Below are positions 1 to 64,000 of a stretch of 64,000 nucleotides of DNA, piece after piece. The DNA is from a virus. The first letter of the stretch is position 1; each line of letters starts with the position of its first letter. The stretch spans positions 1 through 64,000 of IMG/VR virus record IMGVR_UViG_3300032307_000646. One strand, given 5' to 3'. The notes under the pieces were generated by a model that was not told where the DNA came from, searched no databases, and was given only the letters and a program-made list of their open reading frames with translations. A program made the position numbers and the translations under genes.

Positions 1-435
1 ATAATAAAACCATGACATAATGGCATGAAGTGATATATAAATGGCAGTGTTTTACCACATATTCCCACCGAGATTGCGGCTTGCCGCAACTGGTTGGTAG
101 ACAGTGTGTTACACGACCCGTTTTTACGCTCACTGAATTCTTTGTAAGATATTGAATGTCAGGATGTTACATAGGGTGGTAGAAAGTGGAGAAAAGTGGT
201 AGAAAATGGTATGGTTTACCCTTTAGGAATGGTGGGGGGATTTGAGCCGTTCGTTAATTTTCTATTAAATTTTTTGAAAAATTTGGAAATGTGGGTAAAA
301 ATGACTATACCCCACCTAAAGGCGGGCCCCTCTGGTCTCGTGAATTCAGATCGTTTTATAAAAAAGTTTAATGAATTCGGGGGGTGAATGCACTTTGTTA
401 TTATGCGCAGTATTTATATGTATAATATAAGAAAG
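1..435. other. Left-edge region without a convincing gene
   Basis: I see no supported gene here. The stretch holds a stable hairpin at about 75-90 (TTGCGG, loop CTTG, CCGCAA), a purine-rich repeat of GTGGTAGAAA-like units at 176-212, and three GAATTC sites (135, 342, 373). A 63-codon frame at 196-387 needs a GTG start and looks non-coding. The right end carries the promoter-like box of the next gene. Confidence 0.5.
411..418 (+). promoter_or_regulatory. Late-type TATTTATA box
   Basis: TATTTATA lies 17 nt before the ATG at 436, matching the spacing of similar boxes before other late-region genes. Confidence 0.45.
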
Positions 436-693
436 ATGGCATCTCAATTACTACAGTCGGTGAGCGACACCTTAACAAAAAAACCAGAATATGGTATTGT
501 TTCTTCCATGTTATCGATTAGTATGAGCACCACCGAAATGTTACAACTGGTGGGTGTGGTGATCGGTCTTTTTATAGCCGTGATTACCGCGGTTTTAAAA
601 GTTATCGAGCTTAAAGATAAATTAGCGGAGAGAAGAAAAGCTAAACGTTTAAAAAAACTGGTGGAAGATGCCAGACTGGATGAAGAGGAATGA
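436..693 (+). CDS. Small single-span membrane protein (holin-like?)
   Basis: An 85-aa protein with one strong hydrophobic span (about residues 37-58, LVGVVIGLFIAVITAVLKVI) followed by a highly charged cytoplasmic-type tail (KLAERRKAKRLKKLVEDARLDEEE region). Size and topology fit a small phage membrane protein such as a holin, but nothing diagnostic is present. I chose the ATG at 436 rather than 388 because it sits 17 nt after a TATTTATA box. It overlaps the next gene by ATGA, so the two are probably co-translated. Confidence 0.6.
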   Translation: MASQLLQSVSDTLTKKPEYGIVSSMLSISMSTTEMLQLVGVVIGLFIAVITAVLKVIELKDKLAERRKAKRLKKLVEDARLDEEE

Positions 694-881
694 GAGACGC
701 CACTAAATTAACTGGGGCCACCCTGATTAAAGAGGAAACTGAATTCCAAATCGGTGATGTTTACCTGGCACCCAATGGTGAATTCTATATGGAAGTGAAA
801 AAAGACGGCGCCGTGTGTAATACCATGGTGAATTCTATTAAAGCTGATCTGAATTCTGGAAAAGCTAAGCTAAAAGTATAA
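690..881 (+). CDS. Hypothetical 63-aa protein
   Basis: Overlaps the preceding membrane-protein gene by ATGA and ends just before a terminator. The protein (MRDATKLTGATLIKEE...) is soluble and slightly acidic and I recognise no family. Its coding sequence contains four GAATTC sites, read as EF or NS codons, so it is part of the local motif-rich tract. Confidence 0.55.
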   Translation: MRDATKLTGATLIKEETEFQIGDVYLAPNGEFYMEVKKDGAVCNTMVNSIKADLNSGKAKLKV

Positions 882-1064
882 AAAAGTTTAATTGAATACA
901 AATAATAACCTCAGATGAATTCTGGGGTTTTCTTTTTTATGGCGCCGTATGAATTCTGGATCAGATATGAATTCTAAACCACGGGTGCCATTTGAATTCT
1001 GGAAGTTTTTTGGGGATTGCCTCTGGGTGAATTTGAATTCTGGAACAATTCTGGATTTGAATTC
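740..1064. repeat. GAATTCTGG repeat tract
   Basis: GAATTC occurs at 740, 780, 830, 851, 917, 951, 969, 994, 1035 and 1059, with a partial CAATTCTGG at 1046. Five copies extend to TGAATTCTGG or TTTGAATTCTGGA, all on the + strand. Spacing is irregular (12-90 bp). Further copies lie at 135, 342, 373, 3210, 3534 and 3664. The tract runs from inside a gene, through a terminator loop, into non-coding DNA. Confidence 0.85.
907..936 (+). terminator. Rho-independent terminator
   Basis: AACCTCAGA, loop TGAAT, TCTGGGGTT, then a T-rich tail; follows the gene ending at 881. The repeat motif GAATTC forms part of the loop and stem. Confidence 0.75.
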
Positions 1065-1206
1065 TGTTTTTTTAAGAATCAGGGGTGAATCCTGTGAACT
1101 CACCCCCAATATCTCAAATCAAATCAAAACAACATGCATTAATCATGTAGGCAATATAATAATAGGGATAAAAAATGAAAAAAGCAAGCGCTTTTTTAAC
1201 TTTTTT
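937..1206. other. Non-coding repeat- and hairpin-rich spacer
   Basis: Contains six GAATTC repeat copies (951-1064), a hairpin GGGGTGA...TCACCCC at about 1081-1107, and the terminator before 1200. Open frames on both strands here are short, repeat-derived and unconvincing. It could be a replication origin or a protein-binding array; neither is shown. Confidence 0.5.
1177..1200. terminator. Bidirectional terminator
   Basis: AAAAAAGC, loop AAGC, GCTTTTTT, followed by T runs in both directions; it ends the leftward gene that stops at 1207. Confidence 0.7.
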
Positions 1207-1557
1207 TTACAAAGATGAATTTAATTGATTCTTAATGTAATTCACCCCGTCTTTGAATCCTTCTTCATAGACCCCTTTCTCATATGTATTCAGTGCGGAT
1301 GGAGCTGAAGACAGAGCTTTCTGGCCCACCGTGCTCGCGGGGATGTCCGCGGCGTCCACCAGCTGATCTTTTTTATGTTTTGTCACCTTATATAGGTGAA
1401 ACCACATGGCCGTGGATGTGATCCAGACCGCCAGGTTAATATTCTGGTGCATTTCTGTTCCTTCAGAAGTCACCGTCAAGGTGATCGCGCCGATCAATGA
1501 CAAACCATAGATCCCCATCAGGATCAGGTCGCCTGTGTTATAAGTTATTTTCTTCAT
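1207..1557 (-). CDS. Hypothetical membrane protein, two spans
   Basis: A 116-aa protein with two hydrophobic segments (about residues 10-29 and 41-58) joined by a short polar loop, then a soluble basic/polar tail that ends in a weakly amphipathic region (YEEGFKDGVNYIKNQL). No family recognised. It overlaps the upstream leftward gene by 20 nt, so the pair is an operon ending at the hairpin near 1188. Confidence 0.65.
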   Translation of the reverse strand: MKKITYNTGDLILMGIYGLSLIGAITLTVTSEGTEMHQNINLAVWITSTAMWFHLYKVTKHKKDQLVDAADIPASTVGQKALSSAPSALNTYEKGVYEEGFKDGVNYIKNQLNSSL

Positions 1558-1780
1558 TCTGTTTTTTAATTTGTCGTATATGTGCTTTTAAATTATTGAT
1601 CATGTCTTCCATGTCCTCTATGGTGATCTCCACAGCAAACTTCGGGATCTCCACCATCTCTTCCTGTTCCTGTTTTACATTACCAGTGGTGAATACTGTG
1701 CGGCTGGTGCCGTCATCGATTATCCTGGTGTCTAGGTCAAAATACTGACTCCTGGATTTCAGGAATCTCTTGTGGTTCAT
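1538..1780 (-). CDS. Hypothetical 80-aa protein
   Basis: A soluble protein with an acidic, probably helical C-terminal half (ITIEDMEDMINNLKAHIRQ). The frame opens earlier, but that N-terminus would be read from the upstream terminator hairpin, so I use MNHKRFLKSR at 1780, 14 nt after a TATAAATA box. Its end overlaps the membrane-protein gene downstream. Confidence 0.6.
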   Translation of the reverse strand: MNHKRFLKSRSQYFDLDTRIIDDGTSRTVFTTGNVKQEQEEMVEIPKFAVEITIEDMEDMINNLKAHIRQIKKQNEENNL

Positions 1781-1794
1781 AAAATGAGTTATCA

Positions 1795-1802
1795 TATTTA
1801 TA
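1795..1802 (-). promoter_or_regulatory. Late-type TATAAATA box
   Basis: On the minus strand TATAAATA lies 14 nt before the ATG at 1780 and after a terminator. Confidence 0.35.
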
Positions 1803-1810
1803 ATACTAGC

Positions 1811-1839
1811 AAAAAAAAGTGGGGAAGTCAAGTCCCCAC
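1811..1839 (-). terminator. Terminator
   Basis: GTGGGGA, 7-nt loop, TCCCCAC, followed on the minus strand by eight T; ends the leftward operon whose last gene stops at 1863. Confidence 0.8.
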
Positions 1840-1862
1840 CTTCTTACGTGTGAACAATTTAT

Positions 1863-2075
1863 TTACTCAGTGGTGATGTAACTGATCCAGTATCCACCCA
1901 GGTCGATCTCCTGGTCATTACACAGGTCCATGAACTCGGAGAGCGCCAGTACAGCGGCGCCCTTGTCCCTCAATCCCTGAACCTGATCCTGAGTCAGGGT
2001 GTTATTCTCCAAGTGCTCGGCGTCTCTTCGTCTATCAAACTTATCGATCGGCAGCATTACAATCATTTTCTCCAT
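1863..2075 (-). CDS. Hypothetical 70-aa protein
   Basis: Soluble protein starting MEKMIVMLPIDKFDRR and ending WISYITTE. No family recognised. It lies 3 nt downstream of the gp88-like gene and before a terminator, so it is the second gene of that leftward operon. Confidence 0.65.
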   Translation of the reverse strand: MEKMIVMLPIDKFDRRRDAEHLENNTLTQDQVQGLRDKGAAVLALSEFMDLCNDQEIDLGGYWISYITTE

Positions 2076-2078
2076 GGC

Positions 2079-2813
2079 TTACAATTGAATTACGAAACCT
2101 GAATTATCTTTTCTGGCTTTGCCTTTTGCTTTCAGGCCAACGATTACTCCATTGCCATGTAAAAAAGTTAAGTCGTGCTCATCGCCATTGATAACTGGAA
2201 AACCCATGTATTCAGCAGGTAGCTCGCTTTCATCCTTTACATTGAAGACCATTGCTACATTCAGACCTGAACTCAAAGCTGTGATAGCGTTAATTCTGGT
2301 AACAGGTCGTTCGTCCACACTATAGGTTAAGTGATAGTTAGGTGCCTGTGACTTCAACATTCTAGAGAAGTCTTTTGTGTAGTCGTAGAACTGAACGTCT
2401 GGAAATAATTCCATGATGTTTTTGTCGTCCTTGATTTTAATATTCTCATATGGAATATCTGATGTACCGTTTAAACGAACGGCCAAAGCTTTACCATGTT
2501 TTTTATAACCCTTGGCAACTTCATTGTATACCTGTTCCAGGAACAAAGCTTTCTCACGTAGAAAGTATTCAGTTTTGTTTAGACGGCCTGTCATTACATT
2601 ACTGAATGCTCCCCTGCCAGCTGTGAAGAGACACGCAGCCTTGCAACCTTCGCTAGCATGCGCGCATAAGTTTTTACCAGAGGTGTTTTGTTTCTCGGGA
2701 GACATGTACAGGATAAATGTAGTGTAACCCAATTTCTCGCCCTTAATAGTCTTGGCGTTTTGTGTACCGAACAACGTTGTTGGTCTTTTGTACTTGTAAG
2801 ATAAGTCGAACAT
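2079..2813 (-). CDS. gp88-like Cys-rich phage protein
   Basis: A 244-aa protein with the pattern KLGYTTFILYMSP...NLCAHASEGCKAACLFTAGRG...RLNKTEYFLREK, which matches the phage gp88-like family of unknown function first seen in mycobacteriophages. The cluster of Cys residues (C-x7-C-x3-C spacing in the HASEGCKAAC region) suggests metal or Fe-S binding; that is inference. Start chosen at MFDLSYKY because a host-type promoter lies about 27 nt upstream and the longer frame would begin inside it. Confidence 0.75.
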   Translation of the reverse strand: MFDLSYKYKRPTTLFGTQNAKTIKGEKLGYTTFILYMSPEKQNTSGKNLCAHASEGCKAACLFTAGRGAFSNVMTGRLNKTEYFLREKALFLEQVYNEVAKGYKKHGKALAVRLNGTSDIPYENIKIKDDKNIMELFPDVQFYDYTKDFSRMLKSQAPNYHLTYSVDERPVTRINAITALSSGLNVAMVFNVKDESELPAEYMGFPVINGDEHDLTFLHGNGVIVGLKAKGKARKDNSGFVIQL

Positions 2814-2839
2814 AATTACTGTGTTATTTGATTTGATTA

Positions 2840-2871
2840 CAAATATAATGTAAATGTTTTTCCTGTGCAAG
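2840..2871 (-). promoter_or_regulatory. Host-type promoter for the gp88-like gene
   Basis: Minus strand CTTG at 2871 and -7 TATATTTG ending at 2840. Confidence 0.8.
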
Positions 2872-2925
2872 TTTTTTATCGATTATTTTTTATAAAAAAT
2901 TTTATTGCATTTTTTTAATAAAAGA

Positions 2926-2957
2926 TTTGGTTGGTAAATAAATTGTGCTTATCTTTG
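2926..2957 (+). promoter_or_regulatory. Host-type promoter
   Basis: -33 TTTG at 2926, -7 TATCTTTG at 2950-2957; drives the gene starting at 2981. Confidence 0.85.
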
Positions 2958-2980
2958 TACCAACAATAAAGATAAAGACT

Positions 2981-3208
2981 ATGGCTATTGTAATAGGAAG
3001 ACCAATCAACGGTATCAGTATCAACGGACTCGAATACTTGTTAGATGAGAACGGTGAGTATAAACAGTTTGAATCCAAGGAAGAGGCAAAGACCTTTTTG
3101 AATTCCATGTTCGAAGAACCGTTGACGGACGATCAACTTGAAGACAGCTTCATGTTCATGGACACTGAAACAGATTTTGAAAACCCCGAAGCTTTTAAAA
3201 ATGATTAG
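2981..3208 (+). CDS. Hypothetical 75-aa acidic protein
   Basis: Starts MAIVIGRPINGISINGLEYL and becomes strongly acidic towards the C-terminus (TDDQLEDSFMFMDTETDFEN). The ATG at 2981 is 23 nt after a host-type -7 box. No family recognised. Its stop overlaps or abuts the start of the lipoprotein gene downstream, giving a two-gene operon. Confidence 0.75.
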   Translation: MAIVIGRPINGISINGLEYLLDENGEYKQFESKEEAKTFLNSMFEEPLTDDQLEDSFMFMDTETDFENPEAFKND

Positions 3209-3209
3209 G

Positions 3210-3446
3210 ATGAATTCTTTGCTGTTGGGGCTATCTGTATTCTTGTTGGGCTCATGTTATGAATCCGTCAAGGGTGATGAAGTCAAACATAAAATTGTAA
3301 AAAAGTTTAAGCTCCCGCCTAGCGGGATACACGAAGAGATTTCACCCAGGTATCGCGGCGTACTGGAAAACGGGGACACCGTACCAGTCGGCGAGAATAC
3401 CAGAGTAGGTGACACGGTGAGCTACATCTATTATAAGATGAAGTAG
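3210..3446 (+). CDS. Small predicted lipoprotein
   Basis: A 78-aa protein with a lipoprotein signal: MNSLLLGLSVFLLGSC, lipobox LGSC with Cys at residue 16. The mature part is basic then beta-like (RYRGVLENGDTVPVGENTR). Probably lipid-anchored in the host envelope. An ATG at 3201 is an alternative start overlapping the upstream stop. A GAATTC copy sits at the start. Function unknown; phage lipoproteins often act in superinfection exclusion, which is only a possibility here. Confidence 0.75.
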   Translation: MNSLLLGLSVFLLGSCYESVKGDEVKHKIVKKFKLPPSGIHEEISPRYRGVLENGDTVPVGENTRVGDTVSYIYYKMK

Positions 3447-3498
3447 CTGTGAAAGATGCATGGGTTTGTTCATGCTGTGTTTATTTGATTTATTGCAA

Positions 3499-3526
3499 CG
3501 GGCCTGCTGAGAAGCGGGCCTTTTGT
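3499..3526. terminator. Bidirectional terminator
   Basis: GGCCTGC, loop TGAGAA, GCGGGCC with a T tail; separates the rightward lipoprotein operon from the convergent leftward gene at 3528. Confidence 0.8.
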
Positions 3527-3527
3527 A

Positions 3528-3947
3528 TTATTTGAATTCTGGAAGAACTATGCTTCTGGCGTACATGATTACATCCTGGTGTTCTGTAACAATCTCATGC
3601 TTTAATTTATCCAGTTCTTTCTGGGCTGCTTCCCTGGTCTGGAAGTAACTGGACATGCGCTGTGAATTCTGGTGGAGCCAGGTAAGTTCACAGTGAATCC
3701 TTCTCACCTGCTCTTTGATCCTGAGTACCAGGTAAACTGGAATGAATAGATCCTTCACCTGGGCTGGTGATCCATGCAGCTTATGTTTTGTAATAAAGTT
3801 TAGAGCTGCTTCCTGATCTGTAAAAAACTTTGCTCTGTTGAACTGGACTTCCCAGACTGGATCGCCAGATGCCTTAAGGTCCACCAGAACCCTACCAGAT
3901 CCAGAAGCCACAATCCATTTCTCACCGTCCTGTAAACAAAAATCCAT
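3528..3947 (-). CDS. Hypothetical 139-aa protein
   Basis: A soluble protein with a beta-rich start (KWIVASGSGRVLVDLKASG) and a helical, charged C-terminal half (YFQTREAAQKELDKLKHEI). Not recognised. Two TTTGAATTCTGG-type repeats lie inside it, one at its stop codon (3534) and one at 3664. Confidence 0.65.
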   Translation of the reverse strand: MDFCLQDGEKWIVASGSGRVLVDLKASGDPVWEVQFNRAKFFTDQEAALNFITKHKLHGSPAQVKDLFIPVYLVLRIKEQVRRIHCELTWLHQNSQRMSSYFQTREAAQKELDKLKHEIVTEHQDVIMYARSIVLPEFK

Positions 3948-3994
3948 ACCAGTAATATAACCAGTATGGATTTAAAGTAAAGTGTATTCTGGGA

Positions 3995-4207
3995 TTAAAT
4001 CTCCCAGATGGTAGCCAGTGAATACCAGATATTTCCAGTTTCACCCTTCTCTTCGCATAACGCGTACAGCTCATCGTCTGTAAGCTCAGTGGTGTCGATT
4101 CCATGCTTCGCAAAGAAATCATTATTAATGTGAACTCTTTCCTGCGGCAGGAACTGGTCGACAACCTTTCTGATATGCTCTTGTCCTTTTGGTGTGATTT
4201 GTAACAT
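3995..4207 (-). CDS. Hypothetical 70-aa protein
   Basis: Small soluble acidic protein (MLQITPKGQEHIRKVVDQFL...) with no recognised family. It lies 22 nt downstream of the 191-aa leftward gene and is probably its operon partner. Confidence 0.6.
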   Translation of the reverse strand: MLQITPKGQEHIRKVVDQFLPQERVHINNDFFAKHGIDTTELTDDELYALCEEKGETGNIWYSLATIWEI

Positions 4208-4229
4208 GGTATAAAGATAAGAAAGTTTA

Positions 4230-4805
4230 TTACTTTGTCAAGATTACTTTACCAATTCTGTATGTCCAGTAAATATCACAGAACCCAAAGAACGCATCAG
4301 TAGAACCGTCATCGTTATCTGATTCTGTGAACAGCGTACCATAGTCCTCATCTTCCCAAGTTGACTGGTCGTTACGGTCAACTGGATTCTGATTCCTGTT
4401 ATGTGAATGTTGCATTCCAATCCCCTCGTTAACCATTTCATCATACCTCTTAACAGCATCCTGTTTGTTGAAGAACTTAATTATAACTTCATCCACATAT
4501 TCAGAAAAGTCAGCGATGAAGCATTCACAGTCATCTTCAACATCCTGTGTGCCGACCTTAAAGTAGTGGTCAACATCTCCCAAGAAATTTGACAGCGCTT
4601 CGTTGTTACCTGCGTTGAACCTTACAGCCCAATCATCCTCGCACCAGTAATCATTATCTTCTTCCAGATTCTCATCCAGTGCAAAGATTTCCTGTGTACG
4701 CTTTTGGAATTCAGCCTTCGCTTCCTCTACTGTTGGGAAGAAAAGAACTTCGCTGTCACTTGGTAGGTGAGTAGCGATAATTAAATAGTGAATTTGTTTT
4801 GCCAT
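4230..4805 (-). CDS. Hypothetical acidic 191-aa protein
   Basis: Very acidic and aromatic (EEDNDYWCEDDW, WEDEDYGTLF), starting MAKQIHYLIIATHLPSDSEV. Acidity of this kind is common in phage early proteins that target DNA-binding host factors, but no family is recognised and no function is assigned. Preceded by a host-type promoter at 4824-4856. Confidence 0.7.
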   Translation of the reverse strand: MAKQIHYLIIATHLPSDSEVLFFPTVEEAKAEFQKRTQEIFALDENLEEDNDYWCEDDWAVRFNAGNNEALSNFLGDVDHYFKVGTQDVEDDCECFIADFSEYVDEVIIKFFNKQDAVKRYDEMVNEGIGMQHSHNRNQNPVDRNDQSTWEDEDYGTLFTESDNDDGSTDAFFGFCDIYWTYRIGKVILTK

Positions 4806-4823
4806 CTTATTTGATTTTATGTT

Positions 4824-4856
4824 TCAAATATAAGTAAAAGAAAATTACTGACCAAA
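4824..4856 (-). promoter_or_regulatory. Host-type promoter
   Basis: Minus strand TTTGGTCAG at about 4856 and -7 TATATTTG ending at 4824; drives the gene starting at 4805. Confidence 0.85.
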
Positions 4857-4865
4857 TTTTATTAC

Positions 4866-4893
4866 AAAAAAAATGGGGATTGCTCCCCATTCT
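4866..4893 (-). terminator. Terminator
   Basis: ATGGGGA, loop TTGC, TCCCCAT with a minus-strand T run; follows the leftward gene ending at 4895. Confidence 0.8.
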
Positions 4894-4894
4894 C

Positions 4895-5494
4895 TTACTC
4901 CGCAAAGTCAGGTTTAATTTCCTCGAACCCGTCAGGAACAGAATTGCTAACAGAAATTACATCTCTAGCCCACAAACCCACATAGTCATTCGAGCCTCTG
5001 AAATCTCCGCCACCTCTACCGTTACCCTCACAGGTTAACAAAGGTAGTGGGTGGATTTGCCAACCGTCACTATCTTTAGGACAGCTGTCCTTATCCACAA
5101 ACTCTTTTTTGCTGTGGTTAATCACATAGCGATGTGCTTTCCTACCCTTTTTAGGCTTAACCTTTGTGCTATCATCACATAGGGAATACAGGTTGACATT
5201 CTCGATTGTACCTCTGTCAGTTACACAGGTTTGGTCTGCTTCCTCATCCGCGTAATCACCCGCCCAAACCATGCGCTGCGGGTTATCCACTATCAGGGTT
5301 TCAAACGCCTTTACAAAAGGGTTCTTCATCCATGAATGCTCCATGAGTTTAAGCCCACTACCCGTAGTGAATTTAGACCCGTCATCCCTAGTATAGGTTG
5401 TTTTGATTTCGTGAGAATACACCCACGCTTTTACCTTTTCAGGCTCTCCTTGTTTTGCCTCGTCTAAAACGATTGGCTTGTAATACTGTCCCAT
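4895..5494 (-). CDS. Conserved phage protein, MGQYY family
   Basis: A 199-aa protein starting MGQYYKPIVLDEAKQG with the motifs GLKLMEHSWMKNPFV and RMVWAGDYADEEA. I recognise this pattern from phage proteins of unknown function. The second half is Gly/Asn-rich (GNGRGGGDFRGSNDYVG). Single gene between its own host-type promoter (5517-5548) and a terminator. Confidence 0.75.
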   Translation of the reverse strand: MGQYYKPIVLDEAKQGEPEKVKAWVYSHEIKTTYTRDDGSKFTTGSGLKLMEHSWMKNPFVKAFETLIVDNPQRMVWAGDYADEEADQTCVTDRGTIENVNLYSLCDDSTKVKPKKGRKAHRYVINHSKKEFVDKDSCPKDSDGWQIHPLPLLTCEGNGRGGGDFRGSNDYVGLWARDVISVSNSVPDGFEEIKPDFAE

Positions 5495-5516
5495 GTCTTA
5501 TTTGATTTTGTTACCA

Positions 5517-5548
5517 CAAAGATAATGTAAAATAATTTGCTGTGCAAG
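5517..5548 (-). promoter_or_regulatory. Host-type promoter
   Basis: Minus strand CTTGCACAG at 5548 and -7 TATCTTTG ending at 5517; drives the gene starting at 5494. Confidence 0.85.
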
Positions 5549-5565
5549 TTTTTCGCAAAATAATT

Positions 5566-5600
5566 TAAAAAAAAATGGGGGCTCTCTCCTTCCCCCATTC
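5566..5600 (-). terminator. Terminator
   Basis: AATGGGGG, 10-nt loop, CCCCCATT with a minus-strand T run; ends the two-gene operon that stops at 5635. Confidence 0.75.
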
Positions 5601-5634
5601 TTCGCTATTAACACCAGAACGTTATCTGGATTTT

Positions 5635-5847
5635 TTAATTGTCCGCTGCTTCCAGTTGTTCGCCACAGTCGGCACACTTGTAATCCGTTTCCTCATATGG
5701 TGGATGTTCCTCATCGTAAGCAAAACAGTTACCACGATCATCAGGACCATCTCCCAGATTGTTGAACATATCCAGAGCCTCTTCCTCGGAAGGTGCACAT
5801 GCCCTACAGAAATCTACAGGGATTGATTCTGATGTGTAGATTCTCAT
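5635..5847 (-). CDS. Zinc-ribbon-like 70-aa protein
   Basis: Contains two Cys pairs, FCRAC near residue 13-16 and KCADC near 58-61, a zinc-ribbon-like arrangement. Acidic between them. The ATG at 5847 overlaps the stop of the DUF932-like gene (ATGA), indicating translational coupling; the longer frame upstream is not needed. Confidence 0.7.
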   Translation of the reverse strand: MRIYTSESIPVDFCRACAPSEEEALDMFNNLGDGPDDRGNCFAYDEEHPPYEETDYKCADCGEQLEAADN

Positions 5848-6653
5848 TGTGCGTAAGAGTTTGCAAGTTGCCAAAGACCCTCGTTGATGTCCAAGTTCAG
5901 GGTGATGTTCTTGATAGGACGAGCCTGACGAACTTTGTTATCTGAACCTAGATGTTTGAATTGTCCATTCACTAACTTCTCCTGAACGCGATTGAAGACA
6001 GTCCAAAGGTTGTTAGGGGCGTCATCTGCACGCTGTGGAACAAGCAAGCCGTTAACATCAACCGACAAAGCGATTTGAGATAAGTCAGCCAAGTTGTTCT
6101 CCTTGATGTACTCGGGGTAGCGGATTGCGAAAGCTTTCATTGCGAAATCCTTGCGAGCCTCTTCGGTCATCTCGGTACGCTCGAATGTCTTGATTGTATC
6201 GAACACCACAGGTAACTTCTCGGTGATGTCTCCAATCATCTCACGAACATTCTCGAATGAGTATCCCATGTGACGAAGATTCAACTTACCGAAAGTTTTA
6301 TCCGCAACCACCAAACCGTTTGAACAAATGAGACGGAATAAACCAACATGAAAGTTCATTGAACGAGTTCTATCGTGTGAGTTGGTGAAAAGGATTTCAG
6401 GTACATTACCACCCACACCCACAGCACCGAAATCTTGGTGACGGAAACGAACTAGGTGACGAGTCGTGTCAGGGCTTGTCTTTGACTTTTGTTGGCCAAC
6501 ATCGTGGATGTTCCATCCGAACTTCGAAAGGTCATCGATAACATCGATTGTTGGGATGAACTGATAGTGCTTTGATGCACCTGCCTTCGCTCCTTCTTCT
6601 GCTGTGCGGAATACTGCGGGGGCTTTTGCTTTTAACTCTTCAACTGTAAACAT
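5844..6653 (-). CDS. DUF932-like phage/plasmid protein
   Basis: A 269-aa protein with the DUF932 pattern: an early FIPTIDVIDDLSKFGW segment, HLVRFRHQDF, LFTNSHDRTRSMNFHVG, RLICSNGLVV, and a C-terminal NNLWTVFNRVQEKLVNG. DUF932 proteins occur widely in phages and plasmids; their role is not settled. The start MFTVEELKAKAPAV at 6653 is 23 nt from a host-type promoter. Operon with the zinc-ribbon gene downstream. Confidence 0.85.
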   Translation of the reverse strand: MFTVEELKAKAPAVFRTAEEGAKAGASKHYQFIPTIDVIDDLSKFGWNIHDVGQQKSKTSPDTTRHLVRFRHQDFGAVGVGGNVPEILFTNSHDRTRSMNFHVGLFRLICSNGLVVADKTFGKLNLRHMGYSFENVREMIGDITEKLPVVFDTIKTFERTEMTEEARKDFAMKAFAIRYPEYIKENNLADLSQIALSVDVNGLLVPQRADDAPNNLWTVFNRVQEKLVNGQFKHLGSDNKVRQARPIKNITLNLDINEGLWQLANSYAQ

Positions 6654-6676
6654 GATTTCTGATTTTTTTGTTGATA

Positions 6677-6708
6677 CAAAGATAATGTAAAATAATTTAG
6701 TGCACAAG
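6677..6708 (-). promoter_or_regulatory. Host-type promoter
   Basis: Minus strand CTTGTGCAC at 6708 and -7 TATCTTTG ending at 6677; drives the gene starting at 6653. Confidence 0.85.
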
Positions 6709-6714
6709 TTTTTT

Positions 6715-6816
6715 TTACTTTTTTTTCGGTTTTTGTTTTGGGACCGCTTTTTGCTTTGGTGTTACTTTAACATATTTGTATGTTGATTTACTGATTCTTA
6801 CTTTCTTTAAGGCCAT
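6715..6816 (-). CDS. Lys-rich 33-aa protein
   Basis: Reads MALKKVRISKSTYKYV then ends PKQKAVPKQKPKKK. Extremely basic with no hydrophobic segment, so DNA or RNA binding is plausible. It fills the gap between the RNA-like hairpin region (6837-6937) and the promoter of the next gene. No promoter is obvious, so it may depend on readthrough. Confidence 0.5.
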   Translation of the reverse strand: MALKKVRISKSTYKYVKVTPKQKAVPKQKPKKK

Positions 6817-6836
6817 ATTATAATTTTAAAAACTGA

Positions 6837-6937
6837 AAAAAAAGAACCCGTCAGCTGATACACTACTCCGTAAGTAGAGGTTCTCAATTAACTCCCCACC
6901 GAAATTCGGGGTACTGACGGGTTTAGGGGTTCTTTAG
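6837..6937 (-). ncRNA. Structured three-way-junction RNA or elaborate terminator
   Basis: On the minus strand a 10-bp closing stem AACCCGTCAG/CTGACGGGTT encloses two hairpins (CCCC...GGGG and CTACT, loop TACGG, AGTAG) and is followed by eight T. It begins at the stop of the gene ending at 6934, so it is a 3' UTR element: a terminator carrying an inserted branched domain, or a processed small RNA. Confidence 0.5.
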
Positions 6938-7551
6938 TTATGCATATCAATCATAACCGCGAAATATTCATCGACTTCCTCAAGCGCCTGAGTCGGATTA
7001 TTGGTTTCGTTTTCGATATCGTAAACATTACTTTCGAAACAAAACTCATCGTACCTTGCTTCAGCATATCGGTTGGCATAGTACGCCGACATATCGTGTT
7101 CGCTTTCAGGTTTCTTTGCCTCGAGCATCTTTGCCCAATAATTCTCGGCTTCCTGATTCAAATCCTTTGTCCACTCTTTTACCACATCGATACAAGTTGA
7201 TAAAGGAACTATGTCGTCATCGTTACCGAAGTCATCATAAGAACTACGAGCATACGGATTAGACCCAACACCCTCGAGGCTTTCCCAAATCAACTCAAGC
7301 GCCTGAGTTTGTTCCTGAACCATCTTGGTCGAAAGGAATTCACCCTTATCAGGATACATCTTTTTGAAGTGCGCTTCAGCTTTCTCAAAGAACTCCTTTG
7401 ACTTTGAATTAAGCGTTCCACTCCAGCGACCACCGATTACATACCAATCCCATACATCACCATCTCCGTGCTGAACCATAAAGGCTTGGGTTTTTTCTAA
7501 TACCTCATCTTTATCAGAGGCTTTCATTAATAAGATAACTCCTTTGTGCAT
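6934..7551 (-). CDS. Hypothetical protein with DWYVIGGRWSG motif
   Basis: A 205-aa acidic protein starting MHKGVILLMKASDKDEVLEK. The segment DVWDWYVIGGRWSG (about residues 32-45) recurs in uncharacterised phage and plasmid proteins. The rest is helical and aromatic-rich with many Asp/Glu. Own host-type promoter at 7571-7602; its transcript would end in the structured element at 6837-6937. Confidence 0.7.
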   Translation of the reverse strand: MHKGVILLMKASDKDEVLEKTQAFMVQHGDGDVWDWYVIGGRWSGTLNSKSKEFFEKAEAHFKKMYPDKGEFLSTKMVQEQTQALELIWESLEGVGSNPYARSSYDDFGNDDDIVPLSTCIDVVKEWTKDLNQEAENYWAKMLEAKKPESEHDMSAYYANRYAEARYDEFCFESNVYDIENETNNPTQALEEVDEYFAVMIDMHN

Positions 7552-7570
7552 ACATTTAAATTTTAGAATT

Positions 7571-7602
7571 CAAAGATAAGTATAAAAAACTTCCTGTGCA
7601 AA
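7571..7602 (-). promoter_or_regulatory. Host-type promoter
   Basis: Minus strand TTTGCACAG at 7602 and -7 TATCTTTG ending at 7571; drives the gene starting at 7551. The -7 box is followed by AATTC. Confidence 0.85.
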
Positions 7603-8178
7603 TTAATTTTCATTTTCTTCCCACTCATCCAAATCATCTTCCTCATTCATATCAATGAATACTACTCGGAAAGCCGCGTACTCACCATAGGCATCTTTGA
7701 TACCATACACATCGTAAGAACCGTCACCGAATCCTGAAGATGATACAACTCCGTTTGGAAGTACACCCCAACTTTCAGGGTGGTCTAGAGTAATCTTACA
7801 ACAAGCGTGATACCATATATCTGCGTCACGGTCGCTGTCGTCAGTCAGGAAGTCACCACCGAAGTCATACTTGGGCATATCCTTAACACTCGCTGATTTA
7901 CGGTAGTGGTCACGATCGAAGAAACCGAACTGTCCACTGTCCACACCAAAGGTTCCTGGAAGTTCTTCCCAATCACTTTCGTTGATTTTAATATCACTGT
8001 GGTGAATTGTCAGGTCAATATTCCGCTGTCCCCAATCTCCAACGGTTTCAATGTTGGAATGGGCTAACCAAGTACCTTTCCTTACATTGTTAACAGTACT
8101 CATACACCAAATGTCTGTGGTGTAGCAAGGGTCGCTACATACTAACGACCCTGAAGTAATCTCGAATTTTTGTGTCAT
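7603..8178 (-). CDS. Hypothetical protein, SDPCY / GFGDGSYDVY motifs
   Basis: A 191-aa acidic beta-rich protein with GSLVCSDPCYTT near the N-terminus, FGVDSGQFGFFD in the middle and SSSGFGDGSYDVYGIKD near the end. This order recalls the DUF4241-type proteins, a weak match by eye. Second gene of the operon starting at 8435; only 11 nt separate them and there is no promoter between. Confidence 0.65.
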   Translation of the reverse strand: MTQKFEITSGSLVCSDPCYTTDIWCMSTVNNVRKGTWLAHSNIETVGDWGQRNIDLTIHHSDIKINESDWEELPGTFGVDSGQFGFFDRDHYRKSASVKDMPKYDFGGDFLTDDSDRDADIWYHACCKITLDHPESWGVLPNGVVSSSGFGDGSYDVYGIKDAYGEYAAFRVVFIDMNEEDDLDEWEENEN

Positions 8179-8189
8179 TTGATTTTATT

Positions 8190-8435
8190 TTAAAGTGTTG
8201 GTAATACTCCGTTCTCGCCATAAAATAATACACCACCCTCGTTACCCTCATCATCTGCTGATAAGATACAACTAGTTCCATCATTCAGGAAGAAACAAAT
8301 TGGTCGTTTGTTCCAACCCATCATTTCCATTTCCTCATCATTCAGGTATCGTACCTCAACGATTGTCTTTCCCTGAAGAACTTTCTTCGCTTCAGTGTCC
8401 CAATACTCTTGGATGTCTTTTTGTTTTGTAGCCAT
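8190..8435 (-). CDS. Conserved phage-type 81-aa protein
   Basis: Contains KKVLQGKTIVEVRYLNDEE, GWNKRPICFFLNDGT and SADDEGNEGG, a pattern I recognise from small phage and plasmid proteins of unknown function. First gene of a leftward pair driven by the host-type promoter at 8461-8492. Confidence 0.7.
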   Translation of the reverse strand: MATKQKDIQEYWDTEAKKVLQGKTIVEVRYLNDEEMEMMGWNKRPICFFLNDGTSCILSADDEGNEGGVLFYGENGVLPTL

Positions 8436-8460
8436 TGCTTTGTTATTTTGATTTAGAATT

Positions 8461-8492
8461 CAAAGATAATATAAAAAAATTTACCAACCAAA
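8461..8492 (-). promoter_or_regulatory. Host-type promoter
   Basis: Minus strand TTTGGTTGG at 8492 and -7 TATCTTTG ending at 8461; drives the gene starting at 8435. Confidence 0.85.
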
Positions 8493-8493
8493 T

Positions 8494-8862
8494 TTATTTT
8501 GAAAAATTATTTTTCCTGCATTCAGGACAAACTTTGGTTTCATATAGTGTCTTATCCTGAGGGTTGTTTTCATTCTCCAGCATCGCTGTTTTGAGTTCAT
8601 CCTCGTTACCAATCCAACCACATTCTTCACAATACAATTCCCACTCCTGTTCATCATCAACCACTGTGAACTCATTGAAATCATTTCTCTCGAACAATTC
8701 CGCTGCTAGTTCCTCGTTGGTGTAATCAGCATAACCTTTGTGCCCGTATTCTAACAGTGCGGCTGCGTATGAGTTATCACCGTCCTGGTGTCCTGTGTGG
8801 AATGAGTCAAGATCATCATCCACCAACCTGTCGATTGCATCCTGTCTTTTAATCGTTTCCAT
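8494..8862 (-). CDS. Zinc-ribbon-containing acidic protein
   Basis: A 122-aa protein whose C-terminal third has two Cys pairs, YCEECGW and VCPECRKN, typical of a zinc ribbon. The N-terminal part is acidic and helical. In-frame ATGs at 8892 and 8871 are alternatives; I prefer 8862 because it gives the shortest overlap with the upstream gene. Third gene of a leftward operon. Confidence 0.65.
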   Translation of the reverse strand: METIKRQDAIDRLVDDDLDSFHTGHQDGDNSYAAALLEYGHKGYADYTNEELAAELFERNDFNEFTVVDDEQEWELYCEECGWIGNEDELKTAMLENENNPQDKTLYETKVCPECRKNNFSK

Positions 8863-9058
8863 AGGGTGCTTCATTAAAGGTTCTGAAATCATCGTTGGCT
8901 TGATTTCTATAATAGTTCGCTAAGTTGATTACCTCATCAACCAACTGTTCATCGGACATCGCCGCAAATTTCTTCGCGTCCTGTACTGTTTCGATTTCAT
9001 CGCCTGCCATATCGAAGATAGCATCGATTAACTTTTGTCGCATTGTTTCCTGTGCCAT
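8849..9058 (-). CDS. Hypothetical 69-aa protein
   Basis: Helical acidic protein (MAQETMRQKLIDAIFDMAGD...) with no recognised family. Seven nt downstream of the 102-aa gene and overlapping the zinc-ribbon gene, so it lies inside an operon. Confidence 0.65.
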   Translation of the reverse strand: MAQETMRQKLIDAIFDMAGDEIETVQDAKKFAAMSDEQLVDEVINLANYYRNQANDDFRTFNEAPYGND

Positions 9059-9065
9059 ATTGGAT

Positions 9066-9374
9066 TTAATTTAATTCGTAGTGAACATACTCATAGATTG
9101 CAAGCATATCATCGGTTTCCAAGTCGGTGAAGTCAACACACTCACCAACATCCGTTTTGATTACAACACCCGCGAAATCCATAAAGATTGAACTCGCTTT
9201 GCTTCTGCCGTCAAGTTCAGTTGGGTGAATGAAGTACAGCGGAACCTCTGCCTCTGAAATATCCAAAGGATTAGTTAATCCCCTGTTGTGTTCTTTTAAC
9301 TCTTGTGTAAGAGCATCATCTAAACCTTTTCGTAGTCCTACTAAGATTTCTTCAAAGTTGATAAAATGTGCCAT
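9066..9374 (-). CDS. Hypothetical 102-aa protein
   Basis: Soluble acidic protein (MAHFINFEEILVGLRKGLDD...) containing EVPLYFIHPTELDGRS. No family recognised. Operon member: its start lies 1 nt from the stop of the 58-aa gene upstream. Confidence 0.65.
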   Translation of the reverse strand: MAHFINFEEILVGLRKGLDDALTQELKEHNRGLTNPLDISEAEVPLYFIHPTELDGRSKASSIFMDFAGVVIKTDVGECVDFTDLETDDMLAIYEYVHYELN

Positions 9375-9375
9375 A

Positions 9376-9552
9376 TTATTTGTTATTGATTATTTTGTTC
9401 CATTCAAAAATTGCGATAGCGGGTGTGAATATACCACCATCATATTGATAGTAATAATCCTTTGGGTTCAGGTTCTTGTCAAGCAAACGAGTGATGTCGT
9501 GCTTCTCATTCTTAACGAAATCCCAATCCTTTAATCGCTTCGGTTTTTTCAT
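9376..9552 (-). CDS. Hypothetical 58-aa protein
   Basis: Reads MKKPKRLKDWDFVKNEKH and ends FEWNKIINNK. Basic start, aromatic middle (DYYYQYDGGIF). It begins the four-gene leftward operon 9552-8494 directly after the promoter at 9557-9588. No family recognised. Confidence 0.7.
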   Translation of the reverse strand: MKKPKRLKDWDFVKNEKHDITRLLDKNLNPKDYYYQYDGGIFTPAIAIFEWNKIINNK

Positions 9553-9556
9553 AGTA

Positions 9557-9588
9557 CAAAGATAAGTATAAAAAAGTTTCCCACCAAA
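9557..9588 (-). promoter_or_regulatory. Host-type promoter
   Basis: Minus strand TTTGGTGGG at 9588 and -7 TATCTTTG ending at 9557; drives the operon starting at 9552. Confidence 0.85.
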
Positions 9589-9625
9589 TTTATTTTTGAA
9601 TGCAAAAAGAATTTGCTAATTGAAT

Positions 9626-9937
9626 TTAATCACAAATGTATTCTTCGTATTCATCTTCCCACGCTTCAGGTGTAATCAGGTAGCCCAAACGATTGACGAA
9701 GTGAAAGCCCGCGATGATGATTAACTCACCATCCTCGTTGTCCACGATTGTCCAGATGTTCTTGTTAAGTTTCTGTTTAACATACTCAACCTCTTTACCA
9801 AAGGTTTCGTACATACAGCCGCCGAATGAACACATATCTTCAGGTGATAGTCCATCTTTCAGGGTTGGTAAAAGTACCTGATTAAATTCAGGGTTATACT
9901 TTTCGTAGAAGTTGTCTATTGTCATTTGCTTTTCCAT
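9626..9937 (-). CDS. Conserved phage-type 103-aa protein
   Basis: The segments LSPEDMCSFGGCMYETFG and FHFVNRLGYLIT match a family of small phage-associated proteins of unknown function that I recognise by pattern. Acidic C-terminus (AWEDEYEEYICD). Single gene with its own promoter at 9942-9973. Confidence 0.7.
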   Translation of the reverse strand: MEKQMTIDNFYEKYNPEFNQVLLPTLKDGLSPEDMCSFGGCMYETFGKEVEYVKQKLNKNIWTIVDNEDGELIIIAGFHFVNRLGYLITPEAWEDEYEEYICD

Positions 9938-9941
9938 AATC

Positions 9942-9973
9942 CAAATGTAAGTATAAAAAAGTTACCCCGCAAG
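9942..9973 (-). promoter_or_regulatory. Host-type promoter
   Basis: Minus strand CTTGCGGGG at 9973 and -7 TACATTTG ending at 9942; lies inside the 3' end of the gene at 9962-10156. Confidence 0.8.
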
Positions 9974-10156
9974 TTTTTCTACAAAATAATTACTTTTGTT
10001 TATTCTCTCTAGCGCGTAGATGAATTGTTCCTCACTGGCGTTCTCGTCTAACGCCACCTGTAATTTATTCACGTCCCCGATCGTTAGGTCTAGGTGGTGC
10101 AGGTCAAACTTGTTGACCATATCATATACTTTTTGAACAGTTATCTTACTACGCAT
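9962..10156 (-). CDS. Hypothetical 64-aa protein
   Basis: Helical protein (MRSKITVQKVYDMVNKFDLH...). Overlaps the 3' end of the SprT-like gene by 8 nt, so it is likely co-translated with it. The promoter of the next gene sits within its last codons. Confidence 0.65.
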   Translation of the reverse strand: MRSKITVQKVYDMVNKFDLHHLDLTIGDVNKLQVALDENASEEQFIYALERINKSNYFVEKLAG

Positions 10157-10616
10157 TTGGGTTCAGTTTAAATTCTAGGATATACTTTGATTGAAACACA
10201 CCCTTGCAGCATGTACCACAAGCGGATGTTCTAGTTGGTTTGCGGTGTCTTTTATGTGTACGACCACAGCCATTGCATACAGCAACATACTTTGACTCGG
10301 GGGTAACTGTATTCTCTGATGTATAGCAACGCTTTCCATCACAGCCAATCTCTAGTGCCTTTGAACGCCACACCCAATCGTGTCCATGTCCACCACCAAC
10401 AAGCGCGTGGGCAATCTCGTGTAGTATTGTATTCTTAACCCTTGCTTCATCGTTGATTGATACCAACGCCTTTGACAAGGATATCTTACGATACCTATGA
10501 TTACAGCAACCAAACCTACGCTTTGCGTTATCAAACTCAAAACGCCATCCCTTTGAGGTGAGGTCGTGCTTGCTCATTAAAATCTTTGCTAGTTCTTGTG
10601 CTCTGTTTAAATCCAT
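10149..10616 (-). CDS. SprT-like zinc metalloprotease
   Basis: A 155-aa protein with HEIAH at residues 66-70 followed by GGGHGHDWVWR, the SprT-like active site (two His and Glu of HExxH, third His in GHG). A C-terminal zinc ribbon follows (CNGCG ... SACGTCC). SprT/Spartan-like enzymes cut DNA-bound proteins; in a phage the substrate is unknown. Upstream -33 TTTG is present near 10667 but the -7 box (TAATATTG) deviates from consensus. Confidence 0.85.
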   Translation of the reverse strand: MDLNRAQELAKILMSKHDLTSKGWRFEFDNAKRRFGCCNHRYRKISLSKALVSINDEARVKNTILHEIAHALVGGGHGHDWVWRSKALEIGCDGKRCYTSENTVTPESKYVAVCNGCGRTHKRHRKPTRTSACGTCCKGVFQSKYILEFKLNPNA

Positions 10617-10690
10617 GTCTAATTGTTTTGTTATGCAATATTAAACATAAAAAAGTTCTCGTGCAAATTTATTTACACTTTTTTGCAAAA

Positions 10691-10722
10691 AAAAATGGGG
10701 AACCTTTCGGAACCCCATCTTA
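10691..10722 (-). terminator. Terminator
   Basis: ATGGGG...CCCCAT hairpin with internal CC/GG pairs, minus-strand tail of nine T; follows the lipoprotein gene. Confidence 0.75.
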
Positions 10723-10741
10723 ATAACGTAACAGTTACCTA

Positions 10742-10891
10742 TTACTTTGCAGTATCCGCAGATACTGTATCAACAACACAGGTATCAGATACCATAGTGG
10801 TATCAGTTGTAACCGTAGTTGTTTCGGTCGTGGTTTCGGTTGAGCAAGAAGCCATCATGACTACTAAGCCCAGGATAAGAAGTTTTTTCAT
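10742..10891 (-). CDS. Tiny Thr-rich lipoprotein
   Basis: A 49-aa protein: MKKLLILGLVVMMASC gives a lipobox MASC with Cys at residue 16, then a Thr-rich mature peptide (STETTTETTTVTTDTT) with one more Cys. Probably a lipid-anchored envelope peptide. Own promoter (10896-10927) and terminator make it a complete single-gene unit. Confidence 0.75.
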   Translation of the reverse strand: MKKLLILGLVVMMASCSTETTTETTTVTTDTTMVSDTCVVDTVSADTAK

Positions 10892-10895
10892 GCTA

Positions 10896-10927
10896 CAAAA
10901 GTAAGCATGCATCCTAGTATTGTCAAG
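10896..10927 (-). promoter_or_regulatory. Host-type promoter
   Basis: Minus strand CTTGACAAT at 10927 and -7 TACTTTTG ending at 10896; drives the lipoprotein gene. Its spacer lacks the T-run found in the other promoters. Confidence 0.7.
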
Positions 10928-10965
10928 GGGTTCAGAAAAAAAATTAAAAAAACTTTGTAAAAAAG

Positions 10966-10996
10966 TTGCGTGGTAAATTCTTTTACATTATCTTTA
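10966..10996 (+). promoter_or_regulatory. Host-type promoter
   Basis: -33 TTGCGTGG, -7 TATCTTTA ending at 10996, preceded by GTAAAAAA; first promoter of the rightward array. Confidence 0.8.
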
Positions 10997-11019
10997 CACC
11001 ATAATCAAAAACCACTTAT

Positions 11020-11367
11020 ATGACAAAAGAACAAGTTATTAGCAAGGTGAATGAATCGGCGGGTTCATTGTTCACCAAGGAAGATGTAATCAGATTGATT
11101 GAGAGCATCGAAGGTACAACCAAAATCGACTTTGAGGAGTTGGCGAACCGCCTTGAGTCAATCGTTGATGATGCCGACAACGATGGGATTGAAGTTAATT
11201 CAAGACGATGTGAGTTCAGCATCTGCAACGGGAATGAAATCGAGATTGAGGACGTTCACTTTGAAACCGAAGAGTGGAAGAGCAATATCAACCACGATAT
11301 CCGTCAGTTGATTGAGGCCACCGAAAGAGGAGAGGCTTGTCAGTTAGAAGAGGAGACCGCGGAATAA
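11020..11367 (+). CDS. Hypothetical acidic 115-aa protein
   Basis: First gene of the rightward array. Helical and acidic (LIESIEGTTKIDFEELANRL; ends CQLEEETAE). No family recognised. Complete unit with promoter upstream and GAAA-loop terminator downstream. Confidence 0.75.
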   Translation: MTKEQVISKVNESAGSLFTKEDVIRLIESIEGTTKIDFEELANRLESIVDDADNDGIEVNSRRCEFSICNGNEIEIEDVHFETEEWKSNINHDIRQLIEATERGEACQLEEETAE

Positions 11368-11372
11368 TTAAT

Positions 11373-11400
11373 CGGGGGAAAGAAATTTCCCCCTTTTTTT
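11373..11400 (+). terminator. Terminator
   Basis: GGGGGAAA, loop GAAA, TTTCCCCC, T run. Confidence 0.9.
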
Positions 11401-11409
11401 ATAAAATAA

Positions 11410-11441
11410 TTTGGTCAGTAACTTTTTTACACTTATATTTG
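11410..11441 (+). promoter_or_regulatory. Host-type promoter
   Basis: TTTGGTCAGTAA at 11410, -7 TATATTTG at 11434-11441; drives the gene at 11461. Confidence 0.85.
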
Positions 11442-11460
11442 TATCATAAATCAATTAGAC

Positions 11461-11976
11461 ATGAGAAATTTATTTACAGAAGAAGAGTTATCAATTAACA
11501 TAGCTCGCAGACAAGAAAACAAAATCGCTTTGACGATCAGTTCGGACTATTCGGGTTCAAGCCGTAAGAGTGAACTATATGTCAACGAGGAAAGATTGGC
11601 AACCATGTTGGAATCTTTTTGGAAGGGTATCAAAACCAAGAAACTATTGTTGGCGAATGTATCGTTCAGCGAGATTGATTGGTACGATGATATGTGCGAT
11701 GTGTATGAGACACCAAGCATTACCATTAAGAGAGGTTTGAAGAAGGCGAAGGTAAGCCACCAAGAGCATGGTTCAATACCAAAGGATTGGTCGGTTGACT
11801 TGTTTTGTGTATTCGCAGACACCACAACCAATACACCAATACTTGAAGTGGTTAAGAGCGCGTTGGGTGGTTTCTTTGATGCGGAGTTTGAAAAGAAGTT
11901 TATTAAGGAACTTAAACCATTCTTGCAGAAGAAGGAGAATTACATTAATGTTCATTCAGCGAAATACCAATACTAA
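11461..11976 (+). CDS. Hypothetical 171-aa protein
   Basis: Soluble mixed alpha/beta protein starting MRNLFTEEELSINIARRQ, with LDKTK-poor, Lys-rich C-terminal region (EFEKKFIKELKPFLQKKEN). No family recognised. Followed after one base by the next gene, so translation is probably coupled. Confidence 0.75.
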   Translation: MRNLFTEEELSINIARRQENKIALTISSDYSGSSRKSELYVNEERLATMLESFWKGIKTKKLLLANVSFSEIDWYDDMCDVYETPSITIKRGLKKAKVSHQEHGSIPKDWSVDLFCVFADTTTNTPILEVVKSALGGFFDAEFEKKFIKELKPFLQKKENYINVHSAKYQY

Positions 11977-11977
11977 T

Positions 11978-12208
11978 ATGGCAAGGTTTATATTAGATGT
12001 GGCAAACTTAGATTCCAAAGGTATTGCAGAGGTATTAGATGTGATTGAGAGAGACCCCTTTTTAGCTAAAGGGGTCACCTCTATCCGATGTATTGACGAG
12101 ACCAATAATAACCAATTCTATTCTTGGGACACTGGCACCACACCAATGATGAACGCTTTGAGTGAGAAGCAAATTGAGGAAGATAAAAAAGTTCTTTCAA
12201 AATATTAA
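11978..12208 (+). CDS. Hypothetical 76-aa protein
   Basis: Starts MARFILDVANLDSKGIAEVL at the ATG one base after the upstream stop. The segment ITSIRCIDETNNNQFYSW-like (GVTSIRCIDETNNNQFYSW) is conserved-looking but unassigned. Second gene of a two-gene unit. Confidence 0.7.
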   Translation: MARFILDVANLDSKGIAEVLDVIERDPFLAKGVTSIRCIDETNNNQFYSWDTGTTPMMNALSEKQIEEDKKVLSKY

Positions 12209-12214
12209 AATAAA

Positions 12215-12246
12215 TTTGGTTGGTAAAGTTTTTTATATTACATTTG
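12215..12246 (+). promoter_or_regulatory. Host-type promoter
   Basis: TTTGGTTGGTAA at 12215, -7 TACATTTG at 12239-12246. Confidence 0.85.
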
Positions 12247-12250
12247 TATT

Positions 12251-12496
12251 ATGGAACAAACAAAGTTAAAGTATACGGAGCAAATCAAAGACATTTTGGT
12301 TGCCATGGCAATGGACGATACCTTGCCATTAGATATGACCACACTCGATTCAAGTGTATTCGACAAGGTTGTTGAACCATTGATAAGTGCATTGAATACT
12401 TTGCGTGAGGACGCGGAAATGGCATTGAATGGAGAATGGGATAGAACGGACGGGGGTTTTGAAGCACAAATCATTTTAATTGACGATGTACTATGA
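12251..12496 (+). CDS. Hypothetical 81-aa protein
   Basis: Acidic helical protein (MEQTKLKYTEQIKDILVAMA...), no family recognised. The ATG lies only 4 nt after the -7 box, so the mRNA is nearly or fully leaderless unless a later start is used. Overlaps the next gene by ATGA. Confidence 0.7.
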   Translation: MEQTKLKYTEQIKDILVAMAMDDTLPLDMTTLDSSVFDKVVEPLISALNTLREDAEMALNGEWDRTDGGFEAQIILIDDVL

Positions 12497-12741
12497 GTAA
12501 GGCAATGTTCTATCAAGCGTGTTTAGTACCTATTGAGGGTGATGTTATTAAGCATGTTTACCCACACCTTAAGGAAGGTCAGATGACTTTGGAAGAAAGA
12601 TTACCCAATGACGCGTTGTGTCCCGAGTGTGATGATTCCAGGAGAGAGTGGTATCTTTTACCCATGGAGAGTATCCAGGTGAAGGAAGGTGGTAAACCTT
12701 ATTGTGAATGTATGAATTGTGGATACACCACACATTTATAA
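12493..12741 (+). CDS. Zinc-ribbon 82-aa protein
   Basis: Two Cys pairs, LCPECDD and CECMNCGY, separated by about 30 residues give a zinc-ribbon fold prediction. Co-translated with the gene upstream through ATGA overlap. Function unknown. Confidence 0.7.
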   Translation: MSKAMFYQACLVPIEGDVIKHVYPHLKEGQMTLEERLPNDALCPECDDSRREWYLLPMESIQVKEGGKPYCECMNCGYTTHL

Positions 12742-12746
12742 AAAAA

Positions 12747-12778
12747 TTTGGTCAGTAACTTTTTTATGTTTACATTTG
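12747..12778 (+). promoter_or_regulatory. Host-type promoter
   Basis: TTTGGTCAGTAA at 12747, -7 TACATTTG at 12771-12778; only 4 nt from the next ATG. Confidence 0.85.
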
Positions 12779-12782
12779 TAAT

Positions 12783-13082
12783 ATGAATAAAGCGACATTA
12801 GATTATTGGCACCCAAGAAACGAAACGGTTGTAACTGAAAGCGGTTTTCGTTACCTTGATAGAAATTCGGTCATCACCATAACAAAAGATATTGAAGACG
12901 AGACCGAGATAGGATTGTTTGAGCAGTTCTACAAACTTAATAATAGTTTGCGGTATTGCAATGGCTCATACTATACGTTCCAAGATAAACAATGGGATAA
13001 AAAGTATAAAGAGTGGTTGCAGTCGGATGACTACAAAAAGAAAAGTTTTAATCTTTACTACGGAAACGGAGTTGTTGATTAA
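12783..13082 (+). CDS. Hypothetical 99-aa protein
   Basis: Aromatic- and charge-rich (YCNGSYYTFQDKQWDKKYKE), no family recognised. Promoter -7 box ends 4 nt before the ATG, suggesting a leaderless transcript. Confidence 0.7.
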   Translation: MNKATLDYWHPRNETVVTESGFRYLDRNSVITITKDIEDETEIGLFEQFYKLNNSLRYCNGSYYTFQDKQWDKKYKEWLQSDDYKKKSFNLYYGNGVVD

Positions 13083-13086
13083 AAAA

Positions 13087-13118
13087 TTTGGTCAGTAAAC
13101 TTTTTTACATTACATTTG
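13087..13118 (+). promoter_or_regulatory. Host-type promoter
   Basis: TTTGGTCAGTAA at 13087, -7 TACATTTG at 13111-13118; 4 nt before the next ATG. Confidence 0.85.
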
Positions 13119-13122
13119 TATT

Positions 13123-13341
13123 ATGGTAACGGTCTATTACAAAAACGAGAAAGGTGAAAACAAGATTGTACTTGTGAGAACCTATAAAGAAGTTAAGCGT
13201 AGAATGAATGCTTTCATGCTCAATAGTTTTGATGAGAATGTAAGTGTGTTCAGACGCAGACGCGGACAATGGGGTGAGTGGTACGAGAATTGGGCAAAGG
13301 TAGGTAGTAAGTGTCAAATCATTAAAGAAGGGTGGCAATGA
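13123..13341 (+). CDS. Hypothetical basic 72-aa protein
   Basis: Basic, with an Arg cluster (VFRRRRGQWGEWYENW). No family recognised. Near-leaderless promoter arrangement as in the two units before it. Overlaps the next gene by ATGA. Confidence 0.7.
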   Translation: MVTVYYKNEKGENKIVLVRTYKEVKRRMNAFMLNSFDENVSVFRRRRGQWGEWYENWAKVGSKCQIIKEGWQ

Positions 13342-13502
13342 TAAACATTTGGGTAGACAATAACACAGGGATCATTTACGAAGGTGATGATGCAATGGTA
13401 GAGTTCTTACGCTCACAAGGTGATAAGACATACAACGATGCCAGTGATGAGTATTTAATTAACGAAGCACATACGCAAGGTTGGATAAAACTTTTAGAAT
13501 AA
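13338..13502 (+). CDS. Hypothetical 54-aa protein
   Basis: Reads MINIWVDNNTGIIYEGDD and ends HTQGWIKLLE. Overlaps the upstream stop by ATGA; the next promoter begins at its stop codon. No family recognised. Confidence 0.7.
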   Translation: MINIWVDNNTGIIYEGDDAMVEFLRSQGDKTYNDASDEYLINEAHTQGWIKLLE

Positions 13503-13534
13503 TTTGCACAAGAACTTTTTTATACTTATCTTTG
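13503..13534 (+). promoter_or_regulatory. Host-type promoter
   Basis: TTTGCACAAGAA at 13503, -7 TATCTTTG at 13527-13534. Confidence 0.85.
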
Positions 13535-13554
13535 TAATCTAAATAAATAAACAA

Positions 13555-13821
13555 ATGGACAAGTTCAAAAACAAAAAAACCTTGTTGGTTGGTGAGGGTA
13601 TCAATCAACACACATTGTATGGCGACTTTATGGTTGCCGACACAATCAATGACTTTGCCGAAGTAAAGGTAAAGGACACAAGTTTCTTAAAGCACGAACA
13701 ACCGAATGGTGCTTGGAGTAACGAACACAAGACCTTACAAGTTGAGAAAGGTGATTGGGTAATGGGTAAACAAGTTGAGTACAACCCATTCAATCAGCAA
13801 GTATCACGAGTTTGGGATTGA
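13555..13821 (+). CDS. Hypothetical 88-aa protein
   Basis: Beta-rich soluble protein (KTLLVGEGINQHTLYGDFMV). No family recognised. Single-gene unit with promoter and terminator. Confidence 0.75.
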   Translation: MDKFKNKKTLLVGEGINQHTLYGDFMVADTINDFAEVKVKDTSFLKHEQPNGAWSNEHKTLQVEKGDWVMGKQVEYNPFNQQVSRVWD

Positions 13822-13843
13822 GTATTTTGTTTAATTGTTGAGA

Positions 13844-13872
13844 AGTGGGGAAAGAAATTTCCCCATTTTTTT
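13844..13872 (+). terminator. Terminator
   Basis: GTGGGGAAA, loop GAAA, TTTCCCCAT, T run. Confidence 0.9.
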
Positions 13873-13882
13873 TGTAAAAAAG

Positions 13883-13914
13883 TTTGGTGGGTAATTTTTT
13901 TATACTTACATTTG
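13883..13914 (+). promoter_or_regulatory. Host-type promoter
   Basis: TTTGGTGGGTAA at 13883, -7 TACATTTG at 13907-13914, preceded by TTTGTAAAAAA. Confidence 0.85.
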
Positions 13915-13937
13915 TATTAACATTAAACAAAAACAAA

Positions 13938-14333
13938 ATGGCAAATCCAGAAATTCATTCAAAAAGTTCAGTTAAGCGTTGGGGTGGTAAGATAGAAGAT
14001 TATATCGCAATCCACGAACTGATTGATAGCCCAAAGGCTACTATGAACAACAATTCATCACGAGCATTAACCCACAACACTTGGTTTGCTTACACAATCA
14101 TTCCAAAGATATTTGGGTACAACATTATCAATTCAAGTGGTAAGAGTGTGGACACTATTGATATTGCTATGTTGCATATCGCAGAGGACTTTCGTATGAA
14201 GTTTGTCCCGACACCACAAGATTATCTTAAACACTTGCAAGTTCAACCTTGGTTTAACAATGGGGTAAAGGATATTGAGAACCCCGAAGCCACAAAGGTA
14301 GCAGAAGAATTATTAGAAAGAATTAGAGAATAA
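13938..14333 (+). CDS. DUF6915-like protein
   Basis: A 131-aa protein with HSKSSVKRWGGKIEDYIAIH, then HNTWFAYTIIPKIFG, and MLHIAEDF followed by a proline-containing PTPQDYLKHL. This order matches a small phage/bacterial family (DUF6915-type) by eye; function unknown. Start placed at MANPEIHSK, 23 nt after the -7 box. Confidence 0.7.
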   Translation: MANPEIHSKSSVKRWGGKIEDYIAIHELIDSPKATMNNNSSRALTHNTWFAYTIIPKIFGYNIINSSGKSVDTIDIAMLHIAEDFRMKFVPTPQDYLKHLQVQPWFNNGVKDIENPEATKVAEELLERIRE

Positions 14334-14365
14334 TTTGCACAAGAACTTTTTTATACTTATCTTTG
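14334..14365 (+). promoter_or_regulatory. Host-type promoter
   Basis: TTTGCACAAGAA at 14334, -7 TATCTTTG at 14358-14365. Confidence 0.85.
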
Positions 14366-14385
14366 AAACATAATCAATAAACAAA

Positions 14386-15039
14386 ATGGAAAGCGTAGAA
14401 AAAATTATCCAACTTTGGAACGAATTAGAAATCACCCACATTGACTTTGAGTTTACTTGTGGTGGTGATAGTATGAATGACACAACCCTTAATATCCACA
14501 AGGGCGAGGAAATCATTGAGAACGATGTTATCTCAACCTACTTTGACCACGAGGTCTATAACCGAGTAGAGTTCTATGTAAATTCCGATGGACACTATAT
14601 GGGTGAGAGTGGGAATGTACTGATTGAACTAAACGATGAGGGTGATGAGTTTAACTATATGAAGTCGGCTCAATCGGAGTGGTGTGAGAGAATTACAACT
14701 GATGTTGAAGTGGAACTTACTGATGAGGAAATTGAGTTCGTTAAGGAGTTCGTTAGGGATATAAATGGTGGTGATAACGAGAACCCAAACTTTAACTACA
14801 AAATGGACTTTATCATTAACCAAAAGCGTAAGGAACTGATTGATAGTATTGGTAGTAAGGTTAGTGAAGTTTGCGATAATTTCACACCCGAAATTGAGGG
14901 TGATGGCGAGGTGAATGATTGGTATTCATACACAACAAACGAAGATGATATTACCGATAGCGAAGTGGTTATCAAAGGTAATAAAATTATCGTGAGTGTA
15001 TCAAACGAATACTATGTCTATCAAGATAGTGATGATTAA
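14386..15039 (+). CDS. Hypothetical acidic 217-aa protein
   Basis: Very acidic. The opening ITHIDFEFTCGGDSMNDT recalls a family of phage/plasmid proteins with a GGGDS-type loop (DUF6878-like, weak). Acidic throughout, including VNDWYSYTTNEDDITDSE near the end. Single-gene unit. Confidence 0.7.
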   Translation: MESVEKIIQLWNELEITHIDFEFTCGGDSMNDTTLNIHKGEEIIENDVISTYFDHEVYNRVEFYVNSDGHYMGESGNVLIELNDEGDEFNYMKSAQSEWCERITTDVEVELTDEEIEFVKEFVRDINGGDNENPNFNYKMDFIINQKRKELIDSIGSKVSEVCDNFTPEIEGDGEVNDWYSYTTNEDDITDSEVVIKGNKIIVSVSNEYYVYQDSDD

Positions 15040-15040
15040 A

Positions 15041-15072
15041 TTTGGTCGGGAACTTTTTTATACATATCTTTG
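15041..15072 (+). promoter_or_regulatory. Host-type promoter
   Basis: TTTGGTCGGGAA at 15041, -7 TATCTTTG at 15065-15072. Confidence 0.85.
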
Positions 15073-15090
15073 AATTAAACAAATAAACAA

Positions 15091-15780
15091 ATGCAGATAG
15101 TAATTAACAATGTACCAACCGAATTTAATTTAGGTTGCCGTATGCTCAAAACCAAAGGTGGTGATTGTCCCTTTGATGAGTTACAAGATTTTTGGGAAGA
15201 AATCCAACCCTTAAACTTTAACGAGATAGCACAAATTCCTAACTTGGAACAAAGGCGAATTGCTTTATTGTTTCTTGGCTTGGAAAAAATGGTTGCAGAA
15301 GTGAAACCAACCTTGGTAAGCACCAAAACAATTAAGAAACAAACCACTTGGATAAACGAGCAAGGTGAGTTAGTTGAACACAAGTTTGATGATACCTACG
15401 AACTTTACAAAGTGAATGGTGAATACTTTAATCAAGGGGTGGATAATTGGCGAAAAATGGGTGATGCCTATTATGTTCGTTGCAAGGACACAAGCACCGA
15501 TAGAGAGTATCTTATTTGGGTGGACTTGAATAGTGTATGGAACATTAAATGTGAAAACGATAAAGAATTAAATCGTTGGAACTTTGATGCCAAAAAGATT
15601 GATGCTATTGATTGTATTGCTTGGACTATTCAAACCAATATCGCACAAGGTGGAATTGAAAAGATTGTAAGACAAGGTGATTGTATTATGATTAAACCAA
15701 AAGCGAAGTACGAAACACTTGGTAGAGAAAGACATTTGAGTAAACAAGAATATCTTAAACTACTTGTAGCAGAGAGTTAA
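15091..15780 (+). CDS. Hypothetical 229-aa protein
   Basis: Soluble protein, one of the larger ones in the array (MQIVINNVPTEFNLGCRML...). The centre is aromatic (YELYKVNGEYFNQGVDNW). No family recognised. Followed by a GAAA-loop terminator. Confidence 0.75.
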   Translation: MQIVINNVPTEFNLGCRMLKTKGGDCPFDELQDFWEEIQPLNFNEIAQIPNLEQRRIALLFLGLEKMVAEVKPTLVSTKTIKKQTTWINEQGELVEHKFDDTYELYKVNGEYFNQGVDNWRKMGDAYYVRCKDTSTDREYLIWVDLNSVWNIKCENDKELNRWNFDAKKIDAIDCIAWTIQTNIAQGGIEKIVRQGDCIMIKPKAKYETLGRERHLSKQEYLKLLVAES

Positions 15781-15783
15781 GGG

Positions 15784-15809
15784 GTGGGGAGAAATCCCCA
15801 CTTTTTTTT
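15784..15809 (+). terminator. Terminator
   Basis: GTGGGGA, loop GAAA, TCCCCAC, eight T. Confidence 0.9.
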
Positions 15810-15818
15810 CGCGAATTT

Positions 15819-15861
15819 TGATCAATTTATTTGCACAAGAACTTTTTTATACTTATCTTTG
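15819..15861 (+). promoter_or_regulatory. Host-type promoter with upstream TGATCAA box
   Basis: TTTGCACAAGAA at 15830, -7 TATCTTTG at 15854-15861; TGATCAA at 15819 starts exactly 11 nt before TTTG. Confidence 0.85.
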
Positions 15862-15886
15862 AAGTATAATTAAACAAATAGATATT

Positions 15887-16183
15887 ATGAGTGTAACTAC
15901 ACAAACCCAAGCAAAGGAAGTGGTACAAAATGTAACCGACTACCTAAACTCATTCAGCAACAAGAACAAAGAGTTTATCGCTGAAATGAATCGCGAACAC
16001 CGAACTTTACAACAAGGCTTTACCAAACTATGTATTGAGTGGTTGGAGAATTGTGCCAGTGAAGATTATAATTTTGACGGCAGGAACGAAGCGAGTCACA
16101 ATGTATCGAAAGAACTTGTTGAGGGCTTTCGTGATGCCAAAGGAACGATGAGTAACCCGAGCGAGTGGTTACCTTGTATTTAG
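15887..16183 (+). CDS. Conserved phage-type 98-aa protein
   Basis: Contains NREHRTLQQGFTKLCIEWLE and DGRNEASHNVSKEL, a helical pattern I recognise from small phage proteins of unknown function. Single-gene unit between promoter and terminator. Confidence 0.7.
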   Translation: MSVTTQTQAKEVVQNVTDYLNSFSNKNKEFIAEMNREHRTLQQGFTKLCIEWLENCASEDYNFDGRNEASHNVSKELVEGFRDAKGTMSNPSEWLPCI

Positions 16184-16208
16184 GAATCTGTTTTGTTCAT
16201 ACATAAAG

Positions 16209-16237
16209 AGGGGATGCAGAAATGTATCCCTTTTTTT
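16209..16237 (+). terminator. Terminator
   Basis: GGGATGCA, loop GAAA, TGTATCCC, seven T. Confidence 0.9.
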
Positions 16238-16287
16238 ATGGTCCATAGATCCCTAGTAAAAAAAATCGAAAAAAAAACTATAGAAAA

Positions 16288-16319
16288 CTTGCACAGTAAA
16301 CTTTATTACATTACATTTG
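16288..16319 (+). promoter_or_regulatory. Host-type promoter
   Basis: CTTGCACAGTAA at 16288, -7 TACATTTG at 16312-16319. Confidence 0.85.
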
Positions 16320-16346
16320 TACTATAAAACAATTAAATAATTTATT

Positions 16347-17189
16347 ATGAAAAAACCTAATGTATCTATCAAGAGTGTGAAAATGGTAAACGGTTTGCCA
16401 GAGTTCACTGTAATCATCAGACCTACCACATGGAAAGGTTTACTTTATTGGGGTATCGGACAAACCGATGACATTCGTAACCTAACCCACGTTAACGAAG
16501 ATTTTAAGGGGTTAAACCGAGATGCTGTACAGCCACATAAAGGAGTTGTTGGAAAGGCAATCATGAAAAATGGTTTTGCGGGTGGTATCGCGGTCGTTAT
16601 CTACAAAAACAAACTTTATCGTATCGATGGTAATCACCGAGCAGAGTATTTAGGAGACAGCAAATATCCTATCAGATTTTCTTATCGTTATGTTGAAACT
16701 TTTGAAGAGTTGGTGAGCATCATGATTGAGTTTAACGACTCAGCAAAAAATTGGAAACTTGAGCGTTACATCAGCACTTACGCATCAACAGGTTCTGAGG
16801 CTTACACTTTGGTTCAAAAGTTGAGCAAAGAGCAAGGTATCACACCATCATGCACAGCCGCGTTAATTGCTAACGTACCAATCGGAACAGCAAAAACGCA
16901 AATCAGACGCGGTACTTTGAAATTAAATGGTAGCGAAGATGCCGCAACCGAAAGAGTTACACAAGCAGCACTATTCTTAGAAGCGTTTGGACAAAAAGAC
17001 CAAAGGTCAGCAGAAGGTTTTATCCGCTTCATCAGAACTATTCCGTTTGTTGAGTTTATGGCAATATCCAAAAAGTTGGCAAAGAGAGCGTATAAACTTC
17101 GCCACGAGGAGAACTTCTTTATCTCAAAGGGTACAGCAGATGCCAAAGATTTTGATGAGTTGTTCACCGAAGCGTATAGAACAATCTAA
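16347..17189 (+). CDS. ParB-like domain protein
   Basis: A 280-aa protein whose centre (YRIDGNHRAEYLGDSKYPI, about residues 92-110) matches the ParB/sulfiredoxin-like catalytic loop, normally GxHR with DG before it. A helical C-terminal region follows. ParB-like phage proteins include nucleases and CTPases; the activity here is unknown. It is the longest gene of the early array and has its own promoter and terminator, so it may be a strongly expressed early product. Confidence 0.75.
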   Translation: MKKPNVSIKSVKMVNGLPEFTVIIRPTTWKGLLYWGIGQTDDIRNLTHVNEDFKGLNRDAVQPHKGVVGKAIMKNGFAGGIAVVIYKNKLYRIDGNHRAEYLGDSKYPIRFSYRYVETFEELVSIMIEFNDSAKNWKLERYISTYASTGSEAYTLVQKLSKEQGITPSCTAALIANVPIGTAKTQIRRGTLKLNGSEDAATERVTQAALFLEAFGQKDQRSAEGFIRFIRTIPFVEFMAISKKLAKRAYKLRHEENFFISKGTADAKDFDELFTEAYRTI

Positions 17190-17195
17190 TTGAAG

Positions 17196-17226
17196 AAAGG
17201 GGATGGAAACGTCCCCTTTTTTATTT
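17196..17226 (+). terminator. Terminator
   Basis: AAGGGGA, 8-nt loop, TCCCCTT, T run. Confidence 0.85.
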
Positions 17227-17235
17227 TAAAGAAAT

Positions 17236-17278
17236 TGATCAATTTACTTGCATGGTAAAGTTTTTTACATTATCTTTG
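17236..17278 (+). promoter_or_regulatory. Host-type promoter with upstream TGATCAA box
   Basis: CTTGCATGGTAA at 17247, -7 TATCTTTG at 17271-17278; TGATCAA at 17236, 11 nt before. Confidence 0.85.
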
Positions 17279-17297
17279 AATTAACAAATTAAACAAG

Positions 17298-17561
17298 ATG
17301 AAAGTATTAAACAGAGACGAGATGATGACATGGCTTACTAGCAAAGGAGTTAATGTTATCGGCACCACCGAACAATTCTATGGTGAAGGTGAAGGCAAAG
17401 GTATATGGGTATCAGGCGAGGATAGTCCCTTGTTCAGTTACTACCGCGAAAGCTGGTACAATTCACATGGGGTTGAACCTAAACTGAATGAACAAACCGA
17501 AAAGCGTGGTTGGTATTATGAATGGCATGATGCGGGCACAATGATGATTTGGCCAATATAA
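17298..17561 (+). CDS. Hypothetical 87-aa protein
   Basis: Aromatic, with KGIWVSGEDSPLFSYYR and RGWYYEWHDAGTMMIW. The pattern looks conserved but I cannot name a family. Single-gene unit. Confidence 0.7.
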   Translation: MKVLNRDEMMTWLTSKGVNVIGTTEQFYGEGEGKGIWVSGEDSPLFSYYRESWYNSHGVEPKLNEQTEKRGWYYEWHDAGTMMIWPI

Positions 17562-17579
17562 AAAAAACTTGTAGAAAAG

Positions 17580-17611
17580 TTTGGTCAGTAATTTTTTTAT
17601 CATTACATTTG
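17580..17611 (+). promoter_or_regulatory. Host-type promoter
   Basis: TTTGGTCAGTAA at 17580, -7 TACATTTG at 17604-17611. Confidence 0.85.
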
Positions 17612-17634
17612 ATATAACAATTAAATTAGTAGTT

Positions 17635-18174
17635 ATGAAAAAGAAAAATCTAAATGCTTCGATTTTAAAATCGAGATATCTTTTGCACCAAACAAAAGAT
17701 TTACGTCAGTACCGAGTTGCTGATTACAGACCTTTATTCTTTATCTCATTGTTCGTTAACACCATTGTTCTTTTAAGTGCTTTCAGTTCAGAGCCAAAGG
17801 TTGTAACCGAATACAAGACCATTGTAAAGGAGACACTCATAAGTGATAAGGTTGATGATATTGAATTGAATGATGATGCTATCCTTAAAGAGTTGATAGA
17901 CCAAGGTTGTGTATTGCCGAATGTTGCACTTGCTCAATTTAAGATTGAGAGCCAACACTTCAAATCATCTATTTGCAAGGAGAACAAGAACATCGCTGGT
18001 ATCAAGACAAGCCGAAGCGAATATGTTGCAGGAAAGAATCGCGAACATTGTGTTTACAAGACCTATCGTGATTGTATTAAAGATTACATTCGTATTCAGA
18101 ATCGCTACCTTGAAAACATAGACGGGCGATATGCCGAGGACGGGCAATATGTTGCTTTGGTAAAAAAAATGTAG
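17635..18174 (+). CDS. Membrane-anchored glucosaminidase-like protein
   Basis: A 179-aa protein with one N-terminal membrane anchor (about residues 33-51, LFFISLFVNTIVLLSAF) and a C-terminal domain resembling FlgJ/Bax-type glucosaminidases: VALAQFKIESQHFKS carries the probable catalytic Glu, followed by NIAGIK, a CVYKTYRDCIKDYI segment and GRYAEDGQYVALV. Such enzymes cut peptidoglycan glycan strands. In the early block it may remodel the cell wall during infection rather than lyse the cell; that is inference. Confidence 0.75.
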   Translation: MKKKNLNASILKSRYLLHQTKDLRQYRVADYRPLFFISLFVNTIVLLSAFSSEPKVVTEYKTIVKETLISDKVDDIELNDDAILKELIDQGCVLPNVALAQFKIESQHFKSSICKENKNIAGIKTSRSEYVAGKNREHCVYKTYRDCIKDYIRIQNRYLENIDGRYAEDGQYVALVKKM

Positions 18175-18179
18175 AAAAG

Positions 18180-18211
18180 TTTGGTCGGTAACTTTAATAT
18201 ACATATATTTA
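18180..18211 (+). promoter_or_regulatory. Host-type promoter
   Basis: TTTGGTCGGTAA at 18180, -7 TATATTTA at 18204-18211. Confidence 0.8.
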
Positions 18212-18230
18212 CAATAACAAATTAAACGTT

Positions 18231-18527
18231 ATGAAAAAGTTAGTATTATTAGTTGCTTTGTCTTTGTCGGGTTTATCGTATGGACAAGCGTGGGAAAATT
18301 CGGGTGCGAACAATACCGTCTACATGGGACAAGACGAGAACAACTACCCAATCTATAAGAATGTCAATCCATTCGAATCGTTGGGTTCAAAGATTGCGAT
18401 GAGTACCCTTGTAAGCGGAATTGGCGCTTTCATTACTTATATCATTGTTGATAGGAGAAAGGAGCGCAAGGCACAAGAGTTGGAGCAAGAGCAACACCCT
18501 TTAATTCAAGAGAACGTGGAGATTTAA
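18231..18527 (+). CDS. Exported membrane protein with C-terminal charged tail
   Basis: A 98-aa protein with a signal peptide (MKKLVLLVALSLSGLSYG) and a second hydrophobic span near residues 55-72 (IAMSTLVSGIGAFITYIIV) followed by a charged tail DRRKERKAQELEQEQ. The topology suits an envelope-spanning accessory protein, possibly spanin-like, but it is not diagnostic. It directly follows the glucosaminidase-like gene with its own promoter. Confidence 0.65.
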   Translation: MKKLVLLVALSLSGLSYGQAWENSGANNTVYMGQDENNYPIYKNVNPFESLGSKIAMSTLVSGIGAFITYIIVDRRKERKAQELEQEQHPLIQENVEI

Positions 18528-18543
18528 TCCACGTTTTTTTTTT
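18513..18543 (+). terminator. Terminator overlapping a stop codon
   Basis: AACGTGGA, loop, TCCACGTT, T run; the loop contains the TAA of the gene ending at 18527. Confidence 0.85.
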
Positions 18544-18551
18544 GCAAAAAA

Positions 18552-18583
18552 CTTGCATGGTAATTTTATTTATATTATCTTTG
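18552..18583 (+). promoter_or_regulatory. Host-type promoter
   Basis: CTTGCATGGTAA at 18552, -7 TATCTTTG at 18576-18583. Confidence 0.85.
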
Positions 18584-18604
18584 AAGTAACAAAAACAATT
18601 AAAC

Positions 18605-18850
18605 ATGAATATAGTAGATTTTTTACAAGCAAAACCAAAGGTTAGTTACCGCTACGAGGACGGGACAACCAAAGAGTGGGAGTTTCGCTGGAGTGGAATG
18701 TTCGGACAAGGATATTACCGATTGACCAAGAATGGTCGCAGACACCCGATGAGTTATTTTAGAGTACCAAGACAAGTGTACAATGACTACATGGACGGCT
18801 ATTGTAAGTTGGTGGAAGAAAAAAAAGATATAGAAAAATTTGCACAATAA
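18605..18850 (+). CDS. Hypothetical aromatic 81-aa protein
   Basis: Rich in Tyr, Phe and Trp (EWEFRWSGMFGQGYYRL), no family recognised. The stop lies inside the next promoter. Confidence 0.7.
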   Translation: MNIVDFLQAKPKVSYRYEDGTTKEWEFRWSGMFGQGYYRLTKNGRRHPMSYFRVPRQVYNDYMDGYCKLVEEKKDIEKFAQ

Positions 18851-18870
18851 CTTTTTTATACTTATCTTTG
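18839..18870 (+). promoter_or_regulatory. Host-type promoter
   Basis: TTTGCACAATAA at 18839, overlapping the upstream stop; -7 TATCTTTG at 18863-18870. Confidence 0.85.
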
Positions 18871-18889
18871 AAGTAACAAAATAAACAAT

Positions 18890-19270
18890 ATGAACAATCC
18901 ATTTTCAAGACCGCAAGCGGGAGCCTACAAACCATATTTGGTAGAGGCATTAAACAAAGTAGGTAGAACCACTGAAGCAGATGAGTTCGCCAAAGGTAAT
19001 ATGAAACTTGCAATCTTGTCAAGTGTTACGGGTGGAGTACGATTATTCCCCGAGTTGAATGAAGTTTGTGCCAACGCACTTAACGAACTTGACACTATTG
19101 ATGAGAATGTGCGTTACTACTTTTGGGGTTTGTCCAACGGACAATTCGGAGTGGCTTCAAGCAACGGAGCATATGTCTATGACCCAACCGATGTGAAAGC
19201 AGTTGAGTATGTCAAGACCCAAGTTGAGTTGAGTGATAATGAAATCATCCAACCATTTTTTAGCAATTGA
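18890..19270 (+). CDS. Hypothetical 126-aa protein
   Basis: Starts MNNPFSRPQAGAYKPYLVEAL; the segment KVGRTTEADEFAKGN and a later FGVASSNGAYVYD are the clearest landmarks. No family recognised. Ends before a terminator. Confidence 0.7.
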   Translation: MNNPFSRPQAGAYKPYLVEALNKVGRTTEADEFAKGNMKLAILSSVTGGVRLFPELNEVCANALNELDTIDENVRYYFWGLSNGQFGVASSNGAYVYDPTDVKAVEYVKTQVELSDNEIIQPFFSN

Positions 19271-19289
19271 TTTGTTTTTCATAATTGGA

Positions 19290-19321
19290 AAGTGGGGGGC
19301 GAAAGTTCCCCATTTTTTTTT
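19290..19321 (+). terminator. Terminator
   Basis: TGGGGGGC, loop GAAA, GTTCCCCA, nine T. Confidence 0.85.
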
Positions 19322-19330
19322 GTAAAAAAA

Positions 19331-19362
19331 TTTGGTCAGTAAAGTTTTTTATACTATCTTTG
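19331..19362 (+). promoter_or_regulatory. Host-type promoter
   Basis: TTTGGTCAGTAA at 19331, -7 TATCTTTG at 19355-19362; 4 nt before the next ATG. Confidence 0.85.
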
Positions 19363-19366
19363 AATT

Positions 19367-19576
19367 ATGAAAAACAAAACAAGATACGATGTAATCAGTC
19401 CCGATGGGTTCAGCATTCATCACAGCGACACCTACGCAACCAAAGAGGATGCAAGGAACGCGTTTTTTGATTGGAAGAAACGATTTGAATCACAAGGGTA
19501 TTATTCATCCAACAACGGACGAATCCCTTTGAGTGAGTTAGAAAATCATTGTAGAATTATAGAAGTAGAGATATGA
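19367..19576 (+). CDS. Hypothetical 69-aa protein
   Basis: Contains SPDGFSIHHSDTYATKEDAR and FDWKKRFESQGYYSSNNGRI, a pattern common in small phage proteins of unknown function. Near-leaderless. Overlaps the next gene by ATGA. Confidence 0.7.
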   Translation: MKNKTRYDVISPDGFSIHHSDTYATKEDARNAFFDWKKRFESQGYYSSNNGRIPLSELENHCRIIEVEI

Positions 19577-19770
19577 AAAATTATTATGTGACAATTATGT
19601 CAATTGACCCGAATGACCACTATGGTCGTGAGCAAGGTGATGATAGCCAGAAGTATGGTTATGATGTTCAAGCCAGAGATAAGAACCATGCCAGCGAGGT
19701 TGGTGTTGAGCAGTTCAAAAATCAGCATGGTGATTTACCAATCTTTTGGGTAAAAGTTTCTGAAGATTAA
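19573..19770 (+). CDS. Hypothetical 65-aa protein
   Basis: Soluble protein ending LPIFWVKVSED; contains the segment DKNHASEVGVEQFKNQHG. No family recognised. Translationally coupled to the gene upstream. Confidence 0.7.
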   Translation: MKNYYVTIMSIDPNDHYGREQGDDSQKYGYDVQARDKNHASEVGVEQFKNQHGDLPIFWVKVSED

Positions 19771-19802
19771 TTTGGTCAGTAAAGTTTTTTATGTTATCTT
19801 TG
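19771..19802 (+). promoter_or_regulatory. Host-type promoter
   Basis: TTTGGTCAGTAA at 19771, -7 TATCTTTG at 19795-19802. Confidence 0.85.
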
Positions 19803-19821
19803 AAGTAACAAAATAAACAAG

Positions 19822-20034
19822 ATGAAAAAAATTATTGCTTTTTTTAAACGTGGGTTCGAGGACTTGGGTTATGCTTACTACAACCAACTTTATTTATATG
19901 ACTGCAAACTTTATTTGGGTTATGTAGTTGTAAGAAACGAGAGGTTTTTTTGGATACCAACATACAAACGTGTAGCGGTTTGTTGTGACAAAGAGGAGTT
20001 AAATCAAACTTTAAAATTTTTGCGAGAAAATTAG
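19822..20034 (+). CDS. Hypothetical 70-aa protein
   Basis: Basic, Tyr-rich (GYAYYNQLYLYDCKLYLGYV), no clear membrane span. No family recognised. The next promoter overlaps its stop. Confidence 0.7.
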   Translation: MKKIIAFFKRGFEDLGYAYYNQLYLYDCKLYLGYVVVRNERFFWIPTYKRVAVCCDKEELNQTLKFLREN

Positions 20035-20062
20035 GTCAGTAAACTTTTTTATGTTATCTTTG
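20031..20062 (+). promoter_or_regulatory. Host-type promoter, degenerate -33
   Basis: TTAGGTCAGTAA at 20031 (TTAG instead of TTTG), -7 TATCTTTG at 20055-20062. The substitution coincides with the upstream TAG stop. Confidence 0.75.
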
Positions 20063-20081
20063 AAGTAACAAAATAAACGAG

Positions 20082-20294
20082 ATGAACGAAGCAATAGAAT
20101 TAAAGCACCGCCTTGCAATGATCGAGGACGACCTAAAAGTTATTAGAGCATTTATCTATGAGCAGGGGTTGAATGAAACATTCCAAAAGCCGACACCAAT
20201 GGCTGACGAGTGTTGGACGCACCTAAACAATATAGAGATTGCTTGTGACCTATCAAATGAGGAATGTTTGAGTTGGAAATTATTTTCAAAATAA
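20082..20294 (+). CDS. Hypothetical 70-aa helical protein
   Basis: Starts with a likely coiled coil (NEAIELKHRLAMIEDDLKVI). No family recognised. Single-gene unit. Confidence 0.7.
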   Translation: MNEAIELKHRLAMIEDDLKVIRAFIYEQGLNETFQKPTPMADECWTHLNNIEIACDLSNEECLSWKLFSK

Positions 20295-20326
20295 TTTGGT
20301 CAGTAAACTTTTTTTCATTATCTTTG
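20295..20326 (+). promoter_or_regulatory. Host-type promoter
   Basis: TTTGGTCAGTAA at 20295, -7 TATCTTTG at 20319-20326. Confidence 0.85.
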
Positions 20327-20350
20327 AAGTAACAAAATAAACAAAGAGTT

Positions 20351-20683
20351 ATGGCAAAGCGAATCCAATTTTCAGAAGTAAAGACCCGTCTTGAAGTTTC
20401 AAGTCGTGGTGGTGGAATAGAAATAGACCTAACGCGTTTCGGGTTCAAGGGTGAATTTATGTCAGCGTATCAAAACTATTTGGGTGGTGGCTTGTTGGGT
20501 AAAGTTTGTGCCAACGATACAATCCGAGCGTACAACAAACCTTGCACACCAAAACAAGCGGAGAAGTTAGACAAGATAGCGGAGCGTTTAAAACAATACT
20601 ATCATTTGTTGACTAACCCCGACACCGAGTGGGAAGGTAGCAGTTACGAGGCGAATCAATTAAGACCCGAATCAAGTTTTTAA
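20351..20683 (+). CDS. Hypothetical 110-aa protein
   Basis: Basic start (MAKRIQFSEVKTRLEV), then a Gly-rich stretch (YQNYLGGGLLGKVCAND) and a helical C-terminus. No family recognised. Confidence 0.7.
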   Translation: MAKRIQFSEVKTRLEVSSRGGGIEIDLTRFGFKGEFMSAYQNYLGGGLLGKVCANDTIRAYNKPCTPKQAEKLDKIAERLKQYYHLLTNPDTEWEGSSYEANQLRPESSF

Positions 20684-20701
20684 AAAAAAGTTTGTAAAAA
20701 A

Positions 20702-20733
20702 CTTGCGTGGTAAATTTATTTACCTTATCTTTG
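20702..20733 (+). promoter_or_regulatory. Host-type promoter
   Basis: CTTGCGTGGTAA at 20702, -7 TATCTTTG at 20726-20733, preceded by TTTGTAAAAAA. Confidence 0.85.
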
Positions 20734-20755
20734 AAGTATCAAAAAACAATTAAAC

Positions 20756-21061
20756 ATGGCAACAAAATCACAAGAAATTAGAACAGCGTTCGGGTTACTA
20801 ATCTATAAGGGTGACTACGAGGGAGCACAATGGTCAATCACTGGGTTTCCAAAGGACGAGCAGTTAGCACGTCATTTTGAATCAGCATACGACTTTGAGG
20901 ATTGTATCAAACGCAATGTAAATTGTAGTGGTATAGAGTTCGATAGCGAGTTTAGTCAGTTCTTTGCATACGCCAAGACCAAAGCGAGATTGGTATCGTT
21001 CGCCAAGCAGATTGAGAAGCACTTTGCAAAGGCGAAAGCGATGACAGAAAAAATGTATTAA
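20756..21061 (+). CDS. Hypothetical 101-aa protein
   Basis: Soluble helical protein (MATKSQEIRTAFGLLIYKGD...; ends KAKAMTEKMY). No family recognised. Confidence 0.7.
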   Translation: MATKSQEIRTAFGLLIYKGDYEGAQWSITGFPKDEQLARHFESAYDFEDCIKRNVNCSGIEFDSEFSQFFAYAKTKARLVSFAKQIEKHFAKAKAMTEKMY

Positions 21062-21065
21062 AAAG

Positions 21066-21097
21066 TTTGCACAAGAACTTTTTTATACTTATCTTTG
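21066..21097 (+). promoter_or_regulatory. Host-type promoter
   Basis: TTTGCACAAGAA at 21066, -7 TATCTTTG at 21090-21097. Confidence 0.85.
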
Positions 21098-21118
21098 AAG
21101 TATCAAAACAATTAAGCG

Positions 21119-21439
21119 ATGGAAAATTTTAATCAAGTATGTGTTTGGGAAGGCACGGTTGTCGGAGCAGACGATATCAAAACTTTTGAAGATTGGGTTC
21201 AAGATGTTTGGGGAGTACGCGCAAAGTATTGCGAAGAAGTATTAACCTTACCAACACCAGGAGTAGAGGGAACAGGTGGAAGAAACGATTTGTTCTTTCG
21301 TATCCACGATGAGGATATCCAAAAGTTCGCAGTACCACGCATCAGTATCGGTGTTCGTTGGTGGGAAGATGTTTTGGGTAATGGTAATGAGGAATTGTAC
21401 CCACAAGGAATTTTGGAAAAATATCCAAAAACTTGGTAA
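21119..21439 (+). CDS. Conserved phage-type 106-aa protein
   Basis: The segment GGRNDLFFRIHDEDIQKF followed by RISIGVRWWEDVL is a pattern I recognise from phage and plasmid hypothetical proteins. Function unknown. Confidence 0.7.
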   Translation: MENFNQVCVWEGTVVGADDIKTFEDWVQDVWGVRAKYCEEVLTLPTPGVEGTGGRNDLFFRIHDEDIQKFAVPRISIGVRWWEDVLGNGNEELYPQGILEKYPKTW

Positions 21440-21444
21440 AAAAG

Positions 21445-21476
21445 TTTGGTTGGTAAATAAATTTGTTTTATCTTTG
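21445..21476 (+). promoter_or_regulatory. Host-type promoter
   Basis: TTTGGTTGGTAA at 21445, -7 TATCTTTG at 21469-21476; spacer AATAAATTTGTTT lacks the usual T-run. Confidence 0.8.
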
Positions 21477-21499
21477 TTCAACACAAAACAAACAAGTAT

Positions 21500-21811
21500 A
21501 TGCAACAAATGTTTTTAAACATCAGAAAGAAAATGGGGTATGTTCCGATGGAAGAATACCTACGAGAAAAAGAAAATGCTCAAATTTCAAGTATAAGAGA
21601 TTTTGAGAGAGTAATTCACATATTGAGTTCATCAGTACACGAAGCCCATATCCAAACGGCAGAGAAGTGTTTTGAGGTATTCAAGAACAAGTGGAACGGC
21701 TTATCTTCGGAGATAATGTCCTATAACACCCTAATCTTTGAAAACGAGAGAGAAAAGGTGTTAAACCGACTACCGAAGATTAAAGAGAGTGTTAGGTTGT
21801 TGCTGACTTGA
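21500..21811 (+). CDS. Hypothetical helical 103-aa protein
   Basis: Mostly helical and charged (ISSIRDFERVIHILSSSVHE; NEREKVLNRLPKIKESVR). No family recognised. Terminator follows. Confidence 0.7.
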   Translation: MQQMFLNIRKKMGYVPMEEYLREKENAQISSIRDFERVIHILSSSVHEAHIQTAEKCFEVFKNKWNGLSSEIMSYNTLIFENEREKVLNRLPKIKESVRLLLT

Positions 21812-21831
21812 TACTTGTTTAATTGTGGAGA

Positions 21832-21861
21832 AGGGGAGCAGAAATGCTCCTCTTTTTTTTG
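21832..21861 (+). terminator. Terminator
   Basis: GGAGCA, loop GAAA, TGCTCC, eight T. Confidence 0.85.
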
Positions 21862-21868
21862 TAAAAAA

Positions 21869-21900
21869 CTTGGTCAGTAACTTTTTTACACCTACCTTTG
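21869..21900 (+). promoter_or_regulatory. Host-type promoter
   Basis: CTTGGTCAGTAA at 21869, -7 TACCTTTG at 21893-21900, 4 nt before the next ATG; preceded by TTTGTAAAAAA. Confidence 0.85.
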
Positions 21901-21904
21901 TACT

Positions 21905-22195
21905 ATGGAAAAGAAAGAAGGACGTATTCAGTTTATCGAGAATCAGTTGGAACTGATTAAGGATAGAGTTTGTGAGATTAAGGGAGAATTAACGACACTT
22001 GATTTCCAAATGGAGTTGAGCAAAATTGATGCTAGGTTGTATCGTATGAAGCGTAAAACCTTTATGTATGAATTGGAGTTGCTTGACAAGAAAGTTGGTA
22101 ACCTAAACGCAGAGATTGAAATCTTAAACCTATTTAGAGAAATTGGTATTGAGGTGGAAGAACATTCGGACGAAGAAGAAAGAATCGCAAAATGA
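21905..22195 (+). CDS. Coiled-coil 96-aa protein
   Basis: Predicted as almost entirely coiled coil (IQFIENQLELIKDRVCEIKG; YELELLDKKVGNLNAEIEIL). Possibly a phage protein that binds a host factor through helices; unassigned. Overlaps the next gene by ATGA. Confidence 0.7.
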   Translation: MEKKEGRIQFIENQLELIKDRVCEIKGELTTLDFQMELSKIDARLYRMKRKTFMYELELLDKKVGNLNAEIEILNLFREIGIEVEEHSDEEERIAK

Positions 22196-22560
22196 AAAAA
22201 TATATTGTATCCTTATTAATGTTAATGGGGTTGAATGCTTTTGCCCAATCACCTAAACTGAAAATAGTATTGTATCCAAACACCGACCTTGAATACGAGT
22301 ACGCGGTGAAGTTAATGAATGATACTACATTCAGCAAGGACTTTTGTTTTGATATTGTTCGTAAACATAAAGACCCATCGTTCCCAGCGCAATACGGAGT
22401 TGTTAAAGTTGATTTCGTTTCTTGTGAGGGTGATATCATGGTTGCCAGTTGTCAAGCGAATACAATGCCCAATAAGAAAGAATTAACATTGTATGCAAAT
22501 ATGTCCTTGACAATTGCCGATGATCCGAAATTAAGAAAAACTACAAAAATATTGTATTAA
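22192..22560 (+). CDS. Exported 122-aa protein
   Basis: Signal peptide MKKYIVSLLMLMGLNAFA with cleavage near AFAQ, then a soluble, beta-rich mature part with two Cys (DFVSCEGDIMVASCQANT). Presumably periplasmic. Co-translated with the coiled-coil gene. No family recognised. Confidence 0.7.
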   Translation: MKKYIVSLLMLMGLNAFAQSPKLKIVLYPNTDLEYEYAVKLMNDTTFSKDFCFDIVRKHKDPSFPAQYGVVKVDFVSCEGDIMVASCQANTMPNKKELTLYANMSLTIADDPKLRKTTKILY

Positions 22561-22563
22561 AAA

Positions 22564-22595
22564 TTTGGTCGGTAAAGTTTTTTATAGTATATTTG
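22564..22595 (+). promoter_or_regulatory. Host-type promoter
   Basis: TTTGGTCGGTAA at 22564, -7 TATATTTG at 22588-22595. Confidence 0.85.
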
Positions 22596-22622
22596 AATTA
22601 TAAATCAATTAAACAATATACT

Positions 22623-22931
22623 ATGGCAAGCGACAAAATCACAGACGCACTTGGAATCAAAGAGGAATGGTGGGATAACAAGGTTGACTCGGTTAAGAAA
22701 ACTTGGAACAACCACAACGCTATTTCCGATGTTATTCTAACTGAAGCAGAGAACGAGAGAACCGAATCTTTCGGAGATACGGGAATCAAAGTTTCGGAGT
22801 ACGAGATTAAGTTGGTCACTATTGGATACATTATCGGTATGGCTAAATCAATTTCGGAAGAACAATCAGCACCCGAAGCAGAGTTCATAAAGTTTCTTAT
22901 TGAAATGGCAAAAAAGAAAGGGGGAAAATAA
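22623..22931 (+). CDS. Hypothetical 102-aa protein
   Basis: Helical acidic protein with EEWWDNKVDSVKKTWNNH and a hydrophobic YEIKLVTIGYIIGMAKS segment too short to be a sure membrane span. Start set at MASDKITD, after the promoter. The terminator hairpin overlaps its stop. Confidence 0.7.
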   Translation: MASDKITDALGIKEEWWDNKVDSVKKTWNNHNAISDVILTEAENERTESFGDTGIKVSEYEIKLVTIGYIIGMAKSISEEQSAPEAEFIKFLIEMAKKKGGK

Positions 22932-22942
22932 CCCCCTTTTTA
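22918..22942 (+). terminator. Terminator overlapping a stop codon
   Basis: GGGGG, loop AAAATAA, CCCCC, five T; the loop contains the stop of the gene ending at 22931. Confidence 0.75.
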
Positions 22943-22974
22943 TTTGGTCAGTAAATTTTTTTATATTATCTTTG
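22943..22974 (+). promoter_or_regulatory. Host-type promoter
   Basis: TTTGGTCAGTAA at 22943, -7 TATCTTTG at 22967-22974; 4 nt before the next ATG. Confidence 0.85.
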
Positions 22975-22978
22975 GGGT

Positions 22979-23176
22979 ATGGAAACAATTAAAAGTTTAG
23001 CCCTTATCATCGCAGCGGTTTTAATGGGCGCGTTTGCTTTCAGAGTTGCAAACAATTGGGATATACCAGTAGACAATCAAATCGCAATGGCTTTGTTCGG
23101 TTGCTTCTTTTATACCATTGCTTTTATTATAGCAGTTATTGATATTAAAAATTATTTGAAGAAAGTTGTAAAATAA
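22979..23176 (+). CDS. Two-span 65-aa membrane protein
   Basis: Two hydrophobic spans (about 5-23 and 36-56) joined by a short polar loop, with a basic C-terminus NYLKKVVK. A small inner-membrane protein of unknown role. Near-leaderless unit. Confidence 0.7.
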   Translation: METIKSLALIIAAVLMGAFAFRVANNWDIPVDNQIAMALFGCFFYTIAFIIAVIDIKNYLKKVVK

Positions 23177-23208
23177 TTTGGTCAGTAACTTTTTTACACT
23201 TATATTTG
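23177..23208 (+). promoter_or_regulatory. Host-type promoter
   Basis: TTTGGTCAGTAA at 23177, -7 TATATTTG at 23201-23208. Confidence 0.85.
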
Positions 23209-23234
23209 TATCATAAATCAATTAAACAAATAAT

Positions 23235-23543
23235 ATGAAAAAAGTAGTTTTAATTTTAGCAATGTTCTTAATCGGTGGAGTAGCAATGGCACAAACAACC
23301 ACAAACGAAGAACCGAAGAAAGAAACCAAAGCACCGAAGTTGCCTGACGGAATCGAAAAGGGTTTATCTATTACCTACAATGAAATCGGAGAGTTGATAT
23401 TCGTTACCAAGAAGAAATCAATCTATTCAGACATTGAAGAGATTAAAAAGTACATTGGTGCAAACTATCGAATCTACAACGCATCAGCACCCGAAATTCA
23501 ACACGAGGGTAAGAAGTGGGTACTTACCTTTAAGAAAAAATAA
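23235..23543 (+). CDS. Exported 102-aa protein
   Basis: Signal peptide MKKVVLILAMFLIGGVAMAQ, cleaved near AMAQ, then a Lys/Pro/Glu-rich linker and a beta-like domain (LSITYNEIGELIFVTKK). Presumably periplasmic or surface. No family recognised. Confidence 0.7.
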   Translation: MKKVVLILAMFLIGGVAMAQTTTNEEPKKETKAPKLPDGIEKGLSITYNEIGELIFVTKKKSIYSDIEEIKKYIGANYRIYNASAPEIQHEGKKWVLTFKKK

Positions 23544-23564
23544 TTCTTGTTTAATTAGTTGTGA

Positions 23565-23596
23565 AGTGGGGAGCGAAAGTTCCCCATTTTTTTTTG
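23565..23596 (+). terminator. Terminator
   Basis: GTGGGGAGC, loop GAAA, GTTCCCCA-type stem, nine T. Confidence 0.85.
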
Positions 23597-23603
23597 AATA
23601 AAT

Positions 23604-23646
23604 CGATCAATTTATTTGCACAATAAAGTTTTTTATATTATCTTTG
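23604..23646 (+). promoter_or_regulatory. Host-type promoter with upstream CGATCAA box
   Basis: TTTGCACAATAA at 23615, -7 TATCTTTG at 23639-23646; CGATCAA at 23604, 11 nt before. Confidence 0.85.
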
Positions 23647-23665
23647 ATATAACAAATTAAACAAG

Positions 23666-24091
23666 ATGAAAAAGTTATTCCATTACATTATTATATTTTT
23701 AGTTATCTATTGGTGTTTTAATAACATTAAGGGGTGTAGTGTACCAGAAGTGGCGAAAGTCCCGCAAATCGAAGAACAAGAGCATTTTTGCGGGGATTGT
23801 ACCGAACCAATAGAAGAGGTTCCACAAGAGCAGTTGGATAGCACAAACGCGAATCTTTGTTACCGACAATTAAAGAGTTCAATAATAAGAAACGAAGCCA
23901 AAGGAAATACATTTGTTGAGTTAAGAAAAGAGATAGATGTTCAGTCCCCAAGGAGTATTGTTGTTACAATATATTACACTATTGTTAATGATAAGAGTGA
24001 GAGGGTGAGCAGAAAATGTGTTGGCGTACATAAATTCAATGGTGAGGGTGAGATGAGTATTGTTGATATAAAGGATGAAAGAATTTTGTAA
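23666..24091 (+). CDS. Exported or membrane-anchored 141-aa protein
   Basis: N-terminal hydrophobic segment (MKKLFHYIIIFLVIYWCF) followed by a Cys-containing acidic region (HFCGDCTEPIEEVPQEQ) and a beta-rich C-terminal half (PRSIVVTIYYTIVNDKSE). Probably a signal anchor. No family recognised. Confidence 0.7.
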   Translation: MKKLFHYIIIFLVIYWCFNNIKGCSVPEVAKVPQIEEQEHFCGDCTEPIEEVPQEQLDSTNANLCYRQLKSSIIRNEAKGNTFVELRKEIDVQSPRSIVVTIYYTIVNDKSERVSRKCVGVHKFNGEGEMSIVDIKDERIL

Positions 24092-24095
24092 AAAA

Positions 24096-24127
24096 CTTGC
24101 ACAGTAATTTTTTATATATTATATTTG
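24096..24127 (+). promoter_or_regulatory. Host-type promoter
   Basis: CTTGCACAGTAA at 24096, -7 TATATTTG at 24120-24127. Confidence 0.85.
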
Positions 24128-24146
24128 TATCATAAATCAATTAAAC

Positions 24147-24362
24147 ATGAAAAGAGAATTTAAAGTTATCCCGTTTATCCTATCAGTATTAGGGTTGGTT
24201 GCAGTAGGTCTTTGTTTGGGTTCATTGTATGAAGTTGGACCAACAACCGAAGTTTTGGTTGGGGTTGTGTTTGGGTTCATCGCCTTTACATTCATTCTAT
24301 TATTATCAGTTGGGTTCCCCTTAACAAAAGAGGAAAGAAAAGAAACTGAAATAAAGTGGTAA
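24147..24362 (+). CDS. Two-span 71-aa membrane protein
   Basis: Two hydrophobic spans (about 8-27 and 36-57) and a charged tail (TKEERKETEIKW). Small inner-membrane protein, unassigned. Confidence 0.7.
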   Translation: MKREFKVIPFILSVLGLVAVGLCLGSLYEVGPTTEVLVGVVFGFIAFTFILLLSVGFPLTKEERKETEIKW

Positions 24363-24367
24363 AAAAG

Positions 24368-24399
24368 TTTGATTGGTAAAGTTTTTTATAGTATCTTTG
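24368..24399 (+). promoter_or_regulatory. Host-type promoter
   Basis: TTTGATTGGTAA at 24368, -7 TATCTTTG at 24392-24399. Confidence 0.85.
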
Positions 24400-24424
24400 A
24401 TATAACAAATTAAACAAAGGTATT

Positions 24425-24601
24425 ATGAAAAACTTTCCCAACATTCTAATGGTGATACTAGTATTAGTTATAGGTGTCATATTGGTTAATCTTATCATTG
24501 AGTTCGGTCTTTGGTTGTTATTACTTATATTCGTTTATCCAATACACGTTCTTATTGTTTTAGTTATTTTAATGTTTATTTTAAATAAACTTGCACAATA
24601 A
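24425..24601 (+). CDS. Highly hydrophobic 58-aa membrane protein
   Basis: Starts MKNFPNILMVILVLVIGVIL and is hydrophobic along nearly its whole length (probably two spans). It ends LNKLAQ, and those last codons are the -33 region of the next promoter (CTTGCACAATAA at 24590), so coding and promoter sequence are fused. No family recognised. Confidence 0.7.
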   Translation: MKNFPNILMVILVLVIGVILVNLIIEFGLWLLLLIFVYPIHVLIVLVILMFILNKLAQ

Positions 24602-24621
24602 AGTTTTTTTCATTATCTTTG
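24590..24621 (+). promoter_or_regulatory. Host-type promoter inside a coding end
   Basis: CTTGCACAATAA at 24590 includes the upstream TAA stop; -7 TATCTTTG at 24614-24621. Confidence 0.85.
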
Positions 24622-24645
24622 ATATAACAAATTAAACAAATAAGT

Positions 24646-24891
24646 ATGGCAACGAAATTATGGAAGTCCGAGTATCATTCAGGTGGCTCAATTAGAGTAA
24701 CAACCGATGAAAAGAAAAAGAAAGTAACCTTTTTAGTAAGCGACCACGAGTATTCATTTGATACAAGTGATAGTCGAGCAGAAACGAAGATAGACGCGTT
24801 CTTATTTGAGGTAACAAGTTCTTACTACGCCGATGAAATAATGAAGTGGGTAAAGAGCAAGATAAACATTGAAACCCCAAGTTTTTGGTAA
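24646..24891 (+). CDS. Hypothetical 81-aa protein
   Basis: Beta-rich start (LWKSEYHSGGSIRVTTDEKK), helical end (ADEIMKWVKSKINIE). No family recognised. Confidence 0.7.
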   Translation: MATKLWKSEYHSGGSIRVTTDEKKKKVTFLVSDHEYSFDTSDSRAETKIDAFLFEVTSSYYADEIMKWVKSKINIETPSFW

Positions 24892-24908
24892 AGAGGTTTA
24901 ATTGTGAG

Positions 24909-24939
24909 AATCGGGGGCGGAAACGTCCCCTTTTTTTAT
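24909..24939 (+). terminator. Terminator
   Basis: GGGGGCG, loop GAAA, CGTCCCC, seven T. Confidence 0.85.
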
Positions 24940-24949
24940 TTAAAAAAAT

Positions 24950-24992
24950 CGATCGAAATACTTGCACAATAAACTTTTTTACATTATCTTTG
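24950..24992 (+). promoter_or_regulatory. Host-type promoter with upstream CGATCGAA box
   Basis: CTTGCACAATAA at 24961, -7 TATCTTTG at 24985-24992; CGATCGAA at 24950, 11 nt before. Confidence 0.85.
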
Positions 24993-25016
24993 ATATACAA
25001 TTAAACACAAAGGGTT

Positions 25017-25232
25017 ATGTATAAAATCATTCAAGCAAAATTTTCAAGCAAGTGTGCCAAGAGTGGCAAACGAATCAAGAAAGGTGATACAATCTTATAT
25101 GATATCTATAAGAAGTTAGCCTACATTCCTGGCAACGAGCCAAAGGATTATACTTACCAAGACGATGGTAAAATGGTACAGGCACAGGAGAACGCGTACT
25201 TTGATAATTTTTGTCGAGAAAATAATATATAA
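25017..25232 (+). CDS. Hypothetical 71-aa protein, degenerate zinc-finger-like
   Basis: The segment KFSSKCAKSGKRIKKGDTIL resembles the CxxCGxxIxxGD loop found in small zinc-finger-like phage proteins, but the second Cys is Ser here, so metal binding may be lost. Ends FDNFCRENNI. Confidence 0.65.
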   Translation: MYKIIQAKFSSKCAKSGKRIKKGDTILYDIYKKLAYIPGNEPKDYTYQDDGKMVQAQENAYFDNFCRENNI

Positions 25233-25236
25233 AAAA

Positions 25237-25268
25237 CTTGCACAATAAAAAATAATATATTATCTTTA
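25237..25268 (+). promoter_or_regulatory. Host-type promoter, variant spacer
   Basis: CTTGCACAATAA at 25237, -7 TATCTTTA at 25261-25268; spacer is A-rich, without the T-run. Confidence 0.75.
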
Positions 25269-25287
25269 ACATATCAAATTAAACGAG

Positions 25288-25485
25288 ATGAAAAAGTTAG
25301 TATTATTATTAGTGATAGCGACCACAACATTAGAAGTGAGTGCAAGTGTTGACCAATTCAACAAAGGTAACGACCCAGGTTTCAATTACAAAAAACATTA
25401 TAGAAAGGTTAAAAGAACAAAGTTTCTTAATCGTGTCTTTAATTTAAACAATTGTAGACAATACCGAAGAAACGGATATCTTTAA
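25288..25485 (+). CDS. Tiny exported basic protein
   Basis: A 65-aa protein: signal peptide MKKLVLLLVIATTTLEVSAS, then a strongly basic mature peptide (KKHYRKVKRTKFLNRVF) with one Cys. First of four neighbouring genes of this design. Function unknown. Confidence 0.7.
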   Translation: MKKLVLLLVIATTTLEVSASVDQFNKGNDPGFNYKKHYRKVKRTKFLNRVFNLNNCRQYRRNGYL

Positions 25486-25502
25486 AAAAAAGTTGTAAAA
25501 AA

Positions 25503-25534
25503 CTTGCACAATAAAATTATTTATATTACTTTTA
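25503..25534 (+). promoter_or_regulatory. Host-type promoter, weaker -7
   Basis: CTTGCACAATAA at 25503, -7 TACTTTTA at 25527-25534. Confidence 0.75.
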
Positions 25535-25561
25535 CTCTATAACCAATTAAACAAAAGCAAA

Positions 25562-25753
25562 ATGAAAAAGTTAGTATTATTATCAGCAGCAGTTTTAGTA
25601 GCAGTAGGAACAAGTTTTGCCAACGATGGCGGTAAACTTAAAAGACACAAAAAGAGAGTTAGATACCACCAATGCGATGCGTACAAAACACACTACGCAC
25701 CAATCAAACCCGAGAGACACCGCGGTCATGGTTCATGCGATGCGTATAACTAA
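25562..25753 (+). CDS. Tiny exported basic His/Lys-rich protein
   Basis: A 63-aa protein: signal peptide MKKLVLLSAAVLVAVGTSFA, mature part rich in Lys, Arg and His (GGKLKRHKKRVRYHQCDAYK) with a CDAY motif repeated near the end (SCDAYN). Possibly metal-binding or envelope-associating; unassigned. Confidence 0.7.
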   Translation: MKKLVLLSAAVLVAVGTSFANDGGKLKRHKKRVRYHQCDAYKTHYAPIKPERHRGHGSCDAYN

Positions 25754-25768
25754 AAAGAATTAAAAGAG

Positions 25769-25798
25769 AGGGGACAAAAAAAGTCCCCTTTTTTTTTG
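25769..25798 (+). terminator. Terminator
   Basis: GGGGAC, A-rich loop, GTCCCC, nine T. Confidence 0.85.
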
Positions 25799-25805
25799 TG
25801 ATAAA

Positions 25806-25837
25806 CTTGCACAATAAATTTTTTTATATTATCTTTG
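25806..25837 (+). promoter_or_regulatory. Host-type promoter
   Basis: CTTGCACAATAA at 25806, -7 TATCTTTG at 25830-25837. Confidence 0.85.
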
Positions 25838-25847
25838 ATATACAATT

Positions 25848-25970
25848 ATGAAAAAGATATTATTATTAATCGGAATCGTGGCAGTGCTTATGGCATCTTG
25901 CGGAAGTGTTAACCATTCTTGCAGTAAAAGAAGTAAAAACTATTGGCACAACCAACACGCAAATTTTTAA
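25848..25970 (+). CDS. 40-aa lipoprotein
   Basis: MKKILLLIGIVAVLMASC gives a lipobox MASC (Cys 18). The mature peptide is only 23 residues and basic (SCSKRSKNYWHNQHANF). Third of the tiny exported proteins; the shortest gene in the array. Confidence 0.7.
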   Translation: MKKILLLIGIVAVLMASCGSVNHSCSKRSKNYWHNQHANF

Positions 25971-25988
25971 AAAAAAGTTTACAAAAAA

Positions 25989-26020
25989 CTTGCACAATAA
26001 AAAATAATATAGTACATTTA
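25989..26020 (+). promoter_or_regulatory. Host-type promoter, variant
   Basis: CTTGCACAATAA at 25989, -7 TACATTTA at 26013-26020; A-rich spacer. Confidence 0.75.
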
Positions 26021-26044
26021 CATTATACAATTAAACAAAGAGTT

Positions 26045-26227
26045 ATGAAAAAGTTAGTTTATTTATTAGTAGTTGTTTTCGCAGTGTCATTAACAACAAC
26101 AAGTTGTGCAACAAGCAAAGGATGTGGTTACACCAAAGCAGTAAAGTTTAACAAGAAACAAAGCAAGAAAGCACACAGATACCACAAACGCAGTAGCAGA
26201 GGTAACGGAGTTTTCTTAAACTTCTAA
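26045..26227 (+). CDS. 60-aa basic lipoprotein
   Basis: MKKLVYLLVVVFAVSLTTTSC gives a lipobox ending TSC (Cys 21). Mature part is Lys/His/Arg-rich (NKKQSKKAHRYHKRSSRGNG). Start placed after the promoter; the longer frame upstream runs through it. Fourth member of the tiny exported set. Confidence 0.7.
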   Translation: MKKLVYLLVVVFAVSLTTTSCATSKGCGYTKAVKFNKKQSKKAHRYHKRSSRGNGVFLNF

Positions 26228-26247
26228 CAAAGGGAATCAATCAACAA

Positions 26248-26275
26248 GAGAGGGGGCGAAAGTCCCCTTTTTTTA
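26248..26275 (+). terminator. Terminator
   Basis: AGGGGGC, loop GAAA, GTCCCCTT, seven T. Confidence 0.85.
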
Positions 26276-26287
26276 TTTTAATAATTT

Positions 26288-26330
26288 CGATCAAATTATT
26301 TGGCGGATAAAGTTTTTTATATTACCTTTG
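26288..26330 (+). promoter_or_regulatory. Host-type promoter with upstream CGATCAA box
   Basis: TTTGGCGGATAA at 26299, -7 TACCTTTG at 26323-26330; CGATCAA at 26288, 11 nt before. Confidence 0.85.
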
Positions 26331-26355
26331 AAGTACACAATTAAACAAATAAGAT

Positions 26356-26625
26356 ATGACACAATTTGAACAAGCAATCGAACAAGTGAGACAAGGTACA
26401 TTAAAAGCACCATCAGTTTCCATGGGTAACCAATCAATTAATTATTTCAGTTACCAATTATCAGTACACCACTTTAACCTTAAAATTATGGCTAGTGGAA
26501 TGAAGTTTAAAGGTATTACTTTTACTCAGATTAAAAAGTATTACGGACTCAAAGGAAAGAGCGCGAAAGATTGCTTACCACAATTTGAGCAGATTATGAA
26601 CGACTACAAACAAGGGGTGCTTTAA
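26356..26625 (+). CDS. Hypothetical 89-aa protein
   Basis: Contains FEQAIEQVRQGTLKAPSVSM and a basic KFKGITFTQIKKYYGLKGKS segment that could bind nucleic acid. No family recognised. The terminator stem begins within its last codons. Confidence 0.7.
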   Translation: MTQFEQAIEQVRQGTLKAPSVSMGNQSINYFSYQLSVHHFNLKIMASGMKFKGITFTQIKKYYGLKGKSAKDCLPQFEQIMNDYKQGVL

Positions 26626-26640
26626 GCACCCTTTTTTATT
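26617..26640 (+). terminator. Terminator overlapping a stop codon
   Basis: GGGTGC, loop TTTA, GCACCC, six T; the stop TAA lies in the loop. Confidence 0.85.
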
Positions 26641-26673
26641 ATATAAAATAATTTAAAAATAATCTATAATAAA

Positions 26674-26705
26674 TTTGGTGGGGAAAGTTTTTTATATTAC
26701 CTTTG
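26674..26705 (+). promoter_or_regulatory. Host-type promoter without an adjacent gene
   Basis: TTTGGTGGGGAA at 26674, -7 TACCTTTG at 26698-26705; no start codon follows for nearly 200 nt. Confidence 0.8.
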
Positions 26706-26708
26706 AAT

Positions 26709-26800
26709 TGTCGTTAGGGAACAACGAAGGGCGGGGGTAAAACCACGAAGTAAATCAGAGGTAACTTGCCCTATATTTTTTTGTTTAACTTTTGCCCCTA
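26709..26800 (+). ncRNA. Candidate small RNA or regulatory leader
   Basis: The transcript from the promoter at 26674 has no plausible ORF. AGGGC (26728) can pair with GCCCT (26768) just before a T-run at 26776-26782, giving a terminator-like hairpin. Alternatively GGGGTAAAA (26734) can pair with TTTTGCCCC (26790), a mutually exclusive fold. Both a small RNA and an attenuating leader fit. Confidence 0.5.
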
Positions 26801-26839
26801 AACATTAAACAAAAAAAAATAAAAAAAACTTTACTCAGA

Positions 26840-26870
26840 ATTTGGTGGGAAAGAAAAAAACACTATCTTT
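26840..26870 (+). promoter_or_regulatory. Host-type promoter
   Basis: TTTGGTGGGAAA at 26840, -7 TATCTTTG at 26863-26870; drives the gene at 26901. Confidence 0.8.
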
Positions 26871-26900
26871 GTATTGTTAAACAATTAAACAATTAAACAA

Positions 26901-27548
26901 ATGGAAAATTTAAGCAACAAACAAGAAGTGATTTTAGCAATCCTAAACACTTACACTAACTTGTCAGTAGAACAAGTAGAAAACCTAATCAAAGCAACCA
27001 ACGGCATTGGTGGGGTATCTTTCGTATCGGTTAACGGCTATTCAAGTGATAAGTCAAGCAATACCGAAGTAGCAAATCAAGTAGTTAACATTGGTGCAAG
27101 TTACGGCAATATGTTAACAAAGGATAGCGACATTTACGCTAACTTTGATGTTGCAAGTGTTGATGTAGATAAGTTTAACTACGAAACTATTGATACAAAC
27201 GGCTTGACATTGGAACAATTCAAACAAGCAGTTAAGGAAGCGTTACCAACGGCATTGGAAGAACTTAACCAACCGAAAGCGAAAAAAGATACAAGCAACG
27301 ATGTTTGGTTAAACAAAGCGTTAGTGTTTAACTTTAATACTATGCGTTTGGGTATCTTTGGGCAAAGCGTTAACAAGGTAGTGGAAACGAAAGGTACTTT
27401 TAAGGTGGTTAAGTCAGCACCCAAAACAATCGCAAAGCGTTTGATTGAGAAACAAGCAAAGGGCAAAGCACAAACCCTACGCCGTTTCGCATTGGATAAC
27501 TTAATCGGAAGTGTTAAGGTATCGGGCGAAGTAGTGGAAATCGGATAA
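26901..27548 (+). CDS. Hypothetical 215-aa protein
   Basis: Last gene of the rightward array. The N-terminal half is polar (INGYSSDK-like VNGYSSDKSSNTEVANQ), the C-terminal third is basic (KRLIEKQAKGKAQTLRRFAL), suggesting nucleic-acid contact. No family recognised. Leader rich in AAACAATT repeats; GAAA-loop terminator downstream. Confidence 0.75.
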   Translation: MENLSNKQEVILAILNTYTNLSVEQVENLIKATNGIGGVSFVSVNGYSSDKSSNTEVANQVVNIGASYGNMLTKDSDIYANFDVASVDVDKFNYETIDTNGLTLEQFKQAVKEALPTALEELNQPKAKKDTSNDVWLNKALVFNFNTMRLGIFGQSVNKVVETKGTFKVVKSAPKTIAKRLIEKQAKGKAQTLRRFALDNLIGSVKVSGEVVEIG

Positions 27549-27561
27549 CCTACAACGAAGA

Positions 27562-27592
27562 TAGGAAAGGGGCGAAAGCCCCTTTTTTTTGC
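27562..27592 (+). terminator. Terminator
   Basis: GGGGC, loop GAAA, GCCCC, eight T; closes the rightward array. Confidence 0.9.
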
Positions 27593-27748
27593 CCTATACG
27601 GCATTATCTTATATAAGTGGTATATTGTTATAGGTGGATAGGTTACAACGCGTTAAAACGGCTTAAAATGATTATGTTAATATGTGGATAACTATATTTG
27701 GTCAGTAAATCTATATAGTGCTATTTGGTCACCAAAGGGGTATAAAGA

Positions 27749-27792
27749 CCCCCCCCCTCACCATTAGCCCCCCATATACCCCCCCTCTCCCC
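27749..27792 (-). promoter_or_regulatory. G-quadruplex motif
   Basis: The plus strand has C-runs of 9, 6, 7 and 4 at 27749, 27768, 27779 and 27789; on the minus strand these are four G-runs with loops of 3, 5 and 10 nt, which meets the usual G4 pattern. Confidence 0.6.
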
Positions 27793-27969
27793 GTCAAATG
27801 AGGGGCTCAAATATCTATGTGAACTTTTTCCAAAAAAAAATTTCCAGGTATTTTTTTCCAAAATTTCGGACCCCCTATGTCGAGGGTGTGATCCGTCTGG
27901 AAAACATGACCCCCTTTTTATTTCAAAACCATTTTTCAAAAAAATTTCTGGGGAATTTTTTATTCCAGA

Positions 27970-28068
27970 ATATCGGCTTTTTAAACGATATCTTAAATTA
28001 TCGGCTATTTGCACGATATTGTTTACAGTAAACTCTAAACTGTAAACATATAAGGCCACAACCTTATA
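27970..28068. repeat. Cluster of inverted repeats
   Basis: ATATCG/CGATAT at 27970-27991; TATCG/CGATA at 27999-28018 (the two share TATCGGCT as a 28-bp-spaced direct repeat); GTTTACAGT/ACTGTAAAC at 28021-28047; TATAAGG/CCTTATA at 28049-28068. Confidence 0.7.
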
Positions 28069-28103
28069 ATGGGTGATTATTAGACTACAACCTTATACCA
28101 AAT

Positions 28104-28129
28104 AAAAAACCCCCTTATTTCTAAGAGGG
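28104..28129 (-). terminator. Terminator
   Basis: CCCTCTTA, loop GAAA, TAAGGGGG on the minus strand, then six T; follows the gene ending at 28159. Confidence 0.8.
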
Positions 28130-28158
28130 CTACATGCTCTGCCTACATGTTACGATCT

Positions 28159-29457
28159 TTATAGGCCAATGATGGATTTCATTCTCTGGATTGTCTCATT
28201 AAGTTGCATATCTTCTTTTGCCTTCTTGTTGTAGTCTCTGGCAATTCCTTTGTTTGTGTCTATGCATTCCTCTGGTGACATCTCATCCAGTTGTTCCAGT
28301 GTGAAGAATTTCTTCCCTGTATGTTCTTTCTTATCCAACTTAATATTCTCCGTGTCAAATTCGTTTGTATAGAATACGTTTAATTGAACATCATCCAATT
28401 CGTATGTCTTTAATTTCTTGAAGGATCCCAGTTCAACCCCCGCTTCTTCTTTGATCTCTCTTCTCAATGCTTCCTCTGGGGTCTCACCTTTCTCAATGTG
28501 ACCGCCAAGCATTCCGTACTTGCCAGGGTTTGTTGTTTCCTCTGGGCTTCTCTTAAATAACAATACCTTATTGTCGATCACGATGAACAACAATGCTATT
28601 CTCTTTTTTTCTTTTCCTTCCGCTTCATTCATAATATCGTAAGACTCTTCTTTTGTCTTTCCCCATTTCTTTCCTTTCCCTGGTGTTCCGCAAGATGCTG
28701 GCGTTGGTCTGCATGAAGGGTACTTTGATCTCTCTTCACCAGCTTGTCTTCCGCAGGCCTTGCATTTCTTTTTGCCATCGGTTTTTCTGCATGTGTTGCA
28801 ATCAACCCATCCTTTGCTTCCGCCACCACCTCTTCTTGAGAACCATCCGTGCAATCCGTCTTTTTTCTCCTTTGAGTAGTCGGTCTTCTTCGCTTCATCG
28901 ATATCATCGTCAAAATCTGGATCATAGTTAGGATCCTCTTTACCCACTCTACTCCATTTCTTTTTCTGTATGAAAGGGTCGTTTTTCAATGCGTGTGGTG
29001 TACCATAATGATTTTTCGCGTTATCTTTGAATTCGATATAGTCTGGGTCGTCCAACAAATCCGTTTGAAATTGTTGTCTTGCCGTGGAAATTTCTTCGTT
29101 TTGTTGACCATCCAAATACTCATCCACCCATGCTTGCAATTCGTGAACGTCTGGAGCGTAGTCCTTTCCTTTTCTTCTTGTGATTGCGTCATGCGCTTTG
29201 TATATGAGTTCCTTAACATCATCTGGCGCGTCATTAATATCTTCTTCCTTAAGATCCTTCCAGATCTTTCCTCTTCTGCACTGAACAATGGCACCTGATC
29301 TGTATGCTGATGGTTTGTCGTATTTTCTTCTTGCTATTCTAAGACAACGGTCCGCTTTCTTTTCTTTCTCGTTGATGGCGTCAAAAGACTCCACAACAAG
29401 ATCATCATTGATCAAGCCCATCACTTCCACAAGTCTGTTTAAATTTAATTCATCCAT
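28159..29457 (-). CDS. Possible internal start of the fusion gene
   Basis: Within the fusion gene, ATG at 29457 opens MDELNLNRLVEVMGLINDD, which resembles the N-terminal peptide of other virion-region proteins, and lies 6 nt after TATTTATAAATA. A shorter product lacking the acetyltransferase (432 aa) is therefore plausible, or two ancestral genes have fused. The reading frame is continuous. Confidence 0.45.
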   Translation of the reverse strand: MDELNLNRLVEVMGLINDDLVVESFDAINEKEKKADRCLRIARRKYDKPSAYRSGAIVQCRRGKIWKDLKEEDINDAPDDVKELIYKAHDAITRRKGKDYAPDVHELQAWVDEYLDGQQNEEISTARQQFQTDLLDDPDYIEFKDNAKNHYGTPHALKNDPFIQKKKWSRVGKEDPNYDPDFDDDIDEAKKTDYSKEKKDGLHGWFSRRGGGGSKGWVDCNTCRKTDGKKKCKACGRQAGEERSKYPSCRPTPASCGTPGKGKKWGKTKEESYDIMNEAEGKEKKRIALLFIVIDNKVLLFKRSPEETTNPGKYGMLGGHIEKGETPEEALRREIKEEAGVELGSFKKLKTYELDDVQLNVFYTNEFDTENIKLDKKEHTGKKFFTLEQLDEMSPEECIDTNKGIARDYNKKAKEDMQLNETIQRMKSIIGL

Positions 29458-29814
29458 GTTATTTATAAATATATTGTTTTCGTTCAAACCTCTCGGAGAT
29501 CTGTACATATCTTCCCTGTGTGAGAAATCCCTGTTCTGTCCTTTGTTCTCTATGAACCCGAATCCTTTGTAGAAGCTTCTTAATCTTGTCACATTGCCAC
29601 CGTAACTGCTTGATGGTGTGAGAGTTATGGTCCACCCATTGTCGTCCGCGATCTTTGTCAAATCTTCCATGAAAGATGAGCCAACACCTTGTCCCCTCAT
29701 TGTGTAAGGTACGATGAACCCAGTAAGGTAAACTCTCTTTGCCTTATCATTCGGGTATAGCTCAAATCTTATGTCTGGATACTTCTGATCCAGTACGTCA
29801 AAAGGACTGCTCAT
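28159..29814 (-). CDS. GNAT acetyltransferase - Cys-rich - Nudix fusion protein
   Basis: A 551-aa multidomain protein. Residues 1-110 resemble a GNAT acetyltransferase (RGQGVGSSFMEDLTKIA acetyl-CoA loop; FYKGFGF). A middle region near 310-390 has HGWFSRRGGGGSKGWVDCN and further Cys (KCKACGRQAGEE, YPSCRPT), a module seen in phage proteins. Residues about 405-535 form a Nudix hydrolase with GGHIEKGETPEEALRREI then KEEAGVE (complete Nudix box). It ends NETIQRMKSIIGL, the C-terminal form of a peptide shared by virion-region proteins. A nested start at 29457 may give a 432-aa product. Overlaps the upstream gene by 17 nt. Confidence 0.8.
   Translation of the reverse strand: MSSPFDVLDQKYPDIRFELYPNDKAKRVYLTGFIVPYTMRGQGVGSSFMEDLTKIADDNGWTITLTPSSSYGGNVTRLRSFYKGFGFIENKGQNRDFSHREDMYRSPRGLNENNIFINNMDELNLNRLVEVMGLINDDLVVESFDAINEKEKKADRCLRIARRKYDKPSAYRSGAIVQCRRGKIWKDLKEEDINDAPDDVKELIYKAHDAITRRKGKDYAPDVHELQAWVDEYLDGQQNEEISTARQQFQTDLLDDPDYIEFKDNAKNHYGTPHALKNDPFIQKKKWSRVGKEDPNYDPDFDDDIDEAKKTDYSKEKKDGLHGWFSRRGGGGSKGWVDCNTCRKTDGKKKCKACGRQAGEERSKYPSCRPTPASCGTPGKGKKWGKTKEESYDIMNEAEGKEKKRIALLFIVIDNKVLLFKRSPEETTNPGKYGMLGGHIEKGETPEEALRREIKEEAGVELGSFKKLKTYELDDVQLNVFYTNEFDTENIKLDKKEHTGKKFFTLEQLDEMSPEECIDTNKGIARDYNKKAKEDMQLNETIQRMKSIIGL
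29464..29471 (-). promoter_or_regulatory. Late-type TATTTATA box inside a gene
   Basis: Minus-strand TATTTATA, 6 nt before the internal ATG at 29457. Confidence 0.35.
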
Positions 29815-30040
29815 TACTTATAAATACTTCATCATTTTGGTTTGTACCCCTTACGGAATAATACGCTTTATGTACCAAATCATGGTGAGGTAGTTTATGG
29901 TGATGCAGGCATCTCTTGAGTCTGTCGATCTCAGCGCGCAATTCGTCTATAAAGCCTTGGGAATGAGCTTCATAGTAGATTTCTTCGGTGTACTCTTCGT
30001 TTGTCATGGGGCTCTGGGGTTTTCTTATATATATCGCCAA
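29798..30040 (-). CDS. Hypothetical 80-aa protein
   Basis: Acidic start, then a probable coiled coil with a His cluster (ELRAEIDRLKRCLHHHKLPH). No family recognised. Overlaps the fusion gene downstream, so the two are co-transcribed; a terminator lies just upstream. Confidence 0.6.
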   Translation of the reverse strand: MAIYIRKPQSPMTNEEYTEEIYYEAHSQGFIDELRAEIDRLKRCLHHHKLPHHDLVHKAYYSVRGTNQNDEVFISNEQSF

Positions 30041-30046
30041 AACTAA

Positions 30047-30078
30047 TAAAAAATCCCGCTTTTGGCGGGATTTAATGA
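30047..30078 (-). terminator. Terminator
   Basis: AATCCCGCC, loop, GGCGGGATT-type stem, minus-strand T run; follows the gene ending at 30095. Confidence 0.85.
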
Positions 30079-30094
30079 CCTTGTGAAAATTATT

Positions 30095-30919
30095 TTATTT
30101 TGCTTTTAATAATTCAATTAATTGTTCCTTTGTGAGTGATTGCAAAAACTCTTCTGTGGTATCTCTTTTACCCAGATTCTTTTCACCACACTCAGGACAG
30201 AACTTATGATTTGATTTTAACTTGGTGTTGCATTTCGCGCACTTCTCAACCAGATCCTTAGCAACCTTCGGTTGATAACTGTGTGGCATGATTTGCCAGT
30301 CATCTATCCATGTGTAGAACCATTCGAAGTCTCCGTTGGTTGATTTTAACTCCTGATTACTTAGACCACCTTTTTCAACAGAACCAGTTTCCATCTTTCT
30401 GTTGCTGTTGGAGATGTTTACATCTGAAACACAGTTTGTTAAGAAAGTGTTATTGACACCGTTAAAGTTAATAGATTTATTGTAGTCGGTGTAAGTGATC
30501 TCACTCCAACCAAATCCAGATGAACCATTATAGATTGTACCGTAACTTAAACTTCTTGGTCTTTCTTTAACTTCTCTGTAGAACTTAACTGTAACCTTTC
30601 CGTTGTCAACGATGGCATCTTTGGTTTCGTTATTATTATTCACCACATAAGTTTCATAAAGGAATTTCTTCTCATCGTCCAGGAATCTTTCGAGGAATAC
30701 TCGTTGACCTGGTTTTAGAATGATACCAGAATTTGAAATGGGCGTACCATTCAAATCGATCATTGCCATTATTTTTTCTTTTGTGGGATTGTAAAGTTCG
30801 ATCTCGAACTCTGTTTGGTCTTTCATGTAGACCAACTTTCCGTTTTGACGGAGTCTTTGTTTGTTTACTGTGACGAACGCACTAGGCGCAGGTACAGTGT
30901 TAATGTACGTGTATAACAT
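30095..30919 (-). CDS. Conserved phage protein with C-terminal zinc ribbon
   Basis: A 274-aa protein. The N-terminal half is beta-rich with FEIELYNPTKEKIMAMI and LKPGQRVFLERFLDDEKKF, a pattern I recognise from marine-phage virion-region proteins of unknown function. A zinc ribbon follows (KCAKCNTKLKSNHKFCPECG) and a helical end. Probably structural or virion-associated, by neighbourhood. Confidence 0.7.
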   Translation of the reverse strand: MLYTYINTVPAPSAFVTVNKQRLRQNGKLVYMKDQTEFEIELYNPTKEKIMAMIDLNGTPISNSGIILKPGQRVFLERFLDDEKKFLYETYVVNNNNETKDAIVDNGKVTVKFYREVKERPRSLSYGTIYNGSSGFGWSEITYTDYNKSINFNGVNNTFLTNCVSDVNISNSNRKMETGSVEKGGLSNQELKSTNGDFEWFYTWIDDWQIMPHSYQPKVAKDLVEKCAKCNTKLKSNHKFCPECGEKNLGKRDTTEEFLQSLTKEQLIELLKAK

Positions 30920-31052
30920 TTTTCCTTATATTTTTTTTTGTATTTGGTGTCCATATCGTTGGCATCAATTCCAACTCAAACGCATCCAGTACGCATGGAA
31001 CCCAATCACAAGGTCTCCAATAAATATAGCTTACTTTAAAAAAGTTTCAACT

Positions 31053-31060
31053 ATTTATAT
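31053..31060 (+). promoter_or_regulatory. Late-type TATTTATA box
   Basis: TATTTATA 45 nt before the ATG at 31106, farther than usual. Confidence 0.35.
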
Positions 31061-31069
31061 GTAGAAAAG

Positions 31070-31089
31070 CATATAATTTTAATTATATG
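31070..31089 (+). promoter_or_regulatory. Inverted repeat in the leader
   Basis: CATATAATT, TT, AATTATATG: 9-bp arms between the late-type box and the start of the gene at 31106. Confidence 0.55.
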
Positions 31090-31105
31090 TGAAAAAACAT
31101 ATATT

Positions 31106-31525
31106 ATGGAAAAAAATGTATTAAATGAAGTTAACAAGATCCGTAAGATGATGGGTCTTAATGAGAGCAGCAACGGTGAAATGGGGTATAACCCAAGTCC
31201 ACTTGGTGAGGCTAATGGCTCTGATAGCGTTGGTATTATCACAAGCAATGGTAAATTAATGGCTGGTTACTTCCAGGAGTTTGGTTTAGTTTCAGCTGGT
31301 GACACCATTCTATTCGATAACGAAGGCAAGTTGGTTAAAAAGGGTGGTGGTTATCCATCAAGCGGTTTTAAAAACCACGAGGACACCAAAGAACTTGAAA
31401 AAGATATTTGCAATAACTACGAGGAGATATTGGATATCTTCAGACAAAGTGCCCCAAAAGTGGTTAACCTTAATGAGGGTTATAACGTAATAAAAAAAGC
31501 TGTTGAATGCGATTTAGTTTATTAA
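31106..31525 (+). CDS. Virion-region protein with MMGLNE leader peptide
   Basis: A 139-aa protein starting EKNVLNEVNKIRKMMGLNES, the shared N-terminal peptide of this region, followed by a flexible Ser/Asn/Gly stretch and a small mixed domain (SNGKLMAGYFQEFGLVSAGD). The peptide ends LNE, which fits a T4-type prohead-protease site (LxE); this suggests cleavage on capsid maturation. First gene of the tail-fibre operon. Confidence 0.7.
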   Translation: MEKNVLNEVNKIRKMMGLNESSNGEMGYNPSPLGEANGSDSVGIITSNGKLMAGYFQEFGLVSAGDTILFDNEGKLVKKGGGYPSSGFKNHEDTKELEKDICNNYEEILDIFRQSAPKVVNLNEGYNVIKKAVECDLVY

Positions 31526-31526
31526 T

Positions 31527-31925
31527 ATGAAATCAACAAAAGTAACCGTAAGAGCGAATGGTGGTACCTGGATGGTAAACGCCAATGGTTCGGATTATAA
31601 ACAAATAGGTGGAAGCGAAACTTTCACATACACCGATTCCAAATCTAGCGATGTGGATGTTGCTGGTGAATTTTATAACGATAACATCGTTATCCAATTT
31701 GAAATGAACAATCCATGGATCGGTTCACCATGGGCCGCGGTTGGTCAAGCAATGGGTGACAGCGGTTGGGATAATGATAGAACGAGTATGGATGAGGGTG
31801 ACTCACATGTATTCTCCACAACCATATACAACGATGATGATGAGTACACCTTTAAAACAAGGGTGTTAAGGTTATCAGATACAGATACGAAAAACTTCGA
31901 GGTTTGGCCTGGATGGTACGAATAA
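31527..31925 (+). CDS. Hypothetical beta-rich 132-aa protein
   Basis: All-beta composition, rich in Ser, Asp and aromatic residues (FEMNNPWIGSPWAAVGQAMG; EDGDSH-like MDEGDSHVFSTTIYNDDD). A small lectin-like or structural domain is possible. One base after the upstream stop and 21 nt before the first tail-fibre gene. Confidence 0.65.
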   Translation: MKSTKVTVRANGGTWMVNANGSDYKQIGGSETFTYTDSKSSDVDVAGEFYNDNIVIQFEMNNPWIGSPWAAVGQAMGDSGWDNDRTSMDEGDSHVFSTTIYNDDDEYTFKTRVLRLSDTDTKNFEVWPGWYE

Positions 31926-31946
31926 AATTATAATTTTTTATCCATC

Positions 31947-33050
31947 ATGTCAAGACGTCCGATAGCATTTAATAACTCAACAAAAACCAACAATTCTATC
32001 AAAAAAAATAAGATAGAGATTGGTGTGGCGTCAGATAATTACGCGAACAACCCAGGTGGGTTAACCTGGTTTAACGGACCAGATTCAACAAATCAATATG
32101 TAATATACTCTGACACATATAGCCTCGGTATGAGTACGTTGGCGAATTCTAAACCAGTTTGTTGGGGTAGCGGCGACATGACCGATGCTAATGTGCTTAG
32201 AATGATTAACGGGTTACCAACAAGGAATAACCAGGCACCGTTTACAACTATCGCATCGGCTTTAAGTTGGGTCGCGTCCAGTTCTGTTTTTAATGTTGTT
32301 TCTGGGGTTTTACCCGACATTGTAACCAACGGGTTAATCCTAAATTTAGATGCCACACAAAAAGCTTCATACCCAGGGTCTGGTACAACTTGGTACGATC
32401 TGAGTGGACAAGATAATAACGCGACTATTAATACCGCAAATTATAATGCTTCTGGTTACTTTACATCAGTGGTTTCACCAGGTTACGCTTCCTTATTAGA
32501 ATTCACAACACAAATCACGGGTAGCTTGGCCACAGCTTTATCCGTAACCTCTGGTGGGTGGTCAATAGAGGAATGGGTGCTTACTAATGATACCACATAC
32601 CCAGAAGCTGCCGCTGGTAGCGTTGTTTCTAATAGTGGTTACGGTGCTGGTGAAATAGGGTTTGACTGGAATCACGGTCAAACTGGGATGTCGCAATTTC
32701 AAATGGGTGCTAGCTGGAATGTTGGTCAACCCGCCACTTACGATGTTAGGGGGTACATAACATTAAACGCCTCGTTTAGTAACTACGGATCATGGTATCT
32801 TAGACATATGTTTTGGAATCGAGACACCGCTAAAATGGGCGTGTATTACAATGGGGTTTTTCAAGGTGATATTAATATGTCGGTTTTAAACGGTTACCCT
32901 ATTTGTGATGGGGGTGTAATATCATGGGGGCAACTATATGGTTGGAGACATGATGGGGCGAGAGCTGGTATGAAGGTGTATAACAGAGTATTATCCGCTA
33001 GTGAGGTTTTACAAAACTTTAACGCACAAAAATCAAGATTCGGTTATTAA
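31947..33050 (+). CDS. Tail-fibre/adhesin, LamG domain
   Basis: A 367-aa protein. Residues 1-115 form the shared N-terminal domain (MSRRPIAFNNSTKTNN, WFNGPDSTNQYVIYSD, VCWGSGDM). Residues about 125-367 form a LamG/concanavalin-like domain (LNLDATQKASYPGSGTTWYD, ending NFNAQKSRFGY). Such domains bind surface glycans. Its neighbour at 33062 has a nearly identical N-terminus but a different C-terminal sequence, so the pair look like alternative receptor-binding proteins. Confidence 0.8.
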   Translation: MSRRPIAFNNSTKTNNSIKKNKIEIGVASDNYANNPGGLTWFNGPDSTNQYVIYSDTYSLGMSTLANSKPVCWGSGDMTDANVLRMINGLPTRNNQAPFTTIASALSWVASSSVFNVVSGVLPDIVTNGLILNLDATQKASYPGSGTTWYDLSGQDNNATINTANYNASGYFTSVVSPGYASLLEFTTQITGSLATALSVTSGGWSIEEWVLTNDTTYPEAAAGSVVSNSGYGAGEIGFDWNHGQTGMSQFQMGASWNVGQPATYDVRGYITLNASFSNYGSWYLRHMFWNRDTAKMGVYYNGVFQGDINMSVLNGYPICDGGVISWGQLYGWRHDGARAGMKVYNRVLSASEVLQNFNAQKSRFGY

Positions 33051-33061
33051 AAATATAGGTT

Positions 33062-34081
33062 ATGTCAAGACGTCCAATAGCATTTAACAATTCCAGTAAA
33101 AGCAACAACTCCATTAAAAAAAATAAAGTGGAGATAGGGCTTGCAACTGATAACTACGCCAGCAATCCAGGTGGGTTGACTTGGTTTAACGGCCCAGATT
33201 CCACTAACCAGTATGTGATTTATTCAGATACCTATAGCTTAGGTATGACAACACTAGCAAACGCTAAACCAGTTTGTTGGGGTAGTGGTGATATGAGTGA
33301 CGCGAACATACTTAGAATGATAAACGGGTTACCAACAAGGAATAACCAAGCACCGTTTACAACCATAGCCTCAGCATTAAGCTGGGTAGCATCTAGTTCT
33401 GTTTTTAATGTTGTTAGCGGAGCTCTGGATAATATCGTAACAAATGGGCTGGTTATTAATCTGGACGCCTCACAAAAAGCATCATACCCAGGATCTGGTA
33501 ACACCTGGTATAATTTAGCTGGTAGTGAAAACGGGACAATTATAAACGGTACAACATACGGGAGTTCAAATAATGGTATCATAACATTTGATGGTGTTGA
33601 TGACGCTGTTGAAATATATGGTTATAACTGGTCGCATACACAAGTTACGGTATGCGCTTTTATAAAACCAGCAACCGATTGCCCTTCTGGTGATAACAAT
33701 ATCGTGACAATTGAAAATAGTTTTGAGTATCGATATAATAACCGTGGTGATGGGACCGCAAGCGTATGGTACGCATCAAATCCATGGGCTTGGTTTGGTT
33801 CTGGTACGATAACTTTAGGTCAGTGGCAAATGGTTACGTTTAGACACAACACAACAACAAACATAGGTGATATATGGGCTAATGGTTCACAAATATTTTC
33901 ACAAGCGATAAACGGTGGTATCGCAACAAGAACTGATAATATAAAAATAATGGGGAGATATTGTTGTGCTGGTAGTCCAGCTAAAGGTGATTTAGGTGCT
34001 ATTTTGATCTATAATAGACCTTTAAGTAATAGCGAAATAATACAAAACTTTAACGCCTTAAAAACAAAATACGGATTATGA
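33062..34081 (+). CDS. Tail-fibre/adhesin, LamG domain
   Basis: A 339-aa paralogue of the gene upstream: the first 115 residues are almost the same while the LamG domain differs (LDASQKASYPGSGNTWYNL, ending NFNALKTKYGL). Synonymous sites in the shared part have diverged, so the duplication is not recent. Overlaps the next gene by ATGA. Confidence 0.8.
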   Translation: MSRRPIAFNNSSKSNNSIKKNKVEIGLATDNYASNPGGLTWFNGPDSTNQYVIYSDTYSLGMTTLANAKPVCWGSGDMSDANILRMINGLPTRNNQAPFTTIASALSWVASSSVFNVVSGALDNIVTNGLVINLDASQKASYPGSGNTWYNLAGSENGTIINGTTYGSSNNGIITFDGVDDAVEIYGYNWSHTQVTVCAFIKPATDCPSGDNNIVTIENSFEYRYNNRGDGTASVWYASNPWAWFGSGTITLGQWQMVTFRHNTTTNIGDIWANGSQIFSQAINGGIATRTDNIKIMGRYCCAGSPAKGDLGAILIYNRPLSNSEIIQNFNALKTKYGL

Positions 34082-34323
34082 TGAAATATTTAATAATCAA
34101 CGCTTCGGAAATTAATTTAATTGACTTTGAAACGATACAACAAACGTCAGCTGAAAAACTTAGGAAATCAATAGACGGTCAAAAAACTGTTGTAAAATGG
34201 TTAGGTGCTACGCCTGAGTGGGTGAACAATTTAACAGTTAAAGAAGGCCCTTACAATGAGAGTGAAATATTGGTGATAATGGCCACACCATATTGGTGGT
34301 TTGTTGATGGTGGTGAGGAGTAA
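34078..34323 (+). CDS. Hypothetical 81-aa protein
   Basis: Small soluble protein (MMKYLIINASEINLIDFETI...; ends PYWWFVDGGEE), overlapping the adhesin gene by ATGA. By position it could be a fibre-assembly chaperone, but no motif supports that. Confidence 0.6.
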   Translation: MMKYLIINASEINLIDFETIQQTSAEKLRKSIDGQKTVVKWLGATPEWVNNLTVKEGPYNESEILVIMATPYWWFVDGGEE

Positions 34324-34363
34324 AAATTATTACCATAAAAGGTGTTTTATATAACCTTTATGA

Positions 34364-34371
34364 TATTTATA
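34364..34371 (+). promoter_or_regulatory. Late-type TATTTATA box
   Basis: GATATTTATATA, 20 nt before the ATG at 34392. Confidence 0.5.
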
Positions 34372-34391
34372 TAAGTAAAACATATTAAAGA

Positions 34392-35204
34392 ATGAAAAAA
34401 CCCCTATTAAACGAAGAGATCACTAGAATCCGTAAGATTATGGGCCTTAATGAAAGTGAAGAATTGGATTTATCTAAAATGGATAACCCAAACGCTTATA
34501 CCGATGATATCATTAATCATAACGCTGAAAAAGAATACGTTGATTTTGAAAAGGATTATGATTTCGACTTTGAGAAAGCTGCAATAGAATCCGCTTCTGG
34601 TGAAGAAGTTGTACAAAGAGAATTTGACGATTATGACAGACCACTATATTATAGTGTTAAGGACGATAACGTACACTACTTTATTGGTGATGGGGATAAT
34701 GGTCCTATGATTGTTAAGTATAACGCTGAGACTGGTGAGAGATACCCTATTGGTGACCTAAGAGATTATGACGCACCTGAACTTTCTGAAGGTGATGACG
34801 AAACTGAAGGCCCGATTGCAATATACAAAATGTACAAAAAAGGTGAAGTAAGTCAAAAAGATCTTAACGCTTTAATGGGTATTTGGGATAGAGCTGATAA
34901 AGAGAAATTGATGGCTTATATAAGATCACAAAAAGAAGAAGGTATTAACGAAATAGATGAATCGGAAATTTCTGAAGGTTCTATGGAAAGCGGCGTGTAC
35001 TACGATACAACAGTTGCACACGAAATAAAAAGCAAAGTAGGTAATCTACATAAAATAGCACCTTATGTTCTTGAGATAGGTGATAGAGTTATTGAAGACA
35101 TTTCTGGTAAAATATCAGTATATGACGGCGGTAACTTAGTTGAGAAGTTTAACGATGTTGATGCTTTCTTAATTGGAATAAAATACGGGGCAACACCAGT
35201 TTAA
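34392..35204 (+). CDS. Virion-region protein with IMGLNE leader peptide
   Basis: A 270-aa acidic protein starting KKPLLNEEITRIRKIMGLNE, the clearest copy of the shared peptide. The body is highly charged and repetitive in character (FEKDYDFDFEKAAIES; DEIDESEISEG region) with no recognised domain. Probably a capsid- or virion-associated protein, by peptide and location. Confidence 0.7.
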   Translation: MKKPLLNEEITRIRKIMGLNESEELDLSKMDNPNAYTDDIINHNAEKEYVDFEKDYDFDFEKAAIESASGEEVVQREFDDYDRPLYYSVKDDNVHYFIGDGDNGPMIVKYNAETGERYPIGDLRDYDAPELSEGDDETEGPIAIYKMYKKGEVSQKDLNALMGIWDRADKEKLMAYIRSQKEEGINEIDESEISEGSMESGVYYDTTVAHEIKSKVGNLHKIAPYVLEIGDRVIEDISGKISVYDGGNLVEKFNDVDAFLIGIKYGATPV

Positions 35205-35205
35205 T

Positions 35206-36126
35206 ATGAGTAGAAAACCAACATTAACTGAAGAGTTATTTAGAATCCATGAGATGATGGGTCTGACTGAAAACCAGTTGGATATGTTTGCTGGTACAGA
35301 GGACGCGGCGCCAGAAGAGAGTGCTGAAGATTCCCATATCGGTAAAAGAGTCATGGTTTATTATAACCTTCATAAAAAAACTTTCTCAATACAATATAAA
35401 GGTCTTGTGATCGCTCATGCTGACTATGTTAAACTTAATAACGTTGAGTTTAGAGTTAGACAAGGTGGTATGGAAAAAGTTAGGGCTGAGATGTCAAAGA
35501 ATGTTCATGCGTTCGTTATTGGCGATTTAGTTGATTTCATTGCTTACCCATCAACTGATATACCATCAGCAACTAGTTCAAAATCAATAACATACGATCC
35601 ATATAAATACGATACATTTGTTTACAGAGACACAGAGGAACCTGTAACCAATGCTCGTGAGGTTGAAATGATCAACCAACCAGGTGGGAAAATTTTCCAG
35701 ATAAATGAAGTTCTTTCAGAAAACTGGTCTTATGATGACAATAAGATAAATCAATTCGTTGTTGAGGCGGAAAAGGATGTGCAAATGGCTGATAACCTAA
35801 TTAATAAATTTGGTGTTAACGTTGTTAACATGACGTTAAAAGATATTCACGATAACATAGCACAAATGGAGTCCGCAAAAGAAAAATTAGAGGCTAGTAA
35901 AGACTATATCACCCGTAAATACGAAAAGTTTTATGATATCGTTGAGACTTACGAGGTTGGGGAATACCCCGATAACGTTTCTAAATTATATGATTTATCG
36001 AACAAATTAGACAACCAAAAGGAATCTTTATCAGATCTAGCCGAAACATTTAATACATTAATTGATGCAGCTAAATGGTTGGGAAAATACAATAAAGAAA
36101 TTTTCGATATACAGAACATAAAATGA
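35206..36126 (+). CDS. Virion-region protein with MMGLTE leader peptide and coiled coil
   Basis: A 306-aa protein starting SRKPTLTEELFRIHEMMGLT. A beta-like middle (HKKTFSIQYKGLVIAHADYV) is followed by a long C-terminal coiled coil from about residue 185 (DVQMADNLINKFG ... IAQMESAKEKLEAS). One base after the upstream stop; overlaps the next gene by ATGA. Confidence 0.7.
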   Translation: MSRKPTLTEELFRIHEMMGLTENQLDMFAGTEDAAPEESAEDSHIGKRVMVYYNLHKKTFSIQYKGLVIAHADYVKLNNVEFRVRQGGMEKVRAEMSKNVHAFVIGDLVDFIAYPSTDIPSATSSKSITYDPYKYDTFVYRDTEEPVTNAREVEMINQPGGKIFQINEVLSENWSYDDNKINQFVVEAEKDVQMADNLINKFGVNVVNMTLKDIHDNIAQMESAKEKLEASKDYITRKYEKFYDIVETYEVGEYPDNVSKLYDLSNKLDNQKESLSDLAETFNTLIDAAKWLGKYNKEIFDIQNIK

Positions 36127-37388
36127 ACAAACCAACAGCAGTAAACTACACAGGTACACAAACGCCTTATGGTACTAAACACGACAACATTGAGATCGGG
36201 GATGCTTCGATTGATTACAGAGATAACGACAGTGGGTTAGTATGGTATAATTCACCAGAGACTACTGGTAAATATATAATATTTTCAGCCGCAAATGATA
36301 ACGGTTATATGACAGCCACACCATTATTTTGGGTTTGTGATCAGACTGATAGTGAGTTGTTAAGGTTGGTGAACGGTTTACCAAATAGACGCGGTGAGAC
36401 ACCTTTTACTACAGCTATACAAGCAACCGACTGGTTAAATTCTGAAACTAATTACTATTTATTAACTGGTGAAGGTGGTGGTGGAAACCCAACTGGGTTT
36501 ACAATCACTATAACACAATCTGGTAGTGATGTTGTTGTGAATGCTTCTGGTACACTTAATCTAGCTGATTTAAATTATATCGGTCAATCACAAGGTATGG
36601 GACCTGGTGGGCTCGGCGGACCAACATCAACATTCATAATCGGTGGCAGCCTTGGTTATTTTGATCAATATACTGGATCAACATTTAACACACCAGCGTC
36701 CTTTGGTATGTTCAGTGGACCAGCCAATTCTGGTTCTGGTGATACGGTTGGTGTTATTATGAATGGGCAACCACCATATATATTAGCTGTTCCGACAGGT
36801 TACACATCTAACCAAAGTATAACAAGTACAATGACATTTACAAACACAAGTATAGCGACAATGGGGTTAACCGAAGGTACGTTTACATATACTTGGGGAA
36901 CTGGTGGAAACGCTGATGCGATAAATATGGTTATTGGTGGAACTAGCGGTACATCTGGTACTTCAGGCACTGGTGGAACTGGTGGCGGAGCTGGATGGTT
37001 CTTCTATAGTGATGAGGGATCTTTAAATGCTGGTCCACCGTCAAGTAATGGTAATGCCATATTTGTTGATAATAGTGGTATGGGTGGTAACACCGAAACC
37101 TTTAACCCGAATAAAGTTAACGGAAGAACACTTTATTTCCACCAATACGATAGTACTGGGGTGGATTACGCAACACAATTTGCCGCTTTACAAACTAATG
37201 GTGGAACATTAAGTATTACACAAAATGGGCAAACAGCGACATATACAACAGCCAACCCTAATATGTTTGTGTATACCGCTTTATCTGGTAACAACAGTTT
37301 GTTGGTTAATACGGGTATGTTAACACAAACCTCAACAACGGTTAATCCATTTGTTTACGGTGACCCAATAACACTTTCATTTAGTTAA
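36123..37388 (+). CDS. Tail-fibre/adhesin with GTSG repeats
   Basis: A 421-aa member of the paralogous fibre set. Residues 1-115 match the shared N-terminal domain (IEIGDASIDYRDNDSGLVWY; LLRLVNGLPNRRGETPFTTA). A beta-rich middle follows, then a collagen-like stretch GTSGTSGTSGTGGTGGG near residue 280, and a C-terminal beta domain. GTSG repeats are common in phage fibres of aquatic phages. Confidence 0.75.
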   Translation: MNKPTAVNYTGTQTPYGTKHDNIEIGDASIDYRDNDSGLVWYNSPETTGKYIIFSAANDNGYMTATPLFWVCDQTDSELLRLVNGLPNRRGETPFTTAIQATDWLNSETNYYLLTGEGGGGNPTGFTITITQSGSDVVVNASGTLNLADLNYIGQSQGMGPGGLGGPTSTFIIGGSLGYFDQYTGSTFNTPASFGMFSGPANSGSGDTVGVIMNGQPPYILAVPTGYTSNQSITSTMTFTNTSIATMGLTEGTFTYTWGTGGNADAINMVIGGTSGTSGTSGTGGTGGGAGWFFYSDEGSLNAGPPSSNGNAIFVDNSGMGGNTETFNPNKVNGRTLYFHQYDSTGVDYATQFAALQTNGGTLSITQNGQTATYTTANPNMFVYTALSGNNSLLVNTGMLTQTSTTVNPFVYGDPITLSFS

Positions 37389-37406
37389 AAAAAATATTAA
37401 TATATC

Positions 37407-38258
37407 ATGGCAACAGCAAGACCTTACGCATATAACCCAGGGGCACCGATATCTGGGACACAACAAGTCGGTGATTTGGCAATCGGAACACCCGATTCTG
37501 GTTTCACAAATAACCCACAATTTTGGAACGGGCCTGACGAGGAGTTGGGTTATGTAATAGCATTACCAGTTCCAGATAATAGTCAACCAACACCAATACC
37601 TGGTGTAACAGCTTCCGTTCGTTTTCTGAGATCTGGGGCTTTAACAGAAGAATCATTTGTTGGTTTAGTTAACACACAATTCAATCAGAATCATCAAAAC
37701 GCTTTTGATGCTAAAGATTGGCTAACCGCACAGGGATATTTCAGTACTTTTTCAGCTTTTGGAAGTTCTGGATTCCAATGGATGACAATGACTGAGATTA
37801 ACGAAAGTGATGCACATGGAATAGGACAAAATAACATCACAATTAATATTGCACAATCAGGTGGTGGTATGGCTATTGAGCCTGGTATGTATAGTGCAGA
37901 CACATTCCCTGAAGAATATGGTGTACCTATTGTTGGCGACCAAATTCAAAACAGCCAGGATGGTATATTTACCGCAACATTTAGTCAACCTGTGACAGAT
38001 CCTTTGGTCGCGTTTGCGAGTGTTGGTAATCCAAGTCTATATGTCCCAGTTATTGTTTCAGCACCATTCACACCAATTTGGGGTCAAGATACAACATACC
38101 AAAACCCATCTGGATTAACCCAATACACACAGTTTACTGGTAACGAAGGGTTTAATATTATCCGTATAGATGGTACTCACACGTCAATTAGTTTTAACTA
38201 CACTGTTGCTGAGTACTACAGTACAATTTGTTTTGGTTTTGTTGATCAGAACCCTTAA
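37407..38258 (+). CDS. Tail-fibre/adhesin paralogue
   Basis: A 283-aa protein. The N-terminal 115 residues are a diverged copy of the shared domain (VGDLAIGTPDSGFTNNPQFW; FVGLVNTQFNQNHQNAFDAK). The rest is a beta-sandwich-like domain (GIFTATFSQPVTDPLVAFAS) without a LamG signature. Confidence 0.7.
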   Translation: MATARPYAYNPGAPISGTQQVGDLAIGTPDSGFTNNPQFWNGPDEELGYVIALPVPDNSQPTPIPGVTASVRFLRSGALTEESFVGLVNTQFNQNHQNAFDAKDWLTAQGYFSTFSAFGSSGFQWMTMTEINESDAHGIGQNNITINIAQSGGGMAIEPGMYSADTFPEEYGVPIVGDQIQNSQDGIFTATFSQPVTDPLVAFASVGNPSLYVPVIVSAPFTPIWGQDTTYQNPSGLTQYTQFTGNEGFNIIRIDGTHTSISFNYTVAEYYSTICFGFVDQNP

Positions 38259-38268
38259 TTATTTTTAA

Positions 38269-39327
38269 ATGGTATATAACGCTATATATAACGCTGGACC
38301 AGCAATAGGTGGTACAACTCAGGTTGGTAATATTGCCGTTGCAACTGGTACACCAGATTACGCTGTCGGTGATTGGGTTGGTGGTGTTGATGACACTGGG
38401 TGTTATGTTATCATTAGTGAGACAACAAACACTGGTTTAGCTGGTAGATCAGCTGGTGGTAGTTCGGAAATAATTCCAGCGGAAACCCCAGTTTTTTGGC
38501 GAACAACAAGTAATACTGACCAAGCCTTTCTTGATTTGGTTAATGTTTTACCAGGTTCACCTGGTACTATAACCGATGTTGGGGTGGCGACAGACTGGTT
38601 AGCGGGTCATAATTTTTGGACATCGTATGGAACAGCTCTGGCGGTCACAGCACAGATATATTTTGATCCAGCTAATACGTTATCTTACCCTGGTAGCGGT
38701 AACACTTTAACCAATATTGGTACATTGGGTAACATTACTGGTACATTGGGGAATATGTCGGGTGTTGTTTACGATAGTAACGCTGGTGGTGGATCCCTTA
38801 ACTTTGACGGTGGTTCGGATACGATACAGTTCGGGCAATTCAATTTTGGTAATAGTATATCTGTTAGCGCTTGGGTTTATCCGAGAAATGAGGCTAGTAT
38901 AAACTGTTTAGTTTCTAACTGTGGTGCAAACACGGCGACAAATGGTTTTAAAATGGCTTGGAATAACTGGACAACTGTAAATTTAACCATGAACTTTGAA
39001 GCGGGTAATGGTGGCGCTGGCGGTACTCAGTCAACGGCTAATAATACAGTTACTGAGAACGCTTGGCAAATGTTAACTTATGTTTTTGATAAAACAAACC
39101 AAACAATACGTTTCTATAAAAATGGGGTTGCTATTCCTACTAATAACGGTGGATCACCAGTTGCTAATATAGGTACAAACAACTCAAATTGGTGGATTGG
39201 TTCCATTGGCGGTAGTTCATACCAGATGGACGCTAATTTGGGTGAATTTAAGGTTTGGATGAGTTTAATGTCTGACGGGGATGTGTCAGCTGAATTTGAC
39301 GCGACTAAAGCTAGATACGGTTTGTAA
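38269..39327 (+). CDS. Tail-fibre/adhesin, LamG domain
   Basis: A 352-aa protein with a diverged shared N-terminus (VGNIAVATGTPDYAVGDWV) and a LamG-like C-terminal domain (YFDPANTLSYPGSGNTL; NSISVSAWVYPRNE; ending FDATKARYGL). Last of five fibre paralogues. Its stop lies 2 nt from the stop of the convergent gene. Confidence 0.75.
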   Translation: MVYNAIYNAGPAIGGTTQVGNIAVATGTPDYAVGDWVGGVDDTGCYVIISETTNTGLAGRSAGGSSEIIPAETPVFWRTTSNTDQAFLDLVNVLPGSPGTITDVGVATDWLAGHNFWTSYGTALAVTAQIYFDPANTLSYPGSGNTLTNIGTLGNITGTLGNMSGVVYDSNAGGGSLNFDGGSDTIQFGQFNFGNSISVSAWVYPRNEASINCLVSNCGANTATNGFKMAWNNWTTVNLTMNFEAGNGGAGGTQSTANNTVTENAWQMLTYVFDKTNQTIRFYKNGVAIPTNNGGSPVANIGTNNSNWWIGSIGGSSYQMDANLGEFKVWMSLMSDGDVSAEFDATKARYGL

Positions 39328-39329
39328 TA

Positions 39330-39839
39330 TTACTGAGGTTTTTCAGAATCTTTGATGATTAACTCACCCAAAACTTCCATCTTACCAAGGAGTTCCTGGA
39401 AAGCTATTTGTTCAATATCCATATCATTTTTTGTTGATGAATAAAGTTTTTCAAGAAGATCTTTATATTCTTTTTTAGCATCTTCCATATCTAAGTCACC
39501 CTTAGCAGCTTTTTCGTAATATTCTAACTTAACCTCGAAGTGATGGTAAGTTAATAATGCCGCGCCACCTTTTTCTTTTGCGTTGTCGGCAATTTTTTCG
39601 GCACCACCTAATCTTGTCTCAGCAAATGATTCGAGTTTATCACCCTCTTCTAAAGGATTACCTGGGCCCCTAGTTATATTGGATTGCCATGTTGTGTTAC
39701 CAACTGGATTACCTGGACCTCTTTTAACACCAGAATCCCATAGAGATCCAGTTGAAGTTGACGTTGATGAGGTTGAGGTTGAATCCTCATTCAATCCCAT
39801 CATCGTTCTTATTTTTAATATTTCCTCAAGGTATGTCAT
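39330..39839 (-). CDS. Virion-region protein with MMGLNE leader peptide
   Basis: A 169-aa protein starting MTYLEEILKIRTMMGLNEDS, then a Ser/Thr stretch, an internal repeat (RGPGNPVGNTTWQSN and RGPGNPLEEG), and a helical C-terminal half (HFEVKLEYYEKAAKGDLDME). Predicted to be cleaved after LNE if a T4-type prohead protease acts on it. Overlaps the membrane-protein gene upstream. Confidence 0.65.
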   Translation of the reverse strand: MTYLEEILKIRTMMGLNEDSTSTSSTSTSTGSLWDSGVKRGPGNPVGNTTWQSNITRGPGNPLEEGDKLESFAETRLGGAEKIADNAKEKGGAALLTYHHFEVKLEYYEKAAKGDLDMEDAKKEYKDLLEKLYSSTKNDMDIEQIAFQELLGKMEVLGELIIKDSEKPQ

Positions 39840-40101
39840 GATTGTTGCGTTTATCCTCTTCGTGTTTATAGTTATAATGGTTACATTCTATGTCAATGAA
39901 TTCATCGTCTTCGGTTGAAGCTTTGTAACTCGTATACATTATAAATAACACAAATTCAAAAAATAAGGTGTAGATTACTGGGTGCCAATCCAAAGGATTA
40001 ACTTTACCTATTATTAATAGTAGAATACCGTATATGAAACCACACTGGAATAACACTAAAACCAAAAAAGGTATAACAGTTAATCTAATAAAATCCTTCA
40101 T
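39826..40101 (-). CDS. Two-span membrane protein
   Basis: A 91-aa protein with two hydrophobic spans (about 6-31 and 42-57) and an acidic/His-rich tail (DDEFIDIECNHYNYKHEEDK). Its start overlaps the stop of the leader-peptide gene upstream by 1 nt, and its end overlaps the gene downstream. Function unknown. Confidence 0.65.
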   Translation of the reverse strand: MKDFIRLTVIPFLVLVLFQCGFIYGILLLIIGKVNPLDWHPVIYTLFFEFVLFIMYTSYKASTEDDEFIDIECNHYNYKHEEDKRNNHDIP

Positions 40102-41000
40102 TACATTATATAGTTAGTTAATTCATATTTACCAGAAGGCATTCTGTATAATGAAATTTGTAACATTTTTTTAAGCGGTTTACCATCTTTTAATAACTCA
40201 ACATGGTACTGAACAGTTTTTTCATAAGCAACATGTTCTGGGGTGATACTTTCCCAGTTAACCGTAAAACCTTTATGGTTAGCGTATTCTTCGGCAGATT
40301 CTAAAGCACCAGCTTGTGTATCAAAATAATTTTCTTGTTGGAATCCTCTACCTTCGAAAACTTTACCATCTTTACCAGCTCTCATAGCCATCCAAGAACC
40401 TTCCTCTTCTTCAAGCTCTTTTTGAAGTTCGTCCAGACTTTCTAATTTAAGATCACCCAAAGCGTCCATTGTGTCGTCATAACCAGGCATTTTATAATCT
40501 GGTTCTTCTTCTGGTTCTCCGAACATATCATCAATTAGTGATTGGGCCATTGATTTTAAATCAATTTTATTATTACCACGACCCATATTCCAAACACTCC
40601 CTAAAGCGTTCTCAAGGTAATCAACCCTATTATCGGAGCCAACCTTCGCATCTTCCATAGCAAGATCCCAAGATTCCTCAACGTCTTCATTTTTCTCAAA
40701 AGTTTCTGGGTCTCTATCTTGTTTATTAGCGGTTGCGTAATAAACCTCTTCACCCTTTTTATCACCGTATTGGTCTTTGAATTTATTAAGAACTTCAGTG
40801 TTCTCATCAGTTTCCTCTTCTCTCATTGAACCAACAATATCCGATGGAGATAACTCTTCTATCGCGTCTTTACCGTAATTGATTTCATAATCATCATCCT
40901 CTGGGGACATGTTTGTAATTTTACCGCTTGGGCTAACATGATTTACACCCATCATTTCTTGTATTCTAGAAAGTTCTTCGTTTAAACTGGATTTTTTCAT
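40101..41000 (-). CDS. Virion-region protein with MMGVN leader peptide
   Basis: A 299-aa acidic protein starting KKSSLNEELSRIQEMMGVNH. Long acidic segment (DDYEINYGKDAIEELSPSD; EPEEEPDYKMPGYDD), then a C-terminal domain (ESAEEYANHKGFTVNWESIT). First gene of a three-gene leftward operon with a late-type box 13 nt upstream. Confidence 0.7.
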   Translation of the reverse strand: MKKSSLNEELSRIQEMMGVNHVSPSGKITNMSPEDDDYEINYGKDAIEELSPSDIVGSMREEETDENTEVLNKFKDQYGDKKGEEVYYATANKQDRDPETFEKNEDVEESWDLAMEDAKVGSDNRVDYLENALGSVWNMGRGNNKIDLKSMAQSLIDDMFGEPEEEPDYKMPGYDDTMDALGDLKLESLDELQKELEEEEGSWMAMRAGKDGKVFEGRGFQQENYFDTQAGALESAEEYANHKGFTVNWESITPEHVAYEKTVQYHVELLKDGKPLKKMLQISLYRMPSGKYELTNYIM

Positions 41001-41013
41001 AAAAACATTTATT

Positions 41014-41021
41014 TATAAATA
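41014..41021 (-). promoter_or_regulatory. Late-type TATTTATA box
   Basis: Minus-strand TATTTATA within TATTTATAAATA, 13 nt before the ATG at 41000. Confidence 0.5.
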
Positions 41022-41067
41022 CTTTTATAAAAAGAAAAAAGACTATATTGGTAATTAAAATGTGAAG

Positions 41068-41141
41068 TCGTCCTAGCTGGACTCGAACCAGCGGCCTTCT
41101 GCGTATCAGGCAGACGCTCTAACCAACTGAGCTACAGGACG
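41068..41141 (-). tRNA. tRNA-Ile (GAT)
   Basis: Cloverleaf with acceptor CGTCCTG/TAGGACG, anticodon loop CTGATAC, T-loop TTCGAGT. No encoded CCA. Confidence 0.9.
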
Positions 41142-41201
41142 ATAAATTAGATTTTGCACAATAAACATTGTTCGTTTATCGTAGCAAAAACGGGTTTATT
41201 G

Positions 41202-41275
41202 TACCTTCAGAGAGACTCGAACTCCCAACCTTTTCGTTCGTAGCGAAACGCTCTAATCCATTGAGCTATGAAGGT
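41202..41275 (-). tRNA. tRNA-Arg (ACG)
   Basis: Acceptor ACCTTCA/TGAAGGT, anticodon loop CTACGAA, T-arm GGGAG TTCGAGT CTCTC-type. Confidence 0.9.
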
Positions 41276-41280
41276 AAATA

Positions 41281-41397
41281 ATAGGCCATTGTTACAATAT
41301 CTCTCACCCACTTTCTTGGCAGGGTATCCATCATGGGTTCCGTTAACTGATATCTATTTTATAACCCCTGACGGAACAAACGGGGTAACCTATTTGG
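41281..41397 (-). ncRNA. Structured spacer with pseudoknot topology
   Basis: Between tRNA-Arg and tRNA-His, GTTCCGT (41337)/ACGGAAC (41371) and ACCCC (41364)/GGGGT (41382) interleave in the order 1a-2a-1b-2b, an H-type pseudoknot layout. Could be a small RNA or a processing element. Confidence 0.4.
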
Positions 41398-41472
41398 GGT
41401 GACTGATGGGACTCGAACCCACGACCTCTTGAATCACAATCAAGCACTCTAACCAACTGAGCTACAGAAACC
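41398..41472 (-). tRNA. tRNA-His (GTG), mismatched acceptor
   Basis: Anticodon loop TTGTGAT, extra G-1 opposite C73 as in tRNA-His. The acceptor GTTTCTG/CAGTCAC has mismatches at pairs 3 and 4. Confidence 0.8.
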
Positions 41473-41480
41473 ATATATGG

Positions 41481-41552
41481 TAGCGAGAGGGAATTTCGAA
41501 ATCCCGACCTTTCGGATATGAGCCGAATGCTCTTCCTCTGAGCTATCTCGCC
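41481..41552 (-). tRNA. tRNA-Met (CAT)
   Basis: Acceptor GGCGAGA/TCTCGCT, anticodon loop CTCATAT, anticodon stem TTCGG/CCGAA, so not an initiator. An Ile tRNA with modified CAT cannot be excluded. Confidence 0.85.
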
Positions 41553-41581
41553 ATTTTCTCGCCAATATGGCGAGATATTTG

Positions 41582-41652
41582 TTGTCCCTTCAGGACTCGA
41601 ACCTGAATTCTCTGGCTCAAAACCAGATGTGCTGCCATTACACCAAGGGACA
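41582..41652 (-). tRNA. tRNA-Gln (TTG)
   Basis: Acceptor TGTCCCT/AGGGACA, anticodon loop TTTTGAG, T-loop TTCGAGT. Confidence 0.88.
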
Positions 41653-41658
41653 ATATGG

Positions 41659-41731
41659 TGGAGCTAATGGGACTCGAACCCACATCCTCTTCCTTGCAAG
41701 GGAAGCGCTCAGCCAATTGAGCTATAACCCC
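41659..41731 (-). tRNA. tRNA-Ala (TGC)
   Basis: Acceptor GGGGTTA/TAGCTCC with G-U pairs, anticodon stem CTTCC/GGAAG, loop CTTGCAA. Confidence 0.88.
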
Positions 41732-41732
41732 A

Positions 41733-42194
41733 TTAATTTTGTCGAAAAGTTATCTGCCTTAAACAATGGTCTAGCAGATACTGTTCAACATTTGGTATTT
41801 TCCTCAAGAAGTCATACTCATATGAATAACAAAGTATTTCTTCTCTTGGTGATTCTTGGACACCTCTATATCTAAGATAAAGGTGTAAAGATTCATGTAC
41901 AATAACAGCCGCGAGATTGTTTAGGGATTTTGCCCTAGCGTCTGTTGACGATATTACTATACTACCCTTTGCGTCTTTAGAACCCTCATTTGTTGAGTAG
42001 TTACCAGACCAAAATGTTATTTTATTACAAACACGTAAAACGAGTTTATAAGCGGTGGTATCTGTTTGTCTGATAATTGTTAAAGCACTATCAGCTCTCA
42101 GATCCCAACCATCCCCAGCTTTATCGATTACAATTTGTGATTTACAAATCGTTGTGGATAAAACCATTACGATCATTAATATTAGTTTCCTCAT
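41733..42194 (-). CDS. Secreted HExxH metallopeptidase
   Basis: A 153-aa protein inside the tRNA array. Signal peptide MRKLILMIVMVLSTTICKSQ, mature domain with VIVHESLHLYLRYRG, where HESLH is a zinc-binding HExxH, then an acidic EEILCYSYEYDFL that could supply a third ligand. Probably an envelope or periplasmic protease; the target is unknown. Start at 42194 is 3 nt from a TATTTATT box. Confidence 0.75.
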   Translation of the reverse strand: MRKLILMIVMVLSTTICKSQIVIDKAGDGWDLRADSALTIIRQTDTTAYKLVLRVCNKITFWSGNYSTNEGSKDAKGSIVISSTDARAKSLNNLAAVIVHESLHLYLRYRGVQESPREEILCYSYEYDFLRKIPNVEQYLLDHCLRQITFRQN

Positions 42195-42197
42195 ATT

Positions 42198-42205
42198 AAT
42201 AAATA
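42198..42205 (-). promoter_or_regulatory. Late-type TATTTATT box
   Basis: Minus-strand TATTTATT, 3 nt before the ATG at 42194 and just after tRNA-Tyr. Confidence 0.35.
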
Positions 42206-42206
42206 G

Positions 42207-42288
42207 TGCCAGCAGGTGGACTCGAACCACCGAACCCGTAAGGGAGCAGATTTACAGTCTGCCGCAATTGCCGCTATGCGATACTGGC
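42207..42288 (-). tRNA. tRNA-Tyr (GTA)
   Basis: Class II tRNA with a long variable arm; acceptor GCCAGTA/TGCTGGC, anticodon loop CTGTAAA. Confidence 0.9.
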
Positions 42289-42429
42289 AAGTGAGGTAAG
42301 AGGAAGATGGTTCAGTGGACATCCTCTTTTACGATCGGCATTACTTGGGTGAATACCTGCAAACTCCGATCACACCAGTCAGTATTCACTCTCGAACTAT
42401 TGATGTGATCATTCCCCGATCAACCTTTG
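42289..42429 (-). ncRNA. Structured spacer with pseudoknot topology
   Basis: GTGAATAC (42349)/GTATTCAC (42382) and GATCACA (42368)/TGTGATC (42404) interleave as 1a-2a-1b-2b. A second inter-tRNA segment with a pseudoknot layout, of unknown role. Confidence 0.4.
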
Positions 42430-42502
42430 TACACCCTATAGGACTCGAACCTATGACATCTGCCATGTAAGGGCAGCGCTCTACCAACTGAGCTAAAGGT
42501 GC
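42430..42502 (-). tRNA. tRNA-Val (TAC)
   Basis: Acceptor GCACCTT/AGGGTGT, anticodon stem CTGCC/GGCAG, loop CTTACAT. Confidence 0.9.
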
Positions 42503-42604
42503 ATGTGTCCCTTCGTAGGTACTTGCCGTTTCTTAAGTCGACACTTTCCCCGTTGCGTGTTTTATTTAAGTGTACTTCCCTACTGGGACTTGAAGCCAAC
42601 ACAT
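42503..42604 (-). ncRNA. Structured RNA between tRNA-Val and tRNA-Leu
   Basis: An outer ATGTGT/ACACAT pair encloses GTCCC/GGGAC and GTAGG/CCTAC stems and an inner ACACTT/AAGTGT stem. The segment is about the size of a tRNA but does not fold as one. Confidence 0.4.
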
Positions 42605-42606
42605 TG

Positions 42607-42687
42607 TACCCAAAGAGAGACTCGAACTCTCACGCCTTTCAGCCACGGTTTCTAAGACCGTTATGTCTACCATTCCATCACTCGGGC
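42607..42687 (-). tRNA. tRNA-Leu (TAG)
   Basis: Class II tRNA; acceptor GCCCGAG/TTTGGGT with wobbles, anticodon loop CTTAGAA, variable arm GGCTGAAAGGC. Confidence 0.88.
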
Positions 42688-42693
42688 ATTTTA

Positions 42694-42766
42694 GCACGGA
42701 TACAAGGATTCGAACCCTGAACTGTGGTTTTGGAGACCATTATGATACCATTTCACCATACCCGTG
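42694..42766 (-). tRNA. tRNA-Trp (CCA)
   Basis: Acceptor CACGGGT/ATCCGTG, anticodon loop CTCCAAA; one A-C mismatch at the top of the anticodon stem and an unusual C discriminator. Confidence 0.82.
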
Positions 42767-42774
42767 TATATTTG

Positions 42775-42844
42775 AGTATAAGGTTGGAATCGAACCAACA
42801 CCGTTGGTTTTGCAGACCAACTGACCACCACGATCAACTTATAC
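42775..42844 (-). tRNA. tRNA-Cys (GCA)
   Basis: Perfect acceptor GTATAAG/CTTATAC, anticodon loop CTGCAAA, T-arm GTTGG/CCAAC. Confidence 0.9.
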
Positions 42845-42849
42845 GTTTG

Positions 42850-42923
42850 TGTCCCCGACAGGACTCGAACCTGTGACTCCCTCATTAAAAGTGAGGTGCT
42901 CTAACCAACTGAGCTACGAAGAC
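42850..42923 (-). tRNA. tRNA-Lys (TTT)
   Basis: Acceptor GTCTTCG/CGGGGAC, anticodon stem CCTCA/TGAGG, loop CTTTTAA. Confidence 0.9.
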
Positions 42924-42929
42924 ATTGTG

Positions 42930-43005
42930 TCAGGATAGCTGGATTCGAACCAGCGATCCCCCGCGTCCAAGGCGGGTAGGGACGACCTGACTCCCCCATA
43001 TCCTG
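42930..43005 (-). tRNA. tRNA, anticodon TGG (Pro-like, atypical)
   Basis: Perfect acceptor CAGGATA/TATCCTG and T-arm GCTGG/CCAGC. The loop CTTGGAC reads TGG but has C at position 38, and the D-arm is enlarged. The next tRNA is a standard Pro(TGG), so the identity of this one is uncertain. Confidence 0.65.
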
Positions 43006-43012
43006 AATTAAG

Positions 43013-43087
43013 TAGCGTAGACAGGACTCGAACCTGCACTATGTCCTCATCCCAAATGAGGCGGCCTACCAATTGGCCAACTACGCT
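43013..43087 (-). tRNA. tRNA-Pro (TGG)
   Basis: Acceptor AGCGTAG/CTACGCT, anticodon stem CCTCA/TGAGG, loop TTTGGGA, typical for tRNA-Pro. Confidence 0.9.
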
Positions 43088-43117
43088 ATTTTAAAATTAC
43101 CAATACGTCAAAGAACT

Positions 43118-43153
43118 GCAAAAAAAAACCCTGAACTTGTTGGTTCAGGGCTT
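43118..43153 (-). terminator. Terminator before the tRNA array
   Basis: CCCTGAAC, 6-nt loop, GTTCAGGG with nine T on the minus strand; lies between the promoter at 43314 and the first tRNA, so it may attenuate array transcription. Confidence 0.8.
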
Positions 43154-43187
43154 CGTTTTTCTTAGTTTTAGTTTTATTTCTACAACA

Positions 43188-43286
43188 TCATGAAAATACT
43201 TGGTCTGAACCCGATACGGTACGAGGATACCACTGGCACACTGCCATCGGTTTAATCACTGCGATATGTAGGTTCATATTTTTCAT
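43188..43286 (-). CDS. Possible 32-aa leader peptide
   Basis: Reads MKNMNLHIAVIKPMAVCQWY then PRTVSGSDQVFS. It is the only ORF between a consensus host-type promoter and a strong terminator, upstream of the tRNA array. It has no amino-acid run typical of classical attenuation. Coding status uncertain. Confidence 0.4.
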   Translation of the reverse strand: MKNMNLHIAVIKPMAVCQWYPRTVSGSDQVFS

Positions 43287-43313
43287 TTTAATGTTATTGT
43301 TAAATAATTAGTA

Positions 43314-43344
43314 CAAAATTAAGCAAAGTTTTCTAAAAAACAAA
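43314..43344 (-). promoter_or_regulatory. Host-type promoter upstream of the tRNA array
   Basis: Minus-strand TTTG at 43344 and -7 TAATTTTG ending at 43314, a close match to the housekeeping Bacteroidota consensus. Confidence 0.7.
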
Positions 43345-43371
43345 CTTTTTACGATTTTTTTTTAAAAAAAA

Positions 43372-43755
43372 TTATCTTTTACCAGTTTTTGTTGGGTTAA
43401 CACCTTGATTTCTATCAATATAGATCCAGTCACAAGATGTTAAATCAAATTGATTTAAGTGATCTAAGACAACATCTATATCATATTCTTTGCAAGAATA
43501 TATATCAAACTGCACTAAAGATGGGGTCTCGTTATCCCAAACGTGTATCGATGCGTGTGATGTTGCTAATGTTATCGTACCCGTAACACCTTCGTTACCT
43601 GGCTCGTTTACATATACGGATGTTGGGCCAGCCACAACTACCATACCAACTTTATCAACTAACTCTTTTAACCAAGTGTTAAGCGATTCTTCTGTTCTTG
43701 GTGGGTTATTTACAAACCCCCTAACAATTAAATGTACGTGATTAGGTTTAAACAT
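43372..43755 (-). CDS. S-adenosylmethionine decarboxylase-like pyruvoyl enzyme
   Basis: A 127-aa protein matching the bacterial class 1 AdoMetDC (SpeH/SpeD) in length and in GTITLATSHASIHVWDNE, followed by LVQFDIYSCKEYD. By comparison with the family, Ser66 would form the pyruvoyl group by self-cleavage, His71 and Cys88 match the catalytic His and Cys. The residue before Ser66 is Thr, where the family normally has Glu. Role: polyamine synthesis, or a related decarboxylation if specificity has changed; some phage homologues are reported to act on other amino acids. Overlap-free, 4 nt from the next gene upstream. Confidence 0.85.
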   Translation of the reverse strand: MFKPNHVHLIVRGFVNNPPRTEESLNTWLKELVDKVGMVVVAGPTSVYVNEPGNEGVTGTITLATSHASIHVWDNETPSLVQFDIYSCKEYDIDVVLDHLNQFDLTSCDWIYIDRNQGVNPTKTGKR

Positions 43756-43759
43756 GGTT

Positions 43760-44011
43760 TTAAAATTCTTCTTCTAAATCATCATTATCATCATCATCGA
43801 AGGTTCTACCATCGTAGTAACCGTCATCTGTGTCAGATATTATTGTTTCTATTTCATATAACACATCACTTATTCGTTCAATAACGTTATCGGTTACATC
43901 ATCCCTAAAATTCTCAGGATCAATCATCTCTAACTTATTTTCGGCATCTTCCTTGAGATCAATTATTTGTCTCTGTAAGTCTTTAAGATAATTTAAGGCT
44001 AATTTGCTCAT
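43760..44011 (-). CDS. Hypothetical acidic 83-aa protein
   Basis: Starts MSKLALNYLKDLQRQIIDLK (coiled-coil-like) and ends in a very acidic tail (DDDDNDDLEEEF). The ATG at 44011 is preferred to an in-frame GTG at 44026 and is 14 nt after a TATTTATG box. In operon with the AdoMetDC-like gene. Confidence 0.65.
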   Translation of the reverse strand: MSKLALNYLKDLQRQIIDLKEDAENKLEMIDPENFRDDVTDNVIERISDVLYEIETIISDTDDGYYDGRTFDDDDNDDLEEEF

Positions 44012-44025
44012 GTTGTTTTTTTTCA

Positions 44026-44033
44026 CATAAATA
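44026..44033 (-). promoter_or_regulatory. Late-type TATTTATG box
   Basis: Minus-strand TATTTATG, 14 nt before the ATG at 44011. Confidence 0.4.
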
Positions 44034-44112
44034 GGTTCGTTTATAGTAAAAAACAGATTTTGTTTAATAAAATTTTTTTGAAAGTAAAGGGTCTTTTTTG
44101 TGATTTTTATCT

Positions 44113-44120
44113 ATTTATAA
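44113..44120 (+). promoter_or_regulatory. Late-type TATTTATA box
   Basis: TATTTATAAATA, 18 nt before the ATG at 44139; would drive the exported-protein cassette. Confidence 0.5.
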
Positions 44121-44138
44121 ATATCAAAACAAAACAAC

Positions 44139-46037
44139 ATGAAAAATTTATTTTTAACGCTAGTGCTGGCGTTATTAGCCATTACTGGCTATGCACAAAC
44201 AACTGCGCCGTCAGGTGGTAATTGGGTTATCGTTGACTCATCTTACAATGTCGGACCGCAGTCACAAGGTTTCACTTTAGCTAACCTTTATTATGACAAC
44301 ACAACAACGACTAAAATTGCTGGTTTACAGTTCCGTGTATTCTACGACAAAGTGGCTTTCGGTGGTGCAAAACCAACCGTAACCTTGTTATACAGTAGTA
44401 CTGACCAGTATATGCAATATGTTGCAGATTCGGTGAATGGTAACATTACCGTTACGTTAGCTTATACGGGTACCAACAACTCATTCACATATGCTGACGG
44501 TGCGGCGTTCCAGATTAAGTTCTTTCACCAAGCTGCAACCGCTTTCCAAGCTTTAACTAGTATTGATAGTTTGAAGGTTACTGGTACTTTAACGTTCCCT
44601 TCATATGCATCAACAATAGCTGGTATTGATACAACATTATCTTTACATAGTTATGGTGGTGAATTTAAAATGAACAGATTGAAATACCACGGTAGATTTA
44701 CAAACGTAACTGGTTCTGGATCTAAAGATATTACAATTGCTTTAGAGAAAAGACCTAAAACATCAACAGGTGCTTGGACTCAGGTTAAACTTGATACCAC
44801 TGACGTTACGGGTTATTTCGCTTTTGATGAGATCTTAGATACAACTTATTGGGATGCTCACTTATACGTTAAAGGTGATACGATGGCTGTGGGTAACACA
44901 GTATCTGTTGCCGATGCACAAAAGGTTAATAAATTCGTTATAGGTGAAGAAACACCAACAGGTTTTGATTTCTACGCGTCTGACGTAAACGGTTCTTACG
45001 GTATTACAATTGCTGACGTATCAGCTATATACGGTCGCTTAGCGGGTAGATTCTCAGTGTGGCCAAACTCTATTCAGGACGTTAGATTCTTCTCAGCTTC
45101 ACAGTATGCGACAATCAACGGATCTTCAACTAACTATACATCAACTATTGCTGGTGTAACTAACTTAACATTTGATATTATCGCTGGTCAACCTGACTCA
45201 GTAACATTCTACGTATTAGGTGGTGGTGACGCGAACGGTACTGGTTTCCATATGGCTCGTACAATCCCTATTGAAATCTTAAATCCTAGTAAAACTCCTC
45301 AGTATATCATCGATGAGACAGTTGAGTACGATTTCCCTACATCGACAATCGAAATTAATTTACCAAAAATTGAAATCACTGAGGGTAGTTTAGTAAACGT
45401 ACCAATGAAAGTTTTAACACAAGGTGACCAAGTTGGTTCAATTCAATTGGCTTTGGCTTACGATAACACTTTATTGGAGTTTAAAGGTATTAAAACAGAA
45501 CAAAAATTTATGAACTGGATGTCATTCTTAAACCCTAATAACGGTGTTGTTGAATGGGCTGGTGCTGATATGAGTAAAAACGAATATCTGGCTAATAACG
45601 GTGACGCTGTTTTAACATTACAATTTACAGCGTTATCACCACAATCAACCTGGGGTAATAGCGCTTTATATGTTATAAGAAAATACGCTGGAGACGCTTC
45701 CGCAACTGATTTAAGAATAACACCAACAAACGGCGTTGTTAAGATATTCAAAGTAAATGGTGGTGGTACTTTAACAAAGGATTGTGAAATAATCGTTACC
45801 CCTAACCCAACAGATGGTTTAGCTTTTGTAAGCTTTAGTGTACCAGAAGATGGAGAAATTTCGGTTGGGTTTTATGATGCTAGTGGTAAATTAGTGTATA
45901 GTGTTTATAAGGGTAAAATGTATAAAGGTAAATATCTTTATCCAGTTGACTTGACTAACGTAACACCTGGCACATACTATGGTATTCTACAAACAGGATC
46001 TCAAATCAAAACAAATAAAACAATAAAATTAAACTAA
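44139..46037 (+). CDS. T9SS-secreted protein with dockerin- and cohesin-like modules
   Basis: A 632-aa protein. Signal peptide about 1-19 (MKNLFLTLVLALLAITGYA). Beta-rich domain to about 170. A dockerin-like pair of segments near 255-300: NTVSVADAQKVNKFVIG and DVNGSYGITIADVSAIYG, with Asp/Asn positions of a calcium loop. A cohesin-like beta domain about 415-545 (NVPMKVLTQGDQVGSIQLAL, YDNTLLEFKGI). Residues about 555-632 match the T9SS type A sorting domain (TPNPTDGLAFVSFS, FYDASGKLVYS, GTYYG, ending KTIKLN). Predicted to cross the host outer membrane by host T9SS and attach at the surface. Such a tag is unexpected on a virion protein. Confidence 0.8.
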   Translation: MKNLFLTLVLALLAITGYAQTTAPSGGNWVIVDSSYNVGPQSQGFTLANLYYDNTTTTKIAGLQFRVFYDKVAFGGAKPTVTLLYSSTDQYMQYVADSVNGNITVTLAYTGTNNSFTYADGAAFQIKFFHQAATAFQALTSIDSLKVTGTLTFPSYASTIAGIDTTLSLHSYGGEFKMNRLKYHGRFTNVTGSGSKDITIALEKRPKTSTGAWTQVKLDTTDVTGYFAFDEILDTTYWDAHLYVKGDTMAVGNTVSVADAQKVNKFVIGEETPTGFDFYASDVNGSYGITIADVSAIYGRLAGRFSVWPNSIQDVRFFSASQYATINGSSTNYTSTIAGVTNLTFDIIAGQPDSVTFYVLGGGDANGTGFHMARTIPIEILNPSKTPQYIIDETVEYDFPTSTIEINLPKIEITEGSLVNVPMKVLTQGDQVGSIQLALAYDNTLLEFKGIKTEQKFMNWMSFLNPNNGVVEWAGADMSKNEYLANNGDAVLTLQFTALSPQSTWGNSALYVIRKYAGDASATDLRITPTNGVVKIFKVNGGGTLTKDCEIIVTPNPTDGLAFVSFSVPEDGEISVGFYDASGKLVYSVYKGKMYKGKYLYPVDLTNVTPGTYYGILQTGSQIKTNKTIKLN

Positions 46038-46048
46038 AATTTAAAACA

Positions 46049-46384
46049 ATGTCAGAAGAAACAAATGTACCTGAATCAGACGGAACGTGGTCAGGTTTAA
46101 AGAAAACGATCATCGGGGTTATCACGACAGCTGTCATGGCTGGTGGTACCTATTTCACAACTACCTTATTTGGTGGTGGTGAGGAAGAGACAAAAACGGA
46201 ACAAGCGGCCCCAGCTGCACAACCCGCGATTAACATAAGTGTTGACAACTCTTCTAAAAATAACGCAGCTGCTGGTGGTACTAATACCATCATCAAAGAA
46301 AAAACAACTGTTGTTGAAAAAGCGGCGCCTGTTAAAGAGGAAAAACCAGCTAAAAAATCAGAAACTGAAGATAGTCCTTGGTAA
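46049..46384 (+). CDS. Single-span membrane protein with Ala/Pro/Lys tail
   Basis: A 111-aa protein with one hydrophobic segment (about 19-38, TIIGVITTAVMAGGTYFTTT) and a low-complexity tail rich in Ala, Pro, Glu and Lys. Overlaps the next gene through TAATG. It may work with the holin-like protein downstream or with the export cassette. Confidence 0.65.
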   Translation: MSEETNVPESDGTWSGLKKTIIGVITTAVMAGGTYFTTTLFGGGEEETKTEQAAPAAQPAINISVDNSSKNNAAAGGTNTIIKEKTTVVEKAAPVKEEKPAKKSETEDSPW

Positions 46385-46782
46385 TGAAAAAAGAAATAAA
46401 AATAAAAAAAGAGAAAAAGAATAGTATGAAAATTAAAGAAACATTAAAAAGTTTTACTAGCGCACCTGCGCCTGTACAAGTTGAGGATAAAAACAGATTT
46501 TATTACATGTTGCAACAAATGCAAGCTAATAGATGGAGAATAACTGGAATCGTATTATTCCTATTCTTTTTCATCGTAGCTGGTATCAATTCAGCTGTAT
46601 TTTTTGGGGTATCGATCGGTGAGGATTGGAAAGAAATGTTATTAATCTTATTAGGTGCCTTTGTTGGTAACTTAAATAAGGTTGTTGATTACTGGTTTAA
46701 TTCAGAAGATCGCGATAAAATGTTAATCCAAAAAGTTGATGAGGAAGATGGTGTTTCTTTATCAAATACAACAGAAGTTTAA
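46384..46782 (+). CDS. Two-span membrane protein, holin-like
   Basis: A 132-aa protein with spans at about 55-75 (ITGIVLFLFFFIVAGINSA) and 85-102, a short loop between them, and a charged tail containing VVDYWFNSEDRDKMLIQKVD. The layout and the YWFNSxxRDK tail resemble putative holins of marine phages. Starts MKKEIKIKKEKKNSMKIKET from the TAATG overlap; an internal ATG at 46426 is possible. Confidence 0.65.
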   Translation: MKKEIKIKKEKKNSMKIKETLKSFTSAPAPVQVEDKNRFYYMLQQMQANRWRITGIVLFLFFFIVAGINSAVFFGVSIGEDWKEMLLILLGAFVGNLNKVVDYWFNSEDRDKMLIQKVDEEDGVSLSNTTEV

Positions 46783-46783
46783 A

Positions 46784-47509
46784 ATGAAAAGATTATTATT
46801 CATATTATTGTTAATTGGTTGTTCTTGTGTTTACGCACAGGGACAACCAGTTACTATTGGTAGTGTTAAAACTGAGGAGTATAAAGCTAGTTTTGAGCAA
46901 ACGCAATCTATCGATGTTGTGTCAAACTACACTGATACAATCAAATACCCGATCCAATTACTAAAGATTGGTTTCACTGAGGAGCTTTATGAGATGTACC
47001 CTGAATTAAAAGATAAAAGGGTTGGTCTTGGTGTTACTAATATTGTTATTGAGTTTCTTGAAATGACAAACCGTTTTGAGTTTACTGAAGACAAATTAGA
47101 GATTAAAGAGCGAATGGTTAACCAATTTAAAGCCTCTGACAAAGGTTTTACCGAAAATAAAATGGATGGTAGAGGTAAAGTTAAATTAGCAAAATACTTT
47201 GTCTACATCGAAGTTTATGATTTTAGCGTATCTGAGGACGAGGTAGTTAAAGTTTCTGGTAAAGCAACAGCAACCCAAACGACTAGATTAGGGTTACAAG
47301 TTAAATTTGTTGACGCTGAGACTGGTGAAATTATGGTTGGTAGTGGGCTTGGTGAGGCCAAGACAGTTAAAATGTCCACGATACTTGATGATGTTGATGA
47401 AATTAAATTTAATCAGTCAACCATCGGTACATCAACAAAAAAAGCTTTAGAAACAGCATCATCAAGAGTTGTCTCTAAAATGATTAAAAAAGGTTTGTTC
47501 AAGAACTAA
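46784..47509 (+). CDS. CsgG-like curli secretion protein homologue
   Basis: A 241-aa protein with signal peptide MKRLLFILLLIGCSCVYAQ. The mature sequence follows CsgG/HfaB order: VGLGVTNIVIEFLEMTNRFE, AKYFVYIEVYDFSVSED, LQVKFVDAETGEIMVGSGLG, and QSTIGTSTKKALETAS at the end. CsgG forms the outer-membrane pore that exports curli subunits. CsgG homologues are known in some marine phages. Within this exported cassette it may build a pore; no CsgA-like subunit is evident. Confidence 0.8.
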   Translation: MKRLLFILLLIGCSCVYAQGQPVTIGSVKTEEYKASFEQTQSIDVVSNYTDTIKYPIQLLKIGFTEELYEMYPELKDKRVGLGVTNIVIEFLEMTNRFEFTEDKLEIKERMVNQFKASDKGFTENKMDGRGKVKLAKYFVYIEVYDFSVSEDEVVKVSGKATATQTTRLGLQVKFVDAETGEIMVGSGLGEAKTVKMSTILDDVDEIKFNQSTIGTSTKKALETASSRVVSKMIKKGLFKN

Positions 47510-47516
47510 AACGTGC

Positions 47517-49049
47517 GTGAATTTAAAAATAACGATATTATCATTTTTCCTCTTACTATCGGGAATAGTAAGTGCACAGTCGTTTAATTATTCGTACACT
47601 GACCCTTGTAATGGGAAAGTTTACAATTTATCAATCCCTTATGGGCAAAATCAAATAGCTGTAACGTACTACGGTCAAGTAGGTACGTTTACGGCTAATG
47701 ATTTTAATAATGGTGTGTTCGACAACTGGGCAGCTGGTGTTTTTAATCAATTCCAAAATGCTTCACCGTGTGGTAGTATTGGTACGACCGTTACCGTATC
47801 ACAAACCCAAAGCACAGCTTTAAACGTAGTTAGTATATTTGGGGCCTTATCGGCTATTAGTGATATGGCATCTAGTGGTACTGGTAATATAATGGCGGCT
47901 GCTGGTTCTGTTAGTAATGTTAGCGGGGGTAGCGGTGGTAATAAAGATGATAAAGATAATAAAAACTCCTCTGGTGGTGGTTCTCAGGGACAATCTCAAG
48001 GACAAAGTGTCTCTGGCGGAACAAACCAATCTGGCGGGGGTTCTCAAGGACAAACACAATCTAATGGGAATAATTCAAATGGATCCAGTTCATCTGGTAC
48101 TACTACTGGAAATAATAATAATGGCGGTGGTAGTTCGGAAACTACTTCTGGTACAACCGCAAATACTGGGGGTTCTACAGGATCTGGTGAAACGGGTGGA
48201 ACAGGTAGCACCAACACTGGTGGTGGTTCTACTGGTGGTTCAGGTGGTACCACCACAAGCTCTACAGGGTCTGGCGGATCTGGCGGGAATGGTTCAACAA
48301 ATAATCAAACACAAACTACCGAAGAAAAAAAATCAGACGCCATAGGTGGTACAACAAACGCCGTAAAAAGTGGTAGCGGTAGTGGTAACGGTAAAGGGTC
48401 GGCGACTAGTAAAAACGGTGGGAGACCATCAATACTTATGAGCAGTGACCTGGTAGGTTTTCAATTCAATGAAGGGGAAGTTAGTAAAGGTTCAAAAGTT
48501 AACGCTGGTTATTCGTCTGTAAGATATGATGGTTTAAGATCACATGGTGTTATGGTTGATTACACATCGTCAATACAAGGTGGTAATATTACTGGTTATT
48601 ACGCTTGGATAAACCCCAAAGCTATTACATTACTTTCCAATACAGTAACAATTGGTTTTGCTGGTAGCGGATCAATTTATAACACTGTCGCTTTTGGGCA
48701 GATGAGGAGTATTAAAAAGTTTAAAGCTGTTTATATGCTTACAGCTTCAGGTGGTCAAATTTATAAAGAACCTTATTATGGTTCAGCCGCGATTGTGGGC
48801 GGTAATAGGGATTTTAAAGTGGGTAAGCGTCTTGATATTAAAACAATGGCTTTATTTGTTTACGCACCATTTGTTAGATACTACGATGATGCGGTTTTAA
48901 AATCACCGTTTGTTATCTTACCAATTGTTGGGGTGAATCTAGGCGTTACAAAAACATTTAAATTAAACTTCAATTTTGGTGGGGCATATTCTATAGGGGA
49001 TAATGTATTAAACTATACGGTAATGATGGGTACTAGATTAGCGTTATGA
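47517..49049 (+). CDS. Exported Gly/Ser-rich protein with outer-membrane-barrel-like end
   Basis: A 510-aa protein with a GTG start 7 nt after the CsgG-like stop. Signal peptide about 1-21 (MNLKITILSFFLLLSGIVSA), an N-terminal domain to about 135, a low-complexity Gly/Ser/Thr/Asn linker from about 135 to 290, then a beta-rich C-terminal domain with alternating hydrophobic strands and an aromatic-free terminal LAL (MVDYTSSIQGGNITGYYAWI; PFVILPIVGVNLGVTKTFKL). Probably inserted in or attached to the outer membrane. Overlaps the next gene by ATGA. Confidence 0.7.
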   Translation: MNLKITILSFFLLLSGIVSAQSFNYSYTDPCNGKVYNLSIPYGQNQIAVTYYGQVGTFTANDFNNGVFDNWAAGVFNQFQNASPCGSIGTTVTVSQTQSTALNVVSIFGALSAISDMASSGTGNIMAAAGSVSNVSGGSGGNKDDKDNKNSSGGGSQGQSQGQSVSGGTNQSGGGSQGQTQSNGNNSNGSSSSGTTTGNNNNGGGSSETTSGTTANTGGSTGSGETGGTGSTNTGGGSTGGSGGTTTSSTGSGGSGGNGSTNNQTQTTEEKKSDAIGGTTNAVKSGSGSGNGKGSATSKNGGRPSILMSSDLVGFQFNEGEVSKGSKVNAGYSSVRYDGLRSHGVMVDYTSSIQGGNITGYYAWINPKAITLLSNTVTIGFAGSGSIYNTVAFGQMRSIKKFKAVYMLTASGGQIYKEPYYGSAAIVGGNRDFKVGKRLDIKTMALFVYAPFVRYYDDAVLKSPFVILPIVGVNLGVTKTFKLNFNFGGAYSIGDNVLNYTVMMGTRLAL

Positions 49050-51328
49050 TGAAAAGGTTTTTTTTATTCTTGGTTATTATTTTTAGTGTGGTAAAATTAA
49101 ACGCACAGGCGACTTCTATTACATTGGGTGGTACAACGTCTAGTTTATCGGTCTCATATAATACAGCCACTGTGGTTGACCCCAATCTAACGATAACCGC
49201 TAACGGTAACATAACTGGTTTTAGGGTACAAATATCACAAACATACACATCTGGGGATGTATTAACTTATACAGGGACTTTACCGACTGGTGTAACAGCG
49301 AGTTGGAACTCAACAACAGGTATATTAAGTTTTAATGGTACGACAACAGCGGCTAATTGGCAAACTCTCTTAAGAACGGTAACTTTTAAATCAACAACGA
49401 CAACCTGTTACGCTAATTTAAGAAGGGTTACTTTTGTTGCGGGTACAGTTTTTTATAACCCATTAACAGAGCATTTTTATGAGTATGTTGCGTCATCTGG
49501 GTCTTGGACAAGCGCTAAAAGCTCAGCTGAAAATCGTTCATATTTTGGTAGGGTTGGTTATTTAGCGACAATGTCATCTGAGGCGGAGAATAATTTTATC
49601 TGGAAATTAATGTCTTCAGATGGTTGGTTTGGTGGTTCGGATGAGGTTTCACAAGTTAACACGGCAAAAGGTACAACAGCTTTCGCGTCACAAGCGGCGG
49701 TGGAGCAAAAATGGCATTGGGTGACTGGTCCTGAGAAAGGGACGCAGTTTTCTAATGGCAGCACGGCGGTTACGGGCCAATACTCAAAGTGGGCTGGTGG
49801 TGAACCAAACAATGCGGGTGGTGAACATTATGCACAATTCTATTCAGCGAACAGCGGTTCATGGAATGACTTACCAAATACAAATTTACCTGGTTATATT
49901 TGTGAATACGGTGATATGCCTGGTGATTTAACATCCAGTGTAACAATATTCACAAGACAAATTAATGTCGGTAATGGATCAACTGGCACAATTAGCGGGG
50001 GTAATATAAACGTTTGTTCTGGCTCAAATAGCACGGTGTTAACTTTAAGTGGTATGACTGGTAGTGTTGTTAGATGGGAATCATCTTTCGATAACTTCTT
50101 TACAGCTGGTACAACAATATCTAGCACATCAAGTAGTATAACAATATCAAACATAACTAAAACAACTTATTACAGAGCAATCGTTAACTCAAGCAGTCCA
50201 GTAACTTGCTCATCATTAGCTTCTTCTAGTGTATTTTTATCAGTTAAACCAACTAATTCTGGTACCGTATTTGCGGCAAACAATACTATATGTGCTGGTG
50301 GTGTTGTTGAGTTAACCTTATCTGGCCAACAAGGTAATATTAATAAATGGCAAAGATCTACAAATAACGTTAACTGGACCGACATCAGTAATACAACCGC
50401 ATCTTTAACAGAAACAATATCATCCGCTGGGACATATTATTATCGAGTTGAGGTTCAGACACCCAATTGTGGTAGTGCGGTTTATTCTACTAGTAAGATT
50501 ATTAGTGTTATAACAGGTACCCCACCCACAGGTGGTTCTGTATCATCAGCGGTACATACTAGCACAACTAATTCAGGTACACTAACATTAAGCGGGTATA
50601 CAGGTACAATAGTTAAATGGCAAAGATCGATAAATAGCGGTGTTACTTGGACCGATATTGTAAATACCGCGGCAACCTACACATACAGTAATCAGACTGA
50701 CGCAACTTTATTTAGAGCCCAACTACAAAGCGGTACATGTGGTTACACATATTCAAATGCTGGTGTTATAATTGTAAACCCATTTGCGTATTCTGGTTAT
50801 GTATATAATGCTGAAAATACTGGTGTATCTGGTATATCTGTAAAACTATACTATAAGGTTAAAACCCAAACAACCTACACATTATATGGGACGTATACAA
50901 CAGATGCTAACGGAAAATATACGATAACAACAAATGAAAGCGTTAACCTTAATGATTTTAGGTTGGTTGCTGGTGAAAATACTAGTGTTTTATTACCTAG
51001 TACGACCGATGCCCAGTTTTTTAACCAAAAATTACTAACACAATCCTTCAACGCTAAAGATTATTACAGAATGGACGTAAATGGAAACGATATTTTAACT
51101 ATAACGGATATCGTTTTAGTATTCCAAAGAAACAACAACATATTACCAAGTTGGTTAAATTCAACACCGAATTATAGATTATTTACATCCGCGCAGTGGT
51201 CAGTAATCAACGGATCAAATAGTAATCTAAAAACAACCTATACTGGGGCTCAGTCACTTATGGTTGATAATTTAACCCATAACGGGACTTCAAATTTTTA
51301 TATAATAAAAACAGGTTATAAACAATAA
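49046..51328 (+). CDS. Exported adhesin: C-type lectin domain, Ig-like repeats, dockerin-like end
   Basis: A 760-aa protein. Signal peptide about 1-20. Beta domain 21-120. C-type lectin domain about 130-292, with the calcium/sugar motifs GGEPNN (EPN) and SWNDLP (WND), so mannose-type sugar binding is predicted. Three or more Ig-like repeats about 300-575 (KWQRSTNNVNWTDIS, KWQRSINSGVTWTDI). A small beta domain, then a dockerin-like segment (DVNGNDILTITDIVLVFQR) and a terminal module homologous to one in the T9SS protein at 44139. It lacks a T9SS sorting domain. Confidence 0.8.
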   Translation: MMKRFFLFLVIIFSVVKLNAQATSITLGGTTSSLSVSYNTATVVDPNLTITANGNITGFRVQISQTYTSGDVLTYTGTLPTGVTASWNSTTGILSFNGTTTAANWQTLLRTVTFKSTTTTCYANLRRVTFVAGTVFYNPLTEHFYEYVASSGSWTSAKSSAENRSYFGRVGYLATMSSEAENNFIWKLMSSDGWFGGSDEVSQVNTAKGTTAFASQAAVEQKWHWVTGPEKGTQFSNGSTAVTGQYSKWAGGEPNNAGGEHYAQFYSANSGSWNDLPNTNLPGYICEYGDMPGDLTSSVTIFTRQINVGNGSTGTISGGNINVCSGSNSTVLTLSGMTGSVVRWESSFDNFFTAGTTISSTSSSITISNITKTTYYRAIVNSSSPVTCSSLASSSVFLSVKPTNSGTVFAANNTICAGGVVELTLSGQQGNINKWQRSTNNVNWTDISNTTASLTETISSAGTYYYRVEVQTPNCGSAVYSTSKIISVITGTPPTGGSVSSAVHTSTTNSGTLTLSGYTGTIVKWQRSINSGVTWTDIVNTAATYTYSNQTDATLFRAQLQSGTCGYTYSNAGVIIVNPFAYSGYVYNAENTGVSGISVKLYYKVKTQTTYTLYGTYTTDANGKYTITTNESVNLNDFRLVAGENTSVLLPSTTDAQFFNQKLLTQSFNAKDYYRMDVNGNDILTITDIVLVFQRNNNILPSWLNSTPNYRLFTSAQWSVINGSNSNLKTTYTGAQSLMVDNLTHNGTSNFYIIKTGYKQ

Positions 51329-51332
51329 AATT

Positions 51333-51791
51333 ATGAAACAGTTTATTTTAGCGCTCATATTTGTACTAATAGTACCAGTATCAGCTTTTTCTCAAACTTG
51401 TGTTAAGGTAGATTCAGTTTACAGCACAATGAAAATAAAAGAATTTAAAGATAGGAACATTCTATTCGGTGTTAAACAAATCACCGAAGAGGTTCTATCT
51501 GAAAAATACTCCTTATGTGAACAAAACGCGATACCAGTTATGGTTGAGATCACCAGAGTTGGTACACCATCAAGTAGTTTTAGAATCGCTGGTGTTGGGG
51601 CGGCCACAGAGACAACGCAAATATTATTAAAAGTTCATTTTGGTGACACTATTGTTGATGGTATTGGTGAGTCGGCAACAACAGCTAGCTACGCCTTTAT
51701 CGAACTGAAGGAAGGTAAGGTACCGTTTAGTAAATCATCAATAGGTATCGCAATGAAAAAAGCTATAATTGACGCGGTAAATAAATTATAA
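51333..51791 (+). CDS. Small exported CsgG-related protein
   Basis: A 152-aa protein with signal peptide MKQFILALIFVLIVPVSAFS. Its C-terminal SKSSIGIAMKKAIIDAVNKL mirrors the end of the CsgG-like protein (QSTIGTSTKKALETAS), so it looks like a reduced paralogue or partner. Predicted periplasmic. It sits two genes downstream of CsgG in the same cassette. Confidence 0.7.
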   Translation: MKQFILALIFVLIVPVSAFSQTCVKVDSVYSTMKIKEFKDRNILFGVKQITEEVLSEKYSLCEQNAIPVMVEITRVGTPSSSFRIAGVGAATETTQILLKVHFGDTIVDGIGESATTASYAFIELKEGKVPFSKSSIGIAMKKAIIDAVNKL

Positions 51792-51792
51792 T

Positions 51793-52530
51793 ATGAAGTA
51801 TTTTGTAACAATAGTATTGATGTGCTTATTTGGCCATTTAGAGGCTCAAATAAAGAGTTTTGACCTTGGTGGGGTGCTACTCACTGGAAACAACAAAAAC
51901 GTCCAAATAACGTCTAAAATGAGCTATGAATTAAATAATAAAAAAAAGGACATTGGTGTTAGTTTAAACCCCTATTATTTTCTATTTTATGGTCAAAAAA
52001 ATAACGATTTTATTAAACAATCGGAAGATGCTAGATTAAATGTGTTTTCTTGGAAAGAGATTAAAAATGGTTATAGCGCAATACTATTCTCAACTGTAGA
52101 ACATTCTTTAGTTAAAGAATTAAATTTGGGTGTTTCTGGTGGGTTAGGTCTTAAAAAATCTTTTAAAGGAAGTAAATTAACAGGTAGCGTTTCACTAGCT
52201 TATGTTTATGATAGGTCTGAGATAACTAAAATTTGGTTGGGTAGTAAGCGCGTATCTTATAGACATCAATTAAAATACAAGGTTAAGGATGTCACAATTG
52301 AGAATAACGTTTTGATGCAACCAGCGGTCGCATCAACAAACGATCTAATATGGGCTAGAAACACTGTGGGTAATTACAATTTATCTGTAACTAAATCCAT
52401 AGCTAAAACAACATCAATAGGTTTTATATATGAGGGTTATCTATCTACAATCAGTACGGAGTTTAATCAAAATATAAAACCGTTAGATCAAAGATTTAGT
52501 CTCATATTCAAATATTCTATCCCTAATTAA
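51793..52530 (+). CDS. Outer-membrane beta-barrel-like protein
   Basis: A 245-aa protein with signal peptide MKYFVTIVLMCLFGHLEA and alternating-hydrophobicity strands through the body (HQLKYKVKDVTIENNVLMQP; LSVTKSIAKTTSIGFIYEGY), ending in a strand FSLIFKYSIPN. DUF481-like barrels have this look. Last gene of the exported cassette. Confidence 0.65.
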   Translation: MKYFVTIVLMCLFGHLEAQIKSFDLGGVLLTGNNKNVQITSKMSYELNNKKKDIGVSLNPYYFLFYGQKNNDFIKQSEDARLNVFSWKEIKNGYSAILFSTVEHSLVKELNLGVSGGLGLKKSFKGSKLTGSVSLAYVYDRSEITKIWLGSKRVSYRHQLKYKVKDVTIENNVLMQPAVASTNDLIWARNTVGNYNLSVTKSIAKTTSIGFIYEGYLSTISTEFNQNIKPLDQRFSLIFKYSIPN

Positions 52531-52683
52531 TTCAAACTCTTCATTTAAAAATAAATCGTATATTTCTTTTGAGAATTCATCGCTAAAAAAATATACATCT
52601 ATTTTATCTGTGAATAAATTATTCAGGTTATCTTTATATATTAAAATTTTACGATAATCAACAAATCTTTTATTAAAACTCAT
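52483..52683 (-). CDS. Possible 66-aa protein
   Basis: Acidic helical peptide (MSFNKRFVDYRKILIYKDNL...) antisense to and overlapping the end of the barrel gene by 48 nt. It lies downstream of a terminator and has no visible promoter, so expression is doubtful. Confidence 0.4.
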   Translation of the reverse strand: MSFNKRFVDYRKILIYKDNLNNLFTDKIDVYFFSDEFSKEIYDLFLNEEFELIRDRIFEYETKSLI

Positions 52684-52695
52684 ACTCCCTATAAT

Positions 52696-52732
52696 AATAA
52701 AAAAGGCCTGGTAAAAACCAAGCCTTTTAATT
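52696..52732. terminator. Bidirectional terminator
   Basis: AAAGGCCTGG, short loop, CCAAGCCTTT with T runs on both sides; ends the leftward lysis operon. Confidence 0.8.
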
Positions 52733-52746
52733 AATTTTAATCAATA

Positions 52747-53010
52747 TTAGATTGAAACTTCAGTGCCGTCTAAGAAAAGACAACCAACTGTTTTGATTGC
52801 GTTTTTAGCTTCAGCAACAGTTGAAACTTCCGAACCGTTAATTGTTGAACCTATCGGTAACAAACCATCCTCATCAGAAGCTCCGAAGAAAAGTATTTGA
52901 TTATCTAAGACCGCAGCTGCGATATAACCAGCTTCAGGTACCATTAAATCACCCTCAAGTTCACCTGTTGCAATAACAGCTTTTCCGTTTAAATTTTTTA
53001 CAAATGCCAT
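52747..53010 (-). CDS. Hypothetical 87-aa protein
   Basis: Beta-rich, acidic (KAVIATGELEGDLMVPEAGY; SEVSTVAEAKNAIKTVG). No family recognised. Last gene of the lysis/collar operon. Confidence 0.65.
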   Translation of the reverse strand: MAFVKNLNGKAVIATGELEGDLMVPEAGYIAAAVLDNQILFFGASDEDGLLPIGSTINGSEVSTVAEAKNAIKTVGCLFLDGTEVSI

Positions 53011-53039
53011 TTTTTTTTTAATTTAATTTTTTAATTTTA

Positions 53040-53636
53040 TTATTTTATATCACTAGATTCTATTAGTGTGTAAGTGAAACCATTACCGTGTATTTTTGAA
53101 GCCTTTCTACAGATTGCCATAAATTCTTCAAAATCAGCGGCTTTCTTAAATACTTGACATCCTTCTGACCAGTTTTCAACATAAGTTGAATCAGCACCAG
53201 CTTTGTGAATGTTAATACCGAAAATACCTTCAGCGATTTTATTCTCGTCATACTCCATATCTTTGTCAGCATCACGATAAACTTTAACTGGTTTAGCTTG
53301 TTTAAGGGCTTCGTATTTACCTTGGTGTAATCCTAACGCGTGAGACCCTCTATATTGACCTTCAACCAATCTAGCAACGCCAGCTGCGTTATGATATTCC
53401 ATAACACCTTTTTTACCTGGATCTGTTGTAGCGGGCCAGATGTGGAATTTCTCCTCACCATTTTCTTTGTAAGAAACCGTAATATGGTCATCGAATACGT
53501 TTGTAACTTTTTGACCCGTACTTGAATTTCTAACACCTACAATGTTAACATCGTAACCTTTATTGTTCTCATCTTCAAACCACGCGTAACCTTTACTTTT
53601 AACCGCGGTTTCTATTTGCTCTCTTGTGTAACTCAT
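53040..53636 (-). CDS. Peptidoglycan-active, YkuD-like candidate
   Basis: A 198-aa protein with IHKAG at about 140 and SEGCQVFKKA at about 160, spaced like the His and SxGC active-site motifs of L,D-transpeptidase-type (YkuD) enzymes, and YRGSHALGLHQGK before them. Its place beside the endolysin supports a cell-wall role. The match is by motif only; an uncharacterised phage family with the same motif is the alternative. Confidence 0.55.
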   Translation of the reverse strand: MSYTREQIETAVKSKGYAWFEDENNKGYDVNIVGVRNSSTGQKVTNVFDDHITVSYKENGEEKFHIWPATTDPGKKGVMEYHNAAGVARLVEGQYRGSHALGLHQGKYEALKQAKPVKVYRDADKDMEYDENKIAEGIFGINIHKAGADSTYVENWSEGCQVFKKAADFEEFMAICRKASKIHGNGFTYTLIESSDIK

Positions 53637-53666
53637 TTTTTTTTGTTTTGATTTAAATTTTTATTA

Positions 53667-53906
53667 TTAATATCTTGGGGGGTAAACACCTTCCACGCAG
53701 ATCATGTAGTGCATTCCATCAGGTGCTTTATCTTTTAAATCTGGTATTTCAAATGTTGTAACACCATCACCGCCGTATGTAGTACCTAATATACTAAAAA
53801 GCGCCTCATTACCTCTGATTGGTAACTTTCTACCATCGCAAAACATAAATCCTCTAACTTCGTAATAGCCAGCGAATAGTTTTACCATACCTATAATTTC
53901 GTCCAT
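53667..53906 (-). CDS. Phage tail-collar domain protein
   Basis: A 79-aa protein that is a bare collar domain: FMFCDGRKLPIRGNEALFSI then LGTTYGGDGVTTFEIPDLKD. The family links short tail fibres or forms tail-tip structures. The usual N- and C-terminal extensions are absent. Confidence 0.85.
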   Translation of the reverse strand: MDEIIGMVKLFAGYYEVRGFMFCDGRKLPIRGNEALFSILGTTYGGDGVTTFEIPDLKDKAPDGMHYMICVEGVYPPRY

Positions 53907-53917
53907 AATTTTTTTAT

Positions 53918-54745
53918 TTATTTTAATAGATTATAATATTCTTTAAAATGTTTGATTCTATCTGCTAAACCGATTGTACCACCATTAACTCTTTTTGTAA
54001 CAGCTGTCACAGTTGCATCATCAGCACCTTTATCGCATATAGACCAAAGTTTATTTGAATCAAAGAAAAACGCCGCTGAAGCTAAGGGGTATTTAGTTGC
54101 AACTAAGTCTGGGTTTTCAACGATATTTTCTTCAACCATTTTATCAAATGATGTGTAATTAGCCTTACCAGTTAATTGGATGTAACCGCGGCCTCTAAAT
54201 TTAAAACCTTCTCCAGAAGCTTCGTCACCATTACCCATACGAGATGAATAAACACGGTTAGCGATTTTTTCTGGCTGGCGAGAATAAGACTCATTTAAAT
54301 TACCAGGGAAATATTTAGGGAAAATTTTCTTAAGACCATCAGCGCTGTAATTTAAATTCTCACTAACAGCTTTAAAACCACCAGATTCGTGACCACATTG
54401 TGCCAAGAAATGTGCTAGTCTTAATACGTTTGTAATGTTGAATTTAGCGGCTGTGTCGGGAATCTGAGCGATAACCGCATCAGGGATGTGACCTTTTAAT
54501 GCTTCTAGTTTAAAACTAGATGGCGGGATAGCTACTGGAGCAGCAGCAGGTGCAGCACCTTCGTTTAGACCCATCTTAGCCCAAGTCGCATCACCAACGA
54601 TACCGTCAGCTGTTAAACCATTAGCTGTTTGCCATTCTTTAACTAATTTTTCTGTACCTGGACCGAAAGAACCATCGGCGGTAGTACCCAATTTTGCTTG
54701 GAGTTTTTTTACGTCATCTCCTTTTGAACCTACTTTTAATAACAT
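53918..54745 (-). CDS. Endolysin: peptidoglycan-binding + GH19 lysozyme-like
   Basis: A 275-aa lysin. Residues 1-60 are a peptidoglycan-binding domain (VKKLQAKLGTTADGSFGPGT; GLTADGIVGDATW). After an Ala/Pro linker the GH19 chitinase/lysozyme domain runs from about 78 to 275, with FLAQCGHESGGF (Glu120), ENLNYS (Glu129) and FRGRGYIQLTGKANY. It cuts host peptidoglycan at lysis. No signal peptide, so it needs a holin. The linker happens to contain MGLNE (59-63). Confidence 0.9.
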   Translation of the reverse strand: MLLKVGSKGDDVKKLQAKLGTTADGSFGPGTEKLVKEWQTANGLTADGIVGDATWAKMGLNEGAAPAAAPVAIPPSSFKLEALKGHIPDAVIAQIPDTAAKFNITNVLRLAHFLAQCGHESGGFKAVSENLNYSADGLKKIFPKYFPGNLNESYSRQPEKIANRVYSSRMGNGDEASGEGFKFRGRGYIQLTGKANYTSFDKMVEENIVENPDLVATKYPLASAAFFFDSNKLWSICDKGADDATVTAVTKRVNGGTIGLADRIKHFKEYYNLLK

Positions 54746-54770
54746 GTTTTGCTTTTAATTTTTTGATTTA

Positions 54771-54926
54771 TTATTCTTTTTCTACAGTAAATAGTCTTAA
54801 AAAGTCTTTAAGTCCTAAATTTTTAATTTTAGCAAAATGTTTTGCCGCGTTTAATCTTGAGCTGTATAATGACGTTCTGCCAATAGCTTCTTTTGTTTTA
54901 TCGGATTTGCTATAAAAAATGATCAT
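54771..54926 (-). CDS. Hypothetical basic 51-aa protein
   Basis: Reads MIIFYSKSDKTKEAIGRTSL and ends DFLRLFTVEKE. Basic and helical (SSRLNAAKHFAKIKNLG). First gene of the leftward operon that includes the endolysin, 14 nt after a TATTTATT box. No family recognised. Confidence 0.6.
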   Translation of the reverse strand: MIIFYSKSDKTKEAIGRTSLYSSRLNAAKHFAKIKNLGLKDFLRLFTVEKE

Positions 54927-54940
54927 AACTTGGTTTTAAT

Positions 54941-54948
54941 AATAAATA
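54941..54948 (-). promoter_or_regulatory. Late-type TATTTATT box
   Basis: Minus-strand TATTTATT, 14 nt before the ATG at 54926; probably drives the lysis operon. Confidence 0.5.
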
Positions 54949-54983
54949 TTATGATTATAGGATAATTTTTGTGAATATCAAGA

Positions 54984-54991
54984 TATTTATC
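54984..54991 (+). promoter_or_regulatory. Late-type TATTTATC box
   Basis: GATATTTATC, 12 nt before the ATG at 55004. Confidence 0.45.
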
Positions 54992-55003
54992 TAAAAACAT
55001 ATT

Positions 55004-55639
55004 ATGAGCATGAAAGAAGATTTTACACCAGAAGTTAACGATGTCATCGTAGGAAAAATTGGTGAGCTTAAAAAAATACAAGCCCAGTTAGATGAAGCGT
55101 TAAAACTCTATAAGGAGTCAATAGCTGATCTAGAAGCGGCTAAAGCTAGTTTAGTACCAGAAGTGATGGAAGCTTTTAAAGGCCAAAAAGATGGTGCTGA
55201 GAAATTAAAGTTTGAATTGGATAACATGGTTGTTGAAATCGTTCAGGAATCTGAGAGATTAACAACATCTTATAAAGACGCTTTTGATACAGCTTTAACT
55301 AAAGTGAACGAGAACACTAAGAAAGTTTTACAACAAATTTTAGAGAGTTCTAAAGTTGCTTCTAAAGTTAAAGGTCAATTAAAAATCGATAGCACAAAAG
55401 TTTACGAAGGCGCTATGATGGATTGGCTTGGTTCTGTAAAGGATTGGTTAACCACAGCTTTCAATAAAGTTAATGTCTTCTCAAGTAGAGCCGAAGAAGG
55501 TCTAGATGAAATCAGCGCCATGATTAAAAATTATGACGAAGAGCAAGAAAATATGTACGCTAGTAAAAACATGGATGATGTTGAGTCTGGGGCTATTTAC
55601 GAATCTATTGATAGAATGAAAAAAATAATAAATTTTTAA
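55004..55639 (+). CDS. Coiled-coil protein with C-terminal shared peptide
   Basis: A 211-aa protein, mostly coiled coil in the first 130 residues (GKIGELKKIQAQLDEALKLY). It ends YESIDRMKKIINF, like the end of the Nudix fusion protein (NETIQRMKSIIGL). The tag suggests a common virion or assembly destination. No family recognised. Confidence 0.65.
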   Translation: MSMKEDFTPEVNDVIVGKIGELKKIQAQLDEALKLYKESIADLEAAKASLVPEVMEAFKGQKDGAEKLKFELDNMVVEIVQESERLTTSYKDAFDTALTKVNENTKKVLQQILESSKVASKVKGQLKIDSTKVYEGAMMDWLGSVKDWLTTAFNKVNVFSSRAEEGLDEISAMIKNYDEEQENMYASKNMDDVESGAIYESIDRMKKIINF

Positions 55640-55651
55640 TAATTAATTACA

Positions 55652-55804
55652 ATGGCGGCACCAAAAAAAGGTAGTTCATCTAACGTTAAGGTTTTTAAAA
55701 GTAACCCTAAGAAAAGTAGAAAGGGTATACACAAAAAATCTAAAGCTAGTAAACACAAAGGAAGTAAAAACTACAAGAAGGCTTACAGAGGCCAAGGTAG
55801 GTAA
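55652..55804 (+). CDS. Highly basic 50-aa protein
   Basis: Reads MAAPKKGSSSNVKVFKSNPK, then Lys/Ser-rich sequence ending KNYKKAYRGQGR. About 40 percent Lys/Arg/His. The KNYKKxYRGQG ending recurs in tiny phage proteins as far as I recognise it. DNA condensation or capsid interior binding is possible. It follows the coiled-coil gene by 12 nt. Confidence 0.7.
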   Translation: MAAPKKGSSSNVKVFKSNPKKSRKGIHKKSKASKHKGSKNYKKAYRGQGR

Positions 55805-55939
55805 GATAACCGTAGAGGGTAGGTAAAGAAGTAACTTTAGAAGTAATTTTAACCTGGTAGGGATCTAACTATGAATAAATCGTGGATTTTCCCAAACCAA
55901 TACGTATAGAAGCGTAAAGTCGTCATTCAATAACCTCTA
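55805..55939. other. Spacer of unknown function
   Basis: About 135 bases of mixed sequence with short purine-rich stretches (AGAGGGTAGGTAAAGAAGTAA). No ORF or clear hairpin; a 3' UTR or small RNA is possible. Confidence 0.3.
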
Positions 55940-55971
55940 TAAAAAAACCACCCAATGGGTGGTTTTTCTTT
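55940..55971. terminator. Bidirectional terminator
   Basis: AAAAACCACCC, loop AAT, GGGTGGTTTTT between converging genes. Confidence 0.85.
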
Positions 55972-57372
55972 TTATATCTCGTCAAATATCATAAAATACA
56001 ATTCTTCTTTTGGGCGAGTAACGGCCACGTAGTGTATATTACGGCCTTCTTCATCAACGTCACCATCATCTGTGATAAAAGAGTACTCGGAAAGATCATG
56101 CGTCATACTACCGTATTTAATTAACATCTCTGGGTCAGATGAATTAACAACAACACATCTTGGGAACTCCCTACCCTTACTTTTATGTATTGATGTGATG
56201 AACACATCGGATCCAGAATTTTCCTCGATAAAATCGATAAAATCTTGGTTGTTGATGAAGTATGGTAAAACCTCGTTTAACTTTTTCTTGAGCGCATCGG
56301 TTATGTTAGATTTCTTAACATTCTCCAAATCGGTTTTGGTTATGTAGTTAAAATACCTCATAGGTATTTTTTTCTTCAACGCCTGTCTTTCAAGTTCCTT
56401 GATAACGTTATTTGTTCTAACTAAAACGGTAAGCGGTTTACCGTCAACCATCATTTCAAATAAACGTTTCTTTGAGATATATTTCTCATCGACAAAACCA
56501 TCATGTTCCGATTCTGGGATAGCCCTTAGTGAGCTAAATTTATTGGCATTTTCAACGATATTTCTATGCGACCTGAAATTTTTTGTTAGTGTCAACTCAA
56601 CAACCGTTTTCTTTTGTTTAAGTAATGACTCAATTTTTTCACAGTTAGCCCCAGAAAATCCGTATATGGATTGGTTTTTATCACCAATTAAGTAGTATTG
56701 TTTAGCGTTAATCGATGATAATATCTTCATTTGAAGTGTTGAAGTATCTTGATATTCATCAATAAAAATGTAGTCATACATACCGTTAAAAAAATCACGG
56801 TGTTTGGGATCCTTTGATAATTTCTCAGTGTCAATTAACATATCGGAGAAATCTCTACTATTAGTTTCTTTTAAGAAAGCAACATAGTGATCGTAGTAAT
56901 TTGGTTTGGGTGCTTTAACACCATCATAGAATTGTAATTTGTATGCTGAAAAAGATGAGGAAATACTCGCCCCTTCTTCGTAGAACTTTTCAATGGTTTT
57001 ATAGTAATCCTCTCTAATCTTCCTCGGATCTTTAAAAGAAGGTTTTTTCTTATCGCGATACCAGTTAATAAAATCGTAGAAGGTTACAATTGGTTTGAAC
57101 TTACCCAACTTACCCAAAACGCTACTTGTAAAACTATGTATTGTTGTTATCTTCACCTCACTATCAATACGGTTACGTAATTCGTTAACCGCATCATTAG
57201 TGAATGAGAAAAATATTATTTTACTTGGGTCGACACCGATTTCAAGTAAATGATTCAACCTACCCACTGTGGAGTGTGTTTTACCGCTACCAGCTGTCGC
57301 TGACAATATTATGGACTCTGGTCCACTAAACTCAATAAAATCAAGTTGTTCCTTAGTATATCCTTTTTTCAT
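55972..57372 (-). CDS. UvrD/PcrA-like SF1 helicase
   Basis: A 466-aa SF1A helicase. Q-motif YTKEQLDFI at 5-13, Walker A SATAGSGKT at 24-32, IFFSFTNDAVNELRNRI (Ia), IFIDEYQDTS (Walker B), LIGDKNQSIYGFSGA (III), NFRSHRNI (IV), ITSIHKSKGREF (V) and YVAVTRPKEELY (VI). All motifs are present, but it is shorter than host UvrD (about 720 aa), with reduced 1B/2B domains, as in phage Dda-type enzymes. Role: DNA unwinding in replication or recombination. Host-type promoter, so probably early. Confidence 0.9.
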   Translation of the reverse strand: MKKGYTKEQLDFIEFSGPESIILSATAGSGKTHSTVGRLNHLLEIGVDPSKIIFFSFTNDAVNELRNRIDSEVKITTIHSFTSSVLGKLGKFKPIVTFYDFINWYRDKKKPSFKDPRKIREDYYKTIEKFYEEGASISSSFSAYKLQFYDGVKAPKPNYYDHYVAFLKETNSRDFSDMLIDTEKLSKDPKHRDFFNGMYDYIFIDEYQDTSTLQMKILSSINAKQYYLIGDKNQSIYGFSGANCEKIESLLKQKKTVVELTLTKNFRSHRNIVENANKFSSLRAIPESEHDGFVDEKYISKKRLFEMMVDGKPLTVLVRTNNVIKELERQALKKKIPMRYFNYITKTDLENVKKSNITDALKKKLNEVLPYFINNQDFIDFIEENSGSDVFITSIHKSKGREFPRCVVVNSSDPEMLIKYGSMTHDLSEYSFITDDGDVDEEGRNIHYVAVTRPKEELYFMIFDEI

Positions 57373-57376
57373 ACCA

Positions 57377-57408
57377 CAAAACTAATAAATTATTTGTTCG
57401 TAAACAAA
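57377..57408 (-). promoter_or_regulatory. Host-type promoter for the helicase
   Basis: Minus-strand TTTG at 57408 and -7 TAGTTTTG ending at 57377. Confidence 0.75.
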
Positions 57409-57424
57409 TTTTTTTCTAATTTTG
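57393..57424 (+). promoter_or_regulatory. Host-type promoter, overlapping the divergent one
   Basis: TTTG at 57393 and -7 TAATTTTG at 57417-57424; the two promoters overlap face to face across TTCGTAAACAAA. Confidence 0.75.
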
Positions 57425-57430
57425 TGACAT

Positions 57431-57985
57431 ATGGGTATTCTAACATTTAAAGATGCTTTTGATAAGCACAGAAAAAAATTCAGTGTTATTCGACTGAATG
57501 ATAAAGAGATTCACAACTGTGTTCATTACATCAGGTCTGTTGTAAAACAACAATGTAACACCGCAAAATTAACACAAAATAATCAGAAATATAAGGATAT
57601 GTTTCTGGAGATATGCGCGATAACCGCCATATCGAATAGAGTTGATTACCCTTTTATTGATTACAAAAACACAAAAACACCCCCTATAGATCAATTTAGA
57701 AGTGTTGTTGGTAAGTGGTTTGACATCATTATTTTCAACTATAACGAGTTCCCGATCTTTTACCACCCAATGCATAAAAAAGCGATATTCGTTTGTAAAT
57801 TAAGTGATACCGAGTTTGTTATATGCGGATTCGGTACGAGATACGTGATAAACAGCTTCCATTCAAAATCTTTAATTCAGAATCATGTTATAAGGGAGCA
57901 ATCAACTATGAGCGCCTTCTATGGCTTTGAACATCTTAGAGGTATACCAAATAATATTTACGATTTTAAGAACTTAACCCAATAA
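57431..57985 (+). CDS. Hypothetical 184-aa protein
   Basis: Soluble protein (MGILTFKDAFDKHRKKFSVI...). The C-terminal half is aromatic and beta-like (PIFYHPMHKKAIFVCKLSD; CGFGTRYVINSFHSK). No family recognised. Divergent from the helicase and sharing its promoter region. Confidence 0.7.
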   Translation: MGILTFKDAFDKHRKKFSVIRLNDKEIHNCVHYIRSVVKQQCNTAKLTQNNQKYKDMFLEICAITAISNRVDYPFIDYKNTKTPPIDQFRSVVGKWFDIIIFNYNEFPIFYHPMHKKAIFVCKLSDTEFVICGFGTRYVINSFHSKSLIQNHVIREQSTMSAFYGFEHLRGIPNNIYDFKNLTQ

Positions 57986-57990
57986 TTCGA

Positions 57991-57998
57991 TATTTATA
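57991..57998 (+). promoter_or_regulatory. Late-type TATTTATA box
   Basis: CGATATTTATAATA, 13 nt before the ATG at 58012. Confidence 0.5.
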
Positions 57999-58011
57999 AT
58001 AAAACAAAATT

Positions 58012-58707
58012 ATGGGTAAGAAAGTTTATAAAATGACTGAAGATCAAGTTGCTTCTGTTTTGAACAGAAAGAAAGAGGGTGTTATCGCTGATATGCCAGC
58101 ACCAGGTTTAAAACTAAGTAATGAGGGGTCAGATAAGAAAACAAAATATAAAATCACTGAGGACCAACTAAAAAGAATCTTTAATGAGTTAGGTAAAAAA
58201 GCTGTTGATGAGATGGATAACTACAACTATCCAATGGGTTCCGATACACCTGACGCGCCATGGAATCAAAATGATGATAATATTAAACAAGGTGAATCTG
58301 TTGGTGGTGACTACGTTGGTGTTTTTACCGCTCAAGGTGAATTCTTATTGAAGAATAAACAAACTAATGAGTTGCTTTATAGTTTAACTGATGTCTGGTA
58401 TGATATATATGCTGAATTAGAAGACTATTTAGATGTTCCACAAGAAGAAGAAGAGGACGAGGATGGTAGATATATGACAGCGGCTAGCGACTGGAAAGAT
58501 CATATCACAAATGATGAGTTATTAGAAGCTTTGGCTAGTTACATTAATGACAAGGCTAAAAGAAATCAGGATTTAAAAATCACCGATACTATCGAGTCAT
58601 GGGATAATGCTGAACATGAGTTTTTATTAGTTAAGCCAGAAACTATCGAAGCGATAGGGTCAAAACCAGTTGTTGAAAAAGCAAAAGCTCTGCTTGGTTT
58701 AAATTAA
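58012..58707 (+). CDS. Virion-region protein with repeated TEDQ motif
   Basis: A 231-aa acidic protein with the same short motif twice near the N-terminus: YKMTEDQVASVLNRKKEG and YKITEDQLKRIFNELG. ITExQLxxIxxE motifs are common at the ends of marine-phage virion proteins and may be processing or targeting peptides. The rest is acidic with no recognised domain. Its stop overlaps the stop of the convergent ParB-like gene. Confidence 0.65.
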   Translation: MGKKVYKMTEDQVASVLNRKKEGVIADMPAPGLKLSNEGSDKKTKYKITEDQLKRIFNELGKKAVDEMDNYNYPMGSDTPDAPWNQNDDNIKQGESVGGDYVGVFTAQGEFLLKNKQTNELLYSLTDVWYDIYAELEDYLDVPQEEEEDEDGRYMTAASDWKDHITNDELLEALASYINDKAKRNQDLKITDTIESWDNAEHEFLLVKPETIEAIGSKPVVEKAKALLGLN

Positions 58708-59048
58708 AATATTTCTTTATATTCATGGGGTACCTCAACATAGATATGGGTGTACCCCATTTTTTTTGCGGCAATTATTCTATGTCTACCATCAATAACA
58801 CCTATTTTATTACCTTCAAGACCCAACAAGACTGGTTCAAAATAACTCTTTCTATGTAGATTTCTTTTAATAAAGCTAACAGCATCTTTAATTCTTTTAA
58901 CACTGACATCGTTTTTAGTGTCAGGGTTAACGAAATACTCTGGCGAATCTTTTTTTAAACGAGTTATCAATGAATCAACCCCAACTAACACTAATTGGTT
59001 ATTATCCGAATCAACTAAAACGTATTGGTCCTCTTGTAAGTATTTCAT
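58704..59048 (-). CDS. ParB-like domain protein, short
   Basis: A 114-aa protein with GNKIGVIDGRHRIIAAKKMG near the C-terminus, a ParB-type catalytic loop, preceded by VKRIKDAVSFIKRN. About the size of an isolated ParB N-domain. The frame extends to 59399, but MKYLQEDQYVLVD at 59048 gives a normal start and avoids the opposite gene. Role unknown. Confidence 0.7.
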   Translation of the reverse strand: MKYLQEDQYVLVDSDNNQLVLVGVDSLITRLKKDSPEYFVNPDTKNDVSVKRIKDAVSFIKRNLHRKSYFEPVLLGLEGNKIGVIDGRHRIIAAKKMGYTHIYVEVPHEYKEIF

Positions 59049-59104
59049 AGGGCAAATATATAAAATTAGTTTACTAAAACCAAAATTTTTACTAGATTTA
59101 ATGA

Positions 59105-59112
59105 TATTTATT
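59105..59112 (+). promoter_or_regulatory. Late-type TATTTATT box
   Basis: GATATTTATTA, 15 nt before the ATG at 59128. Confidence 0.45.
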
Positions 59113-59127
59113 ATTAAAAGAAATGTT

Positions 59128-60180
59128 ATGATTGTTACTAAAAAAGATATTATGGAAACCATGGGAGAAAAAAGTTTTTCCGAGGATAGTTCAGGGACAA
59201 GTGGTGTTGATAGTACTTCTGGTTCGTCATTACCAAGACGTTTAATTAACAAGGGTTTTGACTGGCTTAACAGTAAAATCAAAAAAGTTGGGGATGCTAT
59301 TGCGTCAAGAAACGAAAACTTAACCATTGAGGTTATTGATGAATTGTTTAGTATACATGAGGAATGTGAGAACCCTAGTTTTTTTATATCAAAAGACATA
59401 AAAAATTTTGGTGAGCCTATGATGGAAAAATCTGGTGATTGTTACCAGGTCGCCGTAAACCCAAAATATAAAGACTTATCTTTTGTTTTTGAAACTATTA
59501 AAGAGATGTATGATAACAACGAATTCTCTGGTATGTTATCAGAATCAGAAGTTGTTTGCGAAGAATGTTTAGAAATAAACGTTGAGAAAAAATTACTAGA
59601 GAACATGGATGTTTGGATGAGTAAATACCAGATATCTGAAGATGTTATGCACCATTTAAATAACAGTGTTCCTTTGTTAGAGAATATTTACAGACCAGGT
59701 AGTCCAAAACACGCCATGGTAATTAAAGAAACCAGAGAGTTGTGGGAAAAGGGTGCTTTAAATGTTTCTGAGTTAAGTAAAAAATTATTCGAGAATACTG
59801 ATTTGGGTAAATTTGATTTGTATGAAGGTGCAATGGTACCATTAGATTTACCATTTACAGTGGATATGACAGAGGAAGAGATTCTTGCTGAGGCAAAGTA
59901 CCAAGGTAAGGAAGTTGAGCTCGGAAAACCCAAAAGAGGGGGTTCTAAAAAATTCTACGTTTATGTAAGAAAACCAGGTGGTGGTGTTAAAAAGGTCTCA
60001 TTTGGTGACACAACTGGTTTATCTGTTAAATTAAACAACCCAGAAGCCCGTAAATCATTTGCTAAAAGACACGATTGTGCAAATAAAAAAGATAGAACTA
60101 AAGCGTCTTACTGGTCATGTAGATTACCTAGATACGCTAGTTTGCTTGGTTTAAAATCTAAGTTTGGTGGGTACTGGTAA
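59128..60180 (+). CDS. Virion-region protein with conserved basic Cys module
   Basis: A 350-aa protein. N-terminus TKKDIMETMGEKSF is a diverged form of the shared peptide. Middle is acidic and helical. The C-terminal 90 residues hold a module common in phage proteins: GKPKRGGSKKFYVYVRKPGG, VSFGDTTG, ARKSFAKRHDCANK, ASYWSCRLPRYAS. Its function is unknown; it is often linked to head-maturation genes. Overlaps the next gene. Confidence 0.7.
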   Translation: MIVTKKDIMETMGEKSFSEDSSGTSGVDSTSGSSLPRRLINKGFDWLNSKIKKVGDAIASRNENLTIEVIDELFSIHEECENPSFFISKDIKNFGEPMMEKSGDCYQVAVNPKYKDLSFVFETIKEMYDNNEFSGMLSESEVVCEECLEINVEKKLLENMDVWMSKYQISEDVMHHLNNSVPLLENIYRPGSPKHAMVIKETRELWEKGALNVSELSKKLFENTDLGKFDLYEGAMVPLDLPFTVDMTEEEILAEAKYQGKEVELGKPKRGGSKKFYVYVRKPGGGVKKVSFGDTTGLSVKLNNPEARKSFAKRHDCANKKDRTKASYWSCRLPRYASLLGLKSKFGGYW

Positions 60181-60442
60181 ACCATATTCGGATATCGCGA
60201 TATACGATAATTGTGTTATAAGAGAGTTTGGTGAGGATATCGATCCGATTGAACTTATGTGGCATAGGGATAATGAGGATAGAGTTGTAGAGGTTTTAAA
60301 CCAAACTGATTGGCTTTTTCAGTATGATAATGAGTTACCTATCCCGTTAAAAGAAAATGTCTCACTAAAAATAGCGAGACATGACTGGCATAGGGTTATA
60401 AAAGGTACTGGTAACCTAAGGTTAAAGATAACTAAAAGTTAA
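60167..60442 (+). CDS. Conserved phage protein, 91 aa
   Basis: Contains YDNCVIREFGEDIDPIELMW, HRDNEDRVVEVLNQTDWLFQ and HDWHRVIKGTG. I recognise this as a small phage family, cupin-like in its strand pattern, of unknown function. GTG start at 60167 (TTG at 60164 also possible), overlapping the upstream gene by 14 nt. Confidence 0.75.
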   Translation: MGTGKPYSDIAIYDNCVIREFGEDIDPIELMWHRDNEDRVVEVLNQTDWLFQYDNELPIPLKENVSLKIARHDWHRVIKGTGNLRLKITKS

Positions 60443-60821
60443 TTCTACAAGTACCGTAAACATTTTTAGAACCATCTTCTTCACCTAAATCATCTAACCA
60501 CTGAAGACTAGAGTTTGGCCCACCATAAAATATAAAGTTTGAGTTATCGTCCATAAATTTTTCCTCACCGCCTTCTGGTACGATTATCTCAACACCCTGT
60601 AATTGTATGGGTTGATCTTTCCTTTCGTAATTTATTACACCACCGTAACTAAAAACGTATAAGGGTTTATACTTAGCAAACCTTCTAAATAACTCAATAT
60701 TGATTTTCCTATCACACTTTATGTCCCTGCTAAAGGTGTAGCATAACATTTCAGCTGTAGCCCTATCAACTTTAAAATTGTGTACTGATAATATCTCAGC
60801 TACGGGATTTTCGTAAATCAT
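60432..60821 (-). CDS. Hypothetical 129-aa protein
   Basis: Mixed alpha/beta protein (MIYENPVAEILSVHNFKVDR...) ending GTCRINF; contains LYVFSYGGVINYERKDQP. No family recognised. Overlaps the dNMP kinase gene by 26 nt and converges on the + gene by 11 nt. Confidence 0.65.
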   Translation of the reverse strand: MIYENPVAEILSVHNFKVDRATAEMLCYTFSRDIKCDRKINIELFRRFAKYKPLYVFSYGGVINYERKDQPIQLQGVEIIVPEGGEEKFMDDNSNFIFYGGPNSSLQWLDDLGEEDGSKNVYGTCRINF

Positions 60822-61365
60822 TCACCAAATTATCTATCTTATCGTACAGATCATGTAAAGTACGATCGTTTATTATTTCGGTTGTAATACCAACAATAGA
60901 ATCCATTTCTTTTTCAGATGCGTGCTCATCACCAGTACTTAGATTTGGTCTTTGCACTGACAATATTGTGCCACCCATCTTTAATATCGCATCAACTTCA
61001 TGTTGAAATCTAACATCGCAAATAACGACATCCAGATCTTTATTTTGGTTATACCATTGTTCAAAACGTTTAACCCAAAAACTTCTTCCAAATACTTGTA
61101 ATTCTGGTATGTATTTTGGCATATCATATTGGAAAACTTCAGTACCCATTATCTGTAGTACTAATCTTGGGGTTATCCCCCAGGTTGGGTCAATTTCATC
61201 TTTAGCGTCACCAAAAACTTGGTCTTCAGTGAAACCAAATAATTCCATGGCCCCACGTTTAATTGGGTTGGCGAAACTATATTTTACAAAATTTTTGTTA
61301 GCGACAAGGTAATCACCTGTGGTGTCTTTACCCGAACGTTTTTTTCCTAGAACTCCTATTATCAT
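60796..61365 (-). CDS. Deoxynucleoside monophosphate kinase
   Basis: A 189-aa P-loop kinase similar to T4 gene 1 product: Walker A GKKRSGKDT at 7-15, RLVLQIMGTEVFQ, VICDVRFQHEVDAI (Walker B and substrate region) and a C-terminal helix. It phosphorylates dNMPs to dNDPs for phage DNA synthesis. Host-type promoter upstream, so probably early. Confidence 0.85.
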   Translation of the reverse strand: MIIGVLGKKRSGKDTTGDYLVANKNFVKYSFANPIKRGAMELFGFTEDQVFGDAKDEIDPTWGITPRLVLQIMGTEVFQYDMPKYIPELQVFGRSFWVKRFEQWYNQNKDLDVVICDVRFQHEVDAILKMGGTILSVQRPNLSTGDEHASEKEMDSIVGITTEIINDRTLHDLYDKIDNLVNDLRKSRS

Positions 61366-61380
61366 ATTAACTTATTTGTA

Positions 61381-61412
61381 CAAATATAATAAAAACGTTT
61401 TAAAAAAACAAA
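61381..61412 (-). promoter_or_regulatory. Host-type promoter for dNMP kinase
   Basis: Minus-strand TTTG at 61412 and -7 TATATTTG ending at 61381; -33 region overlaps the terminator T-run. Confidence 0.75.
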
Positions 61413-61430
61413 TCCCCTTTCGGGGATTTT
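61409..61430 (-). terminator. Terminator
   Basis: AATCCCC, loop GAAA, GGGGATT on the minus strand with T-rich tail; follows the gene ending at 61432. Confidence 0.75.
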
Positions 61431-61431
61431 A

Positions 61432-61905
61432 TTATCTTTTTAAAAATTCGTCCATTACGGATTTTTGTATTCTTCTTAGATATTCATTTGGTTGCTCTTG
61501 CATTGGCTCCTCTGGAGCTGTGTCAACTGGGGCCTCATCTGGGGCTGGTTCCGCATCTGTTGTATCCTCGGAGTCTTTGTTTTGAAGTTTACTTAACATG
61601 TCAGCCATATCCTCTTCATTAACCTTTGTCATGTCGATTGCCGATAAAATAGAGTTAACAACATATTTGTAATCCTTAGATTCCAATTCTTGTGCACCGT
61701 CTCTCATTTTTTGTGTCAACTTACCAGTTAATTTTTGAACTGTTTTTAAAATCGGTTCGTCTGGGTTTTCATCACCTTCTGGTGCTTCAGCTGGGGTATC
61801 AACTGGCGCGTCACCAGTTGTGTCAACACCCATATCTTCTGGCATTTCGGCCGAGAAATCTGTTGCCATATCGGTAGGTTCTTCTGTTGGCGCGGAAGCC
61901 GACAT
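61432..61905 (-). CDS. Pro/Glu/Asp-rich protein, probably the frameshifted second half of the upstream gene
   Basis: A 157-aa frame, very acidic and Pro-rich (EEPTDMATDFSAEMPEDMG), with a helical centre (TVQKLTGKLTQKMRDG) and a C-terminal NEYLRRIQKSVMDEF. The frame continues upstream without an ATG to a run of ten A at 61992-62001, where it meets the end of the gene at 62354 in the -1 phase (reading KKKSLTERYILKLKGAGSAN). So it may be made as a -1 fusion, or start at 61905 after AGGTGAT. Confidence 0.65.
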   Translation of the reverse strand: MSASAPTEEPTDMATDFSAEMPEDMGVDTTGDAPVDTPAEAPEGDENPDEPILKTVQKLTGKLTQKMRDGAQELESKDYKYVVNSILSAIDMTKVNEEDMADMLSKLQNKDSEDTTDAEPAPDEAPVDTAPEEPMQEQPNEYLRRIQKSVMDEFLKR

Positions 61906-61985
61906 GTCATCACCTGTATTAACAGAAGAAGCTGGCTCCGTATTAGCAGAACCAGCTCCTTTTAATTTAAGAATGTAACGCTCAG

Positions 61986-62354
61986 TTAAGCTTTTTTTTT
62001 TAAAACATCGATGTTTTCTTTATAATCAACTGACTCGTTGATTTGTTTGAACATCATATTTAAATGCTTAAGAGCTTCGGCGTATGATCTATAAGAATGT
62101 TCGTGTATGTTTTGAACACCAGACAAATACTCATAACCATTTTCATTTTTTACCTTGATGTAAACGTGTTTTTCCTCTTGTACAATACCATATTCAGTAC
62201 CATCAGCTGCAACAGCTTCGTGTAGAACATTGGACAAGTGACCAACCAATTGTTTATTTTCGTTGATTGATTCTTTAGACACACCAGCGATTTCAAGAAT
62301 TCTGGCTAATTTTTGGTCTACGTCTTGTATTTTTTCTGAACCTACTGGTCTCAT
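61986..62354 (-). CDS. Hypothetical virion-region protein; possible frameshift donor
   Basis: A 122-aa protein starting MRPVGSEKIQDVDQKLARIL, then EIAGVSKESINE, which resembles the shared peptide. Middle: beta-like KHVYIKVKNENGYEYLSG. It ends DVLKKKA at an A10 run, after which a -1 shift would add about 185 residues from the next frame. A late-type box lies 30 nt upstream. Confidence 0.65.
   Translation of the reverse strand: MRPVGSEKIQDVDQKLARILEIAGVSKESINENKQLVGHLSNVLHEAVAADGTEYGIVQEEKHVYIKVKNENGYEYLSGVQNIHEHSYRSYAEALKHLNMMFKQINESVDYKENIDVLKKKA
61990..62004 (-). promoter_or_regulatory. Candidate -1 frameshift site
   Basis: Minus strand GTTTTAAAAAAAAAAGCTTAA: zero-frame TTA AAA AAA AAA GCT TAA; slipping back one base continues AGC TTA ACT GAG. 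Fits an A AAA AAA slippery site. Confidence 0.45.
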
Positions 62355-62384
62355 ATCTTTGTTTTTTAAAATTCTTATTATTCT

Positions 62385-62392
62385 TATAAATA
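62385..62392 (-). promoter_or_regulatory. Late-type TATTTATA box
   Basis: Minus-strand TATATTTATAA, 30 nt before the ATG at 62354. Confidence 0.4.
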
Positions 62393-62412
62393 TACGGAGT
62401 TTTAGTAAAAAA

Positions 62413-63156
62413 TCAATATTGCTCGTTTTCTAAAGATAAAAACTCATCTTTTATATCAACCCCAAGATCTGCTAATTCATCCATATACCCAGATCTTCTT
62501 AGGTATTTAAAAACTAGATTTTCTGTACTATATTCACCAGTTGCATTTAAACCACTTTTTCTGTAAGCTCTTATTTTTTCTTTTAGTTTTTTTAGCTTAA
62601 GTAATTTAGCGTCTGGTTCTTCTTCTTTTTTAATGTCGTTTAGTTTTTTTACAAACTCCTTAACCTTTTTAATGATATCAGATTTATTAACTGGCGCTTT
62701 ATCTTTACTAGGTTCTCTTCTCCATTTATTGTAGAGTATGCTATATATACCGTCAGAAGCGTCTAACTCTTCTTTAATATCTTGAACGTATAACTCAACA
62801 TCAAAACCCTTAACCTTTATATTATGTTTTAAGTTATAAACTTCCTTTTTAGCTGTAAAAAACTCATCAACTAAATCAGTATCTTCATTAACCTTTTCTT
62901 TGTCAATTACGATATGTAAATCCACGTCTGAATATTCGGACCAATTATAATTAGCTAAACTACCAACAAATAAGATATCTTCAATAACAAAACTGTCTAT
63001 ACCAAAACTTTCAATAAAATCTTTCGCTATTGAGATGAGGTGTTCCCTAACATCTTTGTGTAATTTGATTGTCTTAAAGTTATCTGATGAGGCATTATCC
63101 CATATATCCGAATATAGGCTTGCTCTAACAGTAAAACTTTTAATAATATTGTCCAT
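62413..63156 (-). CDS. Nucleotidyltransferase-fold protein
   Basis: A 247-aa protein with GSLANYNWSEYSDVDLHIVI at about 65-84, the hG[GS]x(9-13)DhDh active-site pattern of the polymerase-beta-like nucleotidyltransferases, and a later Asp in VKGFDVELYVQD as the probable third carboxylate. The C-terminal half is Lys-rich and helical. It may transfer a nucleotide to a tRNA, protein or antibiotic-like target; the substrate is unknown. Confidence 0.8.
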   Translation of the reverse strand: MDNIIKSFTVRASLYSDIWDNASSDNFKTIKLHKDVREHLISIAKDFIESFGIDSFVIEDILFVGSLANYNWSEYSDVDLHIVIDKEKVNEDTDLVDEFFTAKKEVYNLKHNIKVKGFDVELYVQDIKEELDASDGIYSILYNKWRREPSKDKAPVNKSDIIKKVKEFVKKLNDIKKEEEPDAKLLKLKKLKEKIRAYRKSGLNATGEYSTENLVFKYLRRSGYMDELADLGVDIKDEFLSLENEQY

Positions 63157-63160
63157 ATCT

Positions 63161-63168
63161 AATAAATA
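63161..63168 (-). promoter_or_regulatory. Late-type TATTTATT box
   Basis: Minus-strand GATATTTATTA, 4 nt before the ATG at 63156. Confidence 0.35.
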
Positions 63169-63192
63169 TCAGTATTTTAAATAAAAAACACT

Positions 63193-63855
63193 TTAAATTA
63201 GATAATCGTCCTCAAATTCTTCAGAAATATAGTGTTCATCAGCTTTTTCGATCCAACCAGTGATAATATATTTGTATTGACCATTTTTTGGCGGGTTACC
63301 ACGATGCTTATGTGTCCATAAAGCTGGTGCGATAACTAATTTACCAGCTTCAGGTTTAACTTTAAGTGGGTTAAATTTAAATTCAGTTTCACCACCATCA
63401 ACATCATTAAGGTAGTAGATAAAAAATAATTCTCTTTTAATTGTGATACCACCCTCGTTCTCATGGTGCCAGGCGTAATAGCCTTGGTCATCTATGTATC
63501 TTTGCATTTGCATGTGCGGTTGCCCGTTATTAGCGGCCATATAACATGATTGAGCTGTTCTTACGGCTGAAGCTTTAGTACTAAACCCACCAGTCATCGT
63601 CATAAAACTGTTGTGTTCAATATAATCAACTAAGTTACCTAGTAGATTTTCTCGTAAATAATCATAGATGTATAACCAATTTGGGTTATCTAAATTAAGG
63701 TGGATCATTAAATCTGTTGATGATTTAACTAACTTATTAACACCAGCACCACTAATACCTTCCATTTGGTTATTTGATGTCTCAAATTCGTTTATAATAA
63801 GATTACAAACTTCTTTAGAGATAGTATTTTCGTAAATTTTAATTAAATTATCCAT
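63193..63855 (-). CDS. 2OG-Fe(II) oxygenase (prolyl-hydroxylase-like)
   Basis: A 220-aa protein with WHHENEGG (His130, Glu132), YYLNDVDGGETEF, and LWTHKHRGNPPKNGQYKYI giving the distal His182 and a Lys about 13 residues later for 2-oxoglutarate. This is the HxD/E...H facial triad of P4H-like dioxygenases, common in large phages and often of unknown substrate. Start overlaps the upstream stop (TAATG). Confidence 0.85.
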   Translation of the reverse strand: MDNLIKIYENTISKEVCNLIINEFETSNNQMEGISGAGVNKLVKSSTDLMIHLNLDNPNWLYIYDYLRENLLGNLVDYIEHNSFMTMTGGFSTKASAVRTAQSCYMAANNGQPHMQMQRYIDDQGYYAWHHENEGGITIKRELFFIYYLNDVDGGETEFKFNPLKVKPEAGKLVIAPALWTHKHRGNPPKNGQYKYIITGWIEKADEHYISEEFEDDYLI

Positions 63856-64000
63856 TATAAATTTTTTGTATAAATAATTTTAAACGTTTCAACCCTGTCA
63901 TTTAATCTTAGTGGCTTAACTTTAGTATTAGTAAAATCACATAATTCAGAATTTTTAAAGAAAACGTAAACATTACAACCAAAATTTTCCGCTATTTGGT
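63855..64000 (-). CDS. C-terminal part of a gene cut by the window edge
   Basis: Open frame from the right edge, reading QIAENFGCNVYVFFKNSELC and ending FKIIYTKNL before TAA at 63855-63857. The stop overlaps the ATG of the oxygenase gene, so they are in one operon. Too little is visible to name it. Confidence 0.6.
   Translation of the reverse strand, partial: QIAENFGCNVYVFFKNSELCDFTNTKVKPLRLNDRVETFKIIYTKNL

Follow-up and report, generated by a model that had tools for sequence, protein, structure and literature searches.

The window (the whole stretch of DNA analysed, 64,000 bases) covers bases 1-64000 of a 73,368-base IMG/VR contig, which is described as a jumbo-phage fragment. Within it, a short shared peptide, hereafter called the tag, is present at the N-terminus of five proteins, in a mirror form at the C-terminus of two and internally, at a gene-fusion junction, in one (Table 1). 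The first-pass annotation had described a common opening peptide at 31106, 34392, 35206, 39839 (-) and 41000 (-) and at an internal start, 29457 (-), and all six copies were found as described; the protein at 41000 (-) opens with MKKSSLNEELSRIQEMMGVNH and the internal methionine at 29457 (-) opens MDELNLNRLVEVMGLIND. The tag is predicted to form a short amphipathic helix with the core I-x-R-[IM]-x-x-[MIL]-[MI]-G, placed N-terminally or, as the mirror form, C-terminally. For two window proteins AlphaFold2 gave models of low overall quality (mean pLDDT 54 and 53), of which only the helix at the N-terminus and the low-confidence residues after it were used: in the 35206 protein a helix spans residues 7-17 and confidence is then low up to residue 44, and in the 40101 protein a helix spans residues 6-16, again followed by a low-confidence stretch. 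When the 40101 model was searched against viral folds, the matches were weak and partly spurious. The final ~30 residues of the 55004-55639 protein are also present on an unrelated protein in the related contigs L324 and L330.

Table 1. Copies of the tag and predicted cut sites in the window; here and in the text, arrows mark predicted cut positions.
Feature	Position	Strand	Remarks
N-terminal tag MEKNVLNEVNKIRKMMGLNE↓ of the 139-aa protein 31106-31525	31106..31165	+	Homologues tagged identically in L003 and L009
N-terminal tag MKKPLLNEEITRIRKIMGLNE↓ of the 270-aa protein 34392-35204	34392..34454	+	Parts of the body reappear behind other tags in L004/L011
N-terminal tag MSRKPTLTEELFRIHEMMGLTE↓ of the 306-aa protein 35206-36126	35206..35271	+	Body: Phage_L5_gp82 domain and helical domain
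N-terminal tag MTYLEEILKIRTMMGLNE↓ of the 169-aa protein 39330-39839	39786..39839	-	G005/G003 orthologues start differently
N-terminal tag MKKSSLNEELSRIQEMMGV of the 299-aa protein 40101-41000	40944..41000	-	Without (L/I)xE ending
C-terminal tag LNETIQRMKSIIGL, predicted cut form LNE↓TIQRMKSIIGL, of the 551-aa protein 28159-29814	28162..28203	-	
Internal tag MDELNLNRLVEVMGLINDDLVVESFDAINE↓ of the 28159-29814 protein	29368..29457	-	Former N-terminus of the second gene, fused in frame
Predicted cut site GLNE↓ closing the GNAT domain, 28159-29814 protein	29479..29490	-	
Predicted cut site MNE↓A preceding the Nudix domain of the 28159-29814 polyprotein	28624..28632	-	
Predicted cut site LSE↓N inside the 35206 protein, at the border of its two domains	35713..35721	+	
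C-terminal tag YESIDRMKKIINF of the 211-aa helical protein 55004-55639	55598..55636	+	
Possible second-class tag (KKVYKMTEDQ..., TKYKITEDQLKRIFNE↓L) near the N-terminus	58012..58707	+	Tentative; resembles the MKIIITESQYKRLLNE↓-type N-termini of relatives

Relatives were gathered through homologues of the 40101 protein and through IMG/VR DNA-pattern matches, which gave 16 contigs of up to 304 kb; 12 of the 16 were retrieved as stretches, and gene-level counts refer to 13 contigs with 3,127 predicted genes. In this set, the core pattern was identified at 46 N-termini, against about one expected from the internal rate (15 internal occurrences in 571,000 residues), and at 19 C-termini, against 0.7 expected, counts that are slightly inflated because G013 is a near-repeat of part of G005 and G016 is similar to G001. 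The two C-terminal copies in the window lie at the extreme ends of their proteins and had been missed in the first-pass annotation. A motif profile search of the relatives' proteins also found the peptide to be recurrent, starting nearly always at residue 1. Across 12 related contigs it heads ~70 mutually unrelated protein bodies, which bears out the earlier description of the proteins behind it as otherwise unrelated, and a forced alignment of 70 tagged proteins has the consensus MNLxExIxRIxxxMG and none beyond it. The core-only pattern occurred 240 times against 49 in shuffles, with LxE present in 67% versus 20%.

The DNA pattern for RIxxMMGLNE matched 36 IMG/VR stretches, and in the motif-bearing ones the placement is N-terminal. 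The same pattern matched nine stretches in 84,980 prokaryote genomes, none with terminal-tag architecture (four or five of the nine are one identical internal SIPLMMGLNE stretch). A tblastn search of the INPHARED phages with tag peptides of 20-22 aa gave no match at E<=10, queries that may be too short for BLAST, so that isolates are not thereby excluded. Six tag strings had no occurrence in the open-access literature, as covered by a single library, and neither an isolate nor virion proteomics of these uncultured phages turned up.

In T4, the gp21 protease cuts by an L/I-X-E rule (PMC9026906), and the LNE ending of the tag had been said to fit it. We examined the ending on N-termini selected by MNLQExIxRIxxMM alone, blind to the residues that follow, and not with our first tag HMM, which was circular since LNE was built in. 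Among 103 distinct N-termini selected in this way, [LIVM]xE ends 3-6 residues past MM in 90%. By family, [LIV]xE lies within 8 residues after MM in 50 of 54 unrelated families (93%), whereas only 10% of all 8-residue windows of these proteins contain it; of the 50 families with the ending, 47 have I or L at P3, and P2 is free, with N preferred. Where the spacing is one residue longer (GVINE and GLLTE versus GLNE), the inserted residue is hydrophobic, so that P3 stays hydrophobic and the [LIV]xE rule survives the change. The offset of LxE from the core shifts between 3, 7, 8 or 9 residues, and shorter tags (MNLQEHIRRVLRE↓E) share the same ending. A second tag class, MKKVIRLTESDLTRIVKRVINE↓, represented by 50 proteins, obeys an (L/I)xE-type rule in 49 of them, with E in 49/50, I, L or V at P3 in 49/50 and a variable P2. 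The fit to the T4 rule stands for most families, with variable spacing, and fails for the 40101-41000 copy, which lacks (L/I)xE, as do nearly all its homologues; a distant homologue in L334 has MMGINE. A trailing [LIV]xE is absent from all 19 C-terminal tags; each of them has a leading one, which was, however, demanded by the search pattern.

The same [LI]xE tripeptide is conserved exactly at domain-fusion junctions. In L027 and L010, a tagged gene of its own encodes the second (C-terminal) domain of the 35206-36126 protein, and its (L/I)xE coincides in position with LSE↓N of the window protein; the sequences there read LNE↓EGISYDPSKIDEF in L004 and L027, LSE↓NWSYD in the window and LKE↓GIEYS in L010. 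The GNAT and Nudix parts of the 28159-29814 protein are two genes in G015, where the stand-alone GNAT gene ends with GLNE↓NLKRLKEIIDSNF and the second gene begins with MEQKDLNRLVEVMGLINDD...DVINE↓E, that is, with an N-terminal tag ending in VINE↓E. The in-frame fusion in the window still contains GLNE as well as the second tag with its AINE, and has MNE↓A before Nudix, a junction that reads SLNE↓A in G005 and MMNE↓A in G015; in L011, the same GNAT with its LNE is joined to a different partner. The G005 orthologue of the 55004-55639 protein has a longer C-terminal part, with the tag still last (KLNE↓AINRFKKIINYI). Orthologues of the 39330 protein have other short N-termini, MKLFDVILE↓A in G005 and MKFLEILEE↓S in G003, which are reminiscent of T4 MKTYQEFIAE↓A.

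A protease and a capsid protein of the T4 type are encoded by the relatives: Peptidase_S77 and Gp23 were found together in eight of the 16 contigs, all eight at least 128 kb long, with Pfam scores for Peptidase_S77 of 68.9-88.5 bits (cut-off 27). The seven proteases checked all retain the T4 motifs E-L-(N/D)-H-P and SSRG, which hold the catalytic His and Ser, and the seven gp23 proteins checked all have (L/I)NE↓A aligned to the T4 cut position LTE↓A. The capsid-site tripeptide (L/I)NE is the one that ends the tags. No protease match was obtained in two of the tagged contigs (208 and 214 kb); both may be incomplete, and they have tagged genes in common with protease-bearing contigs. The window contig is collinear with G005 (59 genes in common, mean identity 57%) and stops inside a giant collagen-like gene, which in G005 lies ~7 kb from the capsid gene. 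Since the contig ends before the head module, we infer a T4-like head for the window's phage only from the collinear G005.

Between the protease and gp23, in the position of gp22, the relatives carry a gene whose position and acidic composition fit a scaffold and which has no Pfam or PHROG match. In seven of seven relatives, the C-termini of these putative scaffolds follow the pattern L(N/I/S)E↓[ST]xxYxNPQxxRM[KLR]D[LI][MI] plus a few residues. The core pattern derived from the tags was found at 28 C-termini versus one expected, and all seven scaffolds are among them. A near-verbatim copy of the scaffold tail, including LNE, also terminates an unrelated 169-aa protein of G005 (236869-237375, -). 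The resemblance of the tag core to the tail of this gp22-like scaffold, a short similarity, suggests scaffold mimicry, and we propose docking at the scaffold-tail site because the tag core matches scaffold tails and because of the near-verbatim tail copy in G005. The C-terminal form, the other tag classes and the resemblance to the scaffold tail were absent from the first-pass annotation.

The sequences thus hold a terminal, modular peptide on unrelated bodies, a conserved (L/I)xE border that slides relative to the core, matching protease and capsid sites in relatives and [LI]xE sites kept at junctions, all of which supports the earlier suggestion of a modular capsid-targeting tag. We consider it highly probable that the peptide is a tag of the T4 style, docked via the scaffold core and cut by a gp21-type protease, and that its cargo is packaged. 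From these features we infer docking, cleavage, encapsidation and injection of the tagged proteins, in the following order. During prohead assembly, the tag would dock the cargo into the scaffold core, probably where the scaffold's own C-terminal tail sits; a gp21-type prohead protease would cut after (L/I)xE at the tag-cargo border, so that the tag is removed and the cargo is freed in the maturing head; and the cargo would remain beside the DNA inside the virion and presumably be injected, with a role early in infection.

It seems unlikely that the peptide is instead a docking helix for the tail, the baseplate, a membrane or a replication compartment, with the trailing LxE as a mere helix pattern. 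The helix is amphipathic, the window copies lie near genes for LamG-like and collagen-like surface proteins, and the (L/I)xE spacing could partly be a reflection of helix periodicity; however, the LxE offset slides while E is constant and P2 free, LxE is retained at domain junctions without the helix, and the core matches the scaffold tail. Very improbable, in our view, is common descent or recombination, in which a 5' cassette (ribosome-binding site and first codons) would have spread among arrayed genes without a targeting role. Tagged genes do stand side by side in several genomes, but pairwise identity of the tag codons is 55% at third positions versus 89% at second positions and, as third positions vary most, it is the peptide rather than the DNA that is conserved; moreover, the tag is found at C-termini too, and several sequence classes have one common ending. 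Least probable of all is a degradation handle or adaptor site for the phage Clp-type ATPase (contig 64653-67343), which the large ClpB/ClpA-like gene nearby and a terminal placement suited to a degron would favour, but which leaves the (L/I)xE rule, the junction sites and the scaffold tail unexplained and would have tens of proteins per phage all degraded.

If the peptide is a capsid-targeting tag, its cargo is diverse. Most tagged proteins belong to no known family in Pfam and PHROG scans; the families recognised include PAP2, Nudix and GNAT and, within a set of 70 scanned proteins, also thioredoxin, pterin dehydratase, DUF2237 and ParB_N. In a P-loop kinase-like protein the domain starts after the tag, and in a tagged ADP-ribosyltransferase-like protein of G015 it starts from residue 31, directly past the tag, although its score is under the curated threshold. 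Among packaged ADP-ribosyltransferases T4 Alt is the classic example, and such an enzyme is part both of the cargo of the T4 capsid-targeting sequence (CTS) and of the predicted cargo of the present tags.

The T4 precedent comprises a 10-residue CTS, the L/I-X-E rule and C-terminal cleavage of Alt (PMC9026906). Like the CTS of IPI, IPII, IPIII and Alt, the tag is a short N-terminal peptide on unrelated proteins, predicted to be head proteins, with an (L/I)xE end suited to gp21. The tag helix is longer (~18-22 aa, versus a CTS of 7-10 aa in T4 IPII/IPIII/Alt), and, unlike the CTS, tags are also C-terminal and resemble the scaffold C-terminus, with tens of cargos per phage versus four in T4. Direct comparison of T4 N-termini revealed no clear homology of the tags to the T4 CTS MKTYQEFIAE, from which T4 Alt differs too, and only a general likeness, for instance between T4 gp24 (MAKINELLRE↓S) and MNLQESIRRILRE↓E. 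In phage P1, the N-terminal 30 aa of DarB suffice to bring a reporter into the head (PMC9024508); the Dar proteins are without consensus, whereas here one consensus is common to many proteins. In the jumbo phages phiKZ and SPN3US, numerous proteins inside the head, the inner-body and ejection proteins, have propeptides that are removed by cleavage after xxE (PMC5694885, PMC10052503), but these propeptides are mostly >100 aa, with a different cut motif, and the heads considered here are T4-like (gp21/gp23). A tag for import into a phage nucleus was judged unlikely, since the heads are T4-like and not phiKZ-like.

Phage polyvalent proteins combine several domains, ART and GNAT among them, and are effectors that are probably injected (Iyer et al., 2017; PMC5512222). 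Unlike these, the fused domains described here are separated by predicted prohead-protease sites and accompanied by terminal tags. Passages of Chen et al. (2022; PMC9723584) describe bS21-encoding Bacteroidetes jumbo phages that reach 331 kb and in which the genes for terminase, portal, prohead protease and capsid form a single block, and these passages make no mention of tags or head cargo. The tagged phages probably belong to the same wide group, a resemblance from which a host in the Bacteroidota may be deduced (PMC9723584).

The principle of capsid targeting is already known, as in the T4 CTS; new are the C-terminal tags, the number of predicted cargos, tens in each phage, and the likeness of the tag core to the tail of a gp22-like scaffold. 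We put forward, tentatively, the possibility that the tags are portable copies of the scaffold's C-terminal docking tail, usable at either chain end, by which tens of proteins would be packed per phage, some as protease-cut polyproteins, in a far larger injected repertoire than T4's four. Scaffold mimicry, if true, would suggest the binding partner of a capsid-targeting sequence. With a search for tag and cut site, the head contents of an uncultured jumbo phage, probably injected, would become readable from sequence, and the tagged set (ADP-ribosyltransferase, acetyltransferase, Nudix, P-loop kinase-like and many unassigned proteins) provides candidate early effectors and anti-defence proteins.

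A second class of N-terminal peptide, MKKVIRLTESDLTRIVKRVINE with the predicted prohead-protease cleavage point at its end, was found to open 50 proteins (median 132 aa) across seven genomes of related phages, including G002, G004, G009 and G010. In these 50 proteins the glutamate is almost invariant and the spacing is fixed; the peptide was looked for but not found in G000, G003, G005 and G015. As a separate observation, the C-terminus of a 169-aa protein of G005 reproduces almost verbatim the C-terminal tail of the scaffold protein, including the LNE, the predicted cleavage point and the serine that follows it.

Within the window, the three-domain chain represents a fusion of the GNAT gene with a second gene, which probably arose via a former intergenic leader, and the old start codon of the second gene is retained at 29457. 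For the tagged family without cut site, the best viral fold match to the model, a weak one (E 1.7e-4) with poor superposition, was to a phage protein of 1,134 aa that bears the name anti-CBASS Acb1. Lak megaphages, Maribacter phage Molly and cyanophages all encode relatives of the protein at 62413–63156 (-). Beyond the window, the AAA ATPase gene is also kept in G003, G004, G005 and G015, and the collagen-like ORF has a 5,316-aa counterpart in G005 (139610–155557).

Coordinates of the features discussed
Feature	Position	Strand	Remark
Tagged family without cut site	window 40101-41000	-	
GNAT, DUF5872-like and Nudix domains in a single chain	window 28159-29814	-	
Giant collagen-like ORF, GTSG-type repeat	contig 67430-73366 (L002 7430-13366)		at contig end
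ClpB/ClpA-like AAA ATPase gene	contig 64653-67343 (L002 4653-7346)		
169-aa protein with scaffold-tail copy	L085 16866-17375 (G005 236869-237375)	-	C-terminal sequence likeness

An approximately twofold enrichment of [LI]xE, with the glutamate at residues 8–11, was also observed among the relatives' genes without these tags, which suggests that further short T4-like targeting peptides exist in untagged proteins of these phages.
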